From positions 1 to 64,000 of the IMG/VR virus record IMGVR_UViG_3300033153_006243: a stretch of DNA of 64,000 nt; one strand, written 5' to 3'. How positions within the stretch are numbered: the first letter of the stretch is position 1; each line of letters opens with the position of its first letter. Shown here piece after piece: positions 1 through 64,000 of the stretch. This DNA comes from a virus. Under the pieces are notes generated by a model. It was not told where the DNA came from, did not search any database, and worked only from the letters and a program-made list of their open reading frames with translations. The position numbers were made by a program, and so were the translations under genes.

Positions 1-1
1 C

Positions 2-739
2 CAACAAGTTCCGAGGAGGGATGATGAGTTGAGCTTCGTCCGTAGGGCATTTATCCCTCGGAACGACTGGCTACTCGCCTGTGATCTAAGGGGGGCGGAG
101 ATTCGGTGGATAGCGATATATTCGGGGGATAAGGTTCTAATTAAGCAGCTGGAGGACGGGCGGGACCTACATGCATACTGGGCGAGTCGGCTATTCAAGA
201 AGGCGGAGAAGAAGGTGACTAAGGCGGAGAGGGATCTCGTAAAGAGCGAGTTCGTGTTCCCCCTTTTCTATGGTAGCTTCTATAAATCTATAGCCCCGCA
301 TCTTAGAATGGAAGAGAATCACGTTAGGGAAGTCGAGGAGGAATTCTGGGGGACCCTTTTGGGAGTGAGGGCGTGGCAGGAGAAGCTTCGGAACGACTAT
401 GAGAGGGATATGGGGATTAGGACGATATTCGGATTCCGTAGGCAGGCCCCGCTATCCCGCAGGCAGGTGTTTAATTCCCCCATTCAGTCTACCAGCTTTC
501 ATTTTCTACTTAGGCTTATTCCGATAATTCGGAATGAGATGGAGAGGCGGGGGTTGCGCTCTAGGATGATAGCGGAGATTCACGACGAGATTCTCTTCGA
601 CGCCTTCGATAGCGAGCTTGAGGAGATAATCTCAATCGGGAACGAGGCCATCGTACATCCACAGGTCCCCGATCAACCCGTAAGTATGGAGTGGGAATGG
701 AGCGTCGGAAAAAACTGGTTAGAGATGCAGGAGATTTGA
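2..739 (+). CDS. polA: DNA polymerase I (family A), C-terminal part, cut by window start
   Basis: This is the polymerase domain of a family A DNA polymerase, which copies the phage genome. The frame is open to the first base of the window, and its first residues look like the conserved run just before motif A. The gene therefore begins upstream, and internal TTG/ATG codons near position 21-29 are not true starts. Motif A is visible at DWLLACDLRGAEIR, with the following DLH. The O-helix region is degenerate around KSEFVFPLFYGS, where the usual lysine and YG are recognisable. Motif C reads IHDEILFD. It ends in TGA, and replication and recombination genes follow on the same strand. Family assignment is confident; the presence of a 3'-5' exonuclease domain cannot be judged. 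Confidence 0.9.
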   Translation, partial: QQVPRRDDELSFVRRAFIPRNDWLLACDLRGAEIRWIAIYSGDKVLIKQLEDGRDLHAYWASRLFKKAEKKVTKAERDLVKSEFVFPLFYGSFYKSIAPHLRMEENHVREVEEEFWGTLLGVRAWQEKLRNDYERDMGIRTIFGFRRQAPLSRRQVFNSPIQSTSFHFLLRLIPIIRNEMERRGLRSRMIAEIHDEILFDAFDSELEEIISIGNEAIVHPQVPDQPVSMEWEWSVGKNWLEMQEI

Positions 740-767
740 GGTATAATAAGACGGAGGGAGATAATAG

Positions 768-965
768 GTGCTAGCACAGAGTATTTATATTCCAGCCCTT
801 GAAAGGGAAATCCGGGTTCCGGCGTATACCGTTGAGCAGGGGCTTGGGCGGCAGATGATATTAGTAGCTTGCGAAACCCGCGAGCAGGTTTTAGCGTTTC
901 TCGCAGATTGGAAGCAGAAGGACTTAGAGAAGTGGGAAAAGGCTAAGAAAGAATTAAGGGAATAA
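768..965 (+). CDS. small hypothetical protein (65 aa)
   Basis: It starts with GTG after a good ribosome site (GGAGGGAG) and ends one base before the clamp-loader start. The C-terminal 20 residues are rich in Lys and Glu and should form a helix. A TATAAT hexamer lies at 742-747, but no -35 stands at the right distance, so a promoter here is doubtful. No family was recognised. Its place between polymerase and clamp loader suggests a replication accessory protein, but this is inference only. Confidence 0.6.
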   Translation: MLAQSIYIPALEREIRVPAYTVEQGLGRQMILVACETREQVLAFLADWKQKDLEKWEKAKKELRE

Positions 966-966
966 A

Positions 967-1881
967 ATGCTCTACCAGGAAGCTAGGCCGGATACCCTCG
1001 ATAAATTCTATGGGAATCGGGTGGCCGTGAATTCGGTGAAGAAGTATTTTGAGGGCGGGAAGTTTCCTAATGCTTGTCTATTCACCGGGCCGACGGGATG
1101 CGGAAAGACGACGCTTGCGCGGATATGCGCGAAGATGTTGGGATGCGGGGAGGTTGATCTTCTGGAGATGAACGCGGCGAATGTAAGGGGAATAGAGACG
1201 GCGAGGGAAGTATCGGAGAAGTCCCGCCTACTTCCGTTGAGCGGGGGGGCGCGGGTGTTCCTTTTTGACGAATCCCACCAACTAACTTCTGCTGCGCAGG
1301 AGGCCTTGCTTAAGGCGGTCGAGGATTCTCCGCCGGAATCCTACTTTATGTTCTGTTCGACGAGGCCAAACGCGCTGATTAAGACGTTACGCGGGAGGTG
1401 CGCCGTATTTTCCCTCGAACCCCTTAGCAATGATGTAATTACGAAGATGCTGAAGGACGTTGCGGAGGACTATAACCTATCCCTTACCGAGACTGCGGTC
1501 GAGGCGATAATGTTAGAGTCGAAGGGACTAGCGAGGACGGCCCTTGTATTTGCGGAGCAGTTGAATGGAATTACGGATGAGGATACGATAATCGAGACCG
1601 TCAGCCTTCCCGAAAAGGAAGAGCGGGACGCGATTGAGATAGCTAGGGCATTGGCGAAAGGGAGGAATGTATCTCAGGTTCAGGGATTGTATAAGAAACT
1701 TAAGGCGGTGGATGCGGAACGACTAAGGCGGCTTATCATGGCATACTTCAAAACGGTTGCTATCAATAATCCGCAGCCGGAAGCGCTAGGTAGGGCCTTA
1801 AGTATTTTGGAAACATTCTCAAGCAGGACCTATGTTGACGAGCCTACGCTTGTCTGGATGATAATGAAGGTCGCTAACTAA
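967..1881 (+). CDS. clamp-loader AAA+ ATPase (DnaX/RFC-like)
   Basis: This AAA+ ATPase (304 aa) resembles the gamma/tau subunit of DNA polymerase III or archaeal RFC small subunit. It would load a sliding clamp onto primed DNA. Walker A is GPTGCGKTT near residue 40, Walker B is VFLFDESHQL near residue 95, and sensor 1 is FMFCSTRPN near 120. An SRC-type arginine finger segment is seen at LRGRCAVF. The C-terminal third is helical, like a collar domain. No sliding clamp gene is in the window. The start is ATG one base after the preceding stop. It sits between DNA polymerase and SSB, as expected for a replisome operon. Confidence 0.88.
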   Translation: MLYQEARPDTLDKFYGNRVAVNSVKKYFEGGKFPNACLFTGPTGCGKTTLARICAKMLGCGEVDLLEMNAANVRGIETAREVSEKSRLLPLSGGARVFLFDESHQLTSAAQEALLKAVEDSPPESYFMFCSTRPNALIKTLRGRCAVFSLEPLSNDVITKMLKDVAEDYNLSLTETAVEAIMLESKGLARTALVFAEQLNGITDEDTIIETVSLPEKEERDAIEIARALAKGRNVSQVQGLYKKLKAVDAERLRRLIMAYFKTVAINNPQPEALGRALSILETFSSRTYVDEPTLVWMIMKVAN

Positions 1882-1894
1882 GGAGGCGGCGGTT

Positions 1895-2848
1895 ATGGTA
1901 GATAGGACGAAGGATATTGACAAGGAAATCAAGGATGGGGATAATCAGTGGAGCGGGAGCTGGTTCCATCTGAGTAGAGAGGAACTTGAGGAGGTGGGGC
2001 TTGGTCTTTGGAAGCCGGAAGTGGGGACGAACTTTATTGTCATAGTCCCCCCTAACGAACCGGGGTATTTCGGCAAGAAGATTAACGTCCATTACGAGGT
2101 GGGGCCGAGTAAGAGCGCCTTCCTTTGCCGGAAACAGATGCTAGGGGAGGCGTGTCCGCTTTGCGAGGAGCGGGGGCGGGTGATTTCCAATGCTTCAGAG
2201 GACGAGAAGCCGGAGATTCCGAAGGCGCTGAAGTCTATTCCCTCCCGCTATATGTTCTGGATTCTGGATATGAAGGATGCGGAGACGATGGCGAAGGGCG
2301 TCCAGCTCTATATCGCCCCGCGGACAGTCAACGATAATCTCAAGACGCTCTGTATGAACAAGAGAACTGGAGAGGTTATCGACATCTCCAACCCGGAGAA
2401 CCACTTTAACGTTATGTTCACGCGAACGGGAAAGGGGCAATATGATACTAAATATATCTCGTTTGAGAAGGAACTTCGGGTAGCCGCGGATAAAGGCGAG
2501 AAGGCGTTAAAGGAGGACAAGGAACAGATCGACGAATATACCTCTGGACTTCCTAAATTTGAGGAGTTACTTATCTGGGCGGACTACGAGACTATCGAGG
2601 CGGAATACTTCGGCCCGAAGGGGCGCGGGGAATCCCCGGTTGAGACGACGGAAGAGCCGGAGGAACCGCAGGAAGCCAAACCCGAACGGAGGCGGGGACC
2701 GACGATACCGGATCGGGGCGCGGTTGAGATGGAGACTGCCCCGGTGGAATCCCCTCCTACGGAAGAGACGACGGTGGCCGCGCCAATGAGTATGCGGGAG
2801 AGGCTTGCAGAGATTAGGGCGAAGAGACTTAAGGATTTGGAGGGATAG
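1895..2848 (+). CDS. gp32-like single-stranded DNA-binding protein
   Basis: At 317 aa it is close in size to T4 gp32. The N-terminal half carries a gp32-type zinc site, H-x11-C-x8-C-x2-C (HYEVG ... FLC ... CPLC, residues about 68-93). An OB-fold-like core with aromatic residues follows. The tail is long, charged and Pro/Glu rich and ends in a short basic helix, comparable to the interaction tail of gp32. It would coat single-stranded DNA during replication and recombination. The start is ATG after AGGAGGCGGCGGTT. Neighbours are a clamp loader and the UvsX/RecA gene, which fits. The zinc-ligand order is seen; the family name is inference from that and from context. Confidence 0.8.
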   Translation: MVDRTKDIDKEIKDGDNQWSGSWFHLSREELEEVGLGLWKPEVGTNFIVIVPPNEPGYFGKKINVHYEVGPSKSAFLCRKQMLGEACPLCEERGRVISNASEDEKPEIPKALKSIPSRYMFWILDMKDAETMAKGVQLYIAPRTVNDNLKTLCMNKRTGEVIDISNPENHFNVMFTRTGKGQYDTKYISFEKELRVAADKGEKALKEDKEQIDEYTSGLPKFEELLIWADYETIEAEYFGPKGRGESPVETTEEPEEPQEAKPERRRGPTIPDRGAVEMETAPVESPPTEETTVAAPMSMRERLAEIRAKRLKDLEG

Positions 2849-2849
2849 G

Positions 2850-3368
2850 ATGCGGAATTCGCTACTTACGAAGATCCGGGGGGAACTTGCCAAGATAAAG
2901 GAGCGGGTCCCCATAGATATCTATGGCCTTCATGTTGCTTGCGCTGAGCAGGCAGAGATGTTCATGGAGACAAGCGAGTTTGCTACCGACTATGATAATC
3001 ATTACCGGAGAAGCAAGCTTGGACTTGACCTTGCCCAGTCGGAAGCGGAGAGGGAGATACGGAAGGAGCCGGGGAAGGTAGGGATTGAGAAGGTTACGGA
3101 ATCCGCCATAAAGGCGGCGGTAGTCCTCCATCCGAAGGTGACCGCGGCGAGGGAGGAACTGCTTGACGCGCAGCAAGCGGCGGACGTAGCGAAGCTGGCT
3201 TTGGAGACCCTTCGGGAACGGCGGCACATGCTTAAGGCGGAAGTTGATCTCTTTACTTCCCACTACTTTGAGGCTAAGGGTGTTGAGCCTAGTGAGGAGG
3301 TTAAGGAGCAGACGGAGAGGGATATAGCGAATCTAAGGGGGGAAGTAGGCCATAGGAGGCGATTCTAG
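2850..3368 (+). CDS. helical protein, possible recombination mediator (UvsY-like position)
   Basis: This 172-residue, strongly helical and charged protein lies between the gp32-like SSB and the RecA-like recombinase. The middle and C-terminal parts (VTAAREELLDAQQAADVA onward) should form coiled coil, ending in a segment ELFTSHYFEAKG-like with aromatic residues. In T4 the mediator UvsY loads UvsX onto gp32-coated DNA and is a small helical protein, so size, composition and place fit that role. No diagnostic motif was seen. The ATG follows a GGAGGGATAGG ribosome site right at the SSB stop. Confidence 0.5.
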   Translation: MRNSLLTKIRGELAKIKERVPIDIYGLHVACAEQAEMFMETSEFATDYDNHYRRSKLGLDLAQSEAEREIRKEPGKVGIEKVTESAIKAAVVLHPKVTAAREELLDAQQAADVAKLALETLRERRHMLKAEVDLFTSHYFEAKGVEPSEEVKEQTERDIANLRGEVGHRRRF

Positions 3369-3383
3369 GGGCCTATGCGCCCC
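3368..3383 (+). other. GC stem-loop in the gap before recA
   Basis: GGGGC at 3368-3372 pairs with GCCCC at 3379-3383 around a six-base loop, overlapping the last base of the upstream stop codon. No T-run follows, so it is not a clear terminator. It may stabilise the upstream message 3' end. The rest of the 88-bp gap holds nothing else recognisable apart from the ribosome site for the GTG start at 3457. Confidence 0.4.
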
Positions 3384-3456
3384 ATGGCGGCACTTTAGGG
3401 CTTTGGGCGTATGATTTACCCTGTTTTAGACTTAGGGCCGTAGAAAGGGAAATAGG

Positions 3457-4464
3457 GTGGCGAAGAAAGCAACGTCGAAGAATATAATCAATAGCCTCGG
3501 AAGGAAGTCTTTGGCCCCAGTGACCCATTGGCTTTCGACGGGGAGTACCCTTCTTAACCTAGCGATCTCCGATAGGCCGGGGGGAGGGTTCCCTGCCGGA
3601 CGGATATCTCAGGTTTATGGCCCCAACTCGACGGCAAAGACAGTGCTAGCAATCGAGCCGCTAGGTTCTGCGCAGAGGCAGGGGGGCCGGGCGTTCTTTG
3701 AGGACGCGGAGTTCACCTTTGACGAAAATAGGGCAAGGAGCCTTTTCGGGGTGGACGTAGATTCCCCCGAATGGTCCTATAGAAACCCAACTTCTATCGA
3801 GGAGCTTTTCGATGCCAATATCTCGAAGGCAATCGAGACGATAGGAAAGAAGACCGACCATCCGCACTTTATGTCCGTTGATTCCCTCTCTTCCCTGCCG
3901 TCCGCCGCGGAGATTGGGAAGGACTTGGAGGATACGGGCTACGGGACGAGCAGGGCGAAACAGTTCTCTACGGCGTTCCGAAAGTACATCTGGCCGTTGA
4001 ACGCGGCGAATCTTGGGGTTCTCTTCGTTGACCAAAGCCGAATTAACATATCAGGGTATGGTGAGAAGCTGGTGACTTCTGGGGGAGAGGCGCTGAAGTT
4101 CTACGCCTCGGTGCGGGTGAAGGTAACCTTAGCGAAGAAGCTGATCAACAGGAATAAGATAGTCGAGGGTGTCCAGATACATTTCCAGGTCGTGAAGAAT
4201 AAGGTGGCGTCTCCGTTTAGGGAGGGGGACTTCCGATTCATCTTCGATTATGGGATAGATGATATTGGCTCGAACCTTGAATGGCTTAAGGAAGACGAGG
4301 GGGGATGGTATAAGTTCGGGGAACTAAAGGCTCAGGGCCTCGATAAGATGGTACGTCTTATCGAGAAGGAGGAGAAGGAGGCGGAGTTAGTAGAGGCGGT
4401 CGAGGATAAGTGGCGGGAGCTATATCCGCCATCGGATAGGAAGCCGAAGAAGAGGGAGACATGA
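3457..4464 (+). CDS. RecA/UvsX-like recombinase
   Basis: This RecA-fold strand-exchange ATPase (335 aa) acts with the neighbouring SSB and the Mre11/Rad50 pair in recombination-dependent replication and repair. The Walker A is an altered GPNSTAKT near residue 50; classical RecA has GPESSGKT, so the usual Gly before Lys is Ala here. ATP-site Glu is in AFFEDAEFTF, Walker B is FMSVDSLSSL near 140, and the L1/L2 region includes NISGYGEKLVTSGGEALKFYAS. The C-terminus is short and basic. The start is GTG after AAAGGGAAATAGG. The stop overlaps the next start (ATGA). Confidence 0.88.
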   Translation: MAKKATSKNIINSLGRKSLAPVTHWLSTGSTLLNLAISDRPGGGFPAGRISQVYGPNSTAKTVLAIEPLGSAQRQGGRAFFEDAEFTFDENRARSLFGVDVDSPEWSYRNPTSIEELFDANISKAIETIGKKTDHPHFMSVDSLSSLPSAAEIGKDLEDTGYGTSRAKQFSTAFRKYIWPLNAANLGVLFVDQSRINISGYGEKLVTSGGEALKFYASVRVKVTLAKKLINRNKIVEGVQIHFQVVKNKVASPFREGDFRFIFDYGIDDIGSNLEWLKEDEGGWYKFGELKAQGLDKMVRLIEKEEKEAELVEAVEDKWRELYPPSDRKPKKRET

Positions 4465-4742
4465 GTGAGAACTTCAGTGATGGGGTCAAGGCGGTGCTGG
4501 ATGAGGCAATACAACGTATGTTTGAGCTAAGTTGTTATGTAACTGATTACGGGCATACGCATACTAAGGCTCTCCGTTCCGGCATCACCGAAATCAAGGA
4601 GGCGCTGGAGTTAGTCAAAGAACAGAGAGAAGCCCTTCAATACATTAGAAACGAGTTGGGCGTACCAACCGATGACTATCCTATATCCGTGGTAAATGCA
4701 TCACAGCGGGCATGGGAGGCGTTACAGGAGCCAGAACCATGA
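4461..4742 (+). CDS. small hypothetical protein, N-terminus duplicated at 13764
   Basis: The first 13 residues, MSENFSDGVKAVL, are identical to those of the gene at 13764, and the DNA is nearly identical there too. The rest of the two proteins differs, although both have a later ITEIKEAL / IAEIKAAL segment. Both genes begin by an ATGA overlap with an upstream ATPase gene (RecA here, Rad50 C-half there). No known function. The protein is helical. Confidence 0.65.
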   Translation: MSENFSDGVKAVLDEAIQRMFELSCYVTDYGHTHTKALRSGITEIKEALELVKEQREALQYIRNELGVPTDDYPISVVNASQRAWEALQEPEP

Positions 4743-4963
4743 AGCGTAAGCCGTTGAGAACCCAAGGGGAACAAAATCTCAAACAGCTAATCTACTCGTT
4801 GATCGGCCCGTCGTACTGCCCTTTGTGCTTGAAGGAAATCCCCCAAGTAGACCCTTGCCCGTTTTTTCATGTCGAAGGATGTCTAAACGCTCCGCCACTA
4901 TATATTGAACGGTGGGAAAAGGCGACAGGGCGTACCTGGCCCAAGGAACAAGGGGTACTGTAG
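4739..4963 (+). CDS. small Zn-ribbon-like protein, paralogue of 20904
   Basis: This 74-residue protein has CPLC plus a later CPFFH and C, a possible zinc site. Its C-terminus WEKATGRTWPKE matches WEQATGKQWPER in the gene at 20904, so the two are paralogues. The ATG at 4739 overlaps the previous stop, and a longer upstream reading is not needed. Function unknown. Confidence 0.6.
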   Translation: MKRKPLRTQGEQNLKQLIYSLIGPSYCPLCLKEIPQVDPCPFFHVEGCLNAPPLYIERWEKATGRTWPKEQGVL

Positions 4964-5220
4964 TGATCAAACTAGCTAAGGCAATCATTCTACCACAAAC
5001 GAAGGAAATCAGCCTCCATTTCCGATGTCTATCGGATGAGCTAACTGCCGAAGATACGCTGCTGCTGGATACAGTCGGACAGGCAATTGTCGGTATGAAG
5101 GATTGGAAGATTGTCATCGTCGAAGGTGATGGGAAAGATCCAGAGCTATTCGTCTCGTTCCCGGCGATGCTAGATGTCGAGATGGAAATCGTTGAAATCA
5201 TAGGGGCGGATAAGGAATAG
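4963..5220 (+). CDS. small hypothetical protein (85 aa)
   Basis: The likely start is GTG at 4963, sharing a base with the TAG of the upstream gene. The protein alternates strands and helices (LAKAIILPQTKEISLHFR, then WKIVIVEGD). There is no recognised family. Tight coupling to its neighbours supports its being real. Confidence 0.55.
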   Translation: MIKLAKAIILPQTKEISLHFRCLSDELTAEDTLLLDTVGQAIVGMKDWKIVIVEGDGKDPELFVSFPAMLDVEMEIVEIIGADKE

Positions 5221-5230
5221 GAGGCTCCCG

Positions 5231-5497
5231 ATGCTTAAATCTGTAAGCGATATCTCTACCGAAAGGAAGAAATGGACATTGGTTGAGATAGATGGAGGGG
5301 AGGGGAAGCTTAGGCTCTTGCGTTCTATACCGAGCGCCTCCGTTCGGGGTATATCGTGGCAGACGGTAGCAGAATTCCCTGTCTGGCGCTGTCCTCCATT
5401 GGCTTTTGAGAAGGTGGATACATCAAGCCTTTCACCGGAGATGCGTGGGGTATTGGGGTTGGCGATAGAGGAGGGGAATGATGCATCCATATCCTAA
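5231..5497 (+). CDS. small hypothetical protein (88 aa)
   Basis: The start ATG at 5231 is preceded by GGAGGCTCCCG, a ribosome-site cassette that recurs before the genes at 14176 and 14903. The C-terminus overlaps the RNA ligase start. No family was recognised; it is mostly beta by composition. Confidence 0.55.
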   Translation: MLKSVSDISTERKKWTLVEIDGGEGKLRLLRSIPSASVRGISWQTVAEFPVWRCPPLAFEKVDTSSLSPEMRGVLGLAIEEGNDASIS

Positions 5498-6095
5498 AAT
5501 TCACAGTATCTTTAGGCGGGATAAAGGGGGGAAATTTACCAAGGAGTTTGCTTGTCCAGAATTTGAATATCTAAGGGATAATGAGTGGATGTGGACGGAG
5601 AAGGTAGATGGGACTAACGTTCGCGTAATGTGGCACTGCGTGGCGGGTGAGGTTAGGTTCGGGGGGAGAACGGATAGGGCGCAGATGCCTACGTTCCTTA
5701 TTGCCCGGTTACAGGAACTATTTCCCCCGAAAAAGTTCGTGCGATATGATTATGATCTTTGCCTCTACGGCGAGGGATACGGTGCGGGGATTCAGAGGGG
5801 CGGGGGCAAATATAAGGCGGACGGGGTAGATTTCGTCCTCTTCGACGTAAAGGTCGGGGACTGGTGGCTTAGGCGGGAAGCTATTGAGGATATCGCTTCT
5901 TGGATTGGTATAATGGTAGTACCAATTATGGGCGAGGGAACCCTTAATGGTGCTTTAGATTGGGTTGAGGATGGCCTTGAATCAAGGTGGGGTGAATTTG
6001 AGGCCGAAGGATTGGTACTTAAGCCAAAGACGGAGCTTCGGGATAGGGCGGGACGGCGAATAATTACGAAGGTTAAGACGAAGGACTTCAAATGA
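5478..6095 (+). CDS. RNA ligase (Rnl2/DRB0094-like nucleotidyltransferase)
   Basis: This ATP-dependent RNA ligase (about 205 aa) forms a covalent lysyl-AMP and seals RNA ends; phages use such enzymes to repair host-cleaved tRNA. Motif I is EKVDGTNVRV (Lys in KVDG near residue 38). A motif III-like segment is LYGEGYGAG near 98, motif IIIa FVLFDV near 120, motif IV EGLVLKP near 178 and motif V ITKVKTKDF at the very C-terminus. No C-terminal extra domain is present. ATG occurs at 5478 and 5481, and either may be used. No polynucleotide kinase gene was seen next to it. Confidence 0.87.
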   Translation: MMHPYPKIHSIFRRDKGGKFTKEFACPEFEYLRDNEWMWTEKVDGTNVRVMWHCVAGEVRFGGRTDRAQMPTFLIARLQELFPPKKFVRYDYDLCLYGEGYGAGIQRGGGKYKADGVDFVLFDVKVGDWWLRREAIEDIASWIGIMVVPIMGEGTLNGALDWVEDGLESRWGEFEAEGLVLKPKTELRDRAGRRIITKVKTKDFK

Positions 6096-6928
6096 AAGCG
6101 ATTCCGGGCGACGAAGAGACTAGGGCGGCTGCGCTAGTTAATAATGCTAGGATATTTATTGGTCTTGATCTCTCCTTGAACCACTGGGGAATGGTGGGAA
6201 TGAGTAGGGGCGGAACGGTCGAGTTCGTCGCCTTCATTTCCGAAAGAAAGAGGCCGGTTACGGTGCTTACCCAAATTAGAAGAAGAAAAGGATTTGCCTT
6301 TCCCATTACGACGATAGGGCACTACCCCAATAAACCGAAGGGGATGGCTTCGGAACAGTTTATCGCAGTTCGTAGGAGGGATATGCTTGGGTTGGTTCAA
6401 GCGGCGCAGGCAAGAGCACAAGTAACCGCGAGGACAGGAAGGGTTCTTTGGCAGGACGATAGCGAGAGGGTGCTGGCGATAGAGGGATACGCCTATAACG
6501 CAAGGTCCCGCTCGACTTACCAGATAGGGGAGCTGGGGGGAATGGTGAGGAATCTATTCTACGAGAGTGGGGCGGTGATTAAGGAATACGATCCGCAGAC
6601 CGTGAAGATGTGGGGAACGGGAAGGGGGAATGCGATAAAGAAGGACATGAGGGGTGCGGCGGTAGGGAGATTCGTACTTCCCGACTACCTATTTGAGGAG
6701 AAGAAGGAGGACCTAATAGGTCCGGGGACGGATTTGGTTGACGCTTTCTTCCTTGCGGACATGGCGAGGCAGGAATTCCTTTATCGTTCGGGGGAGAGGA
6801 GCTTCGATTCCCTGAGTGAACATCAGAGGAGGGCATTTAATCGAGTAACGAAGAGCAATCCTGTTCCGCCGGTGGCAAGACCTTTGGTTCATAGGAGTGA
6901 TGGTTGGAAAGGAGAAAAGGATGAGTAA
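6092..6928 (+). CDS. RuvC-like Holliday junction resolvase
   Basis: This RNase H-fold endonuclease (278 aa) should cut recombination junctions before packaging. The acidic residues expected for RuvC are visible: D in FIGLDLSLNHWGMV near residue 26, E in LAIEGYAY near 133, and the paired acids in TDLVDAFFLADMAR near 215. An insert of about 60 residues separates strand 1 from the rest, longer than in bacterial RuvC, and a C-terminal basic tail is present. The start overlaps the RNA ligase stop (ATGA). The assignment rests on motif order and spacing. Confidence 0.8.
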   Translation: MKAIPGDEETRAAALVNNARIFIGLDLSLNHWGMVGMSRGGTVEFVAFISERKRPVTVLTQIRRRKGFAFPITTIGHYPNKPKGMASEQFIAVRRRDMLGLVQAAQARAQVTARTGRVLWQDDSERVLAIEGYAYNARSRSTYQIGELGGMVRNLFYESGAVIKEYDPQTVKMWGTGRGNAIKKDMRGAAVGRFVLPDYLFEEKKEDLIGPGTDLVDAFFLADMARQEFLYRSGERSFDSLSEHQRRAFNRVTKSNPVPPVARPLVHRSDGWKGEKDE

Positions 6929-7205
6929 GAAGAAGCTTAGGCTATTTTATGAAAAGGAAGATGGGACGTTGGACCTAGAGATATTCCGGGGAGGAAGATG
7001 GATAATGTTTACTGAGGATTATGTAGCTGAATGTGATTGGGAACCGGATGATGATGCCGGATGGGATAGTACTGGAAAATATAATCTTCGGTCCTTCCAA
7101 TGGGCGAACAAGACGGTAGAGGAGACTGTAAGAACCCTCATCTCCGCCGGTCTCTGCAAGGTTCCCCGTTTACCGAAGAAAGTTAAGGAGGCCCTCGGAC
7201 TGTGA
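6921..7205 (+). CDS. small hypothetical protein (94 aa)
   Basis: ATG 6921 follows a strong ribosome site (GGAAAGGAGAAAAGG), which is better placed than the in-frame ATG at 6897. The protein is acidic in the middle (CDWEPDDDAGW) and basic at the end. It overlaps the start of the Rad50-like gene by four bases. Function unknown. Confidence 0.6.
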   Translation: MSKKKLRLFYEKEDGTLDLEIFRGGRWIMFTEDYVAECDWEPDDDAGWDSTGKYNLRSFQWANKTVEETVRTLISAGLCKVPRLPKKVKEALGL

Positions 7206-8302
7206 AGCTGAAATCCCTCGATCTCCTTAATTTCCAGAGCCATGAGGATACCTCCCTTAAGTTCTGCGGTGGCGTGAACGTCATTATCGGCGCATCTGAT
7301 TCCGGGAAATCGTCTATTTGCCGAGCGCTAAACTGGGTTAGGACGAATAGGCCGATGGGGGATTCGTTCATTACTAAGGGGAAAAAGGATACCAAAGTTA
7401 CGGTGGAGGTTGGGGAGTATAGGATAGTAAGGGCAAAGAAGGCAGGGCAGGGAGGGACTTATACTGTCGCTGGAAAGGAGTTCAAGGCACTGCGGGGGAA
7501 CGTGCCGGAGGAGGTTTCCGCACTACTTGGCAATAACGATATCCTCTATCAGCACCAGCTTGAGCCACACTACCTCGTAACCGATTCTGCGGGGAGGATG
7601 GCGGAAGCAGTGGGGAGGATAGTGGACCTTGAGAATCTTATGCGGGCGCGGAAGTGGACAGATTCCAGGGAACGCGAGGAGAGGAGGAATGTGGATGCGG
7701 CAAGGGAGGAGATCGGAGGGATTGACGAGCAGCTTAAGGCTGAGAGATTCGATAGGCTTGATGAGATTAGGGAGGCCGTCGATGCGTGGGGGGAGGATGA
7801 GGATTCCCATGAGAGGATAATGGTGGAGATGGATAGGCTTGCGGGATTGGTAGATTCCTTCTATGAAGTAGACGGGGCAATACGAAAGATGCCTTCCGAA
7901 AAGAAGATAGCCGGAATACGGAAATTGATGGGGGGAATTGAAAAGAGGCAGAGGCAGTGGGCTGCCGTCGATTCCGAAGCTAACGACCTATTGGGGTTAG
8001 TAAAGGCGGCAAAGGAATCCGAGGAGAGGCGGGGATTGCGGGGGAAGGTAGGCGAGGGGATATGGCGGACTGTAGAGCTTCAAAGTAGCGTTAGGGACTG
8101 GGGGATGCTTGCGGATAGGATAGGGGCGCTCGCCTCTCTAATAGGGCAGGTAGAGGAAATAGATATTGAGTACGGCGATCTCGCTGAGGGGATTCTCGAA
8201 TGTACGGGGACGGCGAGGTCGTTGCGGTCGAGGTTGACTAATTGTCCAATGTGTGGTTCGGAGTTGACTGAGGATATGAAGAGGAAAGTATTAGATGGAT
8301 AA
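7202..8302 (+). CDS. Rad50/SbcC-like ATPase, N-terminal half ending at the zinc hook
   Basis: This is the N-terminal lobe of a Rad50/SbcC/gp46 ABC ATPase. It starts LKSLDLLNFQSHEDTSLKF, then Walker A GASDSGKSS (residue about 31-39) and a Q-loop region ILYQHQLEPH (about 117). Roughly 200 residues of charged coiled coil follow. It stops 13 residues after a CPMC zinc-hook motif. A full Rad50 continues with a second coiled coil and the signature/Walker B lobe. That second half is a separate gene at 13153. The two polypeptides together would make one nucleotide-binding unit acting with the Mre11-like protein at 8585. The stop overlaps the next gene. Confidence 0.85.
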   Translation: MKLKSLDLLNFQSHEDTSLKFCGGVNVIIGASDSGKSSICRALNWVRTNRPMGDSFITKGKKDTKVTVEVGEYRIVRAKKAGQGGTYTVAGKEFKALRGNVPEEVSALLGNNDILYQHQLEPHYLVTDSAGRMAEAVGRIVDLENLMRARKWTDSREREERRNVDAAREEIGGIDEQLKAERFDRLDEIREAVDAWGEDEDSHERIMVEMDRLAGLVDSFYEVDGAIRKMPSEKKIAGIRKLMGGIEKRQRQWAAVDSEANDLLGLVKAAKESEERRGLRGKVGEGIWRTVELQSSVRDWGMLADRIGALASLIGQVEEIDIEYGDLAEGILECTGTARSLRSRLTNCPMCGSELTEDMKRKVLDG

Positions 8303-8585
8303 GCCTTTGAGATTAGAAATGTCGGTTCTTGCTTATCCAGAGTACGGCCAACCATTTACTAAGATGTTGATATTTCGGGAAGCGGCAACCCCAGAGAATT
8401 TTGTGAGTCTTGCGGATTGGTGGGCTTCGGGTGGATACGTTGCCCCTTCGGAGACATGGATGCCAACTAAATTTTGGCGTCCGTGGTTTCTTCGGATATG
8501 TATAGATGCTGGATTGGTTGAAGTGGAGGCCACATTGGATTTGTCCGTTCGTGTATGGCTTAGGAATCAAGGGATAGAGGTATAA
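8295..8585 (+). CDS. hypothetical protein (96 aa)
   Basis: This Trp-rich small protein (WWASGGYVAP, FWRPWFLR) overlaps the Rad50 N-half stop and the Mre11-like start. It may be a small DNA- or protein-binding accessory. No family was recognised. Confidence 0.55.
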   Translation: MDKPLRLEMSVLAYPEYGQPFTKMLIFREAATPENFVSLADWWASGGYVAPSETWMPTKFWRPWFLRICIDAGLVEVEATLDLSVRVWLRNQGIEV

Positions 8586-9535
8586 TGAAACTAGCCCTTG
8601 TAGGTGATATGCATCTAACACTGACTCTCCCGAAGAGACGGAAGGACGATTACGTTCAGGCGATGCTGGGTAAGCTTGATGCGGTATTCAGAATCGCAGA
8701 GAAGTATAACTGTAACGGTATATTTCAGGCTGGGGATATGTTTCATTCTCCGAGGGAATCCCTTTACCTACTTGGACTTGTTATCGAGAAGATTTATGGC
8801 TGGCGTAGTCCGGGGGGAGAAGGATTTTCAAAATTCATTACAGTTTATGGACAGCACGATCTTTGGTTCCATTCATTGAAGAGCAAGGCTAAGACGCCGA
8901 TTGCCTTACTTGAGAAGGTGGGGGTTCTGGATGTAGCGAATACGGATTCTCCTATTTTCGTTTCGCTTGGGAATGATATTCCGGGAGCTTGGGTTTATGG
9001 GGCAAGCTGGGGCGAGGAGATTCCGAAATCAGATCCGAAAGAGGGAAGAGTGGAAGTCCTTATCGTCCATGCCCCAATAATGATCCAGCAGCTCTATCCG
9101 GGGCATAAGTTCAGGAACCCCGACGAGTTCAAGGGGAAAGGATTTGACCTGGTTCTCTGTGGGGACTATCATTATCGCTTCGAGCGAAGGGTGGGGGATA
9201 CCCTTGTAGTGAATCCGGGGGTAATGATGCGGCGAAGTATATCCGAGGCGGACGTAGAGCCCGCCGTAGCTATATATGATACCGAGACAAGGGAGGTCGA
9301 GTGGGTTCCGCTACCCGCTAAGCCGTTTGAGGAGGTATTCGACCTAAGCGATATGGCGGGGAAAGACGAGGAGCTTGATAAGGAGGAGCTTCTCGCGCTG
9401 ATAGAGTCGCTGAAGGAGACGGGCGTGGGTAAGGCGGACCCAAAGGAGATAATTTTGGAACTATGTAAAGAGGCGAAGGCATCCGATAGGGTGAGGGAGA
9501 TAATCGCTGAAGCGCTGGAGGCGGCTAATGTGTGA
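8585..9535 (+). CDS. Mre11/SbcD-like metallophosphoesterase
   Basis: This calcineurin-like two-metal nuclease (316 aa) would process DNA ends with the split Rad50-like ATPase. The metal-site motifs are GDMHL (residue 8), AGDMFH (about 47), GQHDLW in place of the usual GNHD (about 88), VLIVHAP (about 160) and LCGDYHYRFE (about 197). The C-terminal helical part would dock on the Rad50 coiled coil. Asn to Gln in the GNHD box is unusual but keeps the His and Asp. The start overlaps the preceding stop by one base. Confidence 0.85.
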   Translation: MKLALVGDMHLTLTLPKRRKDDYVQAMLGKLDAVFRIAEKYNCNGIFQAGDMFHSPRESLYLLGLVIEKIYGWRSPGGEGFSKFITVYGQHDLWFHSLKSKAKTPIALLEKVGVLDVANTDSPIFVSLGNDIPGAWVYGASWGEEIPKSDPKEGRVEVLIVHAPIMIQQLYPGHKFRNPDEFKGKGFDLVLCGDYHYRFERRVGDTLVVNPGVMMRRSISEADVEPAVAIYDTETREVEWVPLPAKPFEEVFDLSDMAGKDEELDKEELLALIESLKETGVGKADPKEIILELCKEAKASDRVREIIAEALEAANV

Positions 9536-9788
9536 TCTGTGTCGGGCGGTGGCGTCGCAGAGGTACGTAGGCTATGGGGATTTTATATTCATCCCGAAAT
9601 GCCGGACGTGCGGGGAGCCTATGCTAGTCTACAACCACCATGTCGCGGAGCTTTCCGAAGGAATTTATAGGCAATTCAAAGCGATAATCTCCTCTTACTT
9701 CCCCAATATGAAACCGAGGGGAATAGGGATGCGGTCGCTGAAGGATCACTGGCATGAGTATCTTACGAGGCTTGACAAAGGAGCGTGA
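9528..9788 (+). CDS. small Zn-binding protein (86 aa)
   Basis: CDLC at the N-terminus and CRTC at residue 25 give a four-Cys zinc site, and a HH pair follows. It overlaps the Mre11-like stop. Its own 3' end lies on the -35 box of the first HNH promoter (9772-9777), so coding and promoter sequence are shared. Function unknown. Confidence 0.55.
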   Translation: MCDLCRAVASQRYVGYGDFIFIPKCRTCGEPMLVYNHHVAELSEGIYRQFKAIISSYFPNMKPRGIGMRSLKDHWHEYLTRLDKGA

Positions 9789-9800
9789 ATGTGGTATACT
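9772..9800 (+). promoter_or_regulatory. sigma-70 promoter for HNH gene 1
   Basis: TTGACA at 9772-9777 and TATACT at 9795-9800 are separated by exactly 17 bases. The expected start is near 9807, about 113 bases before the HNH ATG. A nearly identical promoter stands before the second HNH gene, with the same AATGTGGTA around the -10 region. Confidence 0.85.
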
Positions 9801-9835
9801 ATCAACATAATGAAACACGTTCCCCTCCACATAAA

Positions 9836-9910
9836 AGCCCAAGGTTTGGGAAAGAGCAATCTCCCCACGGCTTACTGTTTGCCGATTGTGGCCTTGGGCT
9901 TTCTTCTTAC
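9836..9910 (+). ncRNA. attenuator-like leader hairpin of HNH gene 1
   Basis: AGCCCAAGG (9836-9844) pairs with CCTTGGGCT (9892-9900), followed by TTCTTCTT, as in a Rho-independent terminator. The 47-base interior is conserved with the second HNH leader (11002-11075), mostly by transitions. It contains an inner CGGC/GCCG helix and a middle helix of GCAATC with GATTGT. Promoter, terminator-like stem and ribosome site lie in that order, so transcription attenuation is the simplest reading. An RNA with another role is possible. Confidence 0.7.
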
Positions 9911-9919
9911 AGGTGTGTG

Positions 9920-10555
9920 ATGCCGGTGGCCAAAAACGGAAAGAAAACATGCAGTAAGTGTGGTGAAGAATTTCCTGGAAGCGTTGATTATTTCTATCGA
10001 GACCGGGAGAGGCTTGATGGCTTGAGTCATCGTTGTAAAAAGTGTGATAGTGCTCGTTGCGCTTTGTGGCGAACAAAGTATCCAGAAAAGCATTGTGCTA
10101 TTCAGAGGCGTTGGCGCAAGAAAAACCCGAAAAAAGCCCACGCTGTTGTTGTACGGGCTCGGCGGAAAAGTTGGGCTCTACATCCTTGGCGACTTCATCG
10201 ACACCGACTGAGAATAAGTATTTCCCGTCGGGTGTCTAGGGCTCTTGTTACGGGCAAAGCTGGGCAGTCTTGGGAAAAGCTTGTTGGGTACAGTCTTGAC
10301 GAGCTTCGCGCTCATCTACAAAGTTTATTCAAGCCTCAAATGACCTGGCAGAACTATGGGCAATGGGTCGTAGATCACGTCAGACCTATTGCAAGTTTTT
10401 CGTTCACCGGGTTAGACGATCCCGGATTTAAGGAATGTTGGGCGCTACACAACCTTCAGCCATTATGGGCAAGGGAGAACCTGCGTAAAAGCGCCACTTG
10501 GGATGGCCAAGGCGTGTTACCGTTTGCGTCAATTGATTTCGGGAGAGAGCTATGA
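9920..10555 (+). CDS. HNH homing endonuclease-like protein 1
   Basis: This is a free-standing HNH endonuclease (211 aa). The N-terminus has a zinc knuckle KTCSKCGEEF...CKKC, the centre is basic, and the C-terminus has the motif WVVDHVRPIASF with the later LHNLQPLWARENLRKS typical of NUMOD4-free phage HNH proteins. The ATG at 9920 follows the leader hairpin and an AGGTG ribosome site. It is a clear paralogue of the gene at 11086. Inserted between the Mre11-like gene and the rest of the recombination cluster, it probably spreads by homing. It has its own promoter. Confidence 0.85.
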   Translation: MPVAKNGKKTCSKCGEEFPGSVDYFYRDRERLDGLSHRCKKCDSARCALWRTKYPEKHCAIQRRWRKKNPKKAHAVVVRARRKSWALHPWRLHRHRLRISISRRVSRALVTGKAGQSWEKLVGYSLDELRAHLQSLFKPQMTWQNYGQWVVDHVRPIASFSFTGLDDPGFKECWALHNLQPLWARENLRKSATWDGQGVLPFASIDFGREL

Positions 10556-10594
10556 AACTGCTAACAGAACGAGAAAAGGAAAGGAGAGGAAATC

Positions 10595-10930
10595 GTGAAC
10601 GAAACATATTTCATGCTGGACCCACGGGAGTCTTGTAGTATTTGTCATCATGTTAGTCGGGTTTACTTGCGGACGCGGGCCGAGAGAGGTATATGCTGGT
10701 TGGTCGCAGTGAGGGAAACGAAGGGCGGCTTCCATATTTCGCAGCACGAGTTCGGCAATCATTATAATCCGGCTATACTCGCCGCAAAGGGCACGCTTGT
10801 TTTCCTTAACGCCTTGCTCTTGGCCGAGGAGCTTGATTACTCGAAGCTGCCCTTCGACATACGCGATTCCTTGCGCGATGTCGGGCTCAAGATACCGGTA
10901 AGTGCAGAGGAGGTGCGCCAAGGTAGATGA
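10595..10930 (+). CDS. hypothetical protein (111 aa)
   Basis: GTG start after AAAGGAGAGGAAATC. It has a CSICHHV motif near residue 14 that could bind metal. The gene lies between the two HNH units, and its end is followed within ten bases by the second HNH promoter. It may be an original phage gene flanked by two mobile insertions. Function not recognised. Confidence 0.5.
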   Translation: MNETYFMLDPRESCSICHHVSRVYLRTRAERGICWLVAVRETKGGFHISQHEFGNHYNPAILAAKGTLVFLNALLLAEELDYSKLPFDIRDSLRDVGLKIPVSAEEVRQGR

Positions 10931-10938
10931 TAAACCTC

Positions 10939-10967
10939 TTGACATTAAGGTCGCAATGTGGTACAAT
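10939..10967 (+). promoter_or_regulatory. sigma-70 promoter for HNH gene 2
   Basis: TTGACA at 10939-10944 and TACAAT at 10962-10967 are separated by 17 bases. It mirrors the promoter at 9772, including the AATGTGGTA segment. Confidence 0.85.
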
Positions 10968-11001
10968 CGATATATGATAAAGATAGTCCCGTCGATGCAC
11001 A

Positions 11002-11075
11002 AGCCCAAGGTTCAAGCCAGAGTAATCTTGCCTACGGCCCACTATCGCCGATCATGACCTTGGGCTTTCTTTTTG
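11002..11075 (+). ncRNA. attenuator-like leader hairpin of HNH gene 2
   Basis: AGCCCAAGG (11002-11010) pairs with CCTTGGGCT (11058-11066), followed by TTCTTTTT. The layout is the same as at 9836: outer stem, conserved interior with CGGC/GCCG, T-run, then the GTAGGTGGG ribosome site and ATG 11086. Conservation of structure in two copies with many C/T and A/G differences supports an RNA-level role. Confidence 0.7.
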
Positions 11076-11085
11076 TAGGTGGGTT

Positions 11086-11745
11086 ATGTCACAAGTAAAC
11101 GATGGAAGAAAGACCTGCTCCAAATGTGGCAAGGAATTCCTAGCAACGGCCCAATATTTCCACCGGCGCAGAGCCAGCCATGACGGATTGAATCCGTCGT
11201 GCAAAGAATGTGTAAGCGTGTGGATGAAGGAATACTATTACCAACATCGCGAACAGCAATTGGCCGCGAACAAGCGGTGGCATGAAGAGCACCGTGAGGA
11301 AAGGCGGGCCTATAATAGACGTTGGCGTGAAGAGCACCGTGAGGAAGTGCGGGCCTGGACGAATCAATACCGGCAAAAGAATCCTGTGCAACGTGTCCGG
11401 CGGTCTGTAAGCCAGGGAATGAGGCAAGCGTTACAGGAAAGAAAAAATGGGCGGCATTGGGAATCACTGGTCGGCTACACGTTGGATGATTTGATAAAGC
11501 ATCTTGAATCTCTTTTCTTGCCTGGTATGACGTGGGAAAATTATGGGGAATGGCATATTGATCATATCCGGCCAGTGTCATCTTTTTCGTTTGAATCCGT
11601 AGAGGACCCTGAGTTTAAGAAGTGCTTTGCGCTGTATAACCTTCAGCCTTTATGGGCAAAGGAGAATTGCCGCAAACATACCGATTGGGATGGACAAGTG
11701 ACGTTATCATTCGCGGGAGCTCCCGTAAAAGGAGATGGGGGATGA
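11086..11745 (+). CDS. HNH homing endonuclease-like protein 2
   Basis: At 219 aa it is a paralogue of the gene at 9920. It has zinc knuckle KTCSKCGKEF...CKEC, a middle with internal repeats (REEHREE... twice), and HNH core WHIDHIRPVSSF with LYNLQPLWAKENCRK. The internal repeat WREEHREE is also visible as a DNA duplication at about 11280-11350. The stop overlaps the ATG of the next gene. It has its own promoter and attenuator-like leader. Confidence 0.85.
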   Translation: MSQVNDGRKTCSKCGKEFLATAQYFHRRRASHDGLNPSCKECVSVWMKEYYYQHREQQLAANKRWHEEHREERRAYNRRWREEHREEVRAWTNQYRQKNPVQRVRRSVSQGMRQALQERKNGRHWESLVGYTLDDLIKHLESLFLPGMTWENYGEWHIDHIRPVSSFSFESVEDPEFKKCFALYNLQPLWAKENCRKHTDWDGQVTLSFAGAPVKGDGG

Positions 11746-11966
11746 GGATAGAGACGTTTTGGGATCGTAAGCTTACCGTTGATAGCTTTTCGGACGATAG
11801 GGAGACGGCGAGACATAAGGCGATAGAGGAGCTTGAGTTCTTAATGTCGTGTAAGGAATGCTCGATGGTTTTCTGCTATAGTAAGATAGATAAGGTAGTT
11901 TTGTCTCTCGATATACTTCGATTGAGGAATCTAATAGCCGATCTGAGGAGGGAACCCGATGAGTGA
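11742..11966 (+). CDS. small hypothetical protein (74 aa)
   Basis: ATG 11742 overlaps the HNH stop and has GGAGATGGGGG before it. One CKEC motif is present. It overlaps the coiled-coil gene downstream. No family was recognised. Confidence 0.55.
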   Translation: MRIETFWDRKLTVDSFSDDRETARHKAIEELEFLMSCKECSMVFCYSKIDKVVLSLDILRLRNLIADLRREPDE

Positions 11967-12210
11967 GGATGTAATTAAGATGCTGAACGAGGCGGAGGCT
12001 ACGCTAAAGGCGAAGGAGAAGGAACTCACTTTACTACAGGGGAAGCGGGAGGGCGTGATGGCCCGGCTGAAGCAGGAGTTTGGGGTGGATACGGTTGACG
12101 AGGCCCATGATCTTCTTGAGCAGAGGTCGAATGAGGCTAGCGAACTAAGCGCGAAGATAGATGAAGAACGGAAGGGGCTTGAGGAGCTGATGGAGAAGAT
12201 CAATGCCTAA
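11959..12210 (+). CDS. small coiled-coil protein (83 aa)
   Basis: It is almost entirely heptad-like helix (EATLKAKEKELTLLQGKREG and LSAKIDEERKGLEELMEKI) with a short central break at FGVDTVDEAHDLL. Small coiled-coil proteins of this kind often sit beside phage Rad50/SbcC C-half genes, and here one lies 1 kb downstream. A structural role in that complex is inference. Confidence 0.65.
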   Translation: MSEDVIKMLNEAEATLKAKEKELTLLQGKREGVMARLKQEFGVDTVDEAHDLLEQRSNEASELSAKIDEERKGLEELMEKINA

Positions 12211-12547
12211 AGATGGAGTAGAAAACGGAAGGATTAAGAAGGCGTTTCTAGGATTTGAGGATCATGGAATTCTTACCTGCTCCCTTCAAATTGAGGGAGA
12301 GCATTGGGAGCAGTCGTTTGGTAGCTATTGTACTGGGGCATCTATTAGCCGGGAGCCGACAAGCGTTCTTGGGTGGGAAATAATTAGGAGGATTCTGCTT
12401 ACGCTTGATGTAGACGAATGGGGCAATCTTCCAGGTACTGTTCTCCGCCTGAAGAGGGAGAAGGGGCTAATCGTAGCGATAGGACATATCTTTAAGAACC
12501 AGTGGTTTAACCCGTCGATGGAACTAAAGCACCTTTTCGAGGAGTGA
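12203..12547 (+). CDS. hypothetical protein (114 aa)
   Basis: A beta-rich protein with GFEDHGILTCSLQIEGE near the start and a repeated SxGxY-like centre. It overlaps the upstream stop. The pattern resembles small phage proteins of unknown function; none was named with certainty. Confidence 0.55.
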   Translation: MPKDGVENGRIKKAFLGFEDHGILTCSLQIEGEHWEQSFGSYCTGASISREPTSVLGWEIIRRILLTLDVDEWGNLPGTVLRLKREKGLIVAIGHIFKNQWFNPSMELKHLFEE

Positions 12548-12560
12548 GGAGTAAGGTAGG

Positions 12561-12614
12561 ATGCCTAGGCGGAGTAGGGCGAAACCAAAATTGAGCGGAG
12601 GAACCGATTCTTAG
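12561..12614 (+). CDS. possible micro-ORF (17 aa, basic)
   Basis: ATG with a GGAGTAAGGTAGG ribosome site gives a 17-residue basic peptide. It fills the gap between two clear genes. It could be real or a by-product; there is no other support. Confidence 0.25.
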   Translation: MPRRSRAKPKLSGGTDS

Positions 12615-12632
12615 AGTAAAGGAGGTAGAGAG

Positions 12633-12812
12633 ATGGGCGAAATACTAGAAGGCTTGGCGTGGGGGATTAAGTGGGGGCTTGTTATTGGTGTAATTCTGGC
12701 CCCTTTTTATATCCACGGTTTTATTCTAGAGGAAAGGGAGAATAGCAAGAAAAAGAAAGAGGAGGCTAAGATTCGGAAGTGGAAGCTGGAGCAAATCAAG
12801 AAAGAGGAGTAG
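12633..12812 (+). CDS. small single-span membrane protein (59 aa)
   Basis: ATG after a strong AAAGGAGGTAGAGAG site. Residues 8-31 (LAWGIKWGLVIGVILAPFYI) form one membrane span, and the rest is a highly charged Lys/Glu tail. The layout (short N-terminus, span, charged cytoplasmic tail) fits a small inner-membrane effector. No family was recognised. Confidence 0.7.
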   Translation: MGEILEGLAWGIKWGLVIGVILAPFYIHGFILEERENSKKKKEEAKIRKWKLEQIKKEE

Positions 12813-12820
12813 AGATCATA

Positions 12821-13150
12821 ATGCCTGAAGACGAAGAGTGGTTTGGTGATCCTGATACTCATTCAAGGAGAAGTAGAACGGTAGCGCTGATTACAGCAAT
12901 GACAGAGGAGCGGTTTAGGGTTTTAGCGGAGACGTGGGAAGATGATTCTAAATATGAGCGCTGTTCTGAATGCGGCGGGGTTTTTTGTAATGATAAGATA
13001 GAACTCCGGGGAGTAATGGGGCGAGAACCAGAACAGTGCTTTATTTGTGATGAATGTGGAAAGGAGATTGCGTTGCGGAGTAGGGAATATCCGGAAAAGG
13101 ACATCAGAGAGCTAATGATAGAGATAAGGCGAATACGGGGATGGAGATAG
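12821..13150 (+). CDS. Zn-finger hypothetical protein (109 aa)
   Basis: ATG 12821 is favoured over an upstream in-frame start because a GAGGAG site precedes it. Two CxxC pairs, CSECGGVFC and CFICDECGKE, form a zinc ribbon. It ends just inside the start region of the Rad50 C-half gene. Function unknown. Confidence 0.6.
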   Translation: MPEDEEWFGDPDTHSRRSRTVALITAMTEERFRVLAETWEDDSKYERCSECGGVFCNDKIELRGVMGREPEQCFICDECGKEIALRSREYPEKDIRELMIEIRRIRGWR

Positions 13151-13152
13151 CT

Positions 13153-13767
13153 ATGCTAACGCTTGAGGAGGCTAAGTCCTTCGTAGTTAATACCGAAGCC
13201 GAGAGGAAAGTCCTAGAGAACCGTAGGGACCAGCTTGAAAGGCAGAGGGATACGGCGGAGGGGGAGGAGGGGAGCTTTCACGAGGCAAGGCTTATTATCG
13301 CATCGGCGGCGATTAGGTCGCAGGAGTCCGTCTGCGGATTTATCGAGGAGATAGTATCCCTCGCGCTCCAGGCGGTGTTCGGGCGGGGATATGGGTTCAG
13401 GCTTGACTATAGGATTCAGAGGAATAAGGCGGAGGCGACGCCGATCCTCATTAGGGACGGAAGGGAGTTAGGGTTAAAGGACGAGGTAGGCGGGGGCATA
13501 GTGGACGTAGTGTCCTTTGCCATGCGTGTGGCCTTCTGGAGCCTTGAGAACCCGACGTTGAAGACCCTGGTTCTTGATGAGCCGTTTAAGTTCGTGTCGA
13601 AGGATAGGACCGCGGAGATTTCTGAGATGGTTCGGGCGATGAGCGAGAAACTGGGGATACAGTTTATTATCGTTTCGCATGATGCTGGATTGATAGGAGC
13701 GGCGGATAGGACGTGGGAGGTAACTCAAAGGCACGGAATTTCTCAAATAGAGAAGGAGGAGTCATGA
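13153..13767 (+). CDS. Rad50/SbcC-like ATPase, C-terminal half
   Basis: This is the separate C-terminal lobe of the split Rad50-like protein. It begins with about 60 residues of coiled coil, then an ABC signature variant GLKDEVGGGIVDVVSFAMR, Walker B TLVLDEPFKFVS near residue 145, and the H-loop FIIVSHD near 178. The VGGG replaces the classical LSGG, a form I associate with phage members. With the N-half at 7202 it would complete one ATPase. ATG 13153 has GGAG at the right distance; ATG 13141 is also in frame. The stop overlaps the next start. Confidence 0.82.
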   Translation: MLTLEEAKSFVVNTEAERKVLENRRDQLERQRDTAEGEEGSFHEARLIIASAAIRSQESVCGFIEEIVSLALQAVFGRGYGFRLDYRIQRNKAEATPILIRDGRELGLKDEVGGGIVDVVSFAMRVAFWSLENPTLKTLVLDEPFKFVSKDRTAEISEMVRAMSEKLGIQFIIVSHDAGLIGAADRTWEVTQRHGISQIEKEES

Positions 13768-14183
13768 GCGAGAACTTCAGTGATGGGGTCAAGGCGGTGT
13801 TGGGACGGGCAGAACACTTCATAGACCCCTCGAAGAACACAGATGCCCCCAATCTGAATTATTTAACCCCCGATTGTCTAGCACATGCCACACTTCTTGT
13901 TTCCGGCATCGCCGAGATCAAGGCGGCGCTCGCCGTCCCGGAAGAGCTAACTGTTCAGAACATCGTCAAAACATGGCTCGTTGCACATGGCTACAGTGCA
14001 CTGTGCGGCGAGGAATGCGGATGCTCGACTGATGATCTCTTCGCTTGTGGCGGGGACGGTTTCGCCGTCCTAGAGTGCCGACCCGGTTACTGGCGGCGGC
14101 TTACTGACGAAGAGCGCCATGAGGCCGAGATACCGTCCGGAAGTTTCGGGGCATCAATGGTGAAGGAGGCCCCCGATGCCTGA
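13764..14183 (+). CDS. hypothetical protein, N-terminus shared with 4461
   Basis: This 139-aa protein begins MSENFSDGVKAVL like the gene at 4461, then diverges. A Cys-rich centre (CGEECGCSTDDLFACGG) may bind metal. It ends KEAPDA, the same end as the gene at 14620, where the codons also carry the ribosome site of the following gene. This looks like a modular duplication of gene ends and starts. Confidence 0.6.
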   Translation: MSENFSDGVKAVLGRAEHFIDPSKNTDAPNLNYLTPDCLAHATLLVSGIAEIKAALAVPEELTVQNIVKTWLVAHGYSALCGEECGCSTDDLFACGGDGFAVLECRPGYWRRLTDEERHEAEIPSGSFGASMVKEAPDA

Positions 14184-14499
14184 AGCCATGCTAACGAAAC
14201 CATCAAGCCCAGCGGAAGATTATGAGCCGCCTTTAGACGTTGGCATCGCCAAGTATGTTAAAGTTCTCAGAAACGCGGGCATCGAGACCTACGAGTCGTG
14301 TCAGGGAGGCCGGGGTCATAGCTATCCTGAGCCGGCAGTGCGCTTTCACGGGGAGCATTCTGAGGGATTTAGGGCACTTGCGGTTGCGCTTCAGGCGCAA
14401 TTGCCTGTGTCTATGTTGAGTCGTTTTTGGTCTATTCAGGATGGTGAGCCAGTAGGCCCATCTTGGCAATTAACTTTCTGGAAACGAAGCGATGTTTAA
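14176..14499 (+). CDS. hypothetical protein (107 aa)
   Basis: The start is coupled to the upstream gene by the GGAGGCCCCCG cassette. The core YVKVLRNAGIETYESCQG and GHSYPEPAVRFHG is a pattern I have met in small phage proteins of unknown function. It contains a possible His/Cys metal site. It is probably cytoplasmic. Confidence 0.6.
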   Translation: MPEAMLTKPSSPAEDYEPPLDVGIAKYVKVLRNAGIETYESCQGGRGHSYPEPAVRFHGEHSEGFRALAVALQAQLPVSMLSRFWSIQDGEPVGPSWQLTFWKRSDV

Positions 14500-14540
14500 C
14501 TATCTGCTTTTTCAAGTGTATCTGTGGGCGGAATGGGAAT

Positions 14541-14627
14541 ATGCTTGTGCGCTTCAAGACAGGCGAAGTGCACGTTGTCTGCGGGCGTAGATTGAGGAAG
14601 CGCAAAGCGGAGGTGCTAGATGGCTGA
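14541..14627 (+). CDS. possible small basic protein (28 aa)
   Basis: ATG 14541 after GGCGGAATGGGA gives a basic peptide with FKTGEVHVVCGRRLRKRK, ending in an overlap with the next ATG (14620). An alternative 32-aa reading at 14492-14590 is less convincing. Together they fill the 120-bp gap. Confidence 0.35.
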   Translation: MLVRFKTGEVHVVCGRRLRKRKAEVLDG

Positions 14628-14910
14628 ACAAGCCTTAGAACGTCCAACACCGTGGGCGGGAAGAGCCAGGGAGATGGAAGCGGAGAACAACGGTGGATGG
14701 TCTGATTACGCTGCTTGGGAAGAGTGGATTGATAGTGAAATAAATAAGCCCTGTTGCTTCGGCGGTGGGCCGGATTGTACGTGCCACGGCTGCACTGCGG
14801 CGAGGACATGGAACAATATATGTGTACACGCAAAGACAACAGTCTATGCCCTTATGGTGGATGCCGTTGATTACGCGCTGGCGCACAGAAAGGAGGCTCC
14901 CGATGCCTAA
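14620..14910 (+). CDS. Cys-rich hypothetical protein (96 aa)
   Basis: The central segment CCFGGGPDCTCHGC has six Cys/His ligands and probably binds zinc. The C-terminus KEAPDA is encoded by the same cassette that serves as ribosome site for the next gene. Function unknown. Confidence 0.55.
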   Translation: MAEQALERPTPWAGRAREMEAENNGGWSDYAAWEEWIDSEINKPCCFGGGPDCTCHGCTAARTWNNICVHAKTTVYALMVDAVDYALAHRKEAPDA

Positions 14911-15076
14911 ACCCATGAGCAGAGAGATCCTAGAGCAGTTCGAGTCGTATTTTGAGGATATGAAGCGGTGTGGCATAACCCAAGCATGTATTACACCAGA
15001 AACTGCCTTGGCTTTTGTTGACGAGATTAAGCGGCTAGGGACCAGGATCAAGCAACTGGAGCAAAAGGAGAAATAG
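14903..15076 (+). CDS. small helical protein (57 aa)
   Basis: ATG 14903 follows AGGAGGCTCCCG. It is helical throughout, ending in a Lys/Glu/Gln-rich coil (RLGTRIKQLEQKEK). It shares one base with the next gene start. No family was recognised. Confidence 0.5.
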   Translation: MPKPMSREILEQFESYFEDMKRCGITQACITPETALAFVDEIKRLGTRIKQLEQKEK

Positions 15077-15516
15077 TGAAGCCTAGAGTGATCGTAGATC
15101 TCGACGGGGTTCTCGCAAGCTGGAAGGATGGCTGGCAGGGAAGCCTAATTATAGGCGATCCGACGCCCGGAGCCAGAGATTTCCTCCGTAGGCTAAGGGC
15201 ACAGGGATGGGAGATAGTCATCTTTACATGCCGATGCTATATGCTGGAGGACCCGACGCGGAAGGCGGATGACGTTATAGAGAAGATTAAGGAATGGCTT
15301 GATACGCACGGGATGGTCTACGATTCGCTACATACCCTTCCCTGTAAGCCCCTTGGCTTCGCGTATATAGATGATCGGGCGGTATTCTGTAATCCAGACG
15401 GGGCGGGTAGGCAGACAACGTGGGATGGGATATTTAGGGAAGTCAAGCGCCTTGCCGACTTAGGATGGAAGGAGGATCTAGAGGTCGGGGATGGGAAAGG
15501 GGGAAAGGATAGGTGA
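15076..15516 (+). CDS. HAD-family phosphatase (5'-nucleotidase-like)
   Basis: This is a small HAD hydrolase (146 aa). Motif I is VIVDLDGVLASW with both catalytic Asp residues, motif II is IVIFTCRCY, and motif IV is YIDDRAV. A conserved Lys may lie in KPLGFAY. It lacks a large cap domain. The shape fits phage 5'(3')-deoxyribonucleotidase or polynucleotide 3'-phosphatase-like proteins. The latter would pair logically with the RNA ligase at 5478, but the specificity cannot be read from sequence. The GTG start overlaps the upstream stop. Confidence 0.78.
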   Translation: MKPRVIVDLDGVLASWKDGWQGSLIIGDPTPGARDFLRRLRAQGWEIVIFTCRCYMLEDPTRKADDVIEKIKEWLDTHGMVYDSLHTLPCKPLGFAYIDDRAVFCNPDGAGRQTTWDGIFREVKRLADLGWKEDLEVGDGKGGKDR

Positions 15517-15767
15517 GGGATCCGAAGGAAGTCCGCAAGGAATACAGACGGGAACTTGAGGCATCTATTAAAAGGGACAACGAGAGGATAGAGCTTCCCT
15601 GCCTTCTATGCGGTAGGATATTCATGACTACGAGGTCTAGGAGATTCTGTGCCAAATGCACCGAACGAAGAGGGAGATGGCGGGACCAGGATCTTAAGCA
15701 GAGATATTCTGTTCCGTCGAAGGGGGCGTCGCTTATGGGGGATTCGCTGTGGAGTGGGGGTGAATAG
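15513..15767 (+). CDS. Zn-ribbon hypothetical protein (84 aa)
   Basis: CLLCGRIF and CAKC make a four-Cys zinc site in the middle, with basic flanks. The start overlaps the HAD stop. Such proteins are abundant in this phage. A DNA- or RNA-binding role is likely but unproved. Confidence 0.6.
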   Translation: MRDPKEVRKEYRRELEASIKRDNERIELPCLLCGRIFMTTRSRRFCAKCTERRGRWRDQDLKQRYSVPSKGASLMGDSLWSGGE

Positions 15768-15769
15768 GT

Positions 15770-16111
15770 ATGAAACATAGAAGGCCGTATCTTAGGATTA
15801 TCCAGCGGGGGCTTTCCCTACAGATAGAGGTAAGGGGGGATAGGGGGGGATGGGAATTCCTTTCGGTGCTCGTATGGCGGCGCGAGAGGTGGTGGCTTAC
15901 CGAAACAAATGGGGAAAAGCTTCGGAATATACCAAATTCCGCCGCTATCACCTTGACGAAAATTGTGAGACAGGCGCAGGATCGAGACGAGTTAGTATTT
16001 ACGTTTCCGTTCAGTCCCTGGGCGGTGCAATGGCTGAAGAGACGCAAGATATACCCTAAACGCGAGGGGAAAAAGGAGAAGCATCGAGGCCCCCGCATGC
16101 GGAGTGGGTGA
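15770..16111 (+). CDS. hypothetical protein (113 aa)
   Basis: A basic protein with beta-strand segments at the start (YLRIIQRGLSLQIEVRG) and Trp residues in the middle. It ends KKEKHRGPRMRSG, a basic tail. No family was recognised. Confidence 0.55.
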   Translation: MKHRRPYLRIIQRGLSLQIEVRGDRGGWEFLSVLVWRRERWWLTETNGEKLRNIPNSAAITLTKIVRQAQDRDELVFTFPFSPWAVQWLKRRKIYPKREGKKEKHRGPRMRSG

Positions 16112-16257
16112 AAATTAGGAAATAATAGAAACAGATCAGCAAGATTTCGGGTATAATATAGTAGAGGGGAACCCGTATGAGAGAGGCAGGAGGCGAGATG
16201 GAGGCGCGGTCATCCCAAAACGTTGAGATCGTTAGTTCTAGCTATAAGGAGACATAT

Positions 16258-16794
16258 ATGAGAAGGCTTTTTGTAATATTGGCGCTAGTTGCGGCCCTAT
16301 GCCTCGGCGGATTTACCTTTGCCGATGTCGAGCCTGTAGTTGAGGAGTCGTCCGCCCTATTTACCGTAGGGCCGGTGGACGTCCTATCCCTCGATCCATC
16401 CTATGGGATGCTTCTAGTCGTTGGTGCTGACGAGGATTCGGCGGTAGGCGAGGACGACGTTGCTCAGATGGTGACGATTTCCTTGGCGGAATACTCTTTC
16501 GATATTCCGACGAATATTGCTACGTTTAACGTCGCTCTCGGCGTGGATGTAGGAATCGAGATAAACGACGGGGTATCGCTCGATTCGGCTTTGGGTGGGG
16601 CGCTAACTGTCGGCGGACTAGAAGAAGTGATTGCTAAGGGAGTTGAGTATGTCCCGTGGCTAGGTAAACGGGTATCTCCGTTTATTATGCTGCTTGACGG
16701 ACGAATCGGCTACGGAGGGCTCTATGCCATCGGGGAAGGCGAGTTCAGGCACGGCGTTTACGTTGGTGTGATCTCGTTTACCTTGGACTTCTAG
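16258..16794 (+). CDS. exported Omp-like protein with signal peptide (179 aa)
   Basis: ATG 16258 follows ATAAGGAGACATAT. Residues 1-22 form a classical Sec signal (MRR, hydrophobic core, then TFA before the mature Asp). The mature part is acidic, Gly-rich and beta-patterned. It ends GVYVGVISFTLDF, with a terminal Phe as in beta-barrel outer-membrane proteins. A TATAAT lies at 16152-16157 but its -35 is poor. A phage-encoded outer-membrane protein could block superinfection; this is inference. If true, the host is diderm. Confidence 0.6.
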   Translation: MRRLFVILALVAALCLGGFTFADVEPVVEESSALFTVGPVDVLSLDPSYGMLLVVGADEDSAVGEDDVAQMVTISLAEYSFDIPTNIATFNVALGVDVGIEINDGVSLDSALGGALTVGGLEEVIAKGVEYVPWLGKRVSPFIMLLDGRIGYGGLYAIGEGEFRHGVYVGVISFTLDF

Positions 16795-16806
16795 GGGGAT
16801 ATGTGG

Positions 16807-16834
16807 TGCCCTCCCTGCGCGAGTGGGGAGGGCA
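16807..16834 (+). terminator. strong stem-loop after the exported protein gene
   Basis: TGCCCTCCC (16807-16815) pairs perfectly with GGGAGGGCA (16826-16834) around a ten-base loop. The T-run is missing, so it may act as an mRNA 3' stabiliser or a weak terminator rather than a strong intrinsic one. Confidence 0.5.
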
Positions 16835-16855
16835 TCTATAAGGAGAGGAGACGTA

Positions 16856-16993
16856 ATGGGGATCATAGAAATATTCGGAGATGGCCCGGAGATAATCGTG
16901 GCGTTCATTGTCGTAGGGTTCATCTTGTTGGCTCTATTCTCCATCGGTACGGATCAGAGGCCGAAGGAGAGTCGGTGGGCGGAGGAAGAATGA
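16856..16993 (+). CDS. small membrane protein (45 aa)
   Basis: ATG after AAGGAGAGGAGACGTA. Residues 13-30 (IIVAFIVVGFILLALFSI) are one membrane span followed by a charged tail. The stop overlaps the next ATG. It lies in a run of exported and membrane proteins, possibly a lysis or envelope module. Confidence 0.65.
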   Translation: MGIIEIFGDGPEIIVAFIVVGFILLALFSIGTDQRPKESRWAEEE

Positions 16994-17202
16994 GTAAGCC
17001 AGAGTTTAGCTCCGATGTAGAGTTGGTTTTGGCCCTTGCAAGGAAAAGATCACCCCGTATTGGATCTAAACGTAGGCAATACGAATCCGGTCTTGTTAGG
17101 ATTAAAGTAGCATTACGGGCATTAGCATTTGATCAGTGCCTTACGGACCAGGAGCGAATTGGGGCTCTTTACGGAGAGGAAAGAAGGAATAAAGGAGATT
17201 AG
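16990..17202 (+). CDS. small hypothetical protein (70 aa)
   Basis: The start overlaps the upstream stop (ATGA). The protein is basic and helical. The phrase SSDVELVLALARKRS loosely echoes the DGVKAVL start of the 4461 family. Function unknown. Confidence 0.5.
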   Translation: MSKPEFSSDVELVLALARKRSPRIGSKRRQYESGLVRIKVALRALAFDQCLTDQERIGALYGEERRNKGD

Positions 17203-17249
17203 GTGTGGGAGCTGGGAATAAAGCCGATATAACGGCAGGAGGATGTAGG

Positions 17250-17474
17250 ATGTCGCTAGGACTGAAGAGAATTCTGAGATCGTCGAAGTGGAACGCGGTG
17301 ATAATAACGCTTGTAGTTGCCGGGATCGCGGCGGTATTCGAGAAGGTGGAGATAGACCAGGTGATTAGGCTTGCCGAGATTCTCGTCGGCCTGGGAATCT
17401 TCGGGACCGCATTTGAGGATGGGCTTGAGAAGGCGAAGGGGACGTTCAAAGGATATTCGGGAACGGATAAATGA
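17250..17474 (+). CDS. small membrane protein, holin-like (74 aa)
   Basis: ATG after GGCAGGAGGATGTAGG. A first hydrophobic segment (WNAVIITLVVAGIAAVF) and a second (AEILVGLGIFGTAF) are followed by a charged tail. Two spans, small size and a place near lipoproteins and an exported protein make a holin possible. No endolysin is seen nearby, so this stays tentative. Confidence 0.5.
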   Translation: MSLGLKRILRSSKWNAVIITLVVAGIAAVFEKVEIDQVIRLAEILVGLGIFGTAFEDGLEKAKGTFKGYSGTDK

Positions 17475-17641
17475 GAAAATTAAGAAAACTAATGGACCCG
17501 TCCGTAACTCTCTCCTCCAGCGAGCGCGAAGGGGATATTCCTCCCCTAAAGAAACTAATCGCGCAGCGTAGGGATGCCGGGGACCCTCCTCCCCCCGCTG
17601 TCCCGGAAACCTGCGGGCGGGTCCGATCCCTGTATACATGA
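17471..17641 (+). CDS. possible small protein (56 aa)
   Basis: The start overlaps the stop of the membrane protein (ATGA). It is basic at the start and Pro-rich near the end. It ends five bases before the direct repeat that opens the omegaRNA-like block. It may be a truncated gene left by the insertion. Confidence 0.4.
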   Translation: MRKLRKLMDPSVTLSSSEREGDIPPLKKLIAQRRDAGDPPPPAVPETCGRVRSLYT

Positions 17642-17660
17642 GGAAACTAGGATGAAAAAT

Positions 17661-17770
17661 ACGGCGGGGTCCGCCGGAATTCAAGCCTGTGGAGAAGGGG
17701 AGGCAATGCCCCTCTGTGAAGCAGGAACCTTAGCGCAAGGGGGAAGGGAGGTTAGTAAGAAATTGGTCTC
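17661..17770 (+). ncRNA. TnpB-3'-end-like structured RNA (omegaRNA-like), copy A
   Basis: The block resembles the 3' end of tnpB genes, which in IS200/IS605 elements encodes the omegaRNA scaffold. In one frame it reads TAGSAGIQACGEG...CEAGT, like a TnpB C-terminus, and the real TnpB at 17929 ends with a related TAGSAECNASGGE. Predicted helices: CGGCGG (17662-17667) with CCGCCG (17671-17676); GGGG with CCCC around 17697-17712; and AACCT with AGGTT framing CCTT/AAGG. Copy B at 39.9 kb keeps these helices with compensatory changes. It sits directly upstream of a CRISPR-like repeat run and tnpB. No clear promoter was found for this copy. Confidence 0.7.
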
Positions 17771-17910
17771 TTTCCCACGCGCGCGAGGAGACCAGGCTTA
17801 CGCTCGGCAGGAAGTTCTATCCTTTTCCCCACGCGCGCGAGGAGACCAGGAGAAGCTTCCGGCCCCGCCTTAGACTGGGCCCTATTTCCCATGCGCGCGA
17901 GGAGACTAGA
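17771..17910 (+). CRISPR. three-repeat CRISPR-like mini-array
   Basis: The repeats are at 17771-17796, 17824-17850 and 17885-17910 (26-27 bp, core CACGCGCGCGAGGAGACC). The spacers are about 27 and 34 bp. The repeat looks like a type I-E CRISPR repeat, and reading through it gives the PRARGD peptide typical of mis-translated I-E arrays. The last repeat is degenerate (ATGCG, ACTAGA), as at the distal end of a real array. No cas1/cas2 or Cascade genes are in the window. The array is short and its spacers have no target found here, so function is open. Confidence 0.6.
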
Positions 17911-17928
17911 GGGTTCTAGGAATGAAAA

Positions 17929-19128
17929 ATGAGAATCTCTAAATCCTATAAGACGGAACTTAGGCCGACTGAAGCCCAGGCTAAACGTTTCTCGCAGTGG
18001 GCGGAGGCGGTCAATCTCGTCTATAATCTTGCGCTCCGGGCAAGGAAGGATGCGTGGGAGAAGGAGAAGAAGACTCTCGGATGGTACGAGCAAAGCAAAC
18101 AACTTACCCAGTTTAAGAGGATCGGGAAGTTTGCCACGCTTAGAGATGTTCCGTCAAGCACCCTTGAATTTCCTCTTCGTAAGGTGGATTTAGCCTACCG
18201 AAACTTCTTTCGTCGAATCAAAAGAGGGGAGAAGCCGGGCTTTCCGAAGATGAAGCCGGAAAAGGGATATAGGAACTCATTTAAGCTGAGAAGCACTATT
18301 CACGTTGACGAGGATGCAATCAAGCTTCCGAAGGTAGGATGGGTTCGGTTAAAGGAGAAGGGATACCTGCCGACCGAAGGGATTAAGATTCTTTCAGCTA
18401 CGGTATCCGAAAAGGTAGGGAGGTGGTTCGTAAGCCTCAACTTCGAGCAGGAGATTGAAATTGAAAAGGCGGAAGGGCCGCCGATTGGAATCGACTTAGG
18501 TATAACCTCCCTTGCGGTGGTGTCGGACGGTAGGAGATTCGAGAACCCGAAGGCGCTGAAGAGAAGCCAAAAAAGACTGGTACGATTCCAAAAGGAATGG
18601 AGCAGGCGGAAACCGGGGAGCAAGAATAGGGAGAAGACAAGGCAGAAGATAGAAAAGCTCCATTATAGGATTGCCAATCTCCGTAAGGACGTTTTGCATA
18701 AGGCGACGAGCGAGATAACGGGAAAGAGGCTGTCGCCGGAGGAAAGGCCAAGAACGATAGGGATGGAGACGTTAAACGTCAAGGGGATGGTAAAGAATAG
18801 GCATCTAGCTAGGGCGATCTCCGATGTAGGTATGGCCGAGTTTAGGCGGCAGATGGAGTATAAGGCGGAATGGCGCGGTGAGGAGATTATCCTTGCCGAT
18901 AGATTCTTCCCGTCGTCGAAGAAATGCTCCGCCTGCGGATGGGTAAATAGGGAACTGAAGCTAGGCGATAGGAAATGGACTTGTGTTGAATGCGGCGTAG
19001 AGCACGATAGGGACTTGAACGCCGCGATGAATCTAAGGGATATAGCTACCGCTGGGTCGGCGGAATGTAACGCCTCTGGAGGCGAGGAAGTATCTTCGTC
19101 CATGAAGGAGGAATTTCAATATGTTTGA
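17929..19128 (+). CDS. tnpB: TnpB RNA-guided nuclease (IS200/IS605-type)
   Basis: At 399 aa this is full length for TnpB, the Cas12 ancestor that cuts DNA guided by an omegaRNA. The N-terminus (SYKTELRPTEAQ) and helical wedge are present. RuvC-I has Asp in GIDLGITSLAV (residue about 187), RuvC-II has Glu in TIGMETLNVKG (about 281), the zinc finger is CSACG...CVEC (about 330-350), and RuvC-III has Asp in HDRDLNAAMNLR. All three catalytic acids are intact. There is no tnpA nearby. Its own 3' end is diverged from the omegaRNA-like block, which instead lies upstream. The ATG is preceded by a near copy of the sequence flanking that block. Confidence 0.9.
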   Translation: MRISKSYKTELRPTEAQAKRFSQWAEAVNLVYNLALRARKDAWEKEKKTLGWYEQSKQLTQFKRIGKFATLRDVPSSTLEFPLRKVDLAYRNFFRRIKRGEKPGFPKMKPEKGYRNSFKLRSTIHVDEDAIKLPKVGWVRLKEKGYLPTEGIKILSATVSEKVGRWFVSLNFEQEIEIEKAEGPPIGIDLGITSLAVVSDGRRFENPKALKRSQKRLVRFQKEWSRRKPGSKNREKTRQKIEKLHYRIANLRKDVLHKATSEITGKRLSPEERPRTIGMETLNVKGMVKNRHLARAISDVGMAEFRRQMEYKAEWRGEEIILADRFFPSSKKCSACGWVNRELKLGDRKWTCVECGVEHDRDLNAAMNLRDIATAGSAECNASGGEEVSSSMKEEFQYV

Positions 19129-19351
19129 AAAGACCAGGAACTGGAAGAAAGCCGTCCTAAACTTGGTGAAGCTTGTTATTCTCTGGTTACTAGGCCGTAC
19201 CCGGAAGCAGAGGAAGAGACAGGTAGAGAAGGCGCTAATGGCGGCGAAGAAGAGGGCAAAATCTTATGAGAAGGCGATTGTTATGGGCGATGCTCGTCGT
19301 ATGTCTAATGATCTTGATAATCTTCTTAGGCGGCTGCGAAGAGGCCGATAG
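19121..19351 (+). CDS. small membrane/coiled protein, possible inner spanin
   Basis: It starts within the TnpB stop region after GAAGGAGGAATTTCAAT. One hydrophobic segment (AVLNLVKLVILWLLG) near residues 11-25 is followed by a very basic helix. A lipoprotein gene begins inside it in another frame, the layout of Rz/Rz1 spanins that fuse the two membranes at lysis. The strongly basic tail is unusual for an inner spanin, so this is a hypothesis. Confidence 0.5.
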   Translation: MFEKTRNWKKAVLNLVKLVILWLLGRTRKQRKRQVEKALMAAKKRAKSYEKAIVMGDARRMSNDLDNLLRRLRRGR

Positions 19352-19550
19352 GTACGATGGGACGGGGCCGTATACCCTGAAGGCGGGGACGATGGTGAGG
19401 GAGCCGGAGGACGGGGGATACGGCGATGTATGGACGCTTGAGGGGGACGCGGTATTGGTTCCGAAGCATATCTACCTAGAGATTTTGGAGGCCCTCGATA
19501 TCGAGGCTTACAAAGAGGGCGGGACGGGAATCGTTATTGATATTCAGTGA
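19266..19550 (+). CDS. lipoprotein overlapping the upstream gene, possible outer spanin
   Basis: It begins MRRRLLWAML, a hydrophobic core, and a lipobox FLGGC with the lipidated Cys near residue 24. The remaining 70 residues are exported and acidic. The first 86 bases overlap the upstream membrane gene in a different frame, as in Rz1 genes. It is longer and less Pro-rich than typical Rz1. Confidence 0.6.
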   Translation: MRRRLLWAMLVVCLMILIIFLGGCEEADRYDGTGPYTLKAGTMVREPEDGGYGDVWTLEGDAVLVPKHIYLEILEALDIEAYKEGGTGIVIDIQ

Positions 19551-19561
19551 GGAGAAGGTTA

Positions 19562-19897
19562 ATGGAGCCGAAGATTCCTGAACCTGACGTACATAGCAAC
19601 GGGGAAAAGGCCAAACTTGATAGGCTTGATCAGTGGCATACATGCGCGTGGTGTCGCGGGTTAGGGTGGCAAGGAACTGACCCAATTCGGTGTTTACCGA
19701 ATGATCGCGAAGAATGTGAGGTCTGCGGTGGTAGGGGAAAAGTTAGTCAGATGCGTATTGAGGAATTTGTTAAGGAACATCCATTAACTGTTATTTTTTT
19801 CAAAGATTATCTATCGCCTGATGTGCAATATGGGGAACCCGTAGATGCATATTTACGTAGCACACTAAGCAAACGGGATGCGGAAGAAGGAACATGA
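19562..19897 (+). CDS. DnaJ-type Zn-finger hypothetical protein (111 aa)
   Basis: ATG 19562 follows GGAGAAGG. CAWCRGLGW and CEVCGGRGK are a CxxCxGxG pair like the zinc centre of DnaJ. The C-terminal half has no recognisable domain. It may act as a small chaperone-like or nucleic-acid-binding protein; this is inference. Confidence 0.6.
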   Translation: MEPKIPEPDVHSNGEKAKLDRLDQWHTCAWCRGLGWQGTDPIRCLPNDREECEVCGGRGKVSQMRIEEFVKEHPLTVIFFKDYLSPDVQYGEPVDAYLRSTLSKRDAEEGT

Positions 19898-20139
19898 GTA
19901 GGATAAAGATGTCGGTAAGGGAACGGAAAGCGCGGGACCTCTACTTTGACGAGTTTGTGCGTCGGCTAGGGGAGAGGATGGACGTAGGCGAGGGGGACGG
20001 GTACTACGAGAATAGGCTCTCAGACTTTACGACGTGGTTTGGGGAACTGAGGGCGCAGGCGGCGGAGGATGTGCTGGAGAGCCATCCAGAGACATTCAGG
20101 AATCCCGACGAGGATATGTGCGAACCCGATTGGGAATAG
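19894..20139 (+). CDS. hypothetical protein (81 aa)
   Basis: It overlaps the previous stop (ATGA). It is charged and helical, with an acidic C-terminus (NPDEDMCEPDWE). No family was recognised. Confidence 0.55.
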   Translation: MSRIKMSVRERKARDLYFDEFVRRLGERMDVGEGDGYYENRLSDFTTWFGELRAQAAEDVLESHPETFRNPDEDMCEPDWE

Positions 20140-20152
20140 GGAGGAGATAAAG

Positions 20153-20446
20153 ATGTTAGCATTAAACTTTGGGATCGCTGTTGGCCTATATGTAATATGG
20201 TTTGTAGGTGTTTTGCTTGCTGTCGGGATATTTGGTGGGTTTTGGGATATTGCGGAGTCAGGGGTAATTAAAGGCATTATTGCGCTATTACTAATTGAGG
20301 GCGGTGCTATGGGGCTGCACCAATATAGCCTAATGGAATCATCATGGCCTTTTGGGGTTTGGCCTAGAATAGCGGCGGGGGCCGCCGGCTTCGTTTTGGT
20401 ACATGGAATTTTAGGGCTGCTTTTTTGGCTAGTTGATAGGGAATAG
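20153..20446 (+). CDS. membrane protein with three spans (97 aa)
   Basis: ATG 20153 follows GGGAGGAGATAAAG. The hydrophobic segments are FGIAVGLYVIWFVGVLLAV, then IKGIIALLLIEGGAMGL, and then GAAGFVLVHGILGLLFWL. It sits near the possible lysis genes. Function unknown. Confidence 0.65.
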   Translation: MLALNFGIAVGLYVIWFVGVLLAVGIFGGFWDIAESGVIKGIIALLLIEGGAMGLHQYSLMESSWPFGVWPRIAAGAAGFVLVHGILGLLFWLVDRE

Positions 20447-20473
20447 AGTAACGGAAGATGTAGGGAGACGAGG

Positions 20474-20668
20474 ATGATAGGTAGTAGGGAACAGACATAT
20501 TTCCATTTGAAAACGATTAGGGACTCTTTAGAGGCATTCCTCGCCGATTTTGCGTCTGAGGAGAACGAATCCCTTCAGGGCCGGGAAAGGGTCCGGCTTG
20601 AGATCATTCATAATCTACTGAATAGGACAATACAGGAGCTTAGGGAGAAGAAGGAGGAGACAAAATAA
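20474..20668 (+). CDS. small helical protein (64 aa)
   Basis: ATG with upstream GGGAGACGAGG. It is a charged helix. Its last bases carry the GGAGGAGA ribosome site and overlap the unusual ATA start of the AlaRS-like gene. No family was recognised. Confidence 0.5.
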   Translation: MIGSREQTYFHLKTIRDSLEAFLADFASEENESLQGRERVRLEIIHNLLNRTIQELREKKEETK

Positions 20669-20907
20669 CAGCCGCATATTCTAAAGAGAAGTATCCTCCT
20701 GTACTGTCTGGGGCTAAAGCCTTTCTTCTTTACGATACTTGCGGGCTGCCAATAGAGTATATCCAGGAAGAGGCGGCAAGGCGGGGTATAAACGTAGACA
20801 TAGTGGAATTTGAACGGCTGCTTGAATTGCAACGGGAGCGTTCTCGTAAAGCAAGCAAATTTGGCGGGGATATCTTTAAGGGGGAGAAGAAGGAGGAGAA
20901 TAAATGA
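20665..20907 (+). CDS. alanyl-tRNA synthetase fragment-like protein (80 aa), probable ATA start
   Basis: Residues 15-65 match the end of the tRNA-recognition region of bacterial AlaRS: LSGAKAFLLYDTCGLPIEY, then RRGINVDIVEF and LQRERSRKASKFGGD. In AlaRS the same order is LYDT-G-P, VDE-GFE, and QR-R-R-AS-FG. Catalytic and editing domains are absent. No ATG, GTG or TTG lies between the upstream in-frame TAG (20641) and the conserved region. An ATA at 20665 stands at the right distance from GGAGGAGA and overlaps the upstream stop. The stop overlaps the next ATG. It might bind tRNA-Ala or AlaRS; that is inference. Confidence 0.7.
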   Translation: MTAAYSKEKYPPVLSGAKAFLLYDTCGLPIEYIQEEAARRGINVDIVEFERLLELQRERSRKASKFGGDIFKGEKKEENK

Positions 20908-21146
20908 AACCGGAGCCACGGGTTGTAAAGAAAATCAAAGTTGATGGTATAGACCTAACAAAGGAACCTTCAGCGGGGTTTAGAGTTCTGTGCCCTGGAT
21001 GCGGGGAGCCCCAAAGCCAACTATGGGAACGCCATACCCCCGGATGCCCGGAGGCTCCGGCGGACTTCGTAGTTAAGTGGGAACAGGCGACCGGGAAGCA
21101 ATGGCCGGAGAGAATGGCTGAGAAGGGAGGGGACCGACGTGAATAA
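20904..21146 (+). CDS. small Zn-ribbon protein, paralogue of 4739
   Basis: CPGCGEPQSQLWERHTPGCP gives a Cys/His zinc site. WEQATGKQWPER near the end matches the 4739 gene. The ATG overlaps the AlaRS-like stop. It is the last gene before the repeat array. Confidence 0.6.
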   Translation: MKPEPRVVKKIKVDGIDLTKEPSAGFRVLCPGCGEPQSQLWERHTPGCPEAPADFVVKWEQATGKQWPERMAEKGGDRRE

Positions 21147-22047
21147 TGTGAAACTATTGGCTGTAAAAACCCCCGTAATATATCTAAAAAGGCGGTTTTG
21201 GCTTCTATCATATAGGTAGGAATTCTGCAATCTGTAAATGGCCGAGAAACGACTTATAGTTCGCTTTTAGGCCGGAAAGGATTAGTATTCTGGCTTTGCA
21301 CGAAGAGGCATAAATAATTTGGTTTTGGCTGAGAAGACGAGAATGATTTGTTTCTAGCTGGAAAGGTAGGAATAATCTGCTTTTAGGCCGGGAACTAGAA
21401 CCGTTTTGTTTTCAGGGAGGGAAGCAAGAATAATTTGTATTTAGTTAGAAAAACGAAACCGATCTGCTTTTGGGCTAAAAAATAGGAAGGATATACTTTT
21501 TGGTTAGAAACGAGGAATATATTGCTTTCGGGCTCAAAAGCAAAAGTGATCTGCTTTTAGGCCGGGGACTAAGAGTATTCTCCTTTTGGACGGAGGATTA
21601 GAACTGATCTGCTTTTTGTCAAGAAGCCAGAAGCGATCTGTTTTTGAGGCAAAAGGGAAAAGTAAAATGTTTTTGAGGCAAAAGGGAAAAGTAAAATGTT
21701 TTTGAGGCAAAAGGGAAAAGTAAAATGTTTTTGGCCAGAAAAGTAGAATTGATCTGTTTTTAGGTAAAGTGGCAAAAATGATTTATTTTGGGCCGAAAAG
21801 AGGAAACTATTCGTTTTTGGGTAAGAAGGTAAAAATGATCCACTTTTGGGTAGGAAACGGAAAATGATCCGCCTTTTGAGGGAAAGACGAAACCGATCCA
21901 CTTTTGGGCTGGAGAACAAAAGCGATCTATTTTTAAGGAAGAAACCAAAAACGATATATTCCTTTGTGAGCTATTTCGATAAACCGCTCTAACGGTAGCG
22001 TAAGGGGGGTTTTTGGGATGAAAAGTATCAAGTTTTAGGAGAGGGGC
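21147..22047 (+). other. 900-bp gene-free region holding the 29-nt array
   Basis: From 21147 to about 21233 the sequence is irregular but already has G-TTTT segments. From 21234 to 21957 it is the tandem array described separately. From 21958 to 22047 it contains AACCGCTCTAACGGTAGCG with a following G and T run, a possible terminator, then the AGGAGAGGGGC ribosome site of the methyltransferase gene. No coding gene is supported on either strand. Confidence 0.7.
21234..21957 (+). repeat. 25 tandem degenerate 29-nt repeats
   Basis: The units begin with G, C or A plus a T4-T5 run, continue with GGSC and purine-rich sequence, and end near GATCT or AATTT. They follow each other every 29 bases from 21234 to 21957, with a single one-base deletion (unit 21785-21812). 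Three identical units lie at 21640-21726; the others have diverged widely but kept their length. Because 29 is not a multiple of three, this is not a repeated peptide. Iterons of a replication origin, a partition or protein-binding array, or a repetitive RNA are possible. Confidence 0.85.
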
Positions 22048-24507
22048 ATGATAACGCTCCATCTCGGCGACTGCCTGGAAGTATTAGGGACGCTGGAGGA
22101 GAATAGCGTGGATACGGTGATTACCGATCCCCCGTATGAACTTGGCTTCATGGGGAAGAAATGGGATGGTACGGGAGTCTCCTTCCAGAAAGAGACGTGG
22201 AAGGCGGTGCTTAGGGTAGCGAAACCGGGGGCGACGATGCTGTGCTTTGGGGGAACGAGGACATGGCATCGGCTGGCTTGTGCGGCAGAGGACGCGGGAT
22301 GGCAAATAAGGGATACATGCATGTTTTTGTACGGATCTGGATTTCCAAAATCTTTATCAATATCGAAGCAACTGGATAAGCAGGAGCGGGATAAGTGGTT
22401 GAAAGTAGAGAAGGCAACTTACGATATCAACAAACATACTGTAATGGTAGCATGGAAAGAGAACTCAAGAACTGCGAAGTCTGCGGGGCTACTATTCGCA
22501 AAGAATGGAATCGGAACTGGAATGAATACGCCAAAAAGCGATTTTGTTCTAGGAAATGCAATGCTATCAATCAATCCCAAAAAATCAAGTGTAAATGCGA
22601 TCATTGCGGAACTATCTTTGAACGTTCCCCATCACATCTACGACAAAAGAAATGGGTATTCTGTTCCAGAGAATGTAGACATAAGCACCTATCGGTCGAA
22701 GCCATCTGCGGAATTTGTGGTAAGCAAGCAACCGTGCCTAGAAGTAGGGCCAGCGGAAAGTATTATTGTTCCCGTCAATGTATGGGGTTGGCAAAGCGGA
22801 AATACAATGGGCAATCTCAAGGCCGTCGAAGCCCTGAGGATTTGGCTTGGAAGCAAAAAGTCCTCAAGGACGCAAACTATAAATGTGCTATGTGCGGCAT
22901 TGACCGACGACTTGAAGCACATCATATTAAGTCAATCAAAGACTTTCCAAACCTTCGACACGATCCAACAAATGGAATGTGTGTCTGCCATGAATGTCAT
23001 TATTACGGAATCCACGGCGGAGCACCTAATTTCATTCATGGTCGATATGCTAAGAAGTAAAGCTATTGATAAGGCGAAAGGAGCGAAAAGGAAAGTGGTA
23101 GGTAAATCCCGCTCAATAGATTGTATCGAGCGTGGGTATACCAAAGAGTACAGTACGAAGGCGGAAAATAGTGGTTACGGAACATCTCGCCAATTTGGGC
23201 TTGGCCTCCCCATCACCGCCCCCGCGACCGATCTCGCCAAGCAATGGAATGGATGGGGTAGTTCCCTTAAGCCCGCATGGGAACCTATACTTGTATGCAT
23301 GAAACCATTAGACGGGACATACGCGGAAAATGCAGAAAAGCATGGTGTGGCTGGATTGAATATCGATGGGGGAAGGATAGAGATACAAGGTAATCCATAT
23401 AAGCAGGGGTTTAGAAAGGGAATCTATGTTGATAATTACGAAGCGACCTCTTGGAGGCTACGGAAGAATGGAATCCCGCATACAAAGCTCCCGCACACTC
23501 AAGGCCGCTGGCCCGCGAATCTGATACTCTCCCATTCCCTCGAATGCCGCCAAGTCGGGGAACAATGGGAATGTGCTGAGGGCTGCCCGGTGAGGATGCT
23601 AGACGAGCAGAGCGGGGAGCTGGATGGAAGAGGGAATAAGGGGCCTAGTATATCAAGGGCGGATGTATATGGATTCACTTTTGTTCATAGCTGCGGAGGG
23701 GAATTCTCTCGTGGCGATTCGGGCGGAGCATCTCGATTCTTCTACTGTGCGAAGGCGTCGAGGAAGGAACGGAATATGGGGCTTAACAGCATACATACGA
23801 TAAAGTATAATGTAGGCAAGTCAACTTTAGGGGGCTTGTTATGCAAAGACGTAAGTATGGTACTGGTAGCATTTCTCGAAAAGGCTACATCAGGATCAAT
23901 GGTCAGATGGCTCATCGACGAGTCTGGCGAAAGCATCATGGGCCTGTGCCCGTCGGATTCTTTATCCACCACATTGATGGGGATAAGCAAAATAACCGAA
24001 TCGAAAATCTCAGACTTATTGATGCCCTTACTCACAAAAGACTGCATACCGGATGTGAATTGCGGAACGGGGAATGGTGGAAGCCCTGCCGCAAGTGTGG
24101 AGAGTTCAAGCAAGTCTCAACGGACTATTATAAGCGAAAGCCAAGCGGGATTAGTCCGTGGTGTAAAAGCTGTTGCGTTGCCAATGCTGTCTATAATAAG
24201 CGACGCCGCAAACTGGAAGCCGCTAACCAATACACATAGTACAGTAAAGCCTCTTGCCCTCCTAGATTACCTCTGTAAGCTGACTAAGACGCCTACGGGG
24301 GGAATCGTTCTCGACCCGTTTATGGGTAGCGGGACTACGGGGATAGCGGCGATCAGGATGGGTAGGAAATTCATAGGTATCGAGAAGGATAAGGAGTCGT
24401 TTGAGATAGCGAAGATGAGGATAGAGGCGGCGAAACCGGAGGCGGAGGCGATTAGGTTGGGGATAAAGCCGGAGAATCACCTGCCGGGGATTAAGCCGCT
24501 GTTCTGA
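22048..24507 (+). CDS. DNA N4/N6 methyltransferase with two in-frame insertions
   Basis: This is a beta-class DNA methyltransferase. The DPPY motif (TDPPYELGF, residue about 28) precedes the AdoMet motif DPFMGSGTTG near the C-terminus. Between them are family-typical segments: FGGTRTWHRLACAAEDAGW, LYGSGFPKSLSISK, SSLKPAWEPILVCMKP and HSTVKPLALLDYLC. Two stretches unlike any methyltransferase interrupt it, about 22373-23060 (before AIDKAKGAKRKVVG) and about 23786-24228 (between ERNMGL and NTHSTVKP). Each coincides with an HNH gene in the -1 frame, yet the methyltransferase frame is open throughout, giving 819 codons. The ribosome site is AGGAGAGGGGC. Whether the enzyme is active with both inserts translated is unknown. 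Confidence 0.85.
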   Translation: MITLHLGDCLEVLGTLEENSVDTVITDPPYELGFMGKKWDGTGVSFQKETWKAVLRVAKPGATMLCFGGTRTWHRLACAAEDAGWQIRDTCMFLYGSGFPKSLSISKQLDKQERDKWLKVEKATYDINKHTVMVAWKENSRTAKSAGLLFAKNGIGTGMNTPKSDFVLGNAMLSINPKKSSVNAIIAELSLNVPHHIYDKRNGYSVPENVDISTYRSKPSAEFVVSKQPCLEVGPAESIIVPVNVWGWQSGNTMGNLKAVEALRIWLGSKKSSRTQTINVLCAALTDDLKHIILSQSKTFQTFDTIQQMECVSAMNVIITESTAEHLISFMVDMLRSKAIDKAKGAKRKVVGKSRSIDCIERGYTKEYSTKAENSGYGTSRQFGLGLPITAPATDLAKQWNGWGSSLKPAWEPILVCMKPLDGTYAENAEKHGVAGLNIDGGRIEIQGNPYKQGFRKGIYVDNYEATSWRLRKNGIPHTKLPHTQGRWPANLILSHSLECRQVGEQWECAEGCPVRMLDEQSGELDGRGNKGPSISRADVYGFTFVHSCGGEFSRGDSGGASRFFYCAKASRKERNMGLNSIHTIKYNVGKSTLGGLLCKDVSMVLVAFLEKATSGSMVRWLIDESGESIMGLCPSDSLSTTLMGISKITESKISDLLMPLLTKDCIPDVNCGTGNGGSPAASVESSSKSQRTIISESQAGLVRGVKAVALPMLSIISDAANWKPLTNTHSTVKPLALLDYLCKLTKTPTGGIVLDPFMGSGTTGIAAIRMGRKFIGIEKDKESFEIAKMRIEAAKPEAEAIRLGIKPENHLPGIKPLF
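22452..23060 (+). CDS. HNH endonuclease nested in the methyltransferase (insert 1)
   Basis: It is read in the -1 frame relative to the surrounding methyltransferase. It has several zinc pairs (CEVCG, CKCDHCG, CGICG) with FCSRKC / YCSRQC repeats and a C-terminal HNH core: YKCAMCG, LEAHHIKSIKDFP, CVCHECH. ATG 22452 is the likely start, with GTG 22395 also in frame. The TAA stop lies inside the sequence that restores the methyltransferase motif KAIDK. The HNH gene fills almost the whole insert, leaving no room for a group I or II intron core. It is probably a homing gene. Confidence 0.8.
   Translation: MERELKNCEVCGATIRKEWNRNWNEYAKKRFCSRKCNAINQSQKIKCKCDHCGTIFERSPSHLRQKKWVFCSRECRHKHLSVEAICGICGKQATVPRSRASGKYYCSRQCMGLAKRKYNGQSQGRRSPEDLAWKQKVLKDANYKCAMCGIDRRLEAHHIKSIKDFPNLRHDPTNGMCVCHECHYYGIHGGAPNFIHGRYAKK
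23841..24239 (+). CDS. HNH endonuclease nested in the methyltransferase (insert 2)
   Basis: This 132-aa HNH protein is in the same -1 relative frame as insert 1. It has the core MAHRRVWRKHHGPVP and FFIHHIDGDKQNNRIENLRL, then a zinc knuckle CRKCGEFK...CKSC like that of the 9920 and 11086 proteins. ATG 23841 follows AGGGGG with six-base spacing. Its TAG stop is within the codons of the methyltransferase NTHSTVKP motif, so its 3' end is exactly where the host gene resumes. No intron core would fit. Confidence 0.82.
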   Translation: MQRRKYGTGSISRKGYIRINGQMAHRRVWRKHHGPVPVGFFIHHIDGDKQNNRIENLRLIDALTHKRLHTGCELRNGEWWKPCRKCGEFKQVSTDYYKRKPSGISPWCKSCCVANAVYNKRRRKLEAANQYT

Positions 24508-24519
24508 GGAAAACGAAGG

Positions 24520-24843
24520 ATGATTAAGGAATTCGAGGACGGAAGGGTGCAGATAGAGTTAGATACCGATAGGGATCCCTTCGGGTGGATATCGTGGAAG
24601 GGCACTGATGTATGTATGACTATCAAGTGTACTAAGTGCGGGTTCACGGGGCATGTGGATGCAGAGGGGGCCTATTTCGTCCGTTGCGCCGTATGTGGCC
24701 AGATGTATAGGGTACTTGGCTTCGTTATCCTTCAGGCCGTAGATACCCTACCGGAATGGATGGGGGAGGATGGGGAACGGATAGCGGATTCTGGTATCGA
24801 AAAGGAGGAAATAGAGGAAGCAAAGCAAGACTATGAGAGGTGA
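24520..24843 (+). CDS. Zn-ribbon hypothetical protein (107 aa)
   Basis: CTKCGFTGHV and CAVCGQMY form a zinc ribbon in the middle. The C-terminus is acidic and helical. The gene starts 13 bases after the methyltransferase stop and so is probably co-transcribed with it. Function unknown. Confidence 0.6.
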   Translation: MIKEFEDGRVQIELDTDRDPFGWISWKGTDVCMTIKCTKCGFTGHVDAEGAYFVRCAVCGQMYRVLGFVILQAVDTLPEWMGEDGERIADSGIEKEEIEEAKQDYER

Positions 24844-24847
24844 GGTG

Positions 24848-25189
24848 ATGAGGAGAAGGTTTGCACTATATGTTATTATGGTACTCTTACTGGCATTGGG
24901 GGCGTGTGCAGAGAAGCGGGAAGAGAAAATTGACGGAATATATAAGGGTTCAGTCTTTGTCGCCGGATATATGATGAACTACTTGAGTTCACAACCCGCA
25001 CGATGCCATGTACTGGTTTTAATCGACGGTATAGAGAAAGTCTATACGTTTTCCTACCAGTCGGCAGAGGTAGCATGGTTGAAGCTTAAGAACTGCCCCA
25101 ATGGGACGCCTGTAACCGTGATCATGGTAGGCGATAAATTTCGCGGACTAGAATGGAGTAGAGGTGATTATTACGACGGTAAACGGTAA
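24848..25189 (+). CDS. lipoprotein (about 113 aa)
   Basis: The signal MRRRFALYVIMVLLLALGAC has a clear lipobox (LGAC) with lipidated Cys at about 20. The mature domain is small and beta-rich and includes RCHVLVLIDGIEKVYTF. ATG 24848 has a GAGGTG site; ATG 24833 is also in frame. It could be a superinfection-exclusion lipoprotein, but nothing specific shows this. Confidence 0.65.
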   Translation: MRRRFALYVIMVLLLALGACAEKREEKIDGIYKGSVFVAGYMMNYLSSQPARCHVLVLIDGIEKVYTFSYQSAEVAWLKLKNCPNGTPVTVIMVGDKFRGLEWSRGDYYDGKR

Positions 25190-25221
25190 GTTTCGCATTA
25201 GGAATAGAGGAAGGAAGAAGG

Positions 25222-25521
25222 ATGAAGGAAATAGGTAGGATAGAGATCTGTAGTATATCTAAGGGGGATGTAAGTAGGAAGTGTGAATGGATGGATAGGG
25301 GGGACTATAACAAACAAGATTATGTTAGATGTCTCAATCCCGCCGTCCGTGAGATTAGTACGGTACATATAAGCGATAGCGAGCAGGGAAAGGAACGTCC
25401 GGGCGGCGTATTTCGTATCGCCGTCTGCATGGAACATACGGAAGATGCGGTTATTGGCGGGCTTAACGCCCTACGTGGATGTTATCTACTACTGTCGGAT
25501 GAGAAGGAGGAAGAGAAATGA
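25222..25521 (+). CDS. hypothetical protein (99 aa)
   Basis: ATG after GGAAGAAGG. It contains CEWMDRGDYNKQDYVRCLNP and later CMEH and GCY, possible metal ligands. No family was recognised. It overlaps the next start. Confidence 0.55.
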   Translation: MKEIGRIEICSISKGDVSRKCEWMDRGDYNKQDYVRCLNPAVREISTVHISDSEQGKERPGGVFRIAVCMEHTEDAVIGGLNALRGCYLLLSDEKEEEK

Positions 25522-25784
25522 ACGGGATGGATAGGAGTATGATAATGGAGACGTATAAGTTTGGTAGGACCCCTATCGAGATATGGAGGCATTGTGATAC
25601 GGGGGAGGAGATCCGGCTAGAGCCAAAGAGGGATAAGATTGACTACTGGGGGATGAGTTTCGCCGCGGAGGTGAAGTATTGGGAGGCGAAGGAGGAGGAG
25701 TATAGCCTAATCGGGCTAGGGACGAGCCAAAGACTGGCTATCGAGGACCTACGGAGAAAGATAGAGAAGGAGAACGCCGCTTAG
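25518..25784 (+). CDS. hypothetical protein (88 aa)
   Basis: It overlaps the previous stop. It is mixed alpha/beta with a C-terminal helix (SQRLAIEDLRRKIEKENAA). The pattern with GTSQRLAIEDLRRKIE resembles small phage proteins of unknown role. Confidence 0.55.
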   Translation: MNGMDRSMIMETYKFGRTPIEIWRHCDTGEEIRLEPKRDKIDYWGMSFAAEVKYWEAKEEEYSLIGLGTSQRLAIEDLRRKIEKENAA

Positions 25785-25810
25785 GAACGTAGAGAGAGGA
25801 GGACGGGGGA

Positions 25811-26170
25811 ATGAAGACAAACATCCTATGCAAGGAGATTAGGCAGGTGGCCACGGGATTCATCGTAGAGGCGCAATGGCCTACTGGAGGGGAGCCGGGC
25901 GGATACGGAGAGGTGATCTGTAAGGATATGGAGGAGGTTATCCGCGTACTGAAGGACTGCCAATGTGTAGATGTAGATGAGGAAATCGTGAACGAAGAAC
26001 CTGAAGAACGAACAACTAGCGAACTCCTACGTAAATTGGAAACCACGATGTTATTGTGGAGGGGGCCGTATGATCATAGGGATTTCGAGGAAGTGATACG
26101 TAGGATTGTAGCGCTCTTGCGGCGGCTATATGATAAGAGATGCTGTGTAAAGGCTGCGGAACGGAGATGA
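25811..26170 (+). CDS. hypothetical protein (119 aa)
   Basis: ATG after GAGAGGAGGACGGGGGA. The N-terminal half is beta-rich (RQVATGFIVEAQWPTGG), the C-terminal half helical with basic arginines. Function unknown. Confidence 0.55.
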   Translation: MKTNILCKEIRQVATGFIVEAQWPTGGEPGGYGEVICKDMEEVIRVLKDCQCVDVDEEIVNEEPEERTTSELLRKLETTMLLWRGPYDHRDFEEVIRRIVALLRRLYDKRCCVKAAERR

Positions 26171-26340
26171 AGGAGAGGGAACCGAACATTGGGGCGGGAA
26201 TCCTAGGGAGCCTATTGGAGATATTCGATTGTCCCAAATGCAGTATGGGATACGCCGGTGGTGCGTGGTGCTATAGCGATAAGAGGGAAGAGGAGATAAG
26301 AAGGGAACTGGAACGGAACAATGAGGATACAAAAGAATGA
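26140..26340 (+). CDS. Zn-ribbon protein (66 aa)
   Basis: CKGCGTEMKE at the start and CPKCSMGY make a classical zinc ribbon, followed by an acidic helix. It overlaps the preceding gene by 31 bases in another frame. Function unknown. Confidence 0.55.
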   Translation: MLCKGCGTEMKEREPNIGAGILGSLLEIFDCPKCSMGYAGGAWCYSDKREEEIRRELERNNEDTKE

Positions 26341-26376
26341 ATACGCTACCTAACATTCCCAAGCTACCCCACATTA

Positions 26377-26386
26377 CACTATAGTG
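26377..26386 (+). promoter_or_regulatory. perfect palindrome before the small terminase gene
   Basis: CACTATAGTG is a 10-bp perfect inverted repeat, extended imperfectly to ATTACACTATAGTGCAAT. It lies in the A/T-rich 90-bp gap 26341-26430, the only clear break between the small-gene cluster and the small terminase. It could be an operator or a packaging-related site; no other evidence. Confidence 0.35.
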
Positions 26387-26430
26387 CAATACATAGTAGC
26401 TCTATAGCATAGAATACGAAAAGGAATATC

Positions 26431-27219
26431 ATGGCAAAGAAGAAGAAACCAAATAGAACACCAAAACCGTCCCCGTCAAAGGCACTGGCGAAAGGAGGAA
26501 AGACAGGGAAAGGAACATGGAAGAAATTGGATAAGGAAAGCGGGGAAAGAGGTATAGAGTTCCCTACGGCTAATAGGGCGGAAACCCCTAGTATACTTGG
26601 GTTTGAGGTGCCAAGGGAAAGGGCGCAGAGCTATTCAAGACAGAAAGGGGATATGGTAGAGGAGATGCTTAGGAAAGGAGCACCGGATATAGTAGCAGCA
26701 GCTTCGGTAGGATGGACTATGGATACTGTATTCGCACATATGAAGGCCCGCCCTGACTTCCGCCTGCGTCTCAAGAAAGCCGTGATCGACTCAATCATGG
26801 AGATGGTAGGGAATATCAGGCGCGCAGCGGGGGAAACGAGGGCATGGACTGCCGGGGGCTGGTGGTTGGAGCGGTCTCTCCCGGAACTGTTCTCTCTACG
26901 CCGTGAGGCGCATGTGAAACATGAGCACGTGGTCAAGGTAGTCTCCAATCTCCCTAGACCCTCCAGGGCGCAGCAGGATGCCCTACAGGCGAAGATAGTG
27001 GATGCGGAGTACGAAGTTAAGGATAAGGGCCGTATAGAGGATTCTAGGCTCCCTACGGAGGATACCGGCGAGAACCTCGATGCATTAGTGTACAAAAATG
27101 TACATAAAGAGGGAGAGACATCTGACGATACAACGCCCGACGCGACAATGTCCAAAAATGTACATAGGGGGAAGGCCAAGGTAAGGGAGGGGGTAGGGCC
27201 TGCGGATGATTGGCCATGA
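26431..27219 (+). CDS. probable terminase small subunit (262 aa)
   Basis: After a basic, Pro/Lys-rich N-terminus there is a helix-turn-helix region around KGAPDIVAAASVGWTMDTVF with a following DFRLRLKKAVIDS. This is the pattern of phage terminase small subunits that recognise the packaging site. The C-terminal part has two copies of KNVH, around residues 220 and 245, in an acidic linker. The large subunit is 8 kb downstream, farther than usual. The start is ATG after AAAAGGAATATC. Confidence 0.6.
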   Translation: MAKKKKPNRTPKPSPSKALAKGGKTGKGTWKKLDKESGERGIEFPTANRAETPSILGFEVPRERAQSYSRQKGDMVEEMLRKGAPDIVAAASVGWTMDTVFAHMKARPDFRLRLKKAVIDSIMEMVGNIRRAAGETRAWTAGGWWLERSLPELFSLRREAHVKHEHVVKVVSNLPRPSRAQQDALQAKIVDAEYEVKDKGRIEDSRLPTEDTGENLDALVYKNVHKEGETSDDTTPDATMSKNVHRGKAKVREGVGPADDWP

Positions 27220-27235
27220 GGGGGGAATAGAGGCG

Positions 27236-27397
27236 ATGAAGCGAGGGAGCCTATCCATCTGTCCCCGATGCGGTACTAGAATGAATCGGAAGTCCCGTTT
27301 TATTCCCCTAATGGCGGGGGAGGGGAGGCTGGAACTAGGGATACAGGTGTATATTACTGCACGGAACAGCATAGAGAGAGGATGGAATGGGCGTTAA
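27236..27397 (+). CDS. Zn-ribbon protein, possible frameshift near its end
   Basis: It begins MKRGSLSICPRCGTRM, one half of a zinc ribbon. The second half is missing in this frame, but in the -1 frame the DNA gives GVYYCTEQHRERMEWALREE and ends at 27423. A one-base change near 27345-27355 would join them into an 62-residue protein with C..C and C..H ligands. This may be a sequencing error, a real mutation or a programmed shift. Confidence 0.4.
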   Translation: MKRGSLSICPRCGTRMNRKSRFIPLMAGEGRLELGIQVYITARNSIERGWNGR

Positions 27398-27423
27398 GGG
27401 AGGAAATGAGAGGACGAATATAG

Positions 27424-27535
27424 GGATGATCCGGGGGGTGTACCAGGACTCCTTGGGAATCCTTTTCCCCCCAGTCCCAAACTCCACTAAGGTATTGATA
27501 CATAAGGACTTATAATTTTAGTAAAAGGTTAGTAA
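27424..27535 (+). other. intergenic region with weak hairpin
   Basis: AGGACTCC with GAATCCT followed by TTTT (about 27450-27472) could be a weak terminator. A TATAAT at 27511-27516 lacks a -35 at the proper distance. The ribosome site AAAAGGTTAGTAA precedes ATG 27536. Nothing else is seen. Confidence 0.4.
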
Positions 27536-27820
27536 ATGACTACTATATTGCTTAGTACGGAGAGGTTCATTCGGGGGATAAAAAGGGTAGAGAGGACGAT
27601 AGAGAAACAGAGGCGGCTGGGAAGGATGGATATGGGCCATAGGAAGCATAGGAGACATGGAATAGGGACGACGAGGGGAACCGAAGGGATGTATAAGACC
27701 GATAGACCCCCCCTCCCTTTGGGGAAAAAACAAAATAGGGAGTATATGGGGCTAGGGTACGCCAGTAACAAATCCTGGCCGATTCTAGACGTTTTTAGTA
27801 TCACTATTGAACCTAAGTAA
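27536..27820 (+). CDS. basic hypothetical protein (94 aa)
   Basis: Strongly basic, with HRKHRRHG and many arginines, so nucleic-acid binding is plausible. It ends with a more ordered segment (NKSWPILDVFSITIEP). No family was recognised. Confidence 0.5.
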   Translation: MTTILLSTERFIRGIKRVERTIEKQRRLGRMDMGHRKHRRHGIGTTRGTEGMYKTDRPPLPLGKKQNREYMGLGYASNKSWPILDVFSITIEPK

Positions 27821-27831
27821 GGAGGGGGGTT

Positions 27832-28005
27832 ATGGACAAAGACTATCGTACCCCCGGCTGGCCCGATATCGTTATCGAGGCCGGTAAGATAACGCAGGTA
27901 GTTAGGGGGGGCTATGTTCATCAAACGTTCCATGATTGTACGATTCGCATAAGAGGAACTTGGCTTCGGAGCATGAAACAAGAGGTAGCTAGAGGTAGAG
28001 GGTAG
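27832..28005 (+). CDS. small protein, SymE-like strand pattern (57 aa)
   Basis: ATG after AAGGAGGGGGGTT. The C-terminal CTIRIRGTWLRSM recalls the strand-helix of SymE/AbrB-like toxins (IRLSGKWLE), but it is too short to be certain. It lies alone between two hypothetical genes. Confidence 0.5.
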   Translation: MDKDYRTPGWPDIVIEAGKITQVVRGGYVHQTFHDCTIRIRGTWLRSMKQEVARGRG

Positions 28006-28047
28006 AAATAGCGGATAGTTCAAAATTGGACATGGGGGATAGATGGA

Positions 28048-28275
28048 ATGGTAAAGTTCATTTTTAGTCCGGGGGCTGACGACTACGGGAACATTCAAGC
28101 GTTAGAGGGCTGGCTTCAGAACGCAGGGATCGTCTTCGGGAAGGAGTCCGTGTATTTCTACGGCGAGGGGGCTAGGGTAACGCTGACAGTGGATTCCACC
28201 GGGGCACAGGAATCGACAGCGGTAGATATCGCAAAGCGGCTGAATGTATCCGATTGCCGTACAGAGAAGGATTAG
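28048..28275 (+). CDS. hypothetical protein (75 aa)
   Basis: ATG after GGGGGATAGA. It has an alpha/beta pattern with FYGEGARVTLTVDST. It is followed by 150 bp without a gene up to 28425, where only the ribosome site GGGGGGTGAAGAG stands out. Function unknown. Confidence 0.5.
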   Translation: MVKFIFSPGADDYGNIQALEGWLQNAGIVFGKESVYFYGEGARVTLTVDSTGAQESTAVDIAKRLNVSDCRTEKD

Positions 28276-28424
28276 TATTCTTAGTTTAGTTACGGATGAA
28301 TCCTTATGCGCATATATAGGAATACGGATACCCGGAAATCGAGGAGAAAGAGGTCCCGTGGGCGGGGGTTCCATCCATCTAGGTGCGCAAGGCCGAAGAG
28401 GCGCGGGAGTAGGGGGGTGAAGAG

Positions 28425-28658
28425 ATGACGGCGCGGGGGCATGTTCGGGGCTGGCCGTGCGAATACAGGGGGGATAGGTGGGTATATACGGATAATGGGC
28501 AGCCGATTGATGGGCGTCGAGCATGTTCCCGGTGTGGTAGGAGGCCGACTGAGGAGGGGTATGATGCCTGTTTAGGGTTCATTCCGAGAGCTGTATCGGC
28601 CTGTTGCGGACATGGCGTCGAGAAGGGGTATACGATTAAGAAGGAGGCGAAAAGATGA
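28425..28658 (+). CDS. Cys-containing hypothetical protein (77 aa)
   Basis: WPCEYRGDRWVYTDNG is followed by CSRCGRRPTEEGYDACLGF and later CCGHG. The ligand spacing suggests a zinc-binding protein of a type common in phages (CxxCG-P-EG-D-C). It overlaps the next gene. Confidence 0.65.
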   Translation: MTARGHVRGWPCEYRGDRWVYTDNGQPIDGRRACSRCGRRPTEEGYDACLGFIPRAVSACCGHGVEKGYTIKKEAKR

Positions 28659-29107
28659 CAGGTGAATCCGCCGAAATCCATGCGCTTACTGAGGAGGTCC
28701 ATGGGGCAAAAGGTGCGGAGTTTACATCTAGGGGGAGGCCGACCGCGGAAGCGTCTGCGGAACTATTCGCCGCGATGGAGAGGGAAGGCCGGGAGCAAAG
28801 GGTGGAGACAGAGAAATGGAATCCCGGATTGGGGGCCGAAGCGGAGGAAGAGATATTTAGGGAGGATGCGATTCGGAGGGTGGAAGCGGGGAAGGCGGAA
28901 CGGCGGACGAAAAGGAGACAGAGGGAAATTGGCCGGAAACTCAAGGGCATAGCGAACGAGTTTGCAGAAGCAATTAACAGGGAGCGGAAACTTGGCTACC
29001 CTGTAGTCTATACATTCAAGGGAAGGCTACTTGCGGATGCCAAGAGGGAGTGTAAGGAGCTTCTGGAGGAGCAAAGGGAGATAGAGGGTGCTAGCAGACT
29101 TTATTGA
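28655..29107 (+). CDS. charged helical protein (150 aa)
   Basis: Glu/Arg-rich helix through most of its length (EAEEEIFREDAIRRVEAGKA). The C-terminal part, VVYTFKGRLLADAKRECKELL, is more ordered. No family was recognised. The start overlaps the upstream stop. Confidence 0.55.
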   Translation: MTGESAEIHALTEEVHGAKGAEFTSRGRPTAEASAELFAAMEREGREQRVETEKWNPGLGAEAEEEIFREDAIRRVEAGKAERRTKRRQREIGRKLKGIANEFAEAINRERKLGYPVVYTFKGRLLADAKRECKELLEEQREIEGASRLY

Positions 29108-29273
29108 GGAGGAATACATTATTTATGATGAGACTAAGACATTTGCAGGGGCCTATAGGCGATTAGGGGACGCTCTTCGGGAGTTCGGGGGGCTAATTTA
29201 TCGGCATAACCTAAAGTGGCTAGAGCGTCCGGTTGCTTGGCTGAACCGGAAACTCGAAAGGATCATGAGATGA
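29088..29273 (+). CDS. small hypothetical protein (61 aa)
   Basis: GTG start inside the previous gene after GGAGATAGAGG. It is an amphipathic helical protein with aromatic residues, ending LNRKLERIMR. It might be membrane-associated. The stop overlaps the next start. Confidence 0.5.
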   Translation: MLADFIEEEYIIYDETKTFAGAYRRLGDALREFGGLIYRHNLKWLERPVAWLNRKLERIMR

Positions 29274-29476
29274 AGAATCTTTGGTTCCCTATACTGAACG
29301 TCGTAGGTGGCTTAGTAATGGTAGCGGCCATTATCCTTCCGCTCGTTAACGCTATGATTAACGGCGGAGCCTTGAACTGGTGGGTATTCGCTTGCGTAGC
29401 GGCGGGGATGGGGATGAACACATTTCTTTGGGTGACGATAATGATAGCGATTTTTATGATGGCGATTAAGCATTAG
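29270..29476 (+). CDS. small membrane protein with two spans (68 aa)
   Basis: ATG 29270 overlaps the upstream stop (ATGA). Spans: LNVVGGLVMVAAIILPLV and FLWVTIMIAIFMMAI, with a short loop. Part of a run of small membrane proteins between 29.2 and 30.2 kb. Function unknown. Confidence 0.65.
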   Translation: MKNLWFPILNVVGGLVMVAAIILPLVNAMINGGALNWWVFACVAAGMGMNTFLWVTIMIAIFMMAIKH

Positions 29477-29490
29477 TAGGAGAAGAACGG

Positions 29491-29721
29491 ATGGAACACA
29501 GGGAGTTCTTCGACCCGATCATCGATTGGATTCTTAGGACAATGGAGTTAGCCGATCCAGCGATGGATAGGATAGCTAAAATGGCGGACAAGGTTTTCGG
29601 TGGGGTGCTCTTTACGGTTCTGATTGCGTCTATATTCGTGATCTACTTTTGTATAGTAGTTCCGATACATCTATTTATTGGCGTCCTTATTAGGTTTGGG
29701 GGGTTAAGGCGGCGGAAATGA
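29491..29721 (+). CDS. small membrane protein (76 aa)
   Basis: Helical N-terminus, then hydrophobic VLFTVLIASIFVIYFCIVVPI and a basic C-terminus (GGLRRRK). One or two spans. The stop overlaps the next start. Confidence 0.6.
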   Translation: MEHREFFDPIIDWILRTMELADPAMDRIAKMADKVFGGVLFTVLIASIFVIYFCIVVPIHLFIGVLIRFGGLRRRK

Positions 29722-29906
29722 TCTGGCCAGAGGATAGAGAAGAAACTAGGAAATATATTAACTCCCTGCGGATTGAAAATGAGCGGTTAAGACTAAGGCT
29801 TGAATCTCTTACCAAGTGGGCATACAAAAAGGCTCGACCGGGTCTGTGGCTATCGTTTGCGCTAGGAAGGTTTATCGGAAGAAGGGAGAGGCGAAGAGGT
29901 GGATGA
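29718..29906 (+). CDS. small basic helical protein (62 aa)
   Basis: Charged coiled-coil segment LRIENERLRLRLESLTK, then a basic tail. It overlaps the upstream stop. It may pair with the membrane proteins around it. No family was recognised. Confidence 0.55.
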   Translation: MIWPEDREETRKYINSLRIENERLRLRLESLTKWAYKKARPGLWLSFALGRFIGRRERRRGG

Positions 29907-29948
29907 GAAGCATTATTGGTATTTCGTAGTAGATAGGGGAGAAGGATA

Positions 29949-30164
29949 ATGGATGGAGTGACTGAACAGGATCTGATGATCTCGGTGAGCTTCCTTATGG
30001 GAATGGTATTCTCCGGCATTTTCCATTGGCTTATCTTTGGGATCGCTCTTTGGGGGGTTACGAGATTTTTCAGAGGCAGGATTAACGACATGAAAAGACA
30101 GCTTACGGTGAGAGGAAGTATAGATGCTCAAGAAGAAGATATTCACGGAGGACGGGGAGTTTGA
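29949..30164 (+). CDS. small membrane protein (71 aa)
   Basis: Hydrophobic segment VSFLMGMVFSGIFHWLIFGI followed by a basic cytoplasmic tail. ATG after GGGGAGAAGGATA. It overlaps the HicB-like gene in another frame. Confidence 0.6.
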   Translation: MDGVTEQDLMISVSFLMGMVFSGIFHWLIFGIALWGVTRFFRGRINDMKRQLTVRGSIDAQEEDIHGGRGV

Positions 30165-30360
30165 GATTGAGCTGGAGACGGAATTGATAGAGGCCCATGC
30201 AGGAATGGACGAGCGGCTAGTCTGGTGCTCCTTTTGCCCGGAACTGGGGGCGGCATCCTGCGGGGATACAAAAGGGGAGGCGATTAGGAATATCAAGGAG
30301 GCGATAGAGACCCAGTTAGACGCGATGCGGGAGCTTGGAAAGAGGATGGAGGAAGAATGA
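30124..30360 (+). CDS. HicB-like protein without HicA (78 aa)
   Basis: The pattern CPELGAASCGDTKGEAIRNI followed by KEAIE is the HicB/UPF0150 fold, usually the antitoxin of HicAB. Here the segment is complete but no HicA toxin gene lies beside it. Phage orphan HicB proteins could neutralise host HicA; this is inference. The start is ATG; the stop overlaps the next start. Confidence 0.65.
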   Translation: MLKKKIFTEDGEFEIELETELIEAHAGMDERLVWCSFCPELGAASCGDTKGEAIRNIKEAIETQLDAMRELGKRMEEE

Positions 30361-31055
30361 AGGTAGTCGTTATCGGAGCAGGGCCGAGCGCGACGGTCTA
30401 TCCTCATGCTAAAGAGATAGATTCGGCGGATAAGGTGGTCCGGGTGAACTACTACGAGATCAAGGGATACGAGGATCGTGTAGGAACCCGGACGGATATA
30501 TGGATCACGACCCGTCTTGATTCCCATAAAGGCTTTCGGGACAATATGAGGGATTTCTTAATAGATTGGGTTCCCGACGGGATCGATAAGATTGAGGCTA
30601 TATGGATATATCCGCGAAGGGGAAAGGAGAGATATGGGGATCAGCTTACTAGAATCCTGGCCCTTCGGCCCGATCTGGAGCCTGTCATAACGGAGCGCGG
30701 CTTTGTTACCTATACGAATAAGGAATGCGGGAACGAGGGGACGAGTATAGCGTCGGGGCGACCGTCCTCTGGGACAATGGCCGTGTTCCTCGCCTTTCAG
30801 CGGTTCGATCCGACGGAAATGCTGATTATGGGGTTTGACGCGGTGCTTACGGATAGCCCTGCCTATATGGACTATTATGGTTCGATTGGGAGGCCAATTT
30901 TTCAGAAGGAAAACCCCCGCAGTTCCGGCCATCACTATGATAGAGAGCGGGCGTTGATATTTAAGACCGCTAGGGAGTTCGATATGGACATGGATGCCGT
31001 GGAGCAGTATAGCGGGATTGTGCGTTTCCGAAAGGTAGGGATTCCGAATGAATGA
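30357..31055 (+). CDS. sialyltransferase-like (GT29-type) glycosyltransferase 1
   Basis: This 232-aa protein has the L-motif of GT29-like enzymes: VVVIGAGPS, then IDSADKVVRVNYY and GTRTDIW. An S-motif-like segment is RPSSGTMAVFLAF with LIMGFDA. GT29 enzymes move sialic acid from CMP donors; in phages the actual sugar is unknown. A paralogue lies at 53494. Its place next to a B12-radical SAM enzyme and a GT4 suggests a glycan pathway. It is cytoplasmic, with no signal or membrane anchor. The start overlaps the HicB-like stop. Confidence 0.72.
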   Translation: MKVVVIGAGPSATVYPHAKEIDSADKVVRVNYYEIKGYEDRVGTRTDIWITTRLDSHKGFRDNMRDFLIDWVPDGIDKIEAIWIYPRRGKERYGDQLTRILALRPDLEPVITERGFVTYTNKECGNEGTSIASGRPSSGTMAVFLAFQRFDPTEMLIMGFDAVLTDSPAYMDYYGSIGRPIFQKENPRSSGHHYDRERALIFKTAREFDMDMDAVEQYSGIVRFRKVGIPNE

Positions 31056-31434
31056 TATTCTGCTATCCGAAAAGTATCTAGTAAGCAGCCATTGGTATAG
31101 AGCAATGGCCGATGAGCTACAAAGGATAAAGCGGGGCCTTGAGGAAAGCCGGAGGGGGCTTTTTACCCTTGGGAAGACCCCGGAATCGAACCCCGAAATG
31201 TTTGGTAGGATTGATAGGGTATCGGGGGCTTGCGACGTGGCTGTAGCCCATCTCCATCTTACGAAGTTGGGACTAGACTTTGAGGAGAGTATAGCGGGGA
31301 TAAGCGGTAGGGAGATTAAGGACATCAAGTGCCCTAAATGTGGGTTCGAGTGGGCGGAGAATCACCCGCGATTCTGTATGGTAGATATAACTTGTCCGTT
31401 CTGTGGAAAGGAGAAGGAGGCGGAACTATGGTAA
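31048..31434 (+). CDS. Zn-ribbon hypothetical protein (128 aa)
   Basis: Helical N-terminal two thirds, then CPKCGFEW and CPFCGKEKE, a C-terminal zinc ribbon. It overlaps the preceding stop. It may recruit a nucleic acid or partner protein. Function unknown. Confidence 0.6.
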   Translation: MNDILLSEKYLVSSHWYRAMADELQRIKRGLEESRRGLFTLGKTPESNPEMFGRIDRVSGACDVAVAHLHLTKLGLDFEESIAGISGREIKDIKCPKCGFEWAENHPRFCMVDITCPFCGKEKEAELW

Positions 31435-31444
31435 GGAGGAATAG

Positions 31445-32848
31445 GTGAAAGTTCTCCTAATTGCCTATGACAATGGTTCCTTCATTCACCACTTCCCTTT
31501 GGGTTTGGGGTATATTGCATCGGCCCTGCGGGAGGCGGGGCATGATGTGGAGATATACAACCAGGATAAGAACCATTGGCCCGACCAGCACCTAGCAACC
31601 TATCTCTATCATAATCCAGTTGACGTGGTGGGTCTTGGAATCATCGCGGGCTATTATCAATACCAGAAGATACTGGCGATCTCAAAGGCCGTTATGGAGG
31701 CGAGAAGCGCGGGAGTAGAATTCCTTTACGTCCTTGGTGGGCACGGCCCCTCACCAGAGCCGGAGTTCTTCCTGAAGAAGACGGGCGCGGACGTAGTGGT
31801 ATTAGGCGAGGGCGAGAGAACCTTTGTTGAGCTTCTCGATGCGGAGAAGCAGGGGATAGGGAGGGAAGCCGTAAATGGCATCTATTTTCTGGCGGAGGAT
31901 GGGACGGGGGTAAAAACGGCAGCAAGGCCGCTTATCTCAAATATTGATGGGATTCCGTGGCCCGCGTGGGACCTATTCCCGATGGACTATTATTCCCTCA
32001 TACGGCTATCCCATACGGCGAATGAGGATAGGGTGGCGGCGGTAGTCTCCGCCCGCGGCTGCCCGTTCAAATGTAATTTCTGCTATCGGCTGGATAAGGG
32101 AATCCGGTTGCGGTCGCCTGAACCTATCGTTACGGAGATGCAGGAATTAAGGTCGAAATACGGAATGAACTACTTTGGCTTTCTTGATGAGCTTTTGATG
32201 TTTGGTGAACAAAGGACAATAGCGGTCTCGAATGCGATTGAGGAAGCTTTCTTCGGATCGGTTAAGTGGGCATGTAATGGGCGGCTGAATTACGCTACCC
32301 CGAAGGTACTTAAGGCAATGAAGGATTCGGGATGCGTGGAAATCAATTATGGCGTGGAGTGCTTCGACGACGAGGTTCTAAGGAGAATGAATAAGCAGCT
32401 TACTACGAGGCAGATTGAGGAGGGGACTAAGGCAACGCTTGATTCGGGCATAACTCCGACGCTTAACGTTATGTTCGGGAATCTCGGCGAGACTGAGGAA
32501 ACGCTATGGAAGACCGTCGAGTTCATGTTGAAGTATGATCCGCATGAGACCCTACGGACGATAAGGCCGCTGACCCCCTATCCCGGCTCCCCGCTTTACT
32601 ATCAGGCGATTGAGATGGGACTGCTCGAAGGGCCGGAGGACTTCTATGAGAACAAGCATACTAATTCCGATCTAATGAGCGTGAACTTTACCGACATACC
32701 CGATGATAGATTCTATGAGCTTCTCCTTCAGGCGAACGGAATGCTAATTGAGAAATACTACGAGCGCCAGAGAGAGCGGAACGAAGAGGTGCTTGATTCC
32801 CTATATCGAAAAAAGGATGCTAGCTTTAGGGGGTTCAGGCAGACATGA
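31445..32848 (+). CDS. B12-binding radical SAM enzyme (467 aa)
   Basis: The N-terminal 140 residues resemble a cobalamin-binding domain (VLLIAYDNG...PLGLGYIASAL...VGLGI...LGGHGPSPEPE). The radical SAM domain carries the [4Fe-4S] motif ARGCPFKCNFCY near residue 205 and an FxDE segment (FGFLDELLMF). A GVECFDD segment and P-Y-GSPLYY follow, as in B12-radical SAM proteins. These enzymes methylate unactivated carbons or modify sugars, lipids or peptides. Its place between two glycosyltransferases suggests a modified sugar or polymer. Such an enzyme is rare in phages. Confidence 0.85.
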   Translation: MKVLLIAYDNGSFIHHFPLGLGYIASALREAGHDVEIYNQDKNHWPDQHLATYLYHNPVDVVGLGIIAGYYQYQKILAISKAVMEARSAGVEFLYVLGGHGPSPEPEFFLKKTGADVVVLGEGERTFVELLDAEKQGIGREAVNGIYFLAEDGTGVKTAARPLISNIDGIPWPAWDLFPMDYYSLIRLSHTANEDRVAAVVSARGCPFKCNFCYRLDKGIRLRSPEPIVTEMQELRSKYGMNYFGFLDELLMFGEQRTIAVSNAIEEAFFGSVKWACNGRLNYATPKVLKAMKDSGCVEINYGVECFDDEVLRRMNKQLTTRQIEEGTKATLDSGITPTLNVMFGNLGETEETLWKTVEFMLKYDPHETLRTIRPLTPYPGSPLYYQAIEMGLLEGPEDFYENKHTNSDLMSVNFTDIPDDRFYELLLQANGMLIEKYYERQRERNEEVLDSLYRKKDASFRGFRQT

Positions 32849-32885
32849 AAGTTGATGCGGGGTTACCGAGCTAAGGAGGATTCTT

Positions 32886-33296
32886 ATGTGGCATGATTGG
32901 GAATGGTTTAAGGCTGTAATTTGGATGTGGTGTTTAAGGCTTTTGTTGTGGGGATGCATTGTAATCGGCGTTAGTTGTACCTTTGCATTAGTTGCCACGA
33001 TAGTTTACTGTATTAAACATTGGAACGATCCGGTTCCTAATTTGAGTGATCAGTTATTTACAGAGATGCTTAAGGACTACAATGATGGTTGGAGGCCGTC
33101 TACTGCTCAATTTGTACCTGGACTTTTCGGGGTACAAGTGAATCCGTGGTATAAGAAGTGTCTTTCCCCTTCTAAGTTAGTGAAGTGGTCAGAAGAGGTT
33201 CCATTTGATGAGGAACATAAGGAAGAATACCATGAGCGGGCAAACCTCGTTCTTGATACAATTTTAACATTAGCGAAGGACGCGATGCACCCATGA
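32886..33296 (+). CDS. membrane-anchored hypothetical protein (136 aa)
   Basis: One strong span (LLLWGCIVIGVSCTFALVAT) near residues 20-40, preceded by a Trp-rich start. The remaining 95 residues have no recognised fold. ATG after AAGGAGGATTCTT. The stop overlaps the GT4 start. It is A/T-richer than its neighbours. Confidence 0.6.
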   Translation: MWHDWEWFKAVIWMWCLRLLLWGCIVIGVSCTFALVATIVYCIKHWNDPVPNLSDQLFTEMLKDYNDGWRPSTAQFVPGLFGVQVNPWYKKCLSPSKLVKWSEEVPFDEEHKEEYHERANLVLDTILTLAKDAMHP

Positions 33297-34249
33297 AAGT
33301 CAACGTAGTAGGCAAGACAAACTTCCGCTGGCTTTTCCACGGGTTATCTACGGCCCTTGAGAAGAATATAGATGGGGTGAAGGCGACAAAATTCTATGAG
33401 AAGGGCTTCGATCTCTATCACTTCTTCAGGCCGCAGGATTTAATGCGGGAGAATTTCTCGTGGGACGTTCCTGCTGTAACCTCCTGTTTCGGGGTAGTCC
33501 CCGGTGAGACAGACTACGAGAGCTGTAAGAAGGCTTACGATTATTGCGAGAGGATAATCGTCCAGTCTACCCCGAACCGCCAGCATTTCCTCGACATAGG
33601 GATTGCCCCGGAGAAGATCGTAGTTATCCCTACGGGTTCCGATCCGAACCTATTTGACTTCCAGGAATGGAATATGACTCTTCCGTTTACCGTGGGGTTT
33701 GTAGGTAAGTGGTATTGGCATCTCGGAACCGTCGTGGATATTAAGGGGCTGCATCTACTACGGGATACCTTCTTGGAGCTTGACCGTAGAGGAGTATATG
33801 CCCGGCTGTTTTTCCTCGGCCTCGGTTGGGAGAAGACCGTGGATGAATTCCGCCAGTTGGGTATAGATGCCTTCAGCATGGAGCGGGACGTGGAGATGAA
33901 ATGGCCGGAGGACTACCCCCTTTTCTATAACTGGATGGACTGTGTGATTGTTACGTCAAAGATAGAGGGGGGACCTGCCTGCATCACCGAGGCCCTTTCC
34001 TGCGGACGGCCCGTAGTCGGGACGGATGTGGGGATGGTTCACGACTTAATTACGAATGGCATAAACGGATATATCTGCGACCGGAGTGCAGATGCTTTGG
34101 CGGGGGGAATCATAAAGATTCTACTTAAAAGGGAGTCCCTTGCGGCGGGGGGTTGGAGGGGGGTTAGGAATTCCGTTGAGGGGCTGACTTACGATAATTG
34201 GGTTTGGAGACATAGGGAACTTTATCAGGAGGTGCTGGATGGCTATTAG
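33293..34249 (+). CDS. GT4-type glycosyltransferase 1
   Basis: GT-B fold enzyme (318 aa). The C-terminal E-x7-E site is visible in IEGGPACITEALSCGRPVV, followed by GTDVGMVHDLITNG. A mid-protein VIPTGSDPNLF and VGFVGKWY match GT4 hinge segments. It shares the phrase DLYHFFRPQ and overall layout with the enzyme at 46618, so the two are paralogues. The donor sugar is not readable. It is followed by structural genes. Confidence 0.85.
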   Translation: MKVNVVGKTNFRWLFHGLSTALEKNIDGVKATKFYEKGFDLYHFFRPQDLMRENFSWDVPAVTSCFGVVPGETDYESCKKAYDYCERIIVQSTPNRQHFLDIGIAPEKIVVIPTGSDPNLFDFQEWNMTLPFTVGFVGKWYWHLGTVVDIKGLHLLRDTFLELDRRGVYARLFFLGLGWEKTVDEFRQLGIDAFSMERDVEMKWPEDYPLFYNWMDCVIVTSKIEGGPACITEALSCGRPVVGTDVGMVHDLITNGINGYICDRSADALAGGIIKILLKRESLAAGGWRGVRNSVEGLTYDNWVWRHRELYQEVLDGY

Positions 34250-34490
34250 GCCGATAGTGAATACGGGCTTGACTGAGCATAAACTAATGAGCGAGATTGA
34301 CAATTCAATTCGCGGGGGGTTTGTTCTCCTTGCGAAGATTCTTGCCGTTTGGGTTTGTAGTAATAATCCTAGTCCGGAGGCTACGGCAAAGACTATAGGG
34401 GAGAGCATTGAGGACTACGCATATCAAGAGCAGGGACCCCCGCCTGATCCTATGAACGTTCTGGCCAAAATGAAAGAAAGAAAGGGGTAG
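34239..34490 (+). CDS. hypothetical protein (83 aa)
   Basis: It overlaps the GT4 stop. Helical, with AKILAVWVCSNNPSPEATAK. It precedes two small genes before the terminase. No family was recognised. Confidence 0.55.
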   Translation: MAIRPIVNTGLTEHKLMSEIDNSIRGGFVLLAKILAVWVCSNNPSPEATAKTIGESIEDYAYQEQGPPPDPMNVLAKMKERKG

Positions 34491-34494
34491 AAAG

Positions 34495-34752
34495 ATGCCT
34501 TGGACTGCTAGCGACGCGCCGAGTACGGTTAAGACCCCGGCAAAGCGTAAGAAGTGGGCGGAGATAGCGAACGCCGTAAGGGAGGAGTGTATTGCCGACG
34601 GCGGCGAAGAGAAGGAATGCGATGCCCAAGCAAAGATTGTAGCAAGCACTACGGTTAAGAAGAAGGCGGAAATGATTCTTCCTACCATGAAGATCGTGGA
34701 GATCGCAAGGATAGCCAGAAAAGGGGCAGTCGAGAATGCCGGAGACGAATAG
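34495..34752 (+). CDS. small phage protein with conserved WxxxAN motif (85 aa)
   Basis: The N-terminal 50 residues (SDAPSTVKTPAKRKKWAEIA, then NAVREEC and AIVA-like) are a motif often met near phage packaging genes. Function is unknown. ATG after GAAAGGGGTAGAAAG. Confidence 0.6.
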   Translation: MPWTASDAPSTVKTPAKRKKWAEIANAVREECIADGGEEKECDAQAKIVASTTVKKKAEMILPTMKIVEIARIARKGAVENAGDE

Positions 34753-35080
34753 AGCGCCTATGCCGTTTATCGCACCGAAGAGACAGAGGGAAAGAATTGA
34801 GCAGGCGAGAACGATGAGGATTAACCTTACCGTCGAGTCGAACGCCCATGAGATTCTTAAACGTATAGAGAACGAGATCGGCGGGCGGGTTGAACGAATC
34901 GAGATGGCGATTAAGGAGCTTACCGAGGCGATAGAGGACTTAGAGGGGCTTGAGGAGACATTCGAGATTGAGATGACCTTGCGGCCTAATGCAAAATGGA
35001 AGGAACCGAAAGAGAAGAAGCCCTCGTGGATTACGTGGGTATGGAGGCTGTTTGGGGTTCCAGGGCAGGCTAATCGGTAG
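34736..35080 (+). CDS. coiled-coil hypothetical protein, 3' end overlaps tRNA-Gln
   Basis: 114 aa, with charged helix RIENEIGGRVERIEMAIKEL. The C-terminal region EKKPSWITWVWRLFGVPG is Trp-rich. The last 22 bases also encode the 5' end of the tRNA-Gln at 35059. Function unknown. Confidence 0.55.
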   Translation: MPETNRAPMPFIAPKRQRERIEQARTMRINLTVESNAHEILKRIENEIGGRVERIEMAIKELTEAIEDLEGLEETFEIEMTLRPNAKWKEPKEKKPSWITWVWRLFGVPGQANR

Positions 35081-35130
35081 GCCAACGGACTTTGAATCCG
35101 TCAGAGGAGGTTCGATTCCTCCCTCTGGAG
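35059..35130 (+). tRNA. tRNA-Gln (TTG)
   Basis: Seven-base acceptor TCCAGGG / CTCTGGA, anticodon stem ACGGA/TCCGT with loop CTTTGAA, and T-arm GGAGG TTCGATT CCTCC. No CCA is encoded. Its 5' end overlaps the upstream coding gene. Confidence 0.88.
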
Positions 35131-35135
35131 CAAAC

Positions 35136-35203
35136 GCGGGTGAAAGGGTTTTGGCTTGGGATTCCATCCCAGGTATACGCGGGTTCGACTCCCGCCGCCC
35201 GCT
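35136..35203 (+). tRNA. tRNA-Gly (TCC)
   Basis: Acceptor GCGGGTG / CGCCCGC, anticodon loop ATTCCAT, and T-arm GCGGG TTCGACT CCCGC. The D-arm is short. A second tRNA-Gly with the same anticodon lies at 62772. Five bases separate it from the tRNA-Gln. Confidence 0.8.
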
Positions 35204-35217
35204 CTAAGGAGATAGCG

Positions 35218-36618
35218 ATGCTAAAGGCAGAAGAAGAAGTAATCAATCTCGCCGATTACTATAAGCCAAATAAGAGGCAATGGCTCGCCCACCAGAGTTC
35301 GGCCCTAGTCACCGGGGTCGGCGGCGCGAAGGGGGGCGGCAAGACCGTGTTCCTAGTTAGGGAGGGGCTTGAACTGAGTCTCGATGTTCCGGGGAATGTG
35401 GGGTTTATTTGCCGACATGAGGCATCCTCATTTATCAAGAATGTCCTTCCGGTGATGGAGAAGTTTATTCCAAGGAAACTGATTAGGGAGCACAATAGGG
35501 TCCAAAAATATATGATCATTAACACCGATATCCCCTCCCTTCCGAGCAGAATCTATTATGGGGGGTTGAGGCCAACTAGGGGGGTAAGCCCGCTTGATAG
35601 GATTAAGGGATTCGGCGGGGGGTTAGGTTGGTTCGCAATAGACGAAGCGAGCGAGACGGAGGAGCAGTTCTTCTTGATGCTATTGGGTGAGCTGAAGCTG
35701 AACCTTCTAGATAGGCACGGCAAACCTATGATACATAGGGCAATGATCTCGACGAATCCCGAACCCGGATGGGTATATCGGAGATTCATCAAGAATCTTC
35801 CGCCTGACCATAGTTTCATCCCGTTTCTTCCAAAGGATAATCCGTTTCTTCCGAAGGATTACGTTAAACGGCTAAGAGCCAACTATCCTCCTGATTGGGT
35901 ATTGAGGTACCTTGAGGGAATTTGGGCGGTAGAGTCCGATACTAATAGGGTCATTCCGTATCTGCTGCTTCAGAAGACCATAGATTTGCCGGAATCGGAG
36001 AACGGCCCTATACGGCTTGCCGTGGATGTCGCGAGATTCGGCGGGGATAGGTCGGTAATCGCCCGGAGTAGGGGGCCGAAGGTGAAGATACTATGGAGTA
36101 AATCCCATACGGACATGATGGTTGTTGCCGAGAAGGCCGTCCAGGAATACCGTAGGGAGGTTGCGTATCAACAGGCACAGCATAAGAAGAGGATAGAGGC
36201 CGGAAGGGATTCCGAACCTAATAAGGTCGATCTAATTATTGACGCCGTTGGTTTGGGGGCGGGCGTGGTTGATCGGGTGAGGGAGATGGACAATAGTATT
36301 CGGGTAACGGAGTATATCGGCGGAGCTTCCGCAATGGAACCGGATAGGTTCATTAACCTACGGGCGGAAACCTGGTGGAAGATGAGGAAGATGCTTGAGA
36401 ATGGTGAGGTATGCCTTCCCGACGAGGACGAGCTTCACGCCGAACTAACTGCACCGAAATACTCTATCCGTTCCGATCAGAAGATTGCGATAGAGTCTAA
36501 GGAGGATTTGAAGAAGCGGGGATTCCGGTCCCCGGATAAGGCCGATGCTGTAACGATGCTCTTTGGGGCGAAGGTGTTCCCAAAGTTGGATATTCTTATG
36601 TTAGGAGGTAGAAGATGA
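35218..36618 (+). CDS. terL: terminase large subunit
   Basis: The DNA-packaging motor ATPase and nuclease (466 aa). Walker A is GGAKGGGKT (residues 35-43), Walker B WFAIDEAS (about 138-145), and an SSTNPEP-like coupling motif is MISTNPEPGW. The nuclease domain has AVDVARFGGD (about 265), LIIDAVGLGAG (about 340) and DKADAVTML near the end. ATG 35218 follows TAAGGAGATAGCG. An in-frame upstream start at 35092 would run through the tRNAs and is rejected. The stop overlaps the portal start. Confidence 0.95.
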   Translation: MLKAEEEVINLADYYKPNKRQWLAHQSSALVTGVGGAKGGGKTVFLVREGLELSLDVPGNVGFICRHEASSFIKNVLPVMEKFIPRKLIREHNRVQKYMIINTDIPSLPSRIYYGGLRPTRGVSPLDRIKGFGGGLGWFAIDEASETEEQFFLMLLGELKLNLLDRHGKPMIHRAMISTNPEPGWVYRRFIKNLPPDHSFIPFLPKDNPFLPKDYVKRLRANYPPDWVLRYLEGIWAVESDTNRVIPYLLLQKTIDLPESENGPIRLAVDVARFGGDRSVIARSRGPKVKILWSKSHTDMMVVAEKAVQEYRREVAYQQAQHKKRIEAGRDSEPNKVDLIIDAVGLGAGVVDRVREMDNSIRVTEYIGGASAMEPDRFINLRAETWWKMRKMLENGEVCLPDEDELHAELTAPKYSIRSDQKIAIESKEDLKKRGFRSPDKADAVTMLFGAKVFPKLDILMLGGRR

Positions 36619-37946
36619 GTTTCATTTCGAGAATCAAGAAGGCGGTGGGGGAGCTTGTCGGGAGAAGGTCTTCCCTTGGGGTTCCCTACATGCAGATCGG
36701 CGGGATGGGAATAGCATCCCCGAATAAGCCAAAGGAGTATCTCCAGTTATATGGAAGCATGGTCTGGGTCTATTCCTCAACCTTTGCGATATCGACGGGG
36801 GCGGCATCAGTTCCGATCAAGCTCTTCCAGATTAGCAAGGACAAGAAGGATCGTACTGAGATTCTAGATCACGATCTACTTACCCTTCTTAATAAGCCTA
36901 ACGCCCATACGACGTGGAGCGAACTAATTGAGGGGACGCTGGTATACCTCGAACTTACGGGAGATGCCTATTGGGAGATAGCAAAGCCTGCGGTAGGTAA
37001 TCCGGGGGGGCTCTACCTTCTGCGGCCCGATAGGGTAAGGGTTAATCCCTCGGAGGACGGTAAGGCGGTTGCTGGGTATACCTATACCGTAGATGAGGGA
37101 AGGAGTAGGAAGAAGATCGCAAACTTCCCGGTGGACGACATTATCCACTTCAAGTATTTTAACCCGCTTGACGACTGGCTTGGACAGGGAAGCGCAAAGG
37201 CGGCGACGGACACGATAATCCTTGAGCAATATGCTACCCGGTATAATCAGGCGTTCTTTAAGAACTTCGGCTCTCCTGCCGGTTTCCTGAAGACCAACCA
37301 GCCTATTGATGAAAATGAGGCGGAAAGGCTCGAACGGAAGTGGGCACAGATGCATTCCGATCCATCAGATTCATTCAAGACCCCGGTACTTCCGGGCGGT
37401 ATCGAGTATGAGGAGATAGGGCAGACCCCGCGGGGTGCGGAGCTTCTCGTTCAGCGGAAGGTCTGCCGCGAGGAGCAGCTTAGTTCCTTTGGCGTTCCTC
37501 CGGTAAAGGTAGGGTTGTTGGAGAATGCGAAGTACGCAAATTATACCCTTCAGGATAGGGCGTTCTTTAGGGATACTATGCGTCCGAGATTGCGGATGAT
37601 ACAGGCGATAATCAACGTCTACCTCGTCCCGCTATTCGGGGATAATCTACATTTCGAGTTCGATCTCTCAGAATATCTTGGCGAGGATAAGATACAGCAG
37701 ATATTAAGGATCGAAAAGAGCATTTCCCTTGGTGCGATGACCCCGAACGAGGCTAGGAGAGAGCTTGACCTCGGCGAGCCATACGAAGGCGGGGATCAGT
37801 TCTATATGAGCACGAAGCTCCAGGCAGTTTCCGAAACTACGGAGAGCACCCTTGAGGGGGCCGCGCAGAAACTCGGCTATACTTCTGTTGCCCATTGGAA
37901 GTCCAGCCTGAAGAAGACCATTGAGGAGGAAGCAAAGCAGGAATGA
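36615..37946 (+). CDS. portal protein (HK97 family)
   Basis: 443 aa. It shows the typical order of HK97-type portals: SMVWVYSSTFAISTGAASVP, then LLNKPNAHTTWSELIE and GDAYWEI, later LRPDRVRV, and a conserved VSGGAELL-like TPRGAELLVQRK before the stem. It forms the dodecameric ring through which DNA enters. The stop overlaps the next start by four bases. Confidence 0.93.
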   Translation: MSFISRIKKAVGELVGRRSSLGVPYMQIGGMGIASPNKPKEYLQLYGSMVWVYSSTFAISTGAASVPIKLFQISKDKKDRTEILDHDLLTLLNKPNAHTTWSELIEGTLVYLELTGDAYWEIAKPAVGNPGGLYLLRPDRVRVNPSEDGKAVAGYTYTVDEGRSRKKIANFPVDDIIHFKYFNPLDDWLGQGSAKAATDTIILEQYATRYNQAFFKNFGSPAGFLKTNQPIDENEAERLERKWAQMHSDPSDSFKTPVLPGGIEYEEIGQTPRGAELLVQRKVCREEQLSSFGVPPVKVGLLENAKYANYTLQDRAFFRDTMRPRLRMIQAIINVYLVPLFGDNLHFEFDLSEYLGEDKIQQILRIEKSISLGAMTPNEARRELDLGEPYEGGDQFYMSTKLQAVSETTESTLEGAAQKLGYTSVAHWKSSLKKTIEEEAKQE

Positions 37947-38863
37947 AAGTTCCGTCGAAAGCGAAAAAGAAGCTATTCGCCCTGGACGTAATTCGGTTCC
38001 GTCTTAGTAGGGCGCGCATGATCCATCTTAGGACGAAACCCATGTTCCAGGCTTGGGATAAACAGTGGGTAAGCTATACCCGAAAGAGCGGAATTCTTAA
38101 TAAGGCCGAAAGGGAGGCTAAGAGAATTAGGGAGGTCCAGGGTCTAGTTAAGTCCGCAATTCCAATGGAAAAGGGGATGGCTATCGCCCTCGACGATTTC
38201 GGGGCGTGGCTGGATGATAGGGTACTTTTTCCATTCGATACCCCAAAGACTACTACCAAGAGAATCCATGATGGTCTTGTTAAGACGGCGGAGAAGTATG
38301 CCCCATTTCCAAAAAGGGGTTTGGGGCTTGCCGTTAGTTTGAGCCTCCAAGACCCGGCATACGCAGCGATTCTTGAGGGACGAGATAACCTGATAACCGT
38401 AGGGACGGCTAAAACCCGATTTGAGCAGATAAAGACTACGATTAGGGATGAGTTCATTCGGCATGGGAGGAATGCTGAGGAAGTACGGCGCGCCCTGCTT
38501 CCCGTTTTTAGGGATGCCTATAGGAACCAGGGATTATTGATAGCAAGAACCGAAGTTCACCATATTATTGGTAAGGCGAACTTCGAGACCTTTAAGGCGA
38601 ACGGATTCGAGTTCAAGTCTTGGTATTGCGCCGGGAATAAGCCTTGTGATGTTTGTCTAGGTAGATGGGCGGAGGGAACCATCCCTTTTGGAGATGCGTG
38701 GGGCGATGGGGCTATGGACGCGGGGGATTCCCACCCGAATTGTTTTTGCATGATAGTACCGGAAAACCAAGGGGCAACTCCCCTACATCCTGTGGCTTTT
38801 GAGGGAATAGAAGTCCCGGATGCCGCTCTTGAACGCGGATATTGGGAGAGGGTTGCTGTTTAA
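37943..38863 (+). CDS. MuF/SPP1 gp7-like head morphogenesis protein
   Basis: 306 aa. The C-terminal domain RTEVHHIIGKANFETFKANG then FKSWYCAGNKPCDVCLGRW and SHPNCFCMIVPE is the MuF-type minor head domain with its Cys/His site. It is expected inside or on the portal vertex. There is no toxin domain fusion. Overlap with the portal supports co-translation. Confidence 0.88.
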   Translation: MKVPSKAKKKLFALDVIRFRLSRARMIHLRTKPMFQAWDKQWVSYTRKSGILNKAEREAKRIREVQGLVKSAIPMEKGMAIALDDFGAWLDDRVLFPFDTPKTTTKRIHDGLVKTAEKYAPFPKRGLGLAVSLSLQDPAYAAILEGRDNLITVGTAKTRFEQIKTTIRDEFIRHGRNAEEVRRALLPVFRDAYRNQGLLIARTEVHHIIGKANFETFKANGFEFKSWYCAGNKPCDVCLGRWAEGTIPFGDAWGDGAMDAGDSHPNCFCMIVPENQGATPLHPVAFEGIEVPDAALERGYWERVAV

Positions 38864-38885
38864 TCAATAGAATAGGAGAAAGCGA

Positions 38886-39836
38886 ATGAGGATCGAGGAT
38901 CTCGATTCAGAACGGATTACTAAGCTGACCGACGGGCAGCTCTATTCCATGCGGCTGAGGTTCATACAGATTTGGGATCGCTGGTTTACAAAGGGGACTC
39001 TACGGCTTAATGCCGCAGGGGGCCTTGACAGGGGGGAACTCCTGTCAAAGTATCAGGAGCTTGCCTCTGAGATGGGAAGTAGGAACCTAAAATTCAAGAG
39101 GCACCATAGTATCGACCGGGCGGCGTCGAAGGCTAAGATGTTCTTAGGTATTGATGTTCCCTCTCTTCCGACAAAGATAATTTCTGAGGGGTTCGTCTCT
39201 CTGGGGAAGGGATTCGTCGAGGATCCGAAGGGTGCTAAGATAATCAAAGTCATCGTGAAGGGGGATAAGTCCGCCGCGCTTGAGAAGTACATTGCCAATA
39301 TCCTAGATGGAATGGGCAAGCCGTTGGAGTTCTCCTTTGGAGAGCCGGAGGAGACCCATGCAATGGTCTATGACCTTGCCTTGATCCCACGACCTGAAAT
39401 GGCGATAGTCAAGATTAAGGGGGGAACGGTTCCGGCTTCTTCCCAGAAGGTTAAGAAGGCCGAAGCTAATTTTGGGTTTGAGATTATGAAGGTAGATGAG
39501 GATAAGCATCTTATTGGTGGGGTAATCTACGCTCCTGATGAGGTTGATTCACAGGGGGATTACACCGATGCTGAAGAAATCTATAAGGCTATGGAATACT
39601 TCATGATCAATAGCCAGAAGATCAAGGTAATGCATAAGGGCAGGCAGATTCGGGCGGCAGTAATTGAAACCTATCAGGTTCCTATAGATTTGGATCTCTA
39701 TGGTAGGGAGATTAAGAAGGGAACTTGGTGGATGACCGTAAAAGTTCTTGCCGAACCGGATGTATGGAATGATGTTAAATCAGGGAGATTCGGGGGATTC
39801 TCGATGGGTGGTAGGGCTATGGTAGCTGAAGAATAG
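38886..39836 (+). CDS. XkdF-like prohead protease domain protein
   Basis: 316 aa. The C-terminal half has the XkdF signature: GVIYAPDEVDSQGDYTDAEE, IKVMHKG, IKKGTWWMTVKV and SGRFGGFSMGGRAM. XkdF-like proteins are putative serine proteases of the capsid. The N-terminal 180 residues are different and may be a scaffolding or linker part. ATG after AGGAGAAAGCGA. It is followed by a 320-bp gap with a ncRNA gene. Confidence 0.85.
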   Translation: MRIEDLDSERITKLTDGQLYSMRLRFIQIWDRWFTKGTLRLNAAGGLDRGELLSKYQELASEMGSRNLKFKRHHSIDRAASKAKMFLGIDVPSLPTKIISEGFVSLGKGFVEDPKGAKIIKVIVKGDKSAALEKYIANILDGMGKPLEFSFGEPEETHAMVYDLALIPRPEMAIVKIKGGTVPASSQKVKKAEANFGFEIMKVDEDKHLIGGVIYAPDEVDSQGDYTDAEEIYKAMEYFMINSQKIKVMHKGRQIRAAVIETYQVPIDLDLYGREIKKGTWWMTVKVLAEPDVWNDVKSGRFGGFSMGGRAMVAEE

Positions 39837-39846
39837 AATATTTGAT

Positions 39847-39875
39847 TTGACTTTTTACATGATTTCTGTTATAAT
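39847..39875 (+). promoter_or_regulatory. sigma-70 promoter of the stand-alone ncRNA gene
   Basis: TTGACT at 39847-39852, 17-base spacer, TATAAT at 39870-39875. The predicted start is near 39882. It lies in the late gene cluster, where no other such promoter was seen. Confidence 0.88.
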
Positions 39876-40000
39876 ATAGGCGCAAGAGAATACCGGCGGG
39901 TCGCCGGGATTTTAAGCCTATGGAGATGGAGAGAAAATCTCCTCTGTGAAGTAGGAACCTTAGCGCAAGGGGGAAGGGAGGTTAGTAGAAAGTTAATCTC

Positions 40001-40026
40001 TTTCCCACGCGCGCGAGGAGACCAGG
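40001..40026 (+). repeat. solitary CRISPR-like repeat
   Basis: Identical over 26 bases to the first repeat of the array at 17771-17796 (TTTCCCACGCGCGCGAGGAG plus ACCAGG). It is a single unit with no second repeat, inside the copy B transcript. Solitary repeat units in phages are known as a source of RNA anti-CRISPRs. Confidence 0.8.
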
Positions 40027-40091
40027 AAAGGAATAGGCCAGGCTCGTATAGCAGGCCGTTCGCAGCGTTGGGAATCTACTCGTATAGTAGA

Positions 40092-40130
40092 CCCGCAGCA
40101 CTGGAAACAAATCGGTGCTGCGGGTTTTTT
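40092..40130 (+). terminator. Rho-independent terminator of the ncRNA gene
   Basis: CCCGCAGCAC (40092-40101) pairs perfectly with GTGCTGCGGG (40115-40124), followed by six T. It is one of the strongest intrinsic terminators in the window. Just upstream, TCTACT (40075-40080) pairs with AGTAGA (40086-40091). Confidence 0.92.
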
Positions 40131-40157
40131 GTTGCCCTCGAAAGGAGGGAACCTATA

Positions 40158-41597
40158 TTGCCAGAAGCAAAGAGAAAGTTAAAGAACATCCAGCCGGAGG
40201 AAATTTCCCTTGTGGACTTTCCGGCGAATATGATCCCGTTCTTCTTTATCAAGCAGGACGAAAGGCTTGAGAAGGCAGAAGCGTTGAGCCTTGCAATTGG
40301 ATCCGACGGAACCGCCGCCGGGACAGAGATTCAGGTCAACGGAAAGAAAATCAAGGATCTCAAAGAGTTTAGCTTTTCCTATTGGGTTCCTGATACTCCT
40401 ACTGCGGAGGTATCGGAGACAATGGGGGATCAGTTAGCTCCTATGATTACCGCAACTTGGGCGGTAAAAGGGGACAAAGCGGGGTTTAGGCATATCTACG
40501 GGATTAGCAAGGCGGAGATTGACGAGGCAAGGAAACTTTCGGGGGAATTGAACGACGCCGAGGAAATGAAGAAGGCATCGGCGCTTCTTGAGACCTATAG
40601 GGAGGACCTTCCATCCGATCTTGCCGGGGCGATGCAGTTCTTGATTAGTAAGGCCCGTGGACAGGGACAGGGAGTTGGGGGTCCGCGACAGGGGGATGGT
40701 GGCGCGGATAAGTGTGTATGCCCCGATTGCGGGGCGGAATACCCACATGATAGAGGAACGCCATGTAATGAACAGACCTGCCCGGAATGTGGTGCTACGT
40801 TAGTAGGCAAGGCCAAGGGGGGGCCAGTTCCTCCGCATACATCTCCAAAGGCCCCTGAAGATATGGCTTGGAGTAAGCCGAAGGATTCCGAGCTGAAGGA
40901 TTCCCATTACGCTTGGATTGACCCGGAATATGCAAGCGGGGAATCCGAAGATAAAAGTAAGCGGAAACTTCCTCACCACCTACCTGATGGCAGGGTGGTC
41001 TGGCGCGGGGTTGCTGCCGCTGCCCAAAGGCTTGACGGAACTGATATCCCCGAAGGTGATATGGCAGGGGTAAGGAAGCATCTTGAACGGCATTATACCC
41101 AATTTGATAAGACGCCTCCGTGGAAAGTTGAAAAAGGAGATGAAGAGATCGATACAACCGAAGTTTCTAAGGCGCGGGTAAAAATGCTAAAGGAACTCGA
41201 AGACTCCTTGGGAGCCGCATCGAAGATCATACGGGACCTAGCGGAATCCTTTAAGCCCGTCCAGAAGGACGAGGAGGGGGATACCGCCGGGGACGCCGCG
41301 GACGCTTCGGAGGGAACCGAGGATAAGACCGAGGACGCCGCTTCGGCGGGCGATAAGGATGGAACTACTGCGGTGGCTGAGCAGGGAACCCAGGCAGGCG
41401 ACGCTAAGGACGGCGATGCGAAGGCCGAGGGAGCCGAAGAGGCCAGCGGAGGGGCGGGGGAAGATAAGACCGAAGCCTCCGCATCATTGTATACTCCCGA
41501 ATTCGCCGAGACTATTGCTTCAACAGTAGGTACAGCGGTTTCGGAAAGTGTAGGTAGATTACTTGGTACTAATGACAAAGAAGGGAATTCAGAATGA
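40158..41597 (+). CDS. scaffold/structural protein with Zn-ribbon (479 aa)
   Basis: TTG start after AAAGGAGGGAACCTATA is better than upstream frames, which run through the ncRNA. The N-terminus (EEISLVDFPANMIPFFFIKQ) resembles capsid-linked putative scaffold proteins. A zinc ribbon CVCPDCGAEY...CPECGATL is in the middle. Then comes HHLPDGRVVWRGVAAAAQRL with DMAGVRKHLERHY, a module found in phage prohead proteins. A long acidic Ala/Glu/Asp/Gly tail (about 90 residues) precedes a C-terminal helix. Acidic, disordered tails are typical of scaffolds. The stop overlaps the capsid start. Confidence 0.7.
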   Translation: MPEAKRKLKNIQPEEISLVDFPANMIPFFFIKQDERLEKAEALSLAIGSDGTAAGTEIQVNGKKIKDLKEFSFSYWVPDTPTAEVSETMGDQLAPMITATWAVKGDKAGFRHIYGISKAEIDEARKLSGELNDAEEMKKASALLETYREDLPSDLAGAMQFLISKARGQGQGVGGPRQGDGGADKCVCPDCGAEYPHDRGTPCNEQTCPECGATLVGKAKGGPVPPHTSPKAPEDMAWSKPKDSELKDSHYAWIDPEYASGESEDKSKRKLPHHLPDGRVVWRGVAAAAQRLDGTDIPEGDMAGVRKHLERHYTQFDKTPPWKVEKGDEEIDTTEVSKARVKMLKELEDSLGAASKIIRDLAESFKPVQKDEEGDTAGDAADASEGTEDKTEDAASAGDKDGTTAVAEQGTQAGDAKDGDAKAEGAEEASGGAGEDKTEASASLYTPEFAETIASTVGTAVSESVGRLLGTNDKEGNSE

Positions 41598-42724
41598 ACG
41601 AAATCGAATTCCAGAAGGCTTTGTCTGACGGGATTACTAAAGCGGTTGATGAGGCGCTTGCGCCTTTGAAGAAGACCGTCCGGAAATCCTCTGGTGCTAC
41701 TGAGGTTATTGAGGTAAATCGGGTTCGCCCCTTTTCCATTGCCAAGTATTTCCGTGGTGCATGGAAAGGGAACTGGACTGATGCCAACTTGGAGAAATCC
41801 GAGTACGTCAAGATGAATAAGGCTCTTGGCGGGGGCACTGGTGCAGGTGGCGGGTTCCTGGTTCCACCTGAGTATTCCAGCGAAATCATCGAGCTTGCGA
41901 GGGCACAAGCCGCCGTTCGCAATATGCCTGGTGTTCGCACCGTGAATATGAAAGGGGACCAACTCAATATCGTGGCACAGTCAGGCGCAGGCACGGCCTA
42001 CTGGGTAGGTGAGAATAAAGAGAAGACCTCTGCCGATGCTACGTTTGAGCAGAAGTCTCTCGTCCTGAAGAAATGCGCGGCCCTGACCTACGTCTCTAAT
42101 GAGCTTTTGGATGACGCAGATCCTGCGGTCGATGACATAATCAAGGGCGACCTTAGTATAGTTCTTAGTCTTGCTGAGGATATTGCGTTCCTTGAAGGCG
42201 CAGGGGGCGCGGCTCCAAGCGGGCTGTTTACTACGGCGAATGTAGGATCAACTACAGTAGCCGGACTCGTTAGCTATGACAATCTAATCGACGCGATTGA
42301 CGACATCGAAGGGAATAATGGCATACCTAACGGCTGGCTGATGCATCCGAGCGCGAAGAACAGCGTCCGTAAGCTCAAGGACGGCGAGGGCCGTTTCGTT
42401 TGGGATAGTGGCGACGTGACGAAGAAAGAGCCGCCTTCTCTATTTGGATTGCCTATAGGACTCTCGACTCAGATCTCTACGACCTGTAATGAGACGACCG
42501 GGGCGCTTGATGCTTCTGGTACGGATTACACCTATATCGTCCTTGGCGATTGGAGACAGTTCATGATCGGTCAGAAGGCTGGGGAGGCAATCGTAATTGA
42601 GGCTAATGCTCAAGATACGACCTCCTGGACTTATGACCAAACGTCCTTCAGAGCGGTTCTGAGGACGGATTGTCTAGTAAGACAGCCTACTCATTTCCAC
42701 ATTTTGAAGGCTGTCAACTTCTAA
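41594..42724 (+). CDS. major capsid protein (HK97 fold)
   Basis: 376 aa. The N-terminal 80 residues form a delta-like helical segment. The mature start may be near GGGTGAGGGFLVPPEYSSEI, a classic HK97 capsid start. Later landmarks are AYWVGENKEKTSAD, LTYVSNELLDDAD, LEGAGGAAPSGLF and a C-terminal FRAVLRTDCLVRQPTHFHIL. Overlap with the scaffold gene supports co-translation. Confidence 0.92.
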   Translation: MNEIEFQKALSDGITKAVDEALAPLKKTVRKSSGATEVIEVNRVRPFSIAKYFRGAWKGNWTDANLEKSEYVKMNKALGGGTGAGGGFLVPPEYSSEIIELARAQAAVRNMPGVRTVNMKGDQLNIVAQSGAGTAYWVGENKEKTSADATFEQKSLVLKKCAALTYVSNELLDDADPAVDDIIKGDLSIVLSLAEDIAFLEGAGGAAPSGLFTTANVGSTTVAGLVSYDNLIDAIDDIEGNNGIPNGWLMHPSAKNSVRKLKDGEGRFVWDSGDVTKKEPPSLFGLPIGLSTQISTTCNETTGALDASGTDYTYIVLGDWRQFMIGQKAGEAIVIEANAQDTTSWTYDQTSFRAVLRTDCLVRQPTHFHILKAVNF

Positions 42725-42741
42725 GAAAGGAGTGAGAACTG

Positions 42742-43146
42742 ATGAGTAAAGAAATCACCGAATATATTGATTTCCAGATTGGACTCGCTCCTCAGGACAT
42801 AGCTCACGATACGGCTACTGACTCTAGTACGTTCTTTGCAATAGCGAATTACGATAGATTCGCAGCCGTAGCCTCTTGCGAGGCGCTGGGAGCGGCTACG
42901 GACACACTGAAGGTACAGCTCTTGCAGGCAACCGATTCTTCGGGAACTAGCAAGACGACCGTCGGTGACGCGGGAACATATACCGGGGCAGTTTCCGGTC
43001 CCGCCGAGTGCAACGCACGGGGCGACGAGTTCACTTCTGGTTATGGATACGTCGGGGTTCGGGTTACTCCCGATCCCGATGACGACGCGGCCAAGATGTG
43101 CGCGGCATTCATAATGAGGGGTCGAGCTAAGGTCGAGCCCGTCTAA
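42742..43146 (+). CDS. capsid-associated protein, possible decoration protein (134 aa)
   Basis: Directly after the capsid gene. Ala/Thr/Gly-rich and beta-patterned, with IDFQIGLAPQDIAHD at the start and FIMRGRAKVEPV at the end. The place and composition fit a decoration or head-auxiliary protein. ATG after AAAGGAGTGAGAACTG. It ends just before a terminator. Confidence 0.6.
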   Translation: MSKEITEYIDFQIGLAPQDIAHDTATDSSTFFAIANYDRFAAVASCEALGAATDTLKVQLLQATDSSGTSKTTVGDAGTYTGAVSGPAECNARGDEFTSGYGYVGVRVTPDPDDDAAKMCAAFIMRGRAKVEPV

Positions 43147-43156
43147 GTAACAACTA

Positions 43157-43210
43157 ACGGGGAAGGGGGCTAGTAACCCCTTAAGGTGAAGTCCCCCCTT
43201 CCCCGTTTTA
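43157..43210 (+). terminator. Rho-independent terminator after the capsid cluster
   Basis: ACGGGGAAGGGGG pairs with CCCCCTTCCCCGT over a 20-base loop, followed by TTTTA. It should lower readthrough after the highly expressed capsid genes. The following 80 bases to 43288 hold only a ribosome site. Confidence 0.85.
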
Positions 43211-43288
43211 CTCATGCCTTAAATGGCTACTCGAACTCGATTCTGCTTTGTCGGGTTCCGGGGCAACCAATGAGAAAGGAAAAGCAAA

Positions 43289-43654
43289 TTGGCTCTCCCA
43301 TACCTACCGAAAGTCTACCGCTCTGAGGGCGGAGACCGGATCACAATATCGACCGGGGGTAACATTGTTTTCGGGGCGACGAGAACTACCGCTTCGGGGA
43401 ACATTACGCTTACCACCGCGTCGTCAATCATACAGACTATTGACCCCGCGTCTACGGCCCGAACTGTTACGCTTCCTGCCGAAGCGGATGCGGACGGATT
43501 CATCTATATGATCGCGAACGAGGCAAGCGATGCTACAGTTGTTACGATCAAGGATGATGGTGGATCAACGGTCTGCACACCCACGCAGAATGAGGCGGCC
43601 CTATGCTTCTGTGACGGGACGGCCTGGGTTGGTCTCGTCGGCGACTGGAGCTAA
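43289..43654 (+). CDS. small virion-like protein (121 aa)
   Basis: TTG start after GAAAGGAAAAGCAAA. Thr/Ser/Ala-rich beta protein with repeated short strands (TTASGNITLTTASSIIQT), then CFCDGTAWVGL, a motif of phage fibre/decoration C-terminal domains. It is probably on the virion surface. Confidence 0.55.
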   Translation: MALPYLPKVYRSEGGDRITISTGGNIVFGATRTTASGNITLTTASSIIQTIDPASTARTVTLPAEADADGFIYMIANEASDATVVTIKDDGGSTVCTPTQNEAALCFCDGTAWVGLVGDWS

Positions 43655-43686
43655 CCTCCATACCTTTTTGAAAGGAGGTTAGTTCT

Positions 43687-44457
43687 ATGCAAAACTGGAA
43701 GCTAATGTCGCGGGCGGTCCCGTTTGGTGACTATATTCGCCTTGCGGGGTATAACCTGCACGTCCACGGTGAGTCCTCTGCCGTTGCGAATTCCTTTGAG
43801 GACCTATCGGCGAGGGGTGCCGATAACGACTATATTACGGGTACTTCCGGGGTTCAGCTCGTTTTTCGTTCCACTAGCGCCCAAGACGCGGCGGCGGGAA
43901 CGGGGGCGCGGACAGTTGCCCTTACCTACCTCGATGAGAATTGGGATAGGCAAATTGAAACCGTCACGTTAAGCGGAACTACTCCGGTTGCGACTACGGC
44001 AACCGATATCCTACGGGTATGCGAGTTAGAGGTAATGACCGTAGGAACTAATGGGAGTCCCGTGGGGACGATTATCCTTACCGAGGTAGGCGGCGTAACG
44101 AAGCGCTATCTAGTTCTCAGGCCGGGCGATAACCATAGTCGTTGCGGGTACTTCTACGTTCCGAGGGACACGGCCTACTTCATCACTGGAGTAAATGCGG
44201 GAACTACGTCTACGGATACCAACCTCATGCAGATTAGGCTCTATATGGAGCGACGGGAATCCGCTACGTCCGATCCTATCGAGGGGTTCTACAATCTCGT
44301 TTCATTCAAGTCGGCGAGTAAGGTGTTTGATTTAGATGCGCCGATTATGATCGGCGAGAAGTGTAGGGTCCGGGTTAAGGCGATTTCCGCAACGACCGGA
44401 GCGGGCTATTGTGAGCTACGAGGCTACTTCGCCCCGGCGCACCAGACCCCAACATAA
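43687..44457 (+). CDS. virion structural protein (256 aa)
   Basis: ATG after AAAGGAGGTTAGTTCT, one of the best ribosome sites in the window, fitting high expression. It is beta-rich, with DNHSRCGYFYVPRDTAYFIT in the middle and SKVFDLDAPIMIGEKCRVRV near the end. This resembles phage head-spike or decoration-like proteins seen between capsid and connector genes. No specific family was named. Confidence 0.6.
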   Translation: MQNWKLMSRAVPFGDYIRLAGYNLHVHGESSAVANSFEDLSARGADNDYITGTSGVQLVFRSTSAQDAAAGTGARTVALTYLDENWDRQIETVTLSGTTPVATTATDILRVCELEVMTVGTNGSPVGTIILTEVGGVTKRYLVLRPGDNHSRCGYFYVPRDTAYFITGVNAGTTSTDTNLMQIRLYMERRESATSDPIEGFYNLVSFKSASKVFDLDAPIMIGEKCRVRVKAISATTGAGYCELRGYFAPAHQTPT

Positions 44458-44470
44458 ACGGAGGTGACTG

Positions 44471-45316
44471 GTGGCAGTAGGTACTTATGCGTTGACTACG
44501 CTGGATAACCTAAAGCTCCATCTCGAAATCTCCGCCTCCTCTGATGATTCGCTATTAGAGGATCTGATAGACAAGGCTACGGACATGATCGAGCGGGAAA
44601 CACACCGCTTGCTCATGTCCCGTAGTTACACGAAGGAGCAGTACAACGGGAATGGATGGGGTGATCTTATCCTCCGTCAATATCCCGTGACCGCCGTAGC
44701 TAGGCTAGCAATCGGGGAGGCTACGGCCCTGACTATTAAGGGGACTACGGCAAGCGTTACACAGGCGCTCGTCAACGTGACCTCTACGGCAGTAAACTGC
44801 ATCGAGGTAGCTTCAACGACGACGACGAACGAGATCGACTTCGCGACTTACGCGACGCTGGCGGATGTGAATACTGCGATCAACGCGCTTGCGAATTGGT
44901 CATCGACGGTGGTCTCGGCCTATTCCGGGTTTGTCTCTTCGGAACTTATTCAGCAGGGCGGGCTTAACGCGAGGAACGGGACGGCAGTATCTCTCCTGAT
45001 TCCCAACCGGGGGGAAAACAGTTTTGACGTAGACTGGGATAGGGGAATAATCTCCGTCGATTCCGGGTTCACGAAGGGGGAAAGGATCTGGATTGATTAC
45101 ACAGCGGGGTATTCGACTATTCCCGACGCGCTGGAGCAGGCATGTATTGACCTCGCCTCGTCGCTTTATCATAGCAGGGATAAGGATCTCGGCGTAGCGT
45201 CTGAGAAGATAGGTGACTATTCCTATTCCCGCGCATCAGGAGTAGGCAGCGTGGACATTCCCGATAGAGTGAAAAGGGCACTTGGGCCGTTTACGAAATA
45301 CACACCGTTCGGATAA
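44471..45316 (+). CDS. head-tail connector protein (gp6-like)
   Basis: 281 aa, GTG start. The N-terminal part (LDNLKLHLEISASSDDSLLE then DLIDKATDMIERETHRLL) is the gp6/gp15-type connector fold, with RQYPVTAVARL after it. It is longer than the usual 100-200 aa because of an inserted Thr/Ala-rich middle. The C-terminus has the final helix with LASSLYHSRDKDLG. It should bind below the portal. Confidence 0.8.
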   Translation: MAVGTYALTTLDNLKLHLEISASSDDSLLEDLIDKATDMIERETHRLLMSRSYTKEQYNGNGWGDLILRQYPVTAVARLAIGEATALTIKGTTASVTQALVNVTSTAVNCIEVASTTTTNEIDFATYATLADVNTAINALANWSSTVVSAYSGFVSSELIQQGGLNARNGTAVSLLIPNRGENSFDVDWDRGIISVDSGFTKGERIWIDYTAGYSTIPDALEQACIDLASSLYHSRDKDLGVASEKIGDYSYSRASGVGSVDIPDRVKRALGPFTKYTPFG

Positions 45317-45341
45317 GGGAATTTCTTATGGGGCACTCTAC

Positions 45342-46652
45342 ATGAAACAGCGGACTTCGGGCGTTACGAAAACCTTGGGGCGGCACAAGAATAGGCCGAG
45401 GAGACTGAGGGGGAAGAAATTCCACCTCTTCCTTCGTTCCCATCAGGCGGATGACTACTGGCCCCTGTATAGCGAATTGCTAAAAGAGGGGGCGATCCCG
45501 CAGTTTATCGAGATACAGCGGTCGCGTCCGGACGACGATGCGAACGCAGCGTTCCTCGCGAATAAAGGAATCCCGCTATTCAGTACGACGTGGGAGGAGC
45601 CGCAGGAGTTCTCGGCGAGTATGGTCCAGGAGAACTATAACGGTTTCGACATCGAGGGGATAACCAAGTTCGCCCGTTGGCGCTGGCGTAGAGGCGGAGC
45701 CAAGATGGACTATATCATCCTTGCCAGAACCAACTGGATTCTACACCGATACGAGAAGTTCTTTAAGGAGAATAGACCGGACTACATAGTGACCTGGGGG
45801 GATATGGCCCATGACTCCGCAGCGATCAAGGCGCTTGCGGACAAACTGAAAATCCCCCATTTGCTTTTCGAGGGGGGGTTCCTGCCGAACTCTATGTGCC
45901 TTGACGGCGGGGGGATGTATTACACGCCGGAAAGCGACTGGAATGGGATATGGGAAAACCAAAGCGAACCTACGGCGGACGAGAGGATACGAATTAAGAA
46001 GCTGATGGATCAGTGGCGGCAAAAGGATATGTCGAAATACAATAACAAGACCGCCTTTACCGAAATCGAAACGGGGGTAGATTGTAGGGCACTGGCCCCG
46101 AAGGGTAAGAAGATCATGCTTATCGTCTGCCAGACTACTGGGGATGCAACGATGTATTTCCCACGGGTCCTGGTGGATAACAAGCTCTCCCTGACGAATC
46201 TCGTTCTTCGGACGATGGCGGGGATGACGGACTGGCATATTTTGGTCAAGCCCCATCCCCATGAGCGGCACGACGACTTGGCTTTGATGGTTAATCCCTA
46301 CGAGGGCATCGACATTATCCCAAAGGCGTCGCCGCATTCCGCTTTGAGGGCGGCAGATATGGTTATTACGATTAACTCGACGATGGGATTCGAGGCGTTG
46401 GGGTACGGAATCCCGGTGATAACCTTTGGGGACAACTTCTATACGGGAAAGGGGCTGACATGGGATATAAGGCGGGCGGATAGGCGACTGAAGGAACAGC
46501 TTCGTACTGCAATAGATCAGGCGAAGCCGCCAGATATGAACGAAGTGTACTCCCTGTTTAATCTAGTCGCGTATAAGTTCCTATTCCTCTTCGGCTATAA
46601 CAACGGGAGGCTGATAGATGCAGCCAAAAGCGCTCGTCAACATTGTAGGTGA
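45342..46652 (+). CDS. capsule-polysaccharide synthesis-like glycosyltransferase (KpsC/S-like)
   Basis: 436 aa, related to the capsule synthesis proteins KpsC/KpsS and relatives. Motifs: VTWGDMAHDSAAIKALA, LLFEGGFLP, ILVKPHPHE, and ITINSTMGFEALGYGIPVIT with FGDNFYTGKGLTWD. Bacterial members are retaining Kdo or related transferases that start or extend capsule. It has no membrane segment. Found inside a virion gene cluster between the connector and the head-tail adaptor, a very unusual place. ATG 45342 lacks a strong ribosome site; earlier in-frame codons overlap the connector gene. Confidence 0.78.
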   Translation: MKQRTSGVTKTLGRHKNRPRRLRGKKFHLFLRSHQADDYWPLYSELLKEGAIPQFIEIQRSRPDDDANAAFLANKGIPLFSTTWEEPQEFSASMVQENYNGFDIEGITKFARWRWRRGGAKMDYIILARTNWILHRYEKFFKENRPDYIVTWGDMAHDSAAIKALADKLKIPHLLFEGGFLPNSMCLDGGGMYYTPESDWNGIWENQSEPTADERIRIKKLMDQWRQKDMSKYNNKTAFTEIETGVDCRALAPKGKKIMLIVCQTTGDATMYFPRVLVDNKLSLTNLVLRTMAGMTDWHILVKPHPHERHDDLALMVNPYEGIDIIPKASPHSALRAADMVITINSTMGFEALGYGIPVITFGDNFYTGKGLTWDIRRADRRLKEQLRTAIDQAKPPDMNEVYSLFNLVAYKFLFLFGYNNGRLIDAAKSARQHCR

Positions 46653-47586
46653 GACGATCAATGGGTGGATTTTCAGGGCAATGGCCGACGCCATCGCGAA
46701 ATCTGCGGAGAAGTTCGAGGTACGGATAACCGAGAAGCCCGTTTCCGATGCAGACCTATACCATTTCTTCCGCCCCCAAGAGATGAACATGCTCCTCTCC
46801 GGCGGATGGGAGGGAAGGGCAGTGACGACGCTTCACGGGTTCCTTCCGGGAGCTACGGACTTTAAGACGTGCGAGCTGGCCTATTCCCAGGCGGAAAGGG
46901 TTATCTGCGTCTCCTTGGGCTGTAGGAACTATCTAGTCGAAAATGGAATCCCTATGCACAAGACGGAAGTTATACACGCGGGGGTAGATCACGAGAAATT
47001 CAAGATGTTCTCCTGGCCAGCTAACCACTTTACGATTGGGGTCGTCGGTCGCCTATATCCCTTCCACGGGAGTATTGTAGACAATAAGGGGGGTAAGCTC
47101 GTCTTGGAGGTAACAAAAAGGCTAAAGAGTAGGCTTACCGACCTTATGCTCTTGATAGTCGGGGAGGCGTGGGGTCCCCTCTGTAATTCGCTTGCGAACC
47201 TTCCGGCACCCTTCGAGTTTTGGAACCGGGAATTGAACTGTAACTATGATCACTACCCCATGCTCTATAACCGAATGGACTGCCTACTTGTCGCGTCGAA
47301 GCACGAGGGAGCCCCCGTTCCCGCATACGAAGCGATGGCCTGCGGGAGGCCCGTCGTAGGTCCGAGGATAGGCACTCTCCCTGAAATTGTAGAGGATGAC
47401 AAAACCGGATACCTCGTTGACCGCGACCCGGAACAGATGGCGGACGCGCTACTGAAGATCGCTAAGGCACGGGGAAGATGGGCGAAGCGCAACTTCTCCT
47501 TCTGTCAGAATAAGGTTAAGGAATTCACGTGGGACAACTGGGGAAGGATGCATGAGGAAGTATATATGGAGGCCCTAGATGCCTGA
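46618..47586 (+). CDS. GT4-type glycosyltransferase 2
   Basis: 322 aa, GT-B fold. Motifs IGVVGRLYPFHG, EGAPVPAYEAMACGRPVVG (E-x7-E) and EIVEDDKTGYLVDRDPEQMA are classical GT4. It shares LYHFFRPQEMN and layout with the 33293 enzyme, a paralogue 13 kb away. The start overlaps the KpsC-like gene by 35 bases, so the two are translated together. Confidence 0.87.
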   Translation: MQPKALVNIVGETINGWIFRAMADAIAKSAEKFEVRITEKPVSDADLYHFFRPQEMNMLLSGGWEGRAVTTLHGFLPGATDFKTCELAYSQAERVICVSLGCRNYLVENGIPMHKTEVIHAGVDHEKFKMFSWPANHFTIGVVGRLYPFHGSIVDNKGGKLVLEVTKRLKSRLTDLMLLIVGEAWGPLCNSLANLPAPFEFWNRELNCNYDHYPMLYNRMDCLLVASKHEGAPVPAYEAMACGRPVVGPRIGTLPEIVEDDKTGYLVDRDPEQMADALLKIAKARGRWAKRNFSFCQNKVKEFTWDNWGRMHEEVYMEALDA

Positions 47587-47896
47587 CGATGTGAAGCAGT
47601 TTACCGAAAAGGATCTCGAAGATACGGCGTTCAAGGTATCGGTACTAACTCAGCTCGAAAGGCTTAAGCCCATCGAGGAGAAGCTGATAACCATGAACGG
47701 AAGATGCGCGGAGAGGCTAGAGATGATCCACGGTAATGAAATCTCCATGACCCAACTAGACGGGAAGGTTGATAGCCTGAACGATAATGTAAAGTTCTGG
47801 CGTAAGGTGGTATTCATCATACTAGGCTTCATCGGAACCCTATCCGCTGGGATTGGTGGCGTTCTCGCCTATATGAAAGCCGCCAACGGAGGCTAA
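47579..47896 (+). CDS. coiled-coil membrane protein, XhlA/holin-like (105 aa)
   Basis: The first 75 residues are helix with heptads (LDGKVDSLNDNVKFW). A C-terminal span VVFIILGFIGTLSAGIGGVLAY follows. The layout is that of XhlA-type haemolysin/holin accessory proteins. It overlaps the GT4 stop. An endolysin is not seen in the window. Confidence 0.6.
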   Translation: MPDDVKQFTEKDLEDTAFKVSVLTQLERLKPIEEKLITMNGRCAERLEMIHGNEISMTQLDGKVDSLNDNVKFWRKVVFIILGFIGTLSAGIGGVLAYMKAANGG

Positions 47897-47897
47897 G

Positions 47898-48224
47898 ATG
47901 ATTGGGCCGCTTTCTGACGTAGTGAACGTCTGGAGGAAAACCTATACGAGTGACGGAAAGGGAGGGCATACAGCAACCGAATCGTCCATTGGTCCCTATA
48001 GATGCAGAATCTATACCGAAAGGGGTTCCTATTTTCGCGGGGAAAGGGGACCGGAACCTGCGGGGACAATGAAGATCATTGGACCTACCGGGACGCTTCA
48101 GGACGGGGATAGGATTGAGCATAGCCCAAGCGGGACGAACTATATCCTACGGAAGGTACGGGACGTAATGGGTTCCATGAGTGCCCATCATATCGAGGGC
48201 GCAATCGAGGAATGGCAGGAATAA
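47898..48224 (+). CDS. head-tail adaptor / head closure protein (108 aa)
   Basis: Small beta-barrel protein similar to SPP1 gp16/HK97 gp7-type adaptors: VVNVWRKTYTSDGKGGHTAT at the start and GDRIEHSPSGTNYILRKV later. It sits at the usual place after the connector, with the glycan genes in between. ATG directly after the previous stop. Confidence 0.75.
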   Translation: MIGPLSDVVNVWRKTYTSDGKGGHTATESSIGPYRCRIYTERGSYFRGERGPEPAGTMKIIGPTGTLQDGDRIEHSPSGTNYILRKVRDVMGSMSAHHIEGAIEEWQE

Positions 48225-48628
48225 TGAAGACGGAATGGATAGTAGACTACAGCAAGCTTAAGGACTATATGGCCAACGTCAAGCATAAGGTGGAGAACGA
48301 GGGGGAGCGGGAACTAATGAAGCTTGCAGGGCCGATAGTTAAAAGGGCAAAGGAGCTTGCGCGTAAGGGTCCTACGAAGAATATGTCACAGACAACCCAT
48401 GCCGCATTTATGACAGGGGAGGGATTCGGGGGGCGGCAGAGTGCGGTATTGGGGTTACTTATAGGAACCCCGATGTATTACGCATACTTCCAAGAGATGG
48501 GGTTTACCCATTGGAAGTCGAGGGCGTGGATAAGGAACCAATTCCTTGCACCGGCAGTAAACCAGGGATTCCCCGCGTTTGTCGATGGGGTTAAGGGAAT
48601 GGTAAATAAATGGATAGCGTTCTTCTAA
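48212..48628 (+). CDS. tail completion protein (HK97 gp10-like)
   Basis: 138 aa with VKRAKELARKGPTKN, then YYAYFQEMGFTHWKSRAWI and FLAPAVNQGFPAFVDGV, the HK97 gp10 pattern (basic helix, then G-P-YA-F-E-G). An alternative start is ATG 48224, closer to an AGGA. It caps the tail tube at the head side. Confidence 0.8.
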   Translation: MAGIMKTEWIVDYSKLKDYMANVKHKVENEGERELMKLAGPIVKRAKELARKGPTKNMSQTTHAAFMTGEGFGGRQSAVLGLLIGTPMYYAYFQEMGFTHWKSRAWIRNQFLAPAVNQGFPAFVDGVKGMVNKWIAFF

Positions 48629-48629
48629 A

Positions 48630-49058
48630 ATGGCAAGCCTGATTGAATATACGAATAATGCGATATACGCCGCGCTTGCGGCGGACTCCGCGCTGGAGAC
48701 GGCTATAGGCGTTTCAGGTAGAATCCAACGCGGATATCAGGGGGCCAAGATAACGGTCCCTGGGATTGTCTACCAGATCGACGGACAGCAGAAGCTATTG
48801 GCTGAGGTGACGGAGCCAAGGCGGGTAGACGTTCTTATATCCTGCTATCACGGCGTTGACTTGGGTTCGCCCTCAAGTTGCGCCTCAATAGCGGAGGCGG
48901 CCTTCGCCGTATTGAACGACAATGTGACACTGACCGCCACAGGATCCAAGATTTATTTTTCGGATTGTACGCCAATTCTAGGCGCTCCCATCTGGAGCGA
49001 ACCGGAAAGAGCATATCGACAGGACTTCCACGTTGAAGTCTACTTACGTGCCGACTAA
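48630..49058 (+). CDS. tail terminator-like protein (DUF3168 type)
   Basis: 142 aa. The N-terminus LIEYTNNAIYAALAADSALE then GRIQRGYQGAKITVPGIVYQ and RRVDVLISCYH match small tail terminator proteins (lambda gpU-like). The usual gene order is gp10-like, this one, then the tube. The start is one base after the previous stop. Confidence 0.75.
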   Translation: MASLIEYTNNAIYAALAADSALETAIGVSGRIQRGYQGAKITVPGIVYQIDGQQKLLAEVTEPRRVDVLISCYHGVDLGSPSSCASIAEAAFAVLNDNVTLTATGSKIYFSDCTPILGAPIWSEPERAYRQDFHVEVYLRAD

Positions 49059-49076
49059 CCAAAAGGAGATAAACAA

Positions 49077-49577
49077 GTGGCTGTTGATGATGATAATGTA
49101 ATCATTGGACCAATAAAAATCGAGTATTCGCTTGATGGAGATAATTGGACCGATGTAGGCATTACGAATGGTGGCTTCGAGATCCGTAAGGAAGAGGAGA
49201 TCGTCGAGACCCTAAGTGATCAGGGTATCGGCGTCCTCGACAAGAATCGAAGTCTTGTCCGCCAGTTCCTGAAGTTTACGATTAACGAGGTGCTAACGAC
49301 CTCCCTCGTCAAGTTAGCCTTCGGAATGGAATCCTCGCCTGATACGGCGATGGATTACGTCTCGTCGGTTCCGAAGAGATACTTCAGGGTAACTGGGAAG
49401 AGCGTGACGGGGACAATGAAGATATACACCAGCAAAGAATGTTGGGTTGGTGGAAATACCCCCACCCTCATGCTCGCGAGAGACGCGGCTGCCGGAATCG
49501 AAATCGAGGCCGAAGAGAAACCGACCATAGACGATACGACCGGAAAGACGACGTTCGGCGTCTGGAGTGATAGTTAA
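49077..49577 (+). CDS. major tail tube protein (166 aa)
   Basis: GTG start after AAAAGGAGATAAACAA. IIGPIKIEYSLDGDNWTDVG, then GGFEIRKEEEIVETLSDQ, is the tube-protein N-terminal layout. The protein is beta-rich and followed directly by the tail chaperone pair. It builds the non-contractile tube. Confidence 0.82.
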   Translation: MAVDDDNVIIGPIKIEYSLDGDNWTDVGITNGGFEIRKEEEIVETLSDQGIGVLDKNRSLVRQFLKFTINEVLTTSLVKLAFGMESSPDTAMDYVSSVPKRYFRVTGKSVTGTMKIYTSKECWVGGNTPTLMLARDAAAGIEIEAEEKPTIDDTTGKTTFGVWSDS

Positions 49578-49602
49578 ACCCTAATACATAGGGAGCAAGA
49601 GT

Positions 49603-50094
49603 ATGCCTGAAGAAGCGGGAACGGTTACGGTACAGTCTATCGTAGACGAGGGGAAGGTATCCCTCGATCCGATTGAACCTACGCCGAGATCGAGAACAGT
49701 GGAAATCGGGGGCAAAAAAATCGAGATTACCCCCGTCAAGGTAAGGAACTGGAGTGGATTTACCTCTGCGCTATCCTCCTTGGCGAAGCTGTTCGAGGCG
49801 AAGAGGGGGGAGATGTTTAAGGAGGAGGAGAAGTTTTCCGCTTCCCTTTTCCTGGATGCCCTCAGCGACTGCGGGGGGGATATCATTTCTATTCTCTCCG
49901 GTATGACGGGAATCGCAAAGGAGGACCTTGAGGATGCAGACTTGGCAGGAATGATCGGGCTAATCGATGCATGGCTTGAGGTGAACGATGCGGAGAGGGT
50001 GGCAGAACGTTTTTTCGCTCTATCGGGAAGGATCAGGGGAACGAGAAAGGCCCTACAAGAACTGTCGAAGAAGGTAGCGACTTCAGCCAGTTAA
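49603..50094 (+). CDS. tail assembly chaperone G-like protein (163 aa)
   Basis: The unshifted product of the chaperone pair. It is acidic with helical regions (KEDLEDADLAGMIGLIDAWL). A slippery heptamer T TTT TTC lies at 50010-50016 in this frame (CGT TTT TTC). It acts with the GT fusion to hold the tape measure while the tube is built. ATG after GGGAGCAAGAGT. Confidence 0.8.
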   Translation: MPEEAGTVTVQSIVDEGKVSLDPIEPTPRSRTVEIGGKKIEITPVKVRNWSGFTSALSSLAKLFEAKRGEMFKEEEKFSASLFLDALSDCGGDIISILSGMTGIAKEDLEDADLAGMIGLIDAWLEVNDAERVAERFFALSGRIRGTRKALQELSKKVATSAS

Positions 50095-50348
50095 TTGCGA
50101 TTTTTCTTCAGGCGTACTCTTATACCCTCGATGAGGTTATGGAGATGCCTGTGGTAACTTTCTTTCAGATGGTAAGCCACGGGATACGGACGAAGGGGGC
50201 TGACCTCGCTATCTATGCGAGAGCGACCCAACTTGCCGTCGGTAGCATACTAGGCGGTAAGAAAGGTCTCCAGGCGTTTGAGCAATATCTCGACATACTG
50301 CAAGGCAGGCGGGGGATTACGGTCGAGGAGGTTCTTAGGAGACTCTAG
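49603..50348 (+). CDS. tail assembly chaperone GT fusion by -1 frameshift
   Basis: After a -1 slip at 50010-50016 the ribosome enters the frame of the downstream segment 50139-50348. That frame is open from the slip site to 50348 with no stop. It reads GSDFSQLIAIFLQAYSYTLD, then VVTFFQMVSHGIRTKG and a helix. The T part binds the tape measure in lambda-like phages. Fused length is 248 residues. Frameshift efficiency is unknown, and the shorter ATG 50139 reading is probably not used. Confidence 0.78.
50010..50016 (+). other. -1 ribosomal frameshift site
   Basis: Heptamer TTTTTTC arranged as T TTT TTC in the G frame, fitting the X XXY YYZ rule. A -1 slip leads into the open T frame. Position, order and downstream tape measure match the lambda G/GT system. 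Confidence 0.8.
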
Positions 50349-52942
50349 TGGCCAATGTTGAGGGCATCTACGTCAAGGTAGTTGCCGACATCAAGCAATT
50401 CATGACGGGCATAGATAAAACTATGGCCAAGACGGAAGCCTTCGCAAGGAAGGCACGTGCCGCGTCTATGGCCGTCGCCGCTATCGGGGCTGCCGCGACT
50501 GCGGCCTTCGCCCTCTCCGTCAAGACCGCCGCCCAGTTCCAGCAGGAGCTAGCGAATACCCAATCCGTAGCGAATGCGACCAAAGTGGAATTAGGGAGGC
50601 TACGCGACGCTGCGGAGGACTTCGGGCGTACTACGATATTCACGGCAAAACAGGCGGCTGCCGCGATGTATGATCTTGCTTCCGCTGGATTGGATACCAC
50701 AGAGATTATCGAGACCCTTCCGGGAGTCATCGCCCTTGCCGCCGCTACACAGAACGACCTTGCTTTTACTTCCCAGCTTGTGACCGCATCCCTTAAGCAG
50801 TTCGGCCTCGCGACCTCGGAATCCGAGAGGATTGCGAACGTTATGGCGGCAACTATCTCGAAAACGAAGGCCACAATGGACAAGCTGGCCTCATCAATGG
50901 CTTATATCGGCCCGATTGCAAGCGCCATAGGGATGTCTCTTGAGGAAACCGCCGCCTCCCTGGGTCTACTTTACGATGCAGGATTCGAGGCGTCGATGGC
51001 AGCAACGGGATTGAGGATGGGAATCGCGCAACTCCTCGGCCCGACCCCAAAGGCTACTAAGCTTCTTGCTCAGATGGGCCTGACTGCTCAGGATGTAAAC
51101 GTCGAAATTCATGGGCTTGCTAATGTCATTGATAAATTAAGAGAAGCCGACATAGGCGCGACGGAAGCCTTCGAGATATTCGGGAACAGATCCGCCGCCG
51201 CGATGCTTAGCTTGACAAAGCAGGGAGGAGGGGCGCTTCGAGAACTAACTAAGGAAATTACAGGAACCGATGATGCCGCACGAATGTCCGCTCAGCAGCT
51301 TGATACCCTGCCGGGAAGAGGAAAGCTTTTGCTATCCGCCCTTGAGGGTCTGAAGATTGAGATTGGAACCTACCTTGTTCCTGCTCTTGAAGGCTTAACG
51401 GATAAATTAACAACGATAGTAAACGCAGTCACCAATTATTTAAAAGAGCATCCGGCGGTGGGTAAGGCACTAACCTTTCTCGGTTCAACTCTTGGTATAA
51501 TCGCTACAGTTCTAGGGACTATCGGAATTATTCTAGCCCCAGCTATTTATACCCTTAAAAGCATAAAGGTCGTGCTTATTGCGCTAGGCGTTAAGATAAA
51601 GGTTATAGTGGGGTTTCTTCTTTCCATCCCATCGGCCATCGCGGCGATCCTAGTCGCTGGGGCTGCCCTTCTTGCTTGGGTAGTCGCCTTCCCGATACAT
51701 TTTGTCCGTACAACGTCCAGAGTGAAGACCGCGCTACTTGGAATTGGGGAGGCTATAACCGAACTTCTTGAACAGTTCTTTAATCTTCTTGGGAAAATCC
51801 CCATCGTCAGCAAGGTATTTGAGAAACTAGCGGGGATTATCGAAAAGGTCGGGGATAAATTTGGGAAGGCAAAAGAAAAGGAGGAGAAGTTCCGTGCGGC
51901 GCTCGAATGGACCGAGGAGGAAGTCGAAGGGGTCGGAGAGGGGCTTGAAAAGGTAGGGGATAAGGTAGACGAGACCGCGAATAAGGTGAATGCCGCCGCG
52001 AATACTATGAAGGACGGCTTTGATGGGGTTGCCAATGCGGTAGGCGGAATGGCCGACCAGTTTGACGATGTAGAAAATAACGTTACAAATCTGACGAAGG
52101 CCCTTGAGACTTATGAGGAGTTTATCGAAAGGATAAATGCGGAGCGGGAGAGGGCGGCGAATGAGGAGAAGAATCTAGCCCGCTACCAGAAGGAAAGCCT
52201 TAAGGCGTTCAAGGAATCCGCGGTTGGGCGGATGCTTGGACTCAAAGAGGAAGCAGTAGGCCGCACTAAGGAAATCTACGAGTATAAGGCTAGGGAAGCA
52301 AGGGAGAAATATGTCGAGGATCGGCTTGCAAAATATCGGGAAAGATGGGGGGATAAACTTAGTGAGAAGAGAGAGAAGTCCGAAAGATCGAGGGCGGAAG
52401 CTACGGCGAAGGCTATGTTTCCTATGTATGATAAGTTAAACGAGCTTTTAGAGAAGAGAAAGGCCACGCTAATCGAGAAGTATGGGGAGGAGTCCGTTAA
52501 GAAGATCGACCTAACAAAGACCCTTCCTATGGGATTAAGGGAAATGATAGATGCAGCGAAGGGGAAGCAAAGGGCTGAGGTCGATTGGGATGTGGTGCTT
52601 AGGGGTCGGGGGGCAGAAATGGTTAGCGAGGCTAGAACTAAGAATATGATAGACGCGCTTAGTACCGCCGTTACCGCGGGCATAAAAATGGCAGTAGAAA
52701 CCCCAAGGGGATTTATACCAAAAGTTTCAAAGCCCGAAGTAGAAGCCAAACCCGTATCTGTTGAAGCCCAAAGGCAAATGAATCGGGAAATGATCAAGGG
52801 AACATTTACGGATCCCTTTACCCGTCTCGTATTCCAAAATACCTGGAACATCAAGGACGTAACCTTACAGGAACTGATCAAGAAATCCGCTAAGGAGCTT
52901 GAGGATCAGGTCAAAGCGGGAACGGCAAACGCGGGGGATTGA
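50348..52942 (+). CDS. tape measure protein (864 aa)
   Basis: This protein sets tail length and enters the cell during infection. The N-terminal 280 residues match the phage tape measure domain (TAAQFQQELANTQSVANAT, then FGRTTIFTAKQAAAAMYDLA and LKQFGLATSESERIANVMA). Hydrophobic segments lie near residues 370-470 (LTFLGSTLGIIATVLGTIGI and IAAILVAGAALLAWVVAF). The C-terminal 350 residues are charged helix. Using about 0.15 nm per residue, the tail would be about 130 nm. GTG start; the overlap with the chaperone stop is one base. Confidence 0.92.
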   Translation: MANVEGIYVKVVADIKQFMTGIDKTMAKTEAFARKARAASMAVAAIGAAATAAFALSVKTAAQFQQELANTQSVANATKVELGRLRDAAEDFGRTTIFTAKQAAAAMYDLASAGLDTTEIIETLPGVIALAAATQNDLAFTSQLVTASLKQFGLATSESERIANVMAATISKTKATMDKLASSMAYIGPIASAIGMSLEETAASLGLLYDAGFEASMAATGLRMGIAQLLGPTPKATKLLAQMGLTAQDVNVEIHGLANVIDKLREADIGATEAFEIFGNRSAAAMLSLTKQGGGALRELTKEITGTDDAARMSAQQLDTLPGRGKLLLSALEGLKIEIGTYLVPALEGLTDKLTTIVNAVTNYLKEHPAVGKALTFLGSTLGIIATVLGTIGIILAPAIYTLKSIKVVLIALGVKIKVIVGFLLSIPSAIAAILVAGAALLAWVVAFPIHFVRTTSRVKTALLGIGEAITELLEQFFNLLGKIPIVSKVFEKLAGIIEKVGDKFGKAKEKEEKFRAALEWTEEEVEGVGEGLEKVGDKVDETANKVNAAANTMKDGFDGVANAVGGMADQFDDVENNVTNLTKALETYEEFIERINAERERAANEEKNLARYQKESLKAFKESAVGRMLGLKEEAVGRTKEIYEYKAREAREKYVEDRLAKYRERWGDKLSEKREKSERSRAEATAKAMFPMYDKLNELLEKRKATLIEKYGEESVKKIDLTKTLPMGLREMIDAAKGKQRAEVDWDVVLRGRGAEMVSEARTKNMIDALSTAVTAGIKMAVETPRGFIPKVSKPEVEAKPVSVEAQRQMNREMIKGTFTDPFTRLVFQNTWNIKDVTLQELIKKSAKELEDQVKAGTANAGD

Positions 52943-52945
52943 CGA

Positions 52946-53392
52946 ATGGCTCTTGAATATAATATGGGAATCAAGCCGAGTGGAGGAGCCTTCACCGCCT
53001 TCCCCGCTTCCGTTACCCTACAGGAGTTCACCGTTGGTCAGGATACGATCTCGAATGAACACCAGGTTCCGCTCGCCGAAGGTATAGTTAGGACGGGATG
53101 GCGGCCCGGCGCGGTTACCATTACTATACGAGGAAGGGTAACCCAGACTTCCCACGTTGCGGCCCTTGATGATATCCAGGAGATCAGGAACCTCTTCCTT
53201 GATAACTCGAACTATAGGCTTGTCCGCTACCGGACGGGAAGCACGGATCAGGAATACTGGGAGGAGTGCTATACAGAAAGCTTTCGTTGGCCACGCGACC
53301 GAAAACCCCCACGGGTTATTGACTGGCAGGCAACCGTGATAGCGAGCGATCCTGAGCATTACCAGGCAACTCCGCTTGCTCAGGACCCCTGA
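52946..53392 (+). CDS. distal tail-like protein (148 aa)
   Basis: The N-terminal half of a Dit-type fold: LQEFTVGQDTISNEHQVPLA, then GWRPGAVTITIRGRV and RNLFLDNSNYRLVRYR with a final WQATVIASDPEHY. Such proteins cap the tube and hold the tail tip. It lacks the C-terminal galectin domain of long Dit proteins. ATG four bases after the tape measure stop. Confidence 0.75.
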   Translation: MALEYNMGIKPSGGAFTAFPASVTLQEFTVGQDTISNEHQVPLAEGIVRTGWRPGAVTITIRGRVTQTSHVAALDDIQEIRNLFLDNSNYRLVRYRTGSTDQEYWEECYTESFRWPRDRKPPRVIDWQATVIASDPEHYQATPLAQDP

Positions 53393-53493
53393 TAGTCCTT
53401 GAGATACGATTCTAAGTGCCCAGGACGCCCATAGCAGGACTTTAATCTCCTAGATGTACGATTAGAACTTAAGCCTGTAGAAAGCAAATTACG
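53393..53493 (+). other. 101-bp gap with short similar segments
   Basis: GAGATACGATTCTAAGTGCC and AGATGTACGATTAGAACTT are related segments (both TACGATT then A/G-rich), about 55 bp apart, before the GT29-like gene. No promoter of consensus type was found. They might be a small repeat or an insertion scar. Confidence 0.3.
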
Positions 53494-54120
53494 ATGGGAA
53501 CAGCGGCAGTAATTGGCAATGGCGCGGGAATGCTAAAGGAGGAGAGGTTGGGGGGGCTCATAGACTCCTTTGACGCCGTAGTCCGCGTGAACTGGTATCG
53601 CATTAGGGGCTACGAGGAATTCGTCGGCTCCCGAATAGACTACTGGGTTACTGATCTTCGTCCCGTAAAACACGGCCCGCCGGAGAATCTTGATCAGATC
53701 AAGGAGGTTTGGATCTACCCGTTCTACGAATTCTCGCCGGAGACCCATCAAGGCCACATCAAGTTCTGTCCCGATACGGAAATCGTTTCCAACAAGAAGT
53801 TCTATATGTGGACGTATGGCTTCATTCCAGGGAAAAGGTGGCCGTCGAATGGGTTTGGCGCACTGATGTATACCTTAACGAGGCTGAAGCCCTCTAAGCT
53901 CCTTTTAGCCGGGTTCGATTCCCTTCTCGACCCTACCGTTGCGTATACCTACTACTACGGTAAAATCGGCGTCAGTTCTAGGGAGGGAACCGGATTTGAT
54001 ATAGCACACTCGAACCATAGCCTTAAGGACGAGAATAGGGCATTTACAGAATTCACCCAAGATGGATATAGAGAAGAATGGAGGCGTAACGGATGCCAGC
54101 TCTTGATCTCTCAGTCGTAA
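53494..54120 (+). CDS. sialyltransferase-like (GT29-type) glycosyltransferase 2
   Basis: 208 aa, paralogue of the 30357 gene. L-motif: AAVIGNGAGML, then IDSFDAVVRVNWY and VGSRIDYWVTD. S-motif: WPSNGFGALMYTLT with LLLAGFDSLLD, and a late HSNHSLKDENRAF with His. The key ribose/phosphate-binding Asn of GNG is present. It is inserted between the Dit-like gene and the tail-tip cluster. It overlaps the next GT2 start. Confidence 0.72.
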   Translation: MGTAAVIGNGAGMLKEERLGGLIDSFDAVVRVNWYRIRGYEEFVGSRIDYWVTDLRPVKHGPPENLDQIKEVWIYPFYEFSPETHQGHIKFCPDTEIVSNKKFYMWTYGFIPGKRWPSNGFGALMYTLTRLKPSKLLLAGFDSLLDPTVAYTYYYGKIGVSSREGTGFDIAHSNHSLKDENRAFTEFTQDGYREEWRRNGCQLLISQS

Positions 54121-54887
54121 TCTCCACGATGGGAAGGCCAAGGCTATTCGACCTCTGCTTAAGATCATTGGTAATGACGGAAATGAATCCGTCCCGATGG
54201 GAGATTGTCGTAATTGACGACGGGAGCCTCCCGCTAGATAAGGATCGGAACCGTGCTATAGTCAACTGGGTACGGGCGGAATCTCCCGTTGCCATCTCGT
54301 ATTTCTACCGCTCGATAAACATAGGTAGGCCGAACAATGTCGCGCTGCCGAGAAACTGTGGGCTTAGAAAGGCTAGGGGGAAATATATTGCCTTTGTAGA
54401 CGGAGATTGCGTATTCGTCAGCGATGTGATTCGGCGGGCGATGGACTGGATTAAGATGCTGGAGGAGACCGGCGTCCCTACGTTCATGACAAGCGGGGAT
54501 TGGGATAGGATATCAAAGGATTCAGGAGGGCGCTTCCATCGGAATATGTCCATCGGAAATGTCTCCTGTTCGCATAGGGGGGCGACCTCAAGCGTTCCGT
54601 TCGGCCCCTGGTTCTCCGTTGACCGCGAGGTGCTGCTACGGATCAACGGATTCGACGAGAGGTTTAGTACCTACGGCGGCGAGGACGAGGATATAGTATC
54701 GCGGCTAATGCGACTGCACTACCGTCCGTTCCGGGATACCCAGGTAATAGCGATTCATCTATATCATGATCCCGGAATAGCAGGGCAGGATAAGGAGCAG
54801 CACCAAAGGCAGAAGGAATGGATTCGCGAAAAGACCAACGTCCGTAACGAGGGGGTAGAATGGGGAATTTTATGCCTACCGAAATAG
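54093..54887 (+). CDS. GT2-type glycosyltransferase
   Basis: 264 aa, GT-A fold. Motifs: LDLSVVISTMGRPRLFDLCL, IVVIDDGS, the DxD in IAFVDGDCVF and the C-terminal FDERFSTYGGEDEDIVSRLM. The last resembles the GGEDxD site of GalNAc transferases and chondroitin-type GT2 enzymes. No membrane span. It would act in the cytoplasm on a soluble or virion acceptor. The start overlaps the GT29-like stop by 28 bases. Confidence 0.85.
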   Translation: MPALDLSVVISTMGRPRLFDLCLRSLVMTEMNPSRWEIVVIDDGSLPLDKDRNRAIVNWVRAESPVAISYFYRSINIGRPNNVALPRNCGLRKARGKYIAFVDGDCVFVSDVIRRAMDWIKMLEETGVPTFMTSGDWDRISKDSGGRFHRNMSIGNVSCSHRGATSSVPFGPWFSVDREVLLRINGFDERFSTYGGEDEDIVSRLMRLHYRPFRDTQVIAIHLYHDPGIAGQDKEQHQRQKEWIREKTNVRNEGVEWGILCLPK

Positions 54888-55186
54888 AGAAGACGTTCCC
54901 TCACCGTAAGATAGACGAGAAGGGACTGAAGGCGCGGGCTGAAGCCCTTAAGGATATGTCTGAATCCGTGAAGAAAAAGGTTGATCGGATTAACGGGCAG
55001 ATTTCGGATCTTACCATCATGAAGAAGGAGATTCGCTACGAATGGGTAGAGGCCGTTTGGCGGCTAGGGGTGATCCCCGGAAACGTAAGTGAGTTCAAGG
55101 TGCTTGCGGTGACGAAGGATGGACGGAACGTAGGCTGGAGCCTAAAGGAGCCGGAGTTCAAGGAGATTGATAGCGATGGAAAGTAG
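54872..55186 (+). CDS. coiled-coil tail-region protein (104 aa)
   Basis: ATG 54872 after GGGGAATTTT. The helix LKARAEALKDMSESVKKKVD is followed by a small beta part. It overlaps both neighbours. It is probably a small virion or tail-assembly protein; this is inference. Confidence 0.5.
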   Translation: MPTEIEKTFPHRKIDEKGLKARAEALKDMSESVKKKVDRINGQISDLTIMKKEIRYEWVEAVWRLGVIPGNVSEFKVLAVTKDGRNVGWSLKEPEFKEIDSDGK

Positions 55187-55724
55187 GATCATAGAGTCCG
55201 GGCCGATTGGCGGCGCTGCCGTTGTCTCGTCGGAAGGACTCTCCAAGTCGAGGGAGATATGGCCGGAAAGCAGCCCGGCCCCTAAGATCACGAAGGACCC
55301 TATCGTCATCGAGCGGGTGAAGATAGACCCGCAGGAGCTTGAGGCGGTTTCCGCTACCGTCATCTCGGATACCGAGAGGATGCTTACGGCCTTGAGGAAT
55401 ACGGAAAGCAAGATGGACGAAATCGTCGAGAAGGAATTCGAGGGGAATAGGCAGAAGGCGTTCGAGAACAGTAAGGAATACAAGGCGCTTTGGAAAGTTC
55501 ATAGGGGTACGGTGATGGACTGGGGGTCGGATATATCGAGGGCGAAGCTCCACGTAGGCAGGATTCCAACATGGGGGAGGAAGCCAAAGATCATGGCGTT
55601 GGGAACCGATGGGAAGACCAGGACATGGGAAAAGGGACAGGTTGGATTTAGAGCCGAGGCGCAGATCGTTCCTAAGCCTCTGGGTTCCCCTAGTTCCGGT
55701 GGATTGGAAGGGGAGACTCCCTAA
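55176..55724 (+). CDS. tail-region hypothetical protein (182 aa)
   Basis: ATG 55176 with AAGGAG ten bases upstream. The centre is helical (VSATVISDTERMLTALRNTE). The C-terminus has KAPKIMALGTDGKTRTWEKG-like beta hairpins. It shares one base with the tail-tip start. Function unknown. Confidence 0.55.
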   Translation: MESRIIESGPIGGAAVVSSEGLSKSREIWPESSPAPKITKDPIVIERVKIDPQELEAVSATVISDTERMLTALRNTESKMDEIVEKEFEGNRQKAFENSKEYKALWKVHRGTVMDWGSDISRAKLHVGRIPTWGRKPKIMALGTDGKTRTWEKGQVGFRAEAQIVPKPLGSPSSGGLEGETP

Positions 55725-58700
55725 TGGCCGACTATAGGCAGAGCTGGTTCTTTTATCGAATATCTAGCGCTTGGATGGGGCTCCCTATGACCTTCTATGG
55801 GGGCTACTATCATAACCCAGTTCAATATGGATTCCTTGACGCGCCGACAAGCTATACCCTAGATGATCTTGGCTTTCTAAGAACGGGAGGTATACACGAA
55901 TGGACATACCAGAAGAATAGTATCCCTATATTCCTCAGAAGGGATAACTGCGATAACTTTACTGACGGGGAGGTAGAGAATTATTGGACTATAACGAATA
56001 ATGGGGGTTCGGGAATATATGAAACTAACTCTCCGGTGGTTGCTACTTGGCCTGCGTGGTTTTATATTGCTGGGAGCTATGGGGGGGGAATGCGTAGGCA
56101 GGATGCCGTTGGACACGACCCGATGTCAACGGGGCACATGTGGGTAGATACATTTACCCACGGCGAGATGATACGGAATTTGAATAATAACGATACCGAA
56201 TTCTGGGTAGCAGCACGTCTCTGTCCAAGAGGTGGACCAACTGCAACAACAGGTACGATTGGAGCATGGTCTATATTCAATTCCGATGACTATTATACTT
56301 CGGGACTCTTCCTCTTTCCCGACCATGACGGCGGGTGGGGGGTAAATAAGAGATATAACCGAATCGAGATAGGTCTTACCTACGATTCCTCAATCGGCGG
56401 ATCAAATGTAGGTATCTGGTTTGCGGCATCTGCCTGGGATCCAGATGCAGGGGACGATATAAGGGACCATAATGTCGAAGAGGTACTTGATACGACAGAT
56501 GGTCCTGTTGAGGTAATGATCCAGCGTAGGAATATTAGCGGCATTACGGCGGATTGGTATGTCTATTATCGTATTCACGGTTCCGTTGGCGGACCGAACG
56601 ACTGGGGGGCTTGGCAGGAGGCGGACGATGCGGGGGTAAAGGCAGTAATCGCCGCTTGGGGGACCGCCTGGACAGACCCCGGTAGGCTAGACCAAAGCGT
56701 TACCTGTTACTGCGGAACATATGCGTATACCCAGAACGCCGGGTTAGATAACGAGCGGGCGTTCTTCGGAAGATTCCAGTATGGGCTTAACCCGTCTGAT
56801 CCGGCGTCTAACCAGCTATATCTTGAGGACCATTTAGCATCCGAGGAGATCGAGTTTAAGGAGGTTCTCACCGGGACCCCGTATGCCTATTGGGATATGA
56901 GCACATTTGACCATACTATTACCAATACATTAGTAACAAATGTCTTCGGTATCGAAGGATCCGCGAAGAACGATCTTGTCCAGTTTGCCTACGATATTGA
57001 TAACGACAATACGCCGTCCTATTCTGCCTATAAGACCCTTGCCCAAATGCAGGCAGAACCGGATAAGCATGGGAAGTATTTCCATCTGAAGGCGAAGTTG
57101 ATTGATGGCGCAGGAGCGCCTACTCCCTATGGTGGGGTTGTCTTTCCGGGGTCTTCTGATAATGAGGGGGAATATAGTTTTTTCGATTATGATGCCTCGA
57201 CGACCCCAGAGTTCGGGATAACGACCTGTGTATTCAAGTATGGGCCGGACTTCACATTCGAGGGTTCCCCGACTAGCGGCGGTCCACCCCTTTCCGTTAA
57301 TTTCTGGCCGATAATAGAGTCAAGTGCGACAGTAGTTTCCTCATGGGATTTCGGCGATCCCGATAGCGGAACGCTTAATTACTCGATGGAAACGACACCA
57401 ACCCACGTCTACAATGATTATGGGGTCTATTCGGTCGCCCTTACCTGCGAGAATCCGTATACTTGGACTACGGTAACCCGATCTGATTATATCACCGTAA
57501 TCGAACCACAGATAACCTACGCCGTAGATTTCGAGGGATCGCCGACTAGCGGGTATACCCCACTTAACGTCCAATTCTACGAGACGGGAAGCAACAAGAT
57601 GGCAAAGGCGTGGTCCTGGGACTTTGGGGACGGACAGACCTCGGCAAACGCCAACCCGTTCCATCTCTATTCCGAGGCCGGGGTATATACCGTAGCGATG
57701 ACGGGGACTAGCGTAGACGATGATTCCGATACCGAGACTAAGGTTAATTATATTACGGTAATCGACGAGGGGTCGCCCGGCCCGCAGCCGAACTTCTATT
57801 ACGAAAGCTCCCCGATAGATTCACGGGGGGGTATTGCCCCGTACCATGTTCACTTCTATGATGCATCGTCGAATAATCCCGACACCTGGAGCTGGGACTT
57901 TGATGGGGATGGGGTCGAAGATAGTACCCTCCAGAATCCAAGCTATACCTACGATTCGGCGGGGACCTATTCGGTTACTTTGGGGGTTTCGCGGGACGGG
58001 GGTTCCGTGAACTCGTTTACCTGGGGGAATCTGATTAACGTCGAAAGCTCATGGGCTCCTTCGGTTTCGGATTCCTACGAATACGGATTCAAGATATGGC
58101 ATCTCCCCTCGGCGAGCAGATATCTTGAGGGGGGACGGCACTTAATCTCTGATAATGCAGTAAAGCACTTCTCATGCTCCTATCTTGCTCGCGGGGGATT
58201 GGGCGGAGCGCGTCTAGTCTTAGCGAAGGAATGGACGAACCGGGCGTCAGAAGCTATAGAGATCGGGGACCCCATCGCCCTAATGAAGAAAAACTCCTCC
58301 GCCTATTCCGAGGAGGCTGGCTATATCCAGGTCTGGTACTACGGATACGTTTCCGAAATATCGAGCGATGCGGGATCGGACGAAGTTACCTACATCCTTG
58401 AGGGGCCGATGGGTAGGCTCGCCGGGATATATCCAGGCGGTAATTCGGACGACGATAAAACCATTTTCTATAAAACCCATATTTATAACATCTATACGGA
58501 GAACCCGAACGACCCCCGGCTTCTAGAATCAAGCTTCGTCATTGATAAGAACAACATCGAGGACATCGTAAAGGACCTATACGACCGATACCTCGCGACG
58601 CTAACCTTTTCGGAGAACCCGAACGATCTTGTCTATGGGGCGAGGGGAGTTACCCCTAGATTCTATTCGGAGGCGACCGCGGCGACTACGAACATTTTCT

Positions 58701-60151
58701 CCCTTCGCCTTGATGGGGAGCAGAGCCTTTGCGAGATAATGGATCAGCTCTGCATCCTCGCCGGGGATTACGTTTGGGGCGTCGATGTAAGATGCCATTA
58801 TGGAGGTAGCCCCGAATCTATTGTCTACGTTGAGCCGGTATTCTTCTTCCGTAAGAGATCGAGAGATGCCGGATACCCCGCAACTGCCTCCTTTGCCTTT
58901 GGAGATAGATCCTACCCGCTAACTAGCATCACCGAGACGGAATCCCGCAGATACCTATATAACGAACTCGCCCTTGAGGGCGGGTATATGTACGGCGGGC
59001 TACCCTATGTCGTTCCCTATGCGAGAGTGTGGAGACATGCAGGGTCCATTGCTAAGTACGGCAAACGGCGAATCTCGATGTGCTTCCCGATGGCAAAGAC
59101 CTATACCCAGGCGGAGCAGTATATCAACGAGTTCTTCTCTAAGTATTCCTTCCCCCACAAGTTCTACAGCGTTACTCAGATAGGATCGACGGAGCGGATA
59201 CAGCCGTGGCGAATGGAATACTATATCAATGGGGACGGCGACTGGACGCCGGAGGGCGGCCACATTATGCTGAAGAACGAAAGCGGAGGGGTCGTCGGGG
59301 TCTACGAGTTCGACGAAAGTACCCTAAACATTCTAGGCCCCACATCTGTCTGGACGGTAGAGCTTGGTCCAAGGAATCCAAAGCTGAAATCCGGGATTTC
59401 CACCCTGACTACATCGGGCCTAGGTGGCTCCCTACATATCGGTCCTGATGTAAGCACCCAAGCCCGCAAGACACAAGAAGCCATTACCCAGGACGACTAC
59501 GATACTCCATATAAGCCGGTTTACTTAGGATACGCCCAGGTATTATCGGGGGATTACGACGCCGATCTGAAGGATTATCTCTATACCATCATGCCGATTC
59601 AGGATCCTACGGGCATAATTGGCGTGGAACCGGAACGGATGGGGGAGTCTATCTCCGGCGTACTCAATATCCAGAGCGTCCTAATCATGCCTTCAGTTGC
59701 GGGGCACGGGAACCTTTCATATAGCGCGAGGAAGATCGTTCCGGGAACGATAGTGAACTACTATCGCGGGTGGAACCCAATAAAGCGCTCTTCATATTAC
59801 TATATCGCGGAGCAAGGCCAGAGGCTTGTTGCATACAGCATCAACCCCGTGAATAAGGGGGTTGTATCCACATTCACGGTAACGGCGGATATCCCGCCAG
59901 AAAGCGCATTCTATAATGGGCTCCGGTACGACCATGTTGCTCCGACCGTACAGACGTTCATCCAGGGTGGTGAGAAGGAAGACTGGACCGTTTGGGCCTC
60001 CTGGACAATGGATGATAACCCGAAGCTTCACGTCCACGGAAGAACCGTAGATAACCTTCCCCGCAGTACGGCTAGCCTAACTGTGGATCTCTGGTTCCTC
60101 GGCAATATTGAAAAGAGGAGCGACTGGGGATTCGCCTGGCCCATACTATAA
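55724..60151 (+). CDS. large tail-tip/receptor protein with PKD domains (1475 aa)
   Basis: N-terminal ~500 residues are a beta-rich region with jelly-roll-like stretches. Three PKD-like domains follow (about 505-770), each with SWDFGD / WSWDFGDGQ / WSWDFDGDG and a final YSVALT / YTVAMT / YSVTLG. The last 700 residues resemble siphovirus tail-tip hub proteins (YIQVWYYGYVSEISSDAGSD, then VTYILEGPMGRL; later LDGEQSLCEIMDQLCILAGD). PKD domains bind carbohydrate or protein, so this is a likely receptor-binding element. The surface-glycan genes next to it fit this view. It is the largest gene in the window. Confidence 0.8.
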   Translation: MADYRQSWFFYRISSAWMGLPMTFYGGYYHNPVQYGFLDAPTSYTLDDLGFLRTGGIHEWTYQKNSIPIFLRRDNCDNFTDGEVENYWTITNNGGSGIYETNSPVVATWPAWFYIAGSYGGGMRRQDAVGHDPMSTGHMWVDTFTHGEMIRNLNNNDTEFWVAARLCPRGGPTATTGTIGAWSIFNSDDYYTSGLFLFPDHDGGWGVNKRYNRIEIGLTYDSSIGGSNVGIWFAASAWDPDAGDDIRDHNVEEVLDTTDGPVEVMIQRRNISGITADWYVYYRIHGSVGGPNDWGAWQEADDAGVKAVIAAWGTAWTDPGRLDQSVTCYCGTYAYTQNAGLDNERAFFGRFQYGLNPSDPASNQLYLEDHLASEEIEFKEVLTGTPYAYWDMSTFDHTITNTLVTNVFGIEGSAKNDLVQFAYDIDNDNTPSYSAYKTLAQMQAEPDKHGKYFHLKAKLIDGAGAPTPYGGVVFPGSSDNEGEYSFFDYDASTTPEFGITTCVFKYGPDFTFEGSPTSGGPPLSVNFWPIIESSATVVSSWDFGDPDSGTLNYSMETTPTHVYNDYGVYSVALTCENPYTWTTVTRSDYITVIEPQITYAVDFEGSPTSGYTPLNVQFYETGSNKMAKAWSWDFGDGQTSANANPFHLYSEAGVYTVAMTGTSVDDDSDTETKVNYITVIDEGSPGPQPNFYYESSPIDSRGGIAPYHVHFYDASSNNPDTWSWDFDGDGVEDSTLQNPSYTYDSAGTYSVTLGVSRDGGSVNSFTWGNLINVESSWAPSVSDSYEYGFKIWHLPSASRYLEGGRHLISDNAVKHFSCSYLARGGLGGARLVLAKEWTNRASEAIEIGDPIALMKKNSSAYSEEAGYIQVWYYGYVSEISSDAGSDEVTYILEGPMGRLAGIYPGGNSDDDKTIFYKTHIYNIYTENPNDPRLLESSFVIDKNNIEDIVKDLYDRYLATLTFSENPNDLVYGARGVTPRFYSEATAATTNIFSLRLDGEQSLCEIMDQLCILAGDYVWGVDVRCHYGGSPESIVYVEPVFFFRKRSRDAGYPATASFAFGDRSYPLTSITETESRRYLYNELALEGGYMYGGLPYVVPYARVWRHAGSIAKYGKRRISMCFPMAKTYTQAEQYINEFFSKYSFPHKFYSVTQIGSTERIQPWRMEYYINGDGDWTPEGGHIMLKNESGGVVGVYEFDESTLNILGPTSVWTVELGPRNPKLKSGISTLTTSGLGGSLHIGPDVSTQARKTQEAITQDDYDTPYKPVYLGYAQVLSGDYDADLKDYLYTIMPIQDPTGIIGVEPERMGESISGVLNIQSVLIMPSVAGHGNLSYSARKIVPGTIVNYYRGWNPIKRSSYYYIAEQGQRLVAYSINPVNKGVVSTFTVTADIPPESAFYNGLRYDHVAPTVQTFIQGGEKEDWTVWASWTMDDNPKLHVHGRTVDNLPRSTASLTVDLWFLGNIEKRSDWGFAWPIL

Positions 60152-60197
60152 TAAGATTTTTCCTATCACGAATCCCTCTTTTTAGGGGTATAATAAT

Positions 60198-60575
60198 ATG
60201 AAGGCCGACGACATTGACGCCGCGGACTGCGAACGGATAGTAAGGCTCTTCCAGCCCCTAATGCTACTTTCCGACTGGAGAATTGAGGTTAAGGACGGGG
60301 AGACTAGCAAGGAGGAAAGGGCCGAGGCGTATATCAACGGAGGGGCTAAAAGCCTCCTAATCCGGGTATTCTCCGATTGCGAGGCTGGAAGAAATGAAAT
60401 TATGGTTCCCGTTGAGGAGACTATCCTACACGAAATGCTTCATGGGGTTCTTAATGATTTCTGTGAAAGCAGGGAACTTAAGGAAGATGATGAAGATTGG
60501 CTTTGCGACAGGTTCGCCGCTATTCTCTATAGGGTCTGGAGGAACGCGGATCGCCTAACGGCCCAATCGGAGTAA
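60198..60575 (+). CDS. small HExxH metallopeptidase-like protein (125 aa)
   Basis: The motif ETILHEMLHGVLNDFC is an HExxH zinc site. The N-terminal half is the strand region preceding it in small phage M78/SprT-like proteins (WRIEVKDGET). No third ligand is certain. A TATAAT at 60189-60194 lies directly before the ATG, but lacks a matching -35. It may process a virion protein or act in the host. Confidence 0.65.
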   Translation: MKADDIDAADCERIVRLFQPLMLLSDWRIEVKDGETSKEERAEAYINGGAKSLLIRVFSDCEAGRNEIMVPVEETILHEMLHGVLNDFCESRELKEDDEDWLCDRFAAILYRVWRNADRLTAQSE

Positions 60576-60580
60576 GCCTT

Positions 60581-61678
60581 ATGTTGTACCAAAAGGTCTG
60601 CGAATATTGCGGGGAGCCGTTTGAAACTAGGGAATACCGGAGAAGATACCACCCGGAATGCGCGAGGAAATATAAGCGGGAACGGGCAAAGGAACTTCGG
60701 CGGGAAGATAGGAGGAGGAATAAGCAGGAGTTCACCTGCTCCCTTTGTGGTAAGAAGTATACGATCTCGATGTTGGGGAAGAACCTCGACGACTACAAAC
60801 GGGCATGTCCATCCTGCCGACCAAAGCTTGCTCATGAGAGTAAGAAGAAAAAGGAAGAAGAACTATTTAGGGAGCTTAAGGAAACCCAGGAATGGTATGA
60901 CAAGTGGCCCGTCCTTGAAGGCGACTGGATAGTCTCTGCGGATTTCCACGGCCACCGCCTCTTCCTCCCGATGCTAAAGAGGCTCATTACGATAGCCAAG
61001 AAGTTCGGGATACGGAACCTGCTCATCAACGGCGACCTCTTTGACGTGAATACCCTACAGCATTACGATATCTACGTCAAGGACTCCAACGTCCATAAGG
61101 AGATGGTGGCGGTTAGGAAGGTCATCGAGATTATCTTTATGCATTTCGACCGGGTAATCTGGACGATGGGAAACCACGACCTACGACTCCTTCGGGTAAT
61201 GCAATTCGAGGTTACGCCGGAAGACTTAGGCAGACGGATATGTGATAAGATGGATTCCGGGGAGCTCCAGGCTTCGCTCTATCCCTACGCGGTAATCAAG
61301 GGGAAGTTCGGGGACTACCGAATCACCCACCCGAATTCCTATGGAAATAGGACGGGAACCGTACCTAGAGCCTTATGCCATAAGTACCACAAGCACTGTA
61401 TCGTTACCCACGGGCATCATGGGGGGATGGAATGGGATGATAGCGGCGACTACATGGCGATAGACCTTGGGGCGATGACCCATCATCAGCTTCATCCCTA
61501 CATAATGTTCAGCGATACGACGCATAAGAGATGGAATCGGGACTTCGGGATGGTCTACCGGGGGTCCTGGTATAGATTCACCGATCATCCCGCAGCGACC
61601 GATTGGGACTTCTGGCTAAAGGCGGTTGACCCGCGCAAGCTGGAGGGGAGAGAGAGAAAAGAGGAGATGCCCATTTGA
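60581..61678 (+). CDS. Zn-finger metallophosphoesterase (365 aa)
   Basis: The N-terminus has two zinc knuckles (CEYCGEPF...HPEC and CSLCGKKY...CPSC). The calcineurin-like domain has ADFHGHR (about 118), INGDLFD (about 148), TMGNHDLR (about 195) and VTHGHHGG (about 270). This is distinct from the Mre11-like gene at 8585 and similar to DNA-binding phosphoesterases found in phage. The DNA or nucleotide substrate is unknown. Its stop codon overlaps the -35 of the ncRNA/tRNA promoter. Confidence 0.82.
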   Translation: MLYQKVCEYCGEPFETREYRRRYHPECARKYKRERAKELRREDRRRNKQEFTCSLCGKKYTISMLGKNLDDYKRACPSCRPKLAHESKKKKEEELFRELKETQEWYDKWPVLEGDWIVSADFHGHRLFLPMLKRLITIAKKFGIRNLLINGDLFDVNTLQHYDIYVKDSNVHKEMVAVRKVIEIIFMHFDRVIWTMGNHDLRLLRVMQFEVTPEDLGRRICDKMDSGELQASLYPYAVIKGKFGDYRITHPNSYGNRTGTVPRALCHKYHKHCIVTHGHHGGMEWDDSGDYMAIDLGAMTHHQLHPYIMFSDTTHKRWNRDFGMVYRGSWYRFTDHPAATDWDFWLKAVDPRKLEGRERKEEMPI

Positions 61679-61703
61679 CTTTTCTTTACAAATGGGGTAT
61701 AAT
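61675..61703 (+). promoter_or_regulatory. sigma-70 promoter for the ncRNA and tRNA array
   Basis: TTGACT (61675-61680), 17-base spacer, TATAAT (61698-61703). The -35 overlaps the end of the phosphoesterase gene. The start is expected near 61711, right at the first hairpin. Confidence 0.88.
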
Positions 61704-61710
61704 GATAGAA

Positions 61711-61856
61711 CGTTGGGGGCAGTATCCGCCCCTAAGCCGGGCCGCTAGGCGAGGATACTTCGCCGAGTGCCGTAGGTCAATCGGCCTGTGACGGCGGGTT
61801 ATACGATTGGCACGACGAACCTTCTGCGGAAGGGGATGGCCGGTGGCCCGGTTATA
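61711..61856 (+). ncRNA. unidentified structured RNA before the tRNA array
   Basis: A closing helix GCCGGGCC (61736-61743) pairs with GGCCCGGT (61845-61852). Inside are GGCGA/TCGCC (61748-61752/61760-61764), GTGCC/GGCAC (61767-61771/61809-61813) enclosing GGTC/GGCC (61775-61778/61783-61786), and CCTTC-TGCG-GAAGG (61820-61833, a UNCG loop). An extra hairpin GGGGC/GCCCC is at 61716-61732. There is no open reading frame. It is not a tRNA, tmRNA, 4.5S or RNase P RNA by motif. It is likely co-transcribed with the tRNAs. Confidence 0.65.
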
Positions 61857-61862
61857 AAATTC

Positions 61863-61936
61863 GCCGGAGTAGCTCAACTAGGTAGAGCAGTCGCCTTGTA
61901 AGCGAAACGTTGAGGGTTCAATTCCTTCCTCCGGCC
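61863..61936 (+). tRNA. tRNA-Thr (TGT)
   Basis: Acceptor GCCGGAG / CTCCGGC, anticodon loop CTTGTAA, and T-arm GAGGG TTCAATT CCTTC. First tRNA after the structured RNA. No CCA encoded. Confidence 0.9.
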
Positions 61937-61939
61937 CCT

Positions 61940-62203
61940 ATGAAATTCAAAATCTACGGCAGGGAATCCTGTCCCAAATGCCAATCTACCCGGCGTAAGA
62001 TTTTCCACCTGCTCAAGCGGATAGGAATAGAGGCGGCGATATCCTATATCGAGATGGATACGGTGGATGGGATGGCGGAGGCGATGTGGGACGATGCCTA
62101 TGAAGTACCTACTACGATCCTCTCGCTTGGCGGGGCGGAGATATCCCGATGGAACGGACGGATTCCTAAGTCCGATGAATTGATTAAGGCGATGGGGGAA
62201 TAG
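61940..62203 (+). CDS. glutaredoxin-like protein between tRNA genes (87 aa)
   Basis: Thioredoxin fold with CPKC active site in FKIYGRESCPKCQSTRRKIF and a cis-Pro segment VPTTILSLGG. The start ATG lies three bases after tRNA-Thr, and the stop overlaps tRNA-Ala by ten bases. There is almost no room for a ribosome site. The protein may serve ribonucleotide reductase or redox control. Confidence 0.82.
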   Translation: MKFKIYGRESCPKCQSTRRKIFHLLKRIGIEAAISYIEMDTVDGMAEAMWDDAYEVPTTILSLGGAEISRWNGRIPKSDELIKAMGE

Positions 62204-62267
62204 CTCTAATTGGGAGAGCGGCTGGTTTGCACCCAGTATGTTCGGGATTCGATTTCCCGTTCCTCCA
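62194..62267 (+). tRNA. tRNA-Ala (TGC)
   Basis: Acceptor GGGGGAA / TTCCTCC, anticodon stem GCTGG/CCAGT with loop TTTGCAC, T-loop TTCGATT. The 5' end overlaps the glutaredoxin stop. The AlaRS fragment at 20665 might relate to this tRNA; that is speculation. Confidence 0.85.
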
Positions 62268-62273
62268 CAATAT

Positions 62274-62356
62274 GCGGGTGTAGTCTTTAGGACGTCAAGA
62301 GACTAGGGCATTGCGCAATGCCTGAGTGGAAAATCAAATCTCCTCCACCCGCTCCA
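62274..62356 (+). tRNA. atypical tRNA-like gene with 8-base anticodon loop and encoded CCA
   Basis: Acceptor GCGGGTG / CACCCGC is perfect, with T and CCA following. The D-arm is long (GTCT...AGAC). The anticodon stem GGGCA/TGCCT encloses an eight-base loop TTGCGCAA instead of seven. The T-stem is poorly paired. It could be a degenerating tRNA or a frameshifting one. Identity cannot be given. Confidence 0.45.
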
Positions 62357-62362
62357 ATTTTT

Positions 62363-62434
62363 AGCATCGTAGCGCAACGGTAGCGCAGCTCCCTGTTAAG
62401 GAGATGATTGGAAGTTCGAATCTTCCCGATGCTG
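62363..62434 (+). tRNA. tRNA-Asn (GTT)
   Basis: Acceptor AGCATCG / CGATGCT, anticodon loop CTGTTAA in GCTCC/GGAGA stem, T-arm GGAAG TTCGAAT CTTCC. All arms are normal. Confidence 0.9.
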
Positions 62435-62439
62435 CTGAC

Positions 62440-62513
62440 GGTTACGTAGACTGGCGAAGTAAGTCACTTTCCTGTCAAGGAGGAGATCGCGGATTCAAAT
62501 TCCGCCGTAACCG
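62440..62513 (+). tRNA. tRNA-Asp (GTC)
   Basis: Acceptor GGTTACG / CGTAACC, D-stem GAC/GTC, anticodon loop CTGTCAA, T-arm CGCGGATTCAAATTCCG. Only the anticodon stem has G-T pairs. Confidence 0.85.
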
Positions 62514-62521
62514 CCTTTAAT

Positions 62522-62592
62522 TGCGGAGTGGAGCACTGGAGGCTCATGGGTCTCATACGCCCATTAAGGAGGTTCGATTCCTCCCTCCGCTA
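62522..62592 (+). tRNA. tRNA-Met (CAT), initiator-like
   Basis: Anticodon loop CTCATAC in stem TGGGT/GCCCA, T-arm GGAGG TTCGATT CCTCC. The first acceptor position is a T x T mismatch (62522 with 62591), then six normal pairs GCGGAG/CTCCGC. The D-stem has an A11-T24 pair. A 1-72 mismatch and A11-U24 are initiator hallmarks; the third (three G-C pairs next to the anticodon) is only partly met. Confidence 0.8.
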
Positions 62593-62594
62593 CT

Positions 62595-62647
62595 ATGGGG
62601 GCCCGGCTGTGACCCAGGAGATGGGAGTTCAATTCTCCCCATCCAGA
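62595..62647 (+). tRNA. tRNA-His-like remnant without D-arm
   Basis: An anticodon arm with loop CTGTGAC (GTG) and a good T-arm GGGAG TTCAATT CTCCC are present, but the D-arm and matching 5' acceptor strand are missing. It is probably a deleted tRNA-His gene. Confidence 0.4.
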
Positions 62648-62771
62648 CTCGATAGTATCATTACCAGATATACATTAGTGGATAGGTTTTTATCAAGGTA
62701 GTATATGTCCTTTACCAGAGGTAAGGGACCCACAAAGGCTTCTGCCGCTGAGCCGTATCGGCGGCATACTA
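62648..62771 (+). other. 124-bp spacer with hairpins in the tRNA array
   Basis: TGCCGC (62740-62745) pairs with GCGGCA (62760-62765). CCTTTACC with GGTAAGG near 62710-62730 forms another hairpin. No tRNA cloverleaf or gene could be recognised here. Confidence 0.4.
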
Positions 62772-62842
62772 GCGGAGCTGGTGTAATGGTAGCATCCTTG
62801 CCTTCCAAGCAAAGGGTGGGGGTTCGAATCCCCCGTTCCGCT
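62772..62842 (+). tRNA. tRNA-Gly (TCC), second copy
   Basis: Acceptor GCGGAGC / GTTCCGC, anticodon loop CTTCCAA, and T-arm GGGGG TTCGAAT CCCCC. It has the same anticodon as 35136 but a different sequence, so it is not a recent duplicate. Confidence 0.9.
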
Positions 62843-62849
62843 CCTATTA

Positions 62850-62918
62850 GGTTTTTGATATAGTAATAACACGGTAGGTTCTAACCCCGTAGCCGGGAGC
62901 TCAATTCCTATAAGGTCT
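62850..62918 (+). tRNA. degenerate tRNA-like sequence, loop TTCTAAC
   Basis: Acceptor GGTTTTT / TAAGGTC pairs in six of seven places with several G-T pairs. The loop TTCTAAC would give anticodon CTA (amber). The stems are weak, so this may be a decayed tRNA rather than a working suppressor. Confidence 0.25.
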
Positions 62919-62940
62919 GCCAACTTAGGAGAACAAGGGA

Positions 62941-63096
62941 ATGGAAAAGAAATGGGAAGAAGATTCTAGTGGGGTCGGGAAACTTGCAGCAAGAATAGCG
63001 GTAAGGAAATTAAAAATAATGCTAAAGGTTTTTCAAAAGGAGGCTAAAGAAAAAGAACAGGTGAGTAGTGCAATAGGCAAACATACCAACATATAA
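62941..63096 (+). CDS. small basic protein (51 aa)
   Basis: ATG after TTAGGAGAACAAGGGA. It starts MEKKWEEDSSGVGKLAARIA and is a charged helix. The 30 bases around the start are repeated almost exactly at the start of the next gene. Function unknown. Confidence 0.5.
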   Translation: MEKKWEEDSSGVGKLAARIAVRKLKIMLKVFQKEAKEKEQVSSAIGKHTNI

Positions 63097-63136
63097 TCGA
63101 TTCCTCTAGGGCCTGCCGACTTAGGAGAACAAGGGA

Positions 63137-64000
63137 ATGGAAAAGCCCCACGGGATTATGTTCCACCATTTCCACGGGGGAGAGCATCCGAAGCAGCAAG
63201 GATCCATTTCGGAATCCGAATTCAACGGCCTACTCGATTTCTATTCCAGGGATCACGCCATCCTCAGCGCGGATGAATGGAAAAGACGGGCGTTCTGTCA
63301 AACGCTCAACGAGAATGATGTCTGCCTTACCTTCGACGATGGACTCCGGTGCCAGTACGACCTCGCGCTCCCCATTCTAAAGGATAGAGGGCTTACGACG
63401 TTCTGGTTTGTCTATACCGGGGAGCCGTGGGTAGAAATATACCGTAGGTTTCGGCATGAATTCTTCGATTCCATTGATAACTTCTACGCCGAATTCTATC
63501 GGCAGGCGAAGCTACAAGGGCTTGGAAATCTGTTCGACCGGATACCCATGCCCCTTAACTACCTTTCGGAATATAAGTTCTATTCGGATTCCGATAGACG
63601 ATTCCGCTGGGTTCGGGATAGGGTTCTAAGCAAAGAACAGTTCGGTAGGATCATGCGCTCCTTAATGAATAGTAAAGATACAGACCCCGTAAAGCTAGCG
63701 GAGGGCCTAATAATGGGCGCAGAAGAATTCCAGGAATTGGTGAATAGTGGGAACGTCGTCGGGCTCCATTCCCATAATCACCCGACGAACATGGCAGAGT
63801 TAGGCGAGAGGGAGCAGCTCAAGGAATACTATTTCAATCAATCCCACATCCTCGGCGCGACGGGGATTCTAGCAGACTCTATGTCCCATCCAAGCAATAG
63901 TTATAGCGAGAAAACCCTACGGCTCCTAAAAGCAATCGAAATATCGCTAGGCTTCCGGGCGAACATGGAGGATGGGTACGGTTCTCTCTTGGAGATGCCG
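63137..64000 (+). CDS. polysaccharide deacetylase-like protein, cut by window end
   Basis: NodB-type hydrolase, which removes acetyl groups from glycans. The catalytic segment VCLTFDDGLRCQYDLALPIL has the TFDDG motif (residue about 67). The second motif is VVGLHSHNHPTNM, which holds the metal His residues. A longer insert between the motifs is seen. 288 residues are visible and the frame is open to the last base. No signal peptide, so it would act in the cytoplasm or on a virion. It joins the glycan genes further upstream. Confidence 0.8.
   Translation, partial: MEKPHGIMFHHFHGGEHPKQQGSISESEFNGLLDFYSRDHAILSADEWKRRAFCQTLNENDVCLTFDDGLRCQYDLALPILKDRGLTTFWFVYTGEPWVEIYRRFRHEFFDSIDNFYAEFYRQAKLQGLGNLFDRIPMPLNYLSEYKFYSDSDRRFRWVRDRVLSKEQFGRIMRSLMNSKDTDPVKLAEGLIMGAEEFQELVNSGNVVGLHSHNHPTNMAELGEREQLKEYYFNQSHILGATGILADSMSHPSNSYSEKTLRLLKAIEISLGFRANMEDGYGSLLEMP

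Follow-up and report, generated by a model that had tools for sequence, protein, structure and literature searches.

The region at positions 39847-40130 of the 64,000-nucleotide stretch of phage DNA analysed here (the window), which is part of a virus record with a full length of 85,443 bases, probably represents a dedicated gene for a trans-acting guide RNA, or solo omegaRNA, serving the phage's own TnpB, a reading to which a probability of about 0.78 is assigned. From its sequence, the encoded RNA (copy B) appears to be a complete stand-alone TnpB guide RNA, and it is one of three omegaRNAs in this phage, the others being copy C, at the tnpB 3' end, and copy A, which lies upstream of tnpB and leads a three-repeat array. 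TnpB is the ancestor of CRISPR-Cas12, and in IS605 elements the omegaRNA is located at the 3' end of tnpB. The original prediction had offered a trans guide for TnpB as one of two possible functions, and this proposal is well supported, as sequence, structure and covariation all place the RNA in the omegaRNA family, and a single TnpB, its RuvC residues intact, is encoded in the same record.

By analogy with the TnpB of ISDra2, which binds and trims its RNA and cuts in a TAM-dependent manner with a 16-nt guide (PMC10097598), transcription from the copy B promoter would yield an RNA of ~245 nt, the scaffold of which would be bound by TnpB and the 3' side trimmed to a guide of ~16-20 nt, and the complex would then cut DNA bearing a match next to a TAM. 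Copy B would in this way widen the guide repertoire beyond the mini-array of the tnpB-linked copy A and the canonical guide of copy C.

Anatomy and genomic setting of copy B

Table 1. Features of the three omegaRNAs, the repeat array and tnpB (window coordinates)
Feature	Position	Strand	Description
Copy A, omegaRNA scaffold directly upstream of tnpB	17657-17795	+	covariance model 74.7 bits; first repeat 17767-17795
Array repeat 2	17819-17849	+	after spacer 1 (17796-17818)
Array repeat 3, degenerate, just before tnpB start	17880-17909	+	after spacer 2 (17850-17879)
tnpB	17929-19128	+	399 aa; RuvC D189, E280 and D362 intact
Copy C, canonical omegaRNA overlapping tnpB 3' end	19044-19137	+	54.4 bits, outside training set; ends ...AAAAGACCAG, guide next
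Copy B promoter, sigma70-type	39847-39875	+	TTGACT, 17-nt spacer, TATAAT; TG before -10 (extended -10)
Copy B omegaRNA 5' core	39888-39957	+	hairpin 1 (CCGGCG/CGCCGG), GCCTATGGAG, hairpin 2, GAAGTAGGAA
Copy B anti-repeat	39957-39992	+	ACCTTAGCGCAAGGGGGAAGGGAGG...; pairs with repeat; same as copy A up to loop
Copy B guide-proximal hairpin strand (the solitary "CRISPR-like repeat")	39997-40025	+	TCTCTTTCCCACGCGCGCGAGGAGACCAG
Copy B predicted guide	40026-40045	+	GAAAGGAATAGGCCAGGCTC; start and length predicted
Copy B intrinsic terminator	40089-40130	+	perfect 10-bp stem CCCGCAGCAC/GTGCTGCGGG, then TTTTTT

Copy B occupies a gap of 321 nt in a capsid operon that is otherwise tightly packed, with adjoining genes overlapping or separated by ~20 nt (Table 1). 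The gene for the head maturation protease (38886-39836) is its 5' neighbour, while the genes preceding that for the major capsid protein (41594-42724) follow on its 3' side. The nearest tnpB lies ~20 kb away and no remnant of a tnpB accompanies copy B. The promoter matches the consensus at 11 of 12 positions, and sites of at least 11/12 in the 85-kb contig number six on the plus (coding) strand and none on the minus strand, against 0.4 per strand expected in Markov sequence. Given this rarity, the location of such a promoter exactly 5' of the copy B RNA is not attributable to chance. The RNA itself is strongly structured (folding z = -5.3), with none of 200 shuffled sequences folding as low. 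The anatomy foreseen in the original prediction was thus recovered in full, namely a stand-alone ncRNA gene with promoter, structured RNA, repeat and a terminator with six T, set among capsid genes with no adjacent tnpB, and so were the homology of its scaffold with copy A (85% identity over 139 nt, 17658-17796; E = 2e-39) and the identity of its repeat with that of the array. The latter is exact for array repeat 1, with 24 nt of the copy B repeat (CTCTTTCCCACGCGCGCGAGGAGACCAGG) being the same in repeat 2 and two differences occurring in repeat 3. Further occurrences of GAAGTAGGAA at 39076 and of GAAGCAGGAA at 79960 are ascribed to chance, neither being matched by the covariance model described below.

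A single TnpB domain was identified in the record, in the protein encoded at 17929-19128, which matches the NCBIfam guided_TnpB model with 303 bits and is also matched by the PADLOC Cas12u4 and Cas12f models. Among sequences of solved structures, the TnpB of ISDra2 is its closest natural relative (230 bits), with a partial match of 102 bits to LaTranC. The 85-kb record, possibly an incomplete one, yielded no Y1 transposase TnpA (PF01797). In a tree of 68 TnpB proteins, the window protein groups with those of viral contigs L028 and L030 with moderate support (86/78), while those of L041 and L127 are placed elsewhere.

Scaffold family and repeat array

The copy B scaffold is a member of a family of viral TnpB omegaRNAs, as observed in its sequence, structure and covariation. 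An alignment of 17 scaffold copies supports three helices with 16 pairs, in which 93% of cells are paired, compared with 35-47% when the partners are slid by 1-3 columns, and the covariation value of 0.557 falls to 0.05-0.14 in the slid alignments. The conserved fold, comprising hairpin 1, a CCTG..CAGG stem and hairpin 2, is present in copy B, the 5' core of which is matched by the covariance model R1, built from 17 copies, with 67.7 bits (E = 6e-16), copy B itself being in the training set. The model matches 52 of 70 viral TnpB records (18/20 and 34/50), some of which supplied training copies, and related viral TnpBs carry the same scaffold at the tnpB 3' end. Among the 43 pairs predicted for copies A and B, from the same two sequences that are compared, five show double (compensatory) changes and none is broken. 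As the helix differences are compensatory and no pair is lost, both copies appear to be maintained as RNAs. Copy C, which had escaped the original prediction, overlaps the tnpB 3' end, in keeping with the definition of an omegaRNA as overlapping or directly following that end, while copy B lies 20 kb from tnpB and is therefore filed as a trans-encoded variant only and not as a canonical member. Searches with exact peptide and DNA patterns revealed no close relatives of the TnpB or the scaffold, and blastn yielded no match for copy A in phages or for copy B in plasmids.

The "CRISPR-like repeat" of copy B is the guide-proximal hairpin strand of the omegaRNA itself, paired to an anti-repeat in the scaffold. 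This hairpin strand is repeated as a mini-array in this phage and alongside related viral TnpBs. The array led by copy A contains three repeats and two spacers, with spacings of 54 and 60, whereas copy B has one repeat only. Repeats 2 and 3 are not preceded by scaffolds of their own, yet they are fully complementary to the anti-repeat, with pairing energies of -31.7 and -28.7 kcal/mol, respectively (0/300 shuffles as low), compared with -28.1 kcal/mol for repeat 1. The same pairing energies are obtained with the anti-repeat of copy B. Such complementarity is what would be expected if repeats 2 and 3 formed crRNA units that rely on a tracrRNA-like scaffold. Copy A, and perhaps copy B, could thus double as a tracrRNA, since the array repeats retain full complementarity to the anti-repeat. 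By eye, the CCA of GACCAG can also pair with the TGG of GCCTRTGGAG, over 3 bp only, and might form a guide-proximal pseudoknot comparable to that of ISDra2 (PMC10097598). The exact 20-nt repeat had no match in the viral contigs. The degenerate last repeat abuts the tnpB start (17880-17928), a layout shared with contigs L127 and L143, and within the tnpB leader it might be a site of processing or autoregulation.

Occurrence in other viral contigs and alternative explanations

For IscB, there are reports of omegaRNAs encoded at loci of their own. Most of the additional omegaRNA copies in other viral records adjoin another tnpB. Two stand-alone omegaRNAs (L118:1540-1660 and L119:1585-1685) occur in a 441-kb phage with a tnpB elsewhere, with no TnpB encoded in the ~3.2 kb around each, and a weaker, degenerate third solo case was observed in L115. 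A pattern scan of viral contigs identified more than ten further omegaRNAs without a TnpB in the stretch examined, which took in 0.8-2.5 kb on the upstream side and at most 1.5 kb on the downstream side. Trans omegaRNAs therefore recur in phages. The solo copies (L118, L119, L129, L137, L154, L159, L187 and others) belong to the same family as copy B and likewise have no adjacent tnpB, but they are mostly single canonical omegaRNAs, and at least two (L137 and L154) resemble deletion remnants with tnpB 3' ends, whereas copy B combines an array-type repeat with a near-consensus promoter. A general association of solo omegaRNAs with a downstream terminator was not shown, with terminators following 2/17 solo copies, 2/54 linked copies and 11/355 random positions. 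Arrays led by an omegaRNA, as in copy A, are found in L028, L030 and L041. The last of these has two arrays at its viral TnpB (2165-2950 and 4155-4617), each with its own scaffold, with 11 units upstream and six, partly degenerate, downstream. In L127 (reverse strand, scaffold core at 6290) and L143, an upstream omegaRNA leads an array of three repeats (TTCGAGTGGTAGGTTATTTTAAGAGGGACTCGGAG) directly before tnpB. Regular CRISPR arrays were also observed beside viral TnpB/Cas12-like genes of other branches, with four repeats in L050 (2687-2942) and seven in L104 (4534-5012).

Several alternatives to a trans guide for TnpB were considered. Copy B may also, or mainly, act as a tracrRNA, its scaffold pairing in trans with the crRNA-like array units 2 and 3 so that split and fused guides coexist. 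Repeats 2 and 3 match the anti-repeat as well as or better than repeat 1, and do so with the same energies in copy B; however, copy A already provides the array with a scaffold of this kind in cis, and copy B retains its own repeat and guide, which would be needless in a pure tracrRNA. This explanation is considered unlikely. Slightly less weight still is given to copy B as a homing (drive) element at its insertion site, where a guide drawn from its right edge would direct TnpB to cut sibling phages lacking copy B, with repair from the genome bearing it. Homing has been proposed as a role of TnpB in IS605 transposons (PMC12477157), and TTGAT, the TAM of ISDra2 TnpB (PMC10097598), is found directly 5' of the -35 box (39842-39846). 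This motif, however, is short and not rare in DNA as AT-rich as this. The record yielded no TnpA, the array guides cannot be insertion flanks, and no close relative in which the site is empty was identified, the capsid relatives being only ~31% identical. Equally improbable is the view that copy B is a relic, or arose as a neutral duplicate of copy A. While omegaRNAs unaccompanied by tnpB are common among viral contigs, including the presumed deletion remnants in L137 and L154, copy B has no tnpB remnant and possesses a strong promoter and terminator, and its repeat and anti-repeat are unchanged, with only compensatory changes in the helices.

Lying between the protease and capsid genes and placing a terminator midway through a co-directional operon, copy B might also regulate capsid expression as a leader or attenuator, but its RNA family is that of TnpB guides and is found in unrelated gene contexts, which makes a regulatory role of this kind very improbable. 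The least credible of the alternatives is the other function offered in the original prediction, an RNA anti-CRISPR (Racr) occupying the Cas proteins of a host type I-E system. A phage ncRNA that has a promoter to itself and carries a solitary, superficially I-E-like repeat is in line with such a role. This repeat is, however, the 3' hairpin of the omegaRNA and pairs with the scaffold, and its 19-nt core was not found in any CRISPR array among 84,980 species, each represented by a single genome. The core has six single-copy matches in those genomes, without a TnpB or array, where 5-12 are expected by chance at 55-60% GC, and the Rfam CRISPR repeat families did not match copy B even at E = 5. 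The claim was consequently discarded.

Relation to known systems and the guides

The original prediction had also held that a scaffold joined to a repeat would be a new form of either kind of RNA, which is true in part only; every omegaRNA consists of scaffold, hairpin and guide. What is unusual is that copy B has a gene to itself and that the hairpin recurs in the copy linked to tnpB. The phage system resembles the TnpB-omegaRNA systems of IS200/IS605 elements, such as ISDra2 (PDB 8bf8, 8h1j; PMC10097598), in the homology of its TnpB, the 3' guide on a scaffold and the canonical place of copy C, but differs from them in that no TnpA was found in the record, a second, array-bearing omegaRNA lies upstream and a third, with its own promoter and terminator, lies 20 kb away. 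A TnpB-like effector, repeats and a tracrRNA-like part are shared with type V-U, Cas12n (V-U4) and LaTranC-like intermediates (PMC12669027; PMC11641405; PDB 9jfo). In Cas12n, the tracrRNA lies within the effector mRNA (PMC12669027; PMC11641405). The phage system differs in that the scaffold is still fused to repeat 1, as in a natural sgRNA, and heads the array upstream of tnpB, there is an extra fused guide in trans, only three repeats are present, and the closest solved natural chain is a TnpB rather than LaTranC. Phage-encoded TldR-gRNA pairs (PMC13418256) likewise combine a TnpB-family protein with a guide RNA, but TldR has a dead RuvC, and the identification of the window TnpB as a TldR was rejected on account of its intact RuvC residues. 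The literature searched contained no description of a single phage that combines canonical, array-leading and trans guides. Copy B and the array are accordingly classed as a variant of the already known OMEGA and type V-U intermediates. Jin et al. (Cell 2025) reportedly deal with such transposon-CRISPR intermediates.

The phage system resembles an intermediate step from the guide RNA of a transposon to a CRISPR system, and it bears on the question of how the single guide RNA of a transposon became a CRISPR array with a separate tracrRNA. Duplication and splitting of the omegaRNA have been proposed as the route (PMC10097598), and the proposed intermediates occur side by side here, as an unsplit omegaRNA, an array-leading omegaRNA with later repeats that can pair in trans, and an independent guide gene. 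Mini-arrays are present throughout the TnpB group of the window, L028 and L030, and the same upstream layout is found in the distant branch of L127 and L143. A more ambitious interpretation, possible but on balance doubtful, is that one TnpB uses three kinds of guide simultaneously, namely the ancestral 3'-end omegaRNA, an upstream omegaRNA doubling as the tracrRNA of the mini-array, and a promoter-driven trans guide expressed from the capsid operon against competing phages, which would make the system a living OMEGA/type V CRISPR intermediate. The system is of small size and open to direct testing, and with it compact nucleases that are naturally programmed in trans would join the repertoire of inter-phage warfare.

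Copies A, B and C all end in GACCAG, and the relatives in L069 and L070 in AACCAG; the likely start of the guide was placed on the basis of the repeat ends of copies A and C and these AACCAG ends. Within the phage's own 85 kb, no guide has a match better than 8 mismatches in 20, which makes self-regulation unlikely and suggests that the target is most likely foreign DNA, be it that of a competing phage, a plasmid or the host. Among the viral contigs, matches of 17-18 nt to the guide of copy B and the first array guide were at or below the chance level, with no shared 5' flank or TAM, and no guide targets were found in annotated phages. Seventeen nucleotides of the copy B guide match the tape-measure gene of another phage (L022:6095-6111, reading KGIGQA), the product of which is homologous to the tape-measure protein of the window phage; this match is at chance level and serves as a lead only, as do two matches of the first array guide (gA1) reading LPAERK. 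Elsewhere in the window, 29-nt tandem repeats (~3 perfect and several degenerate) occur at 21595-21970, where there are few forward-strand ORFs, and seven tRNA genes are located at 61863-62844 and 35059-35131, one of which (Gln) overlaps the start of the terminase ORF.
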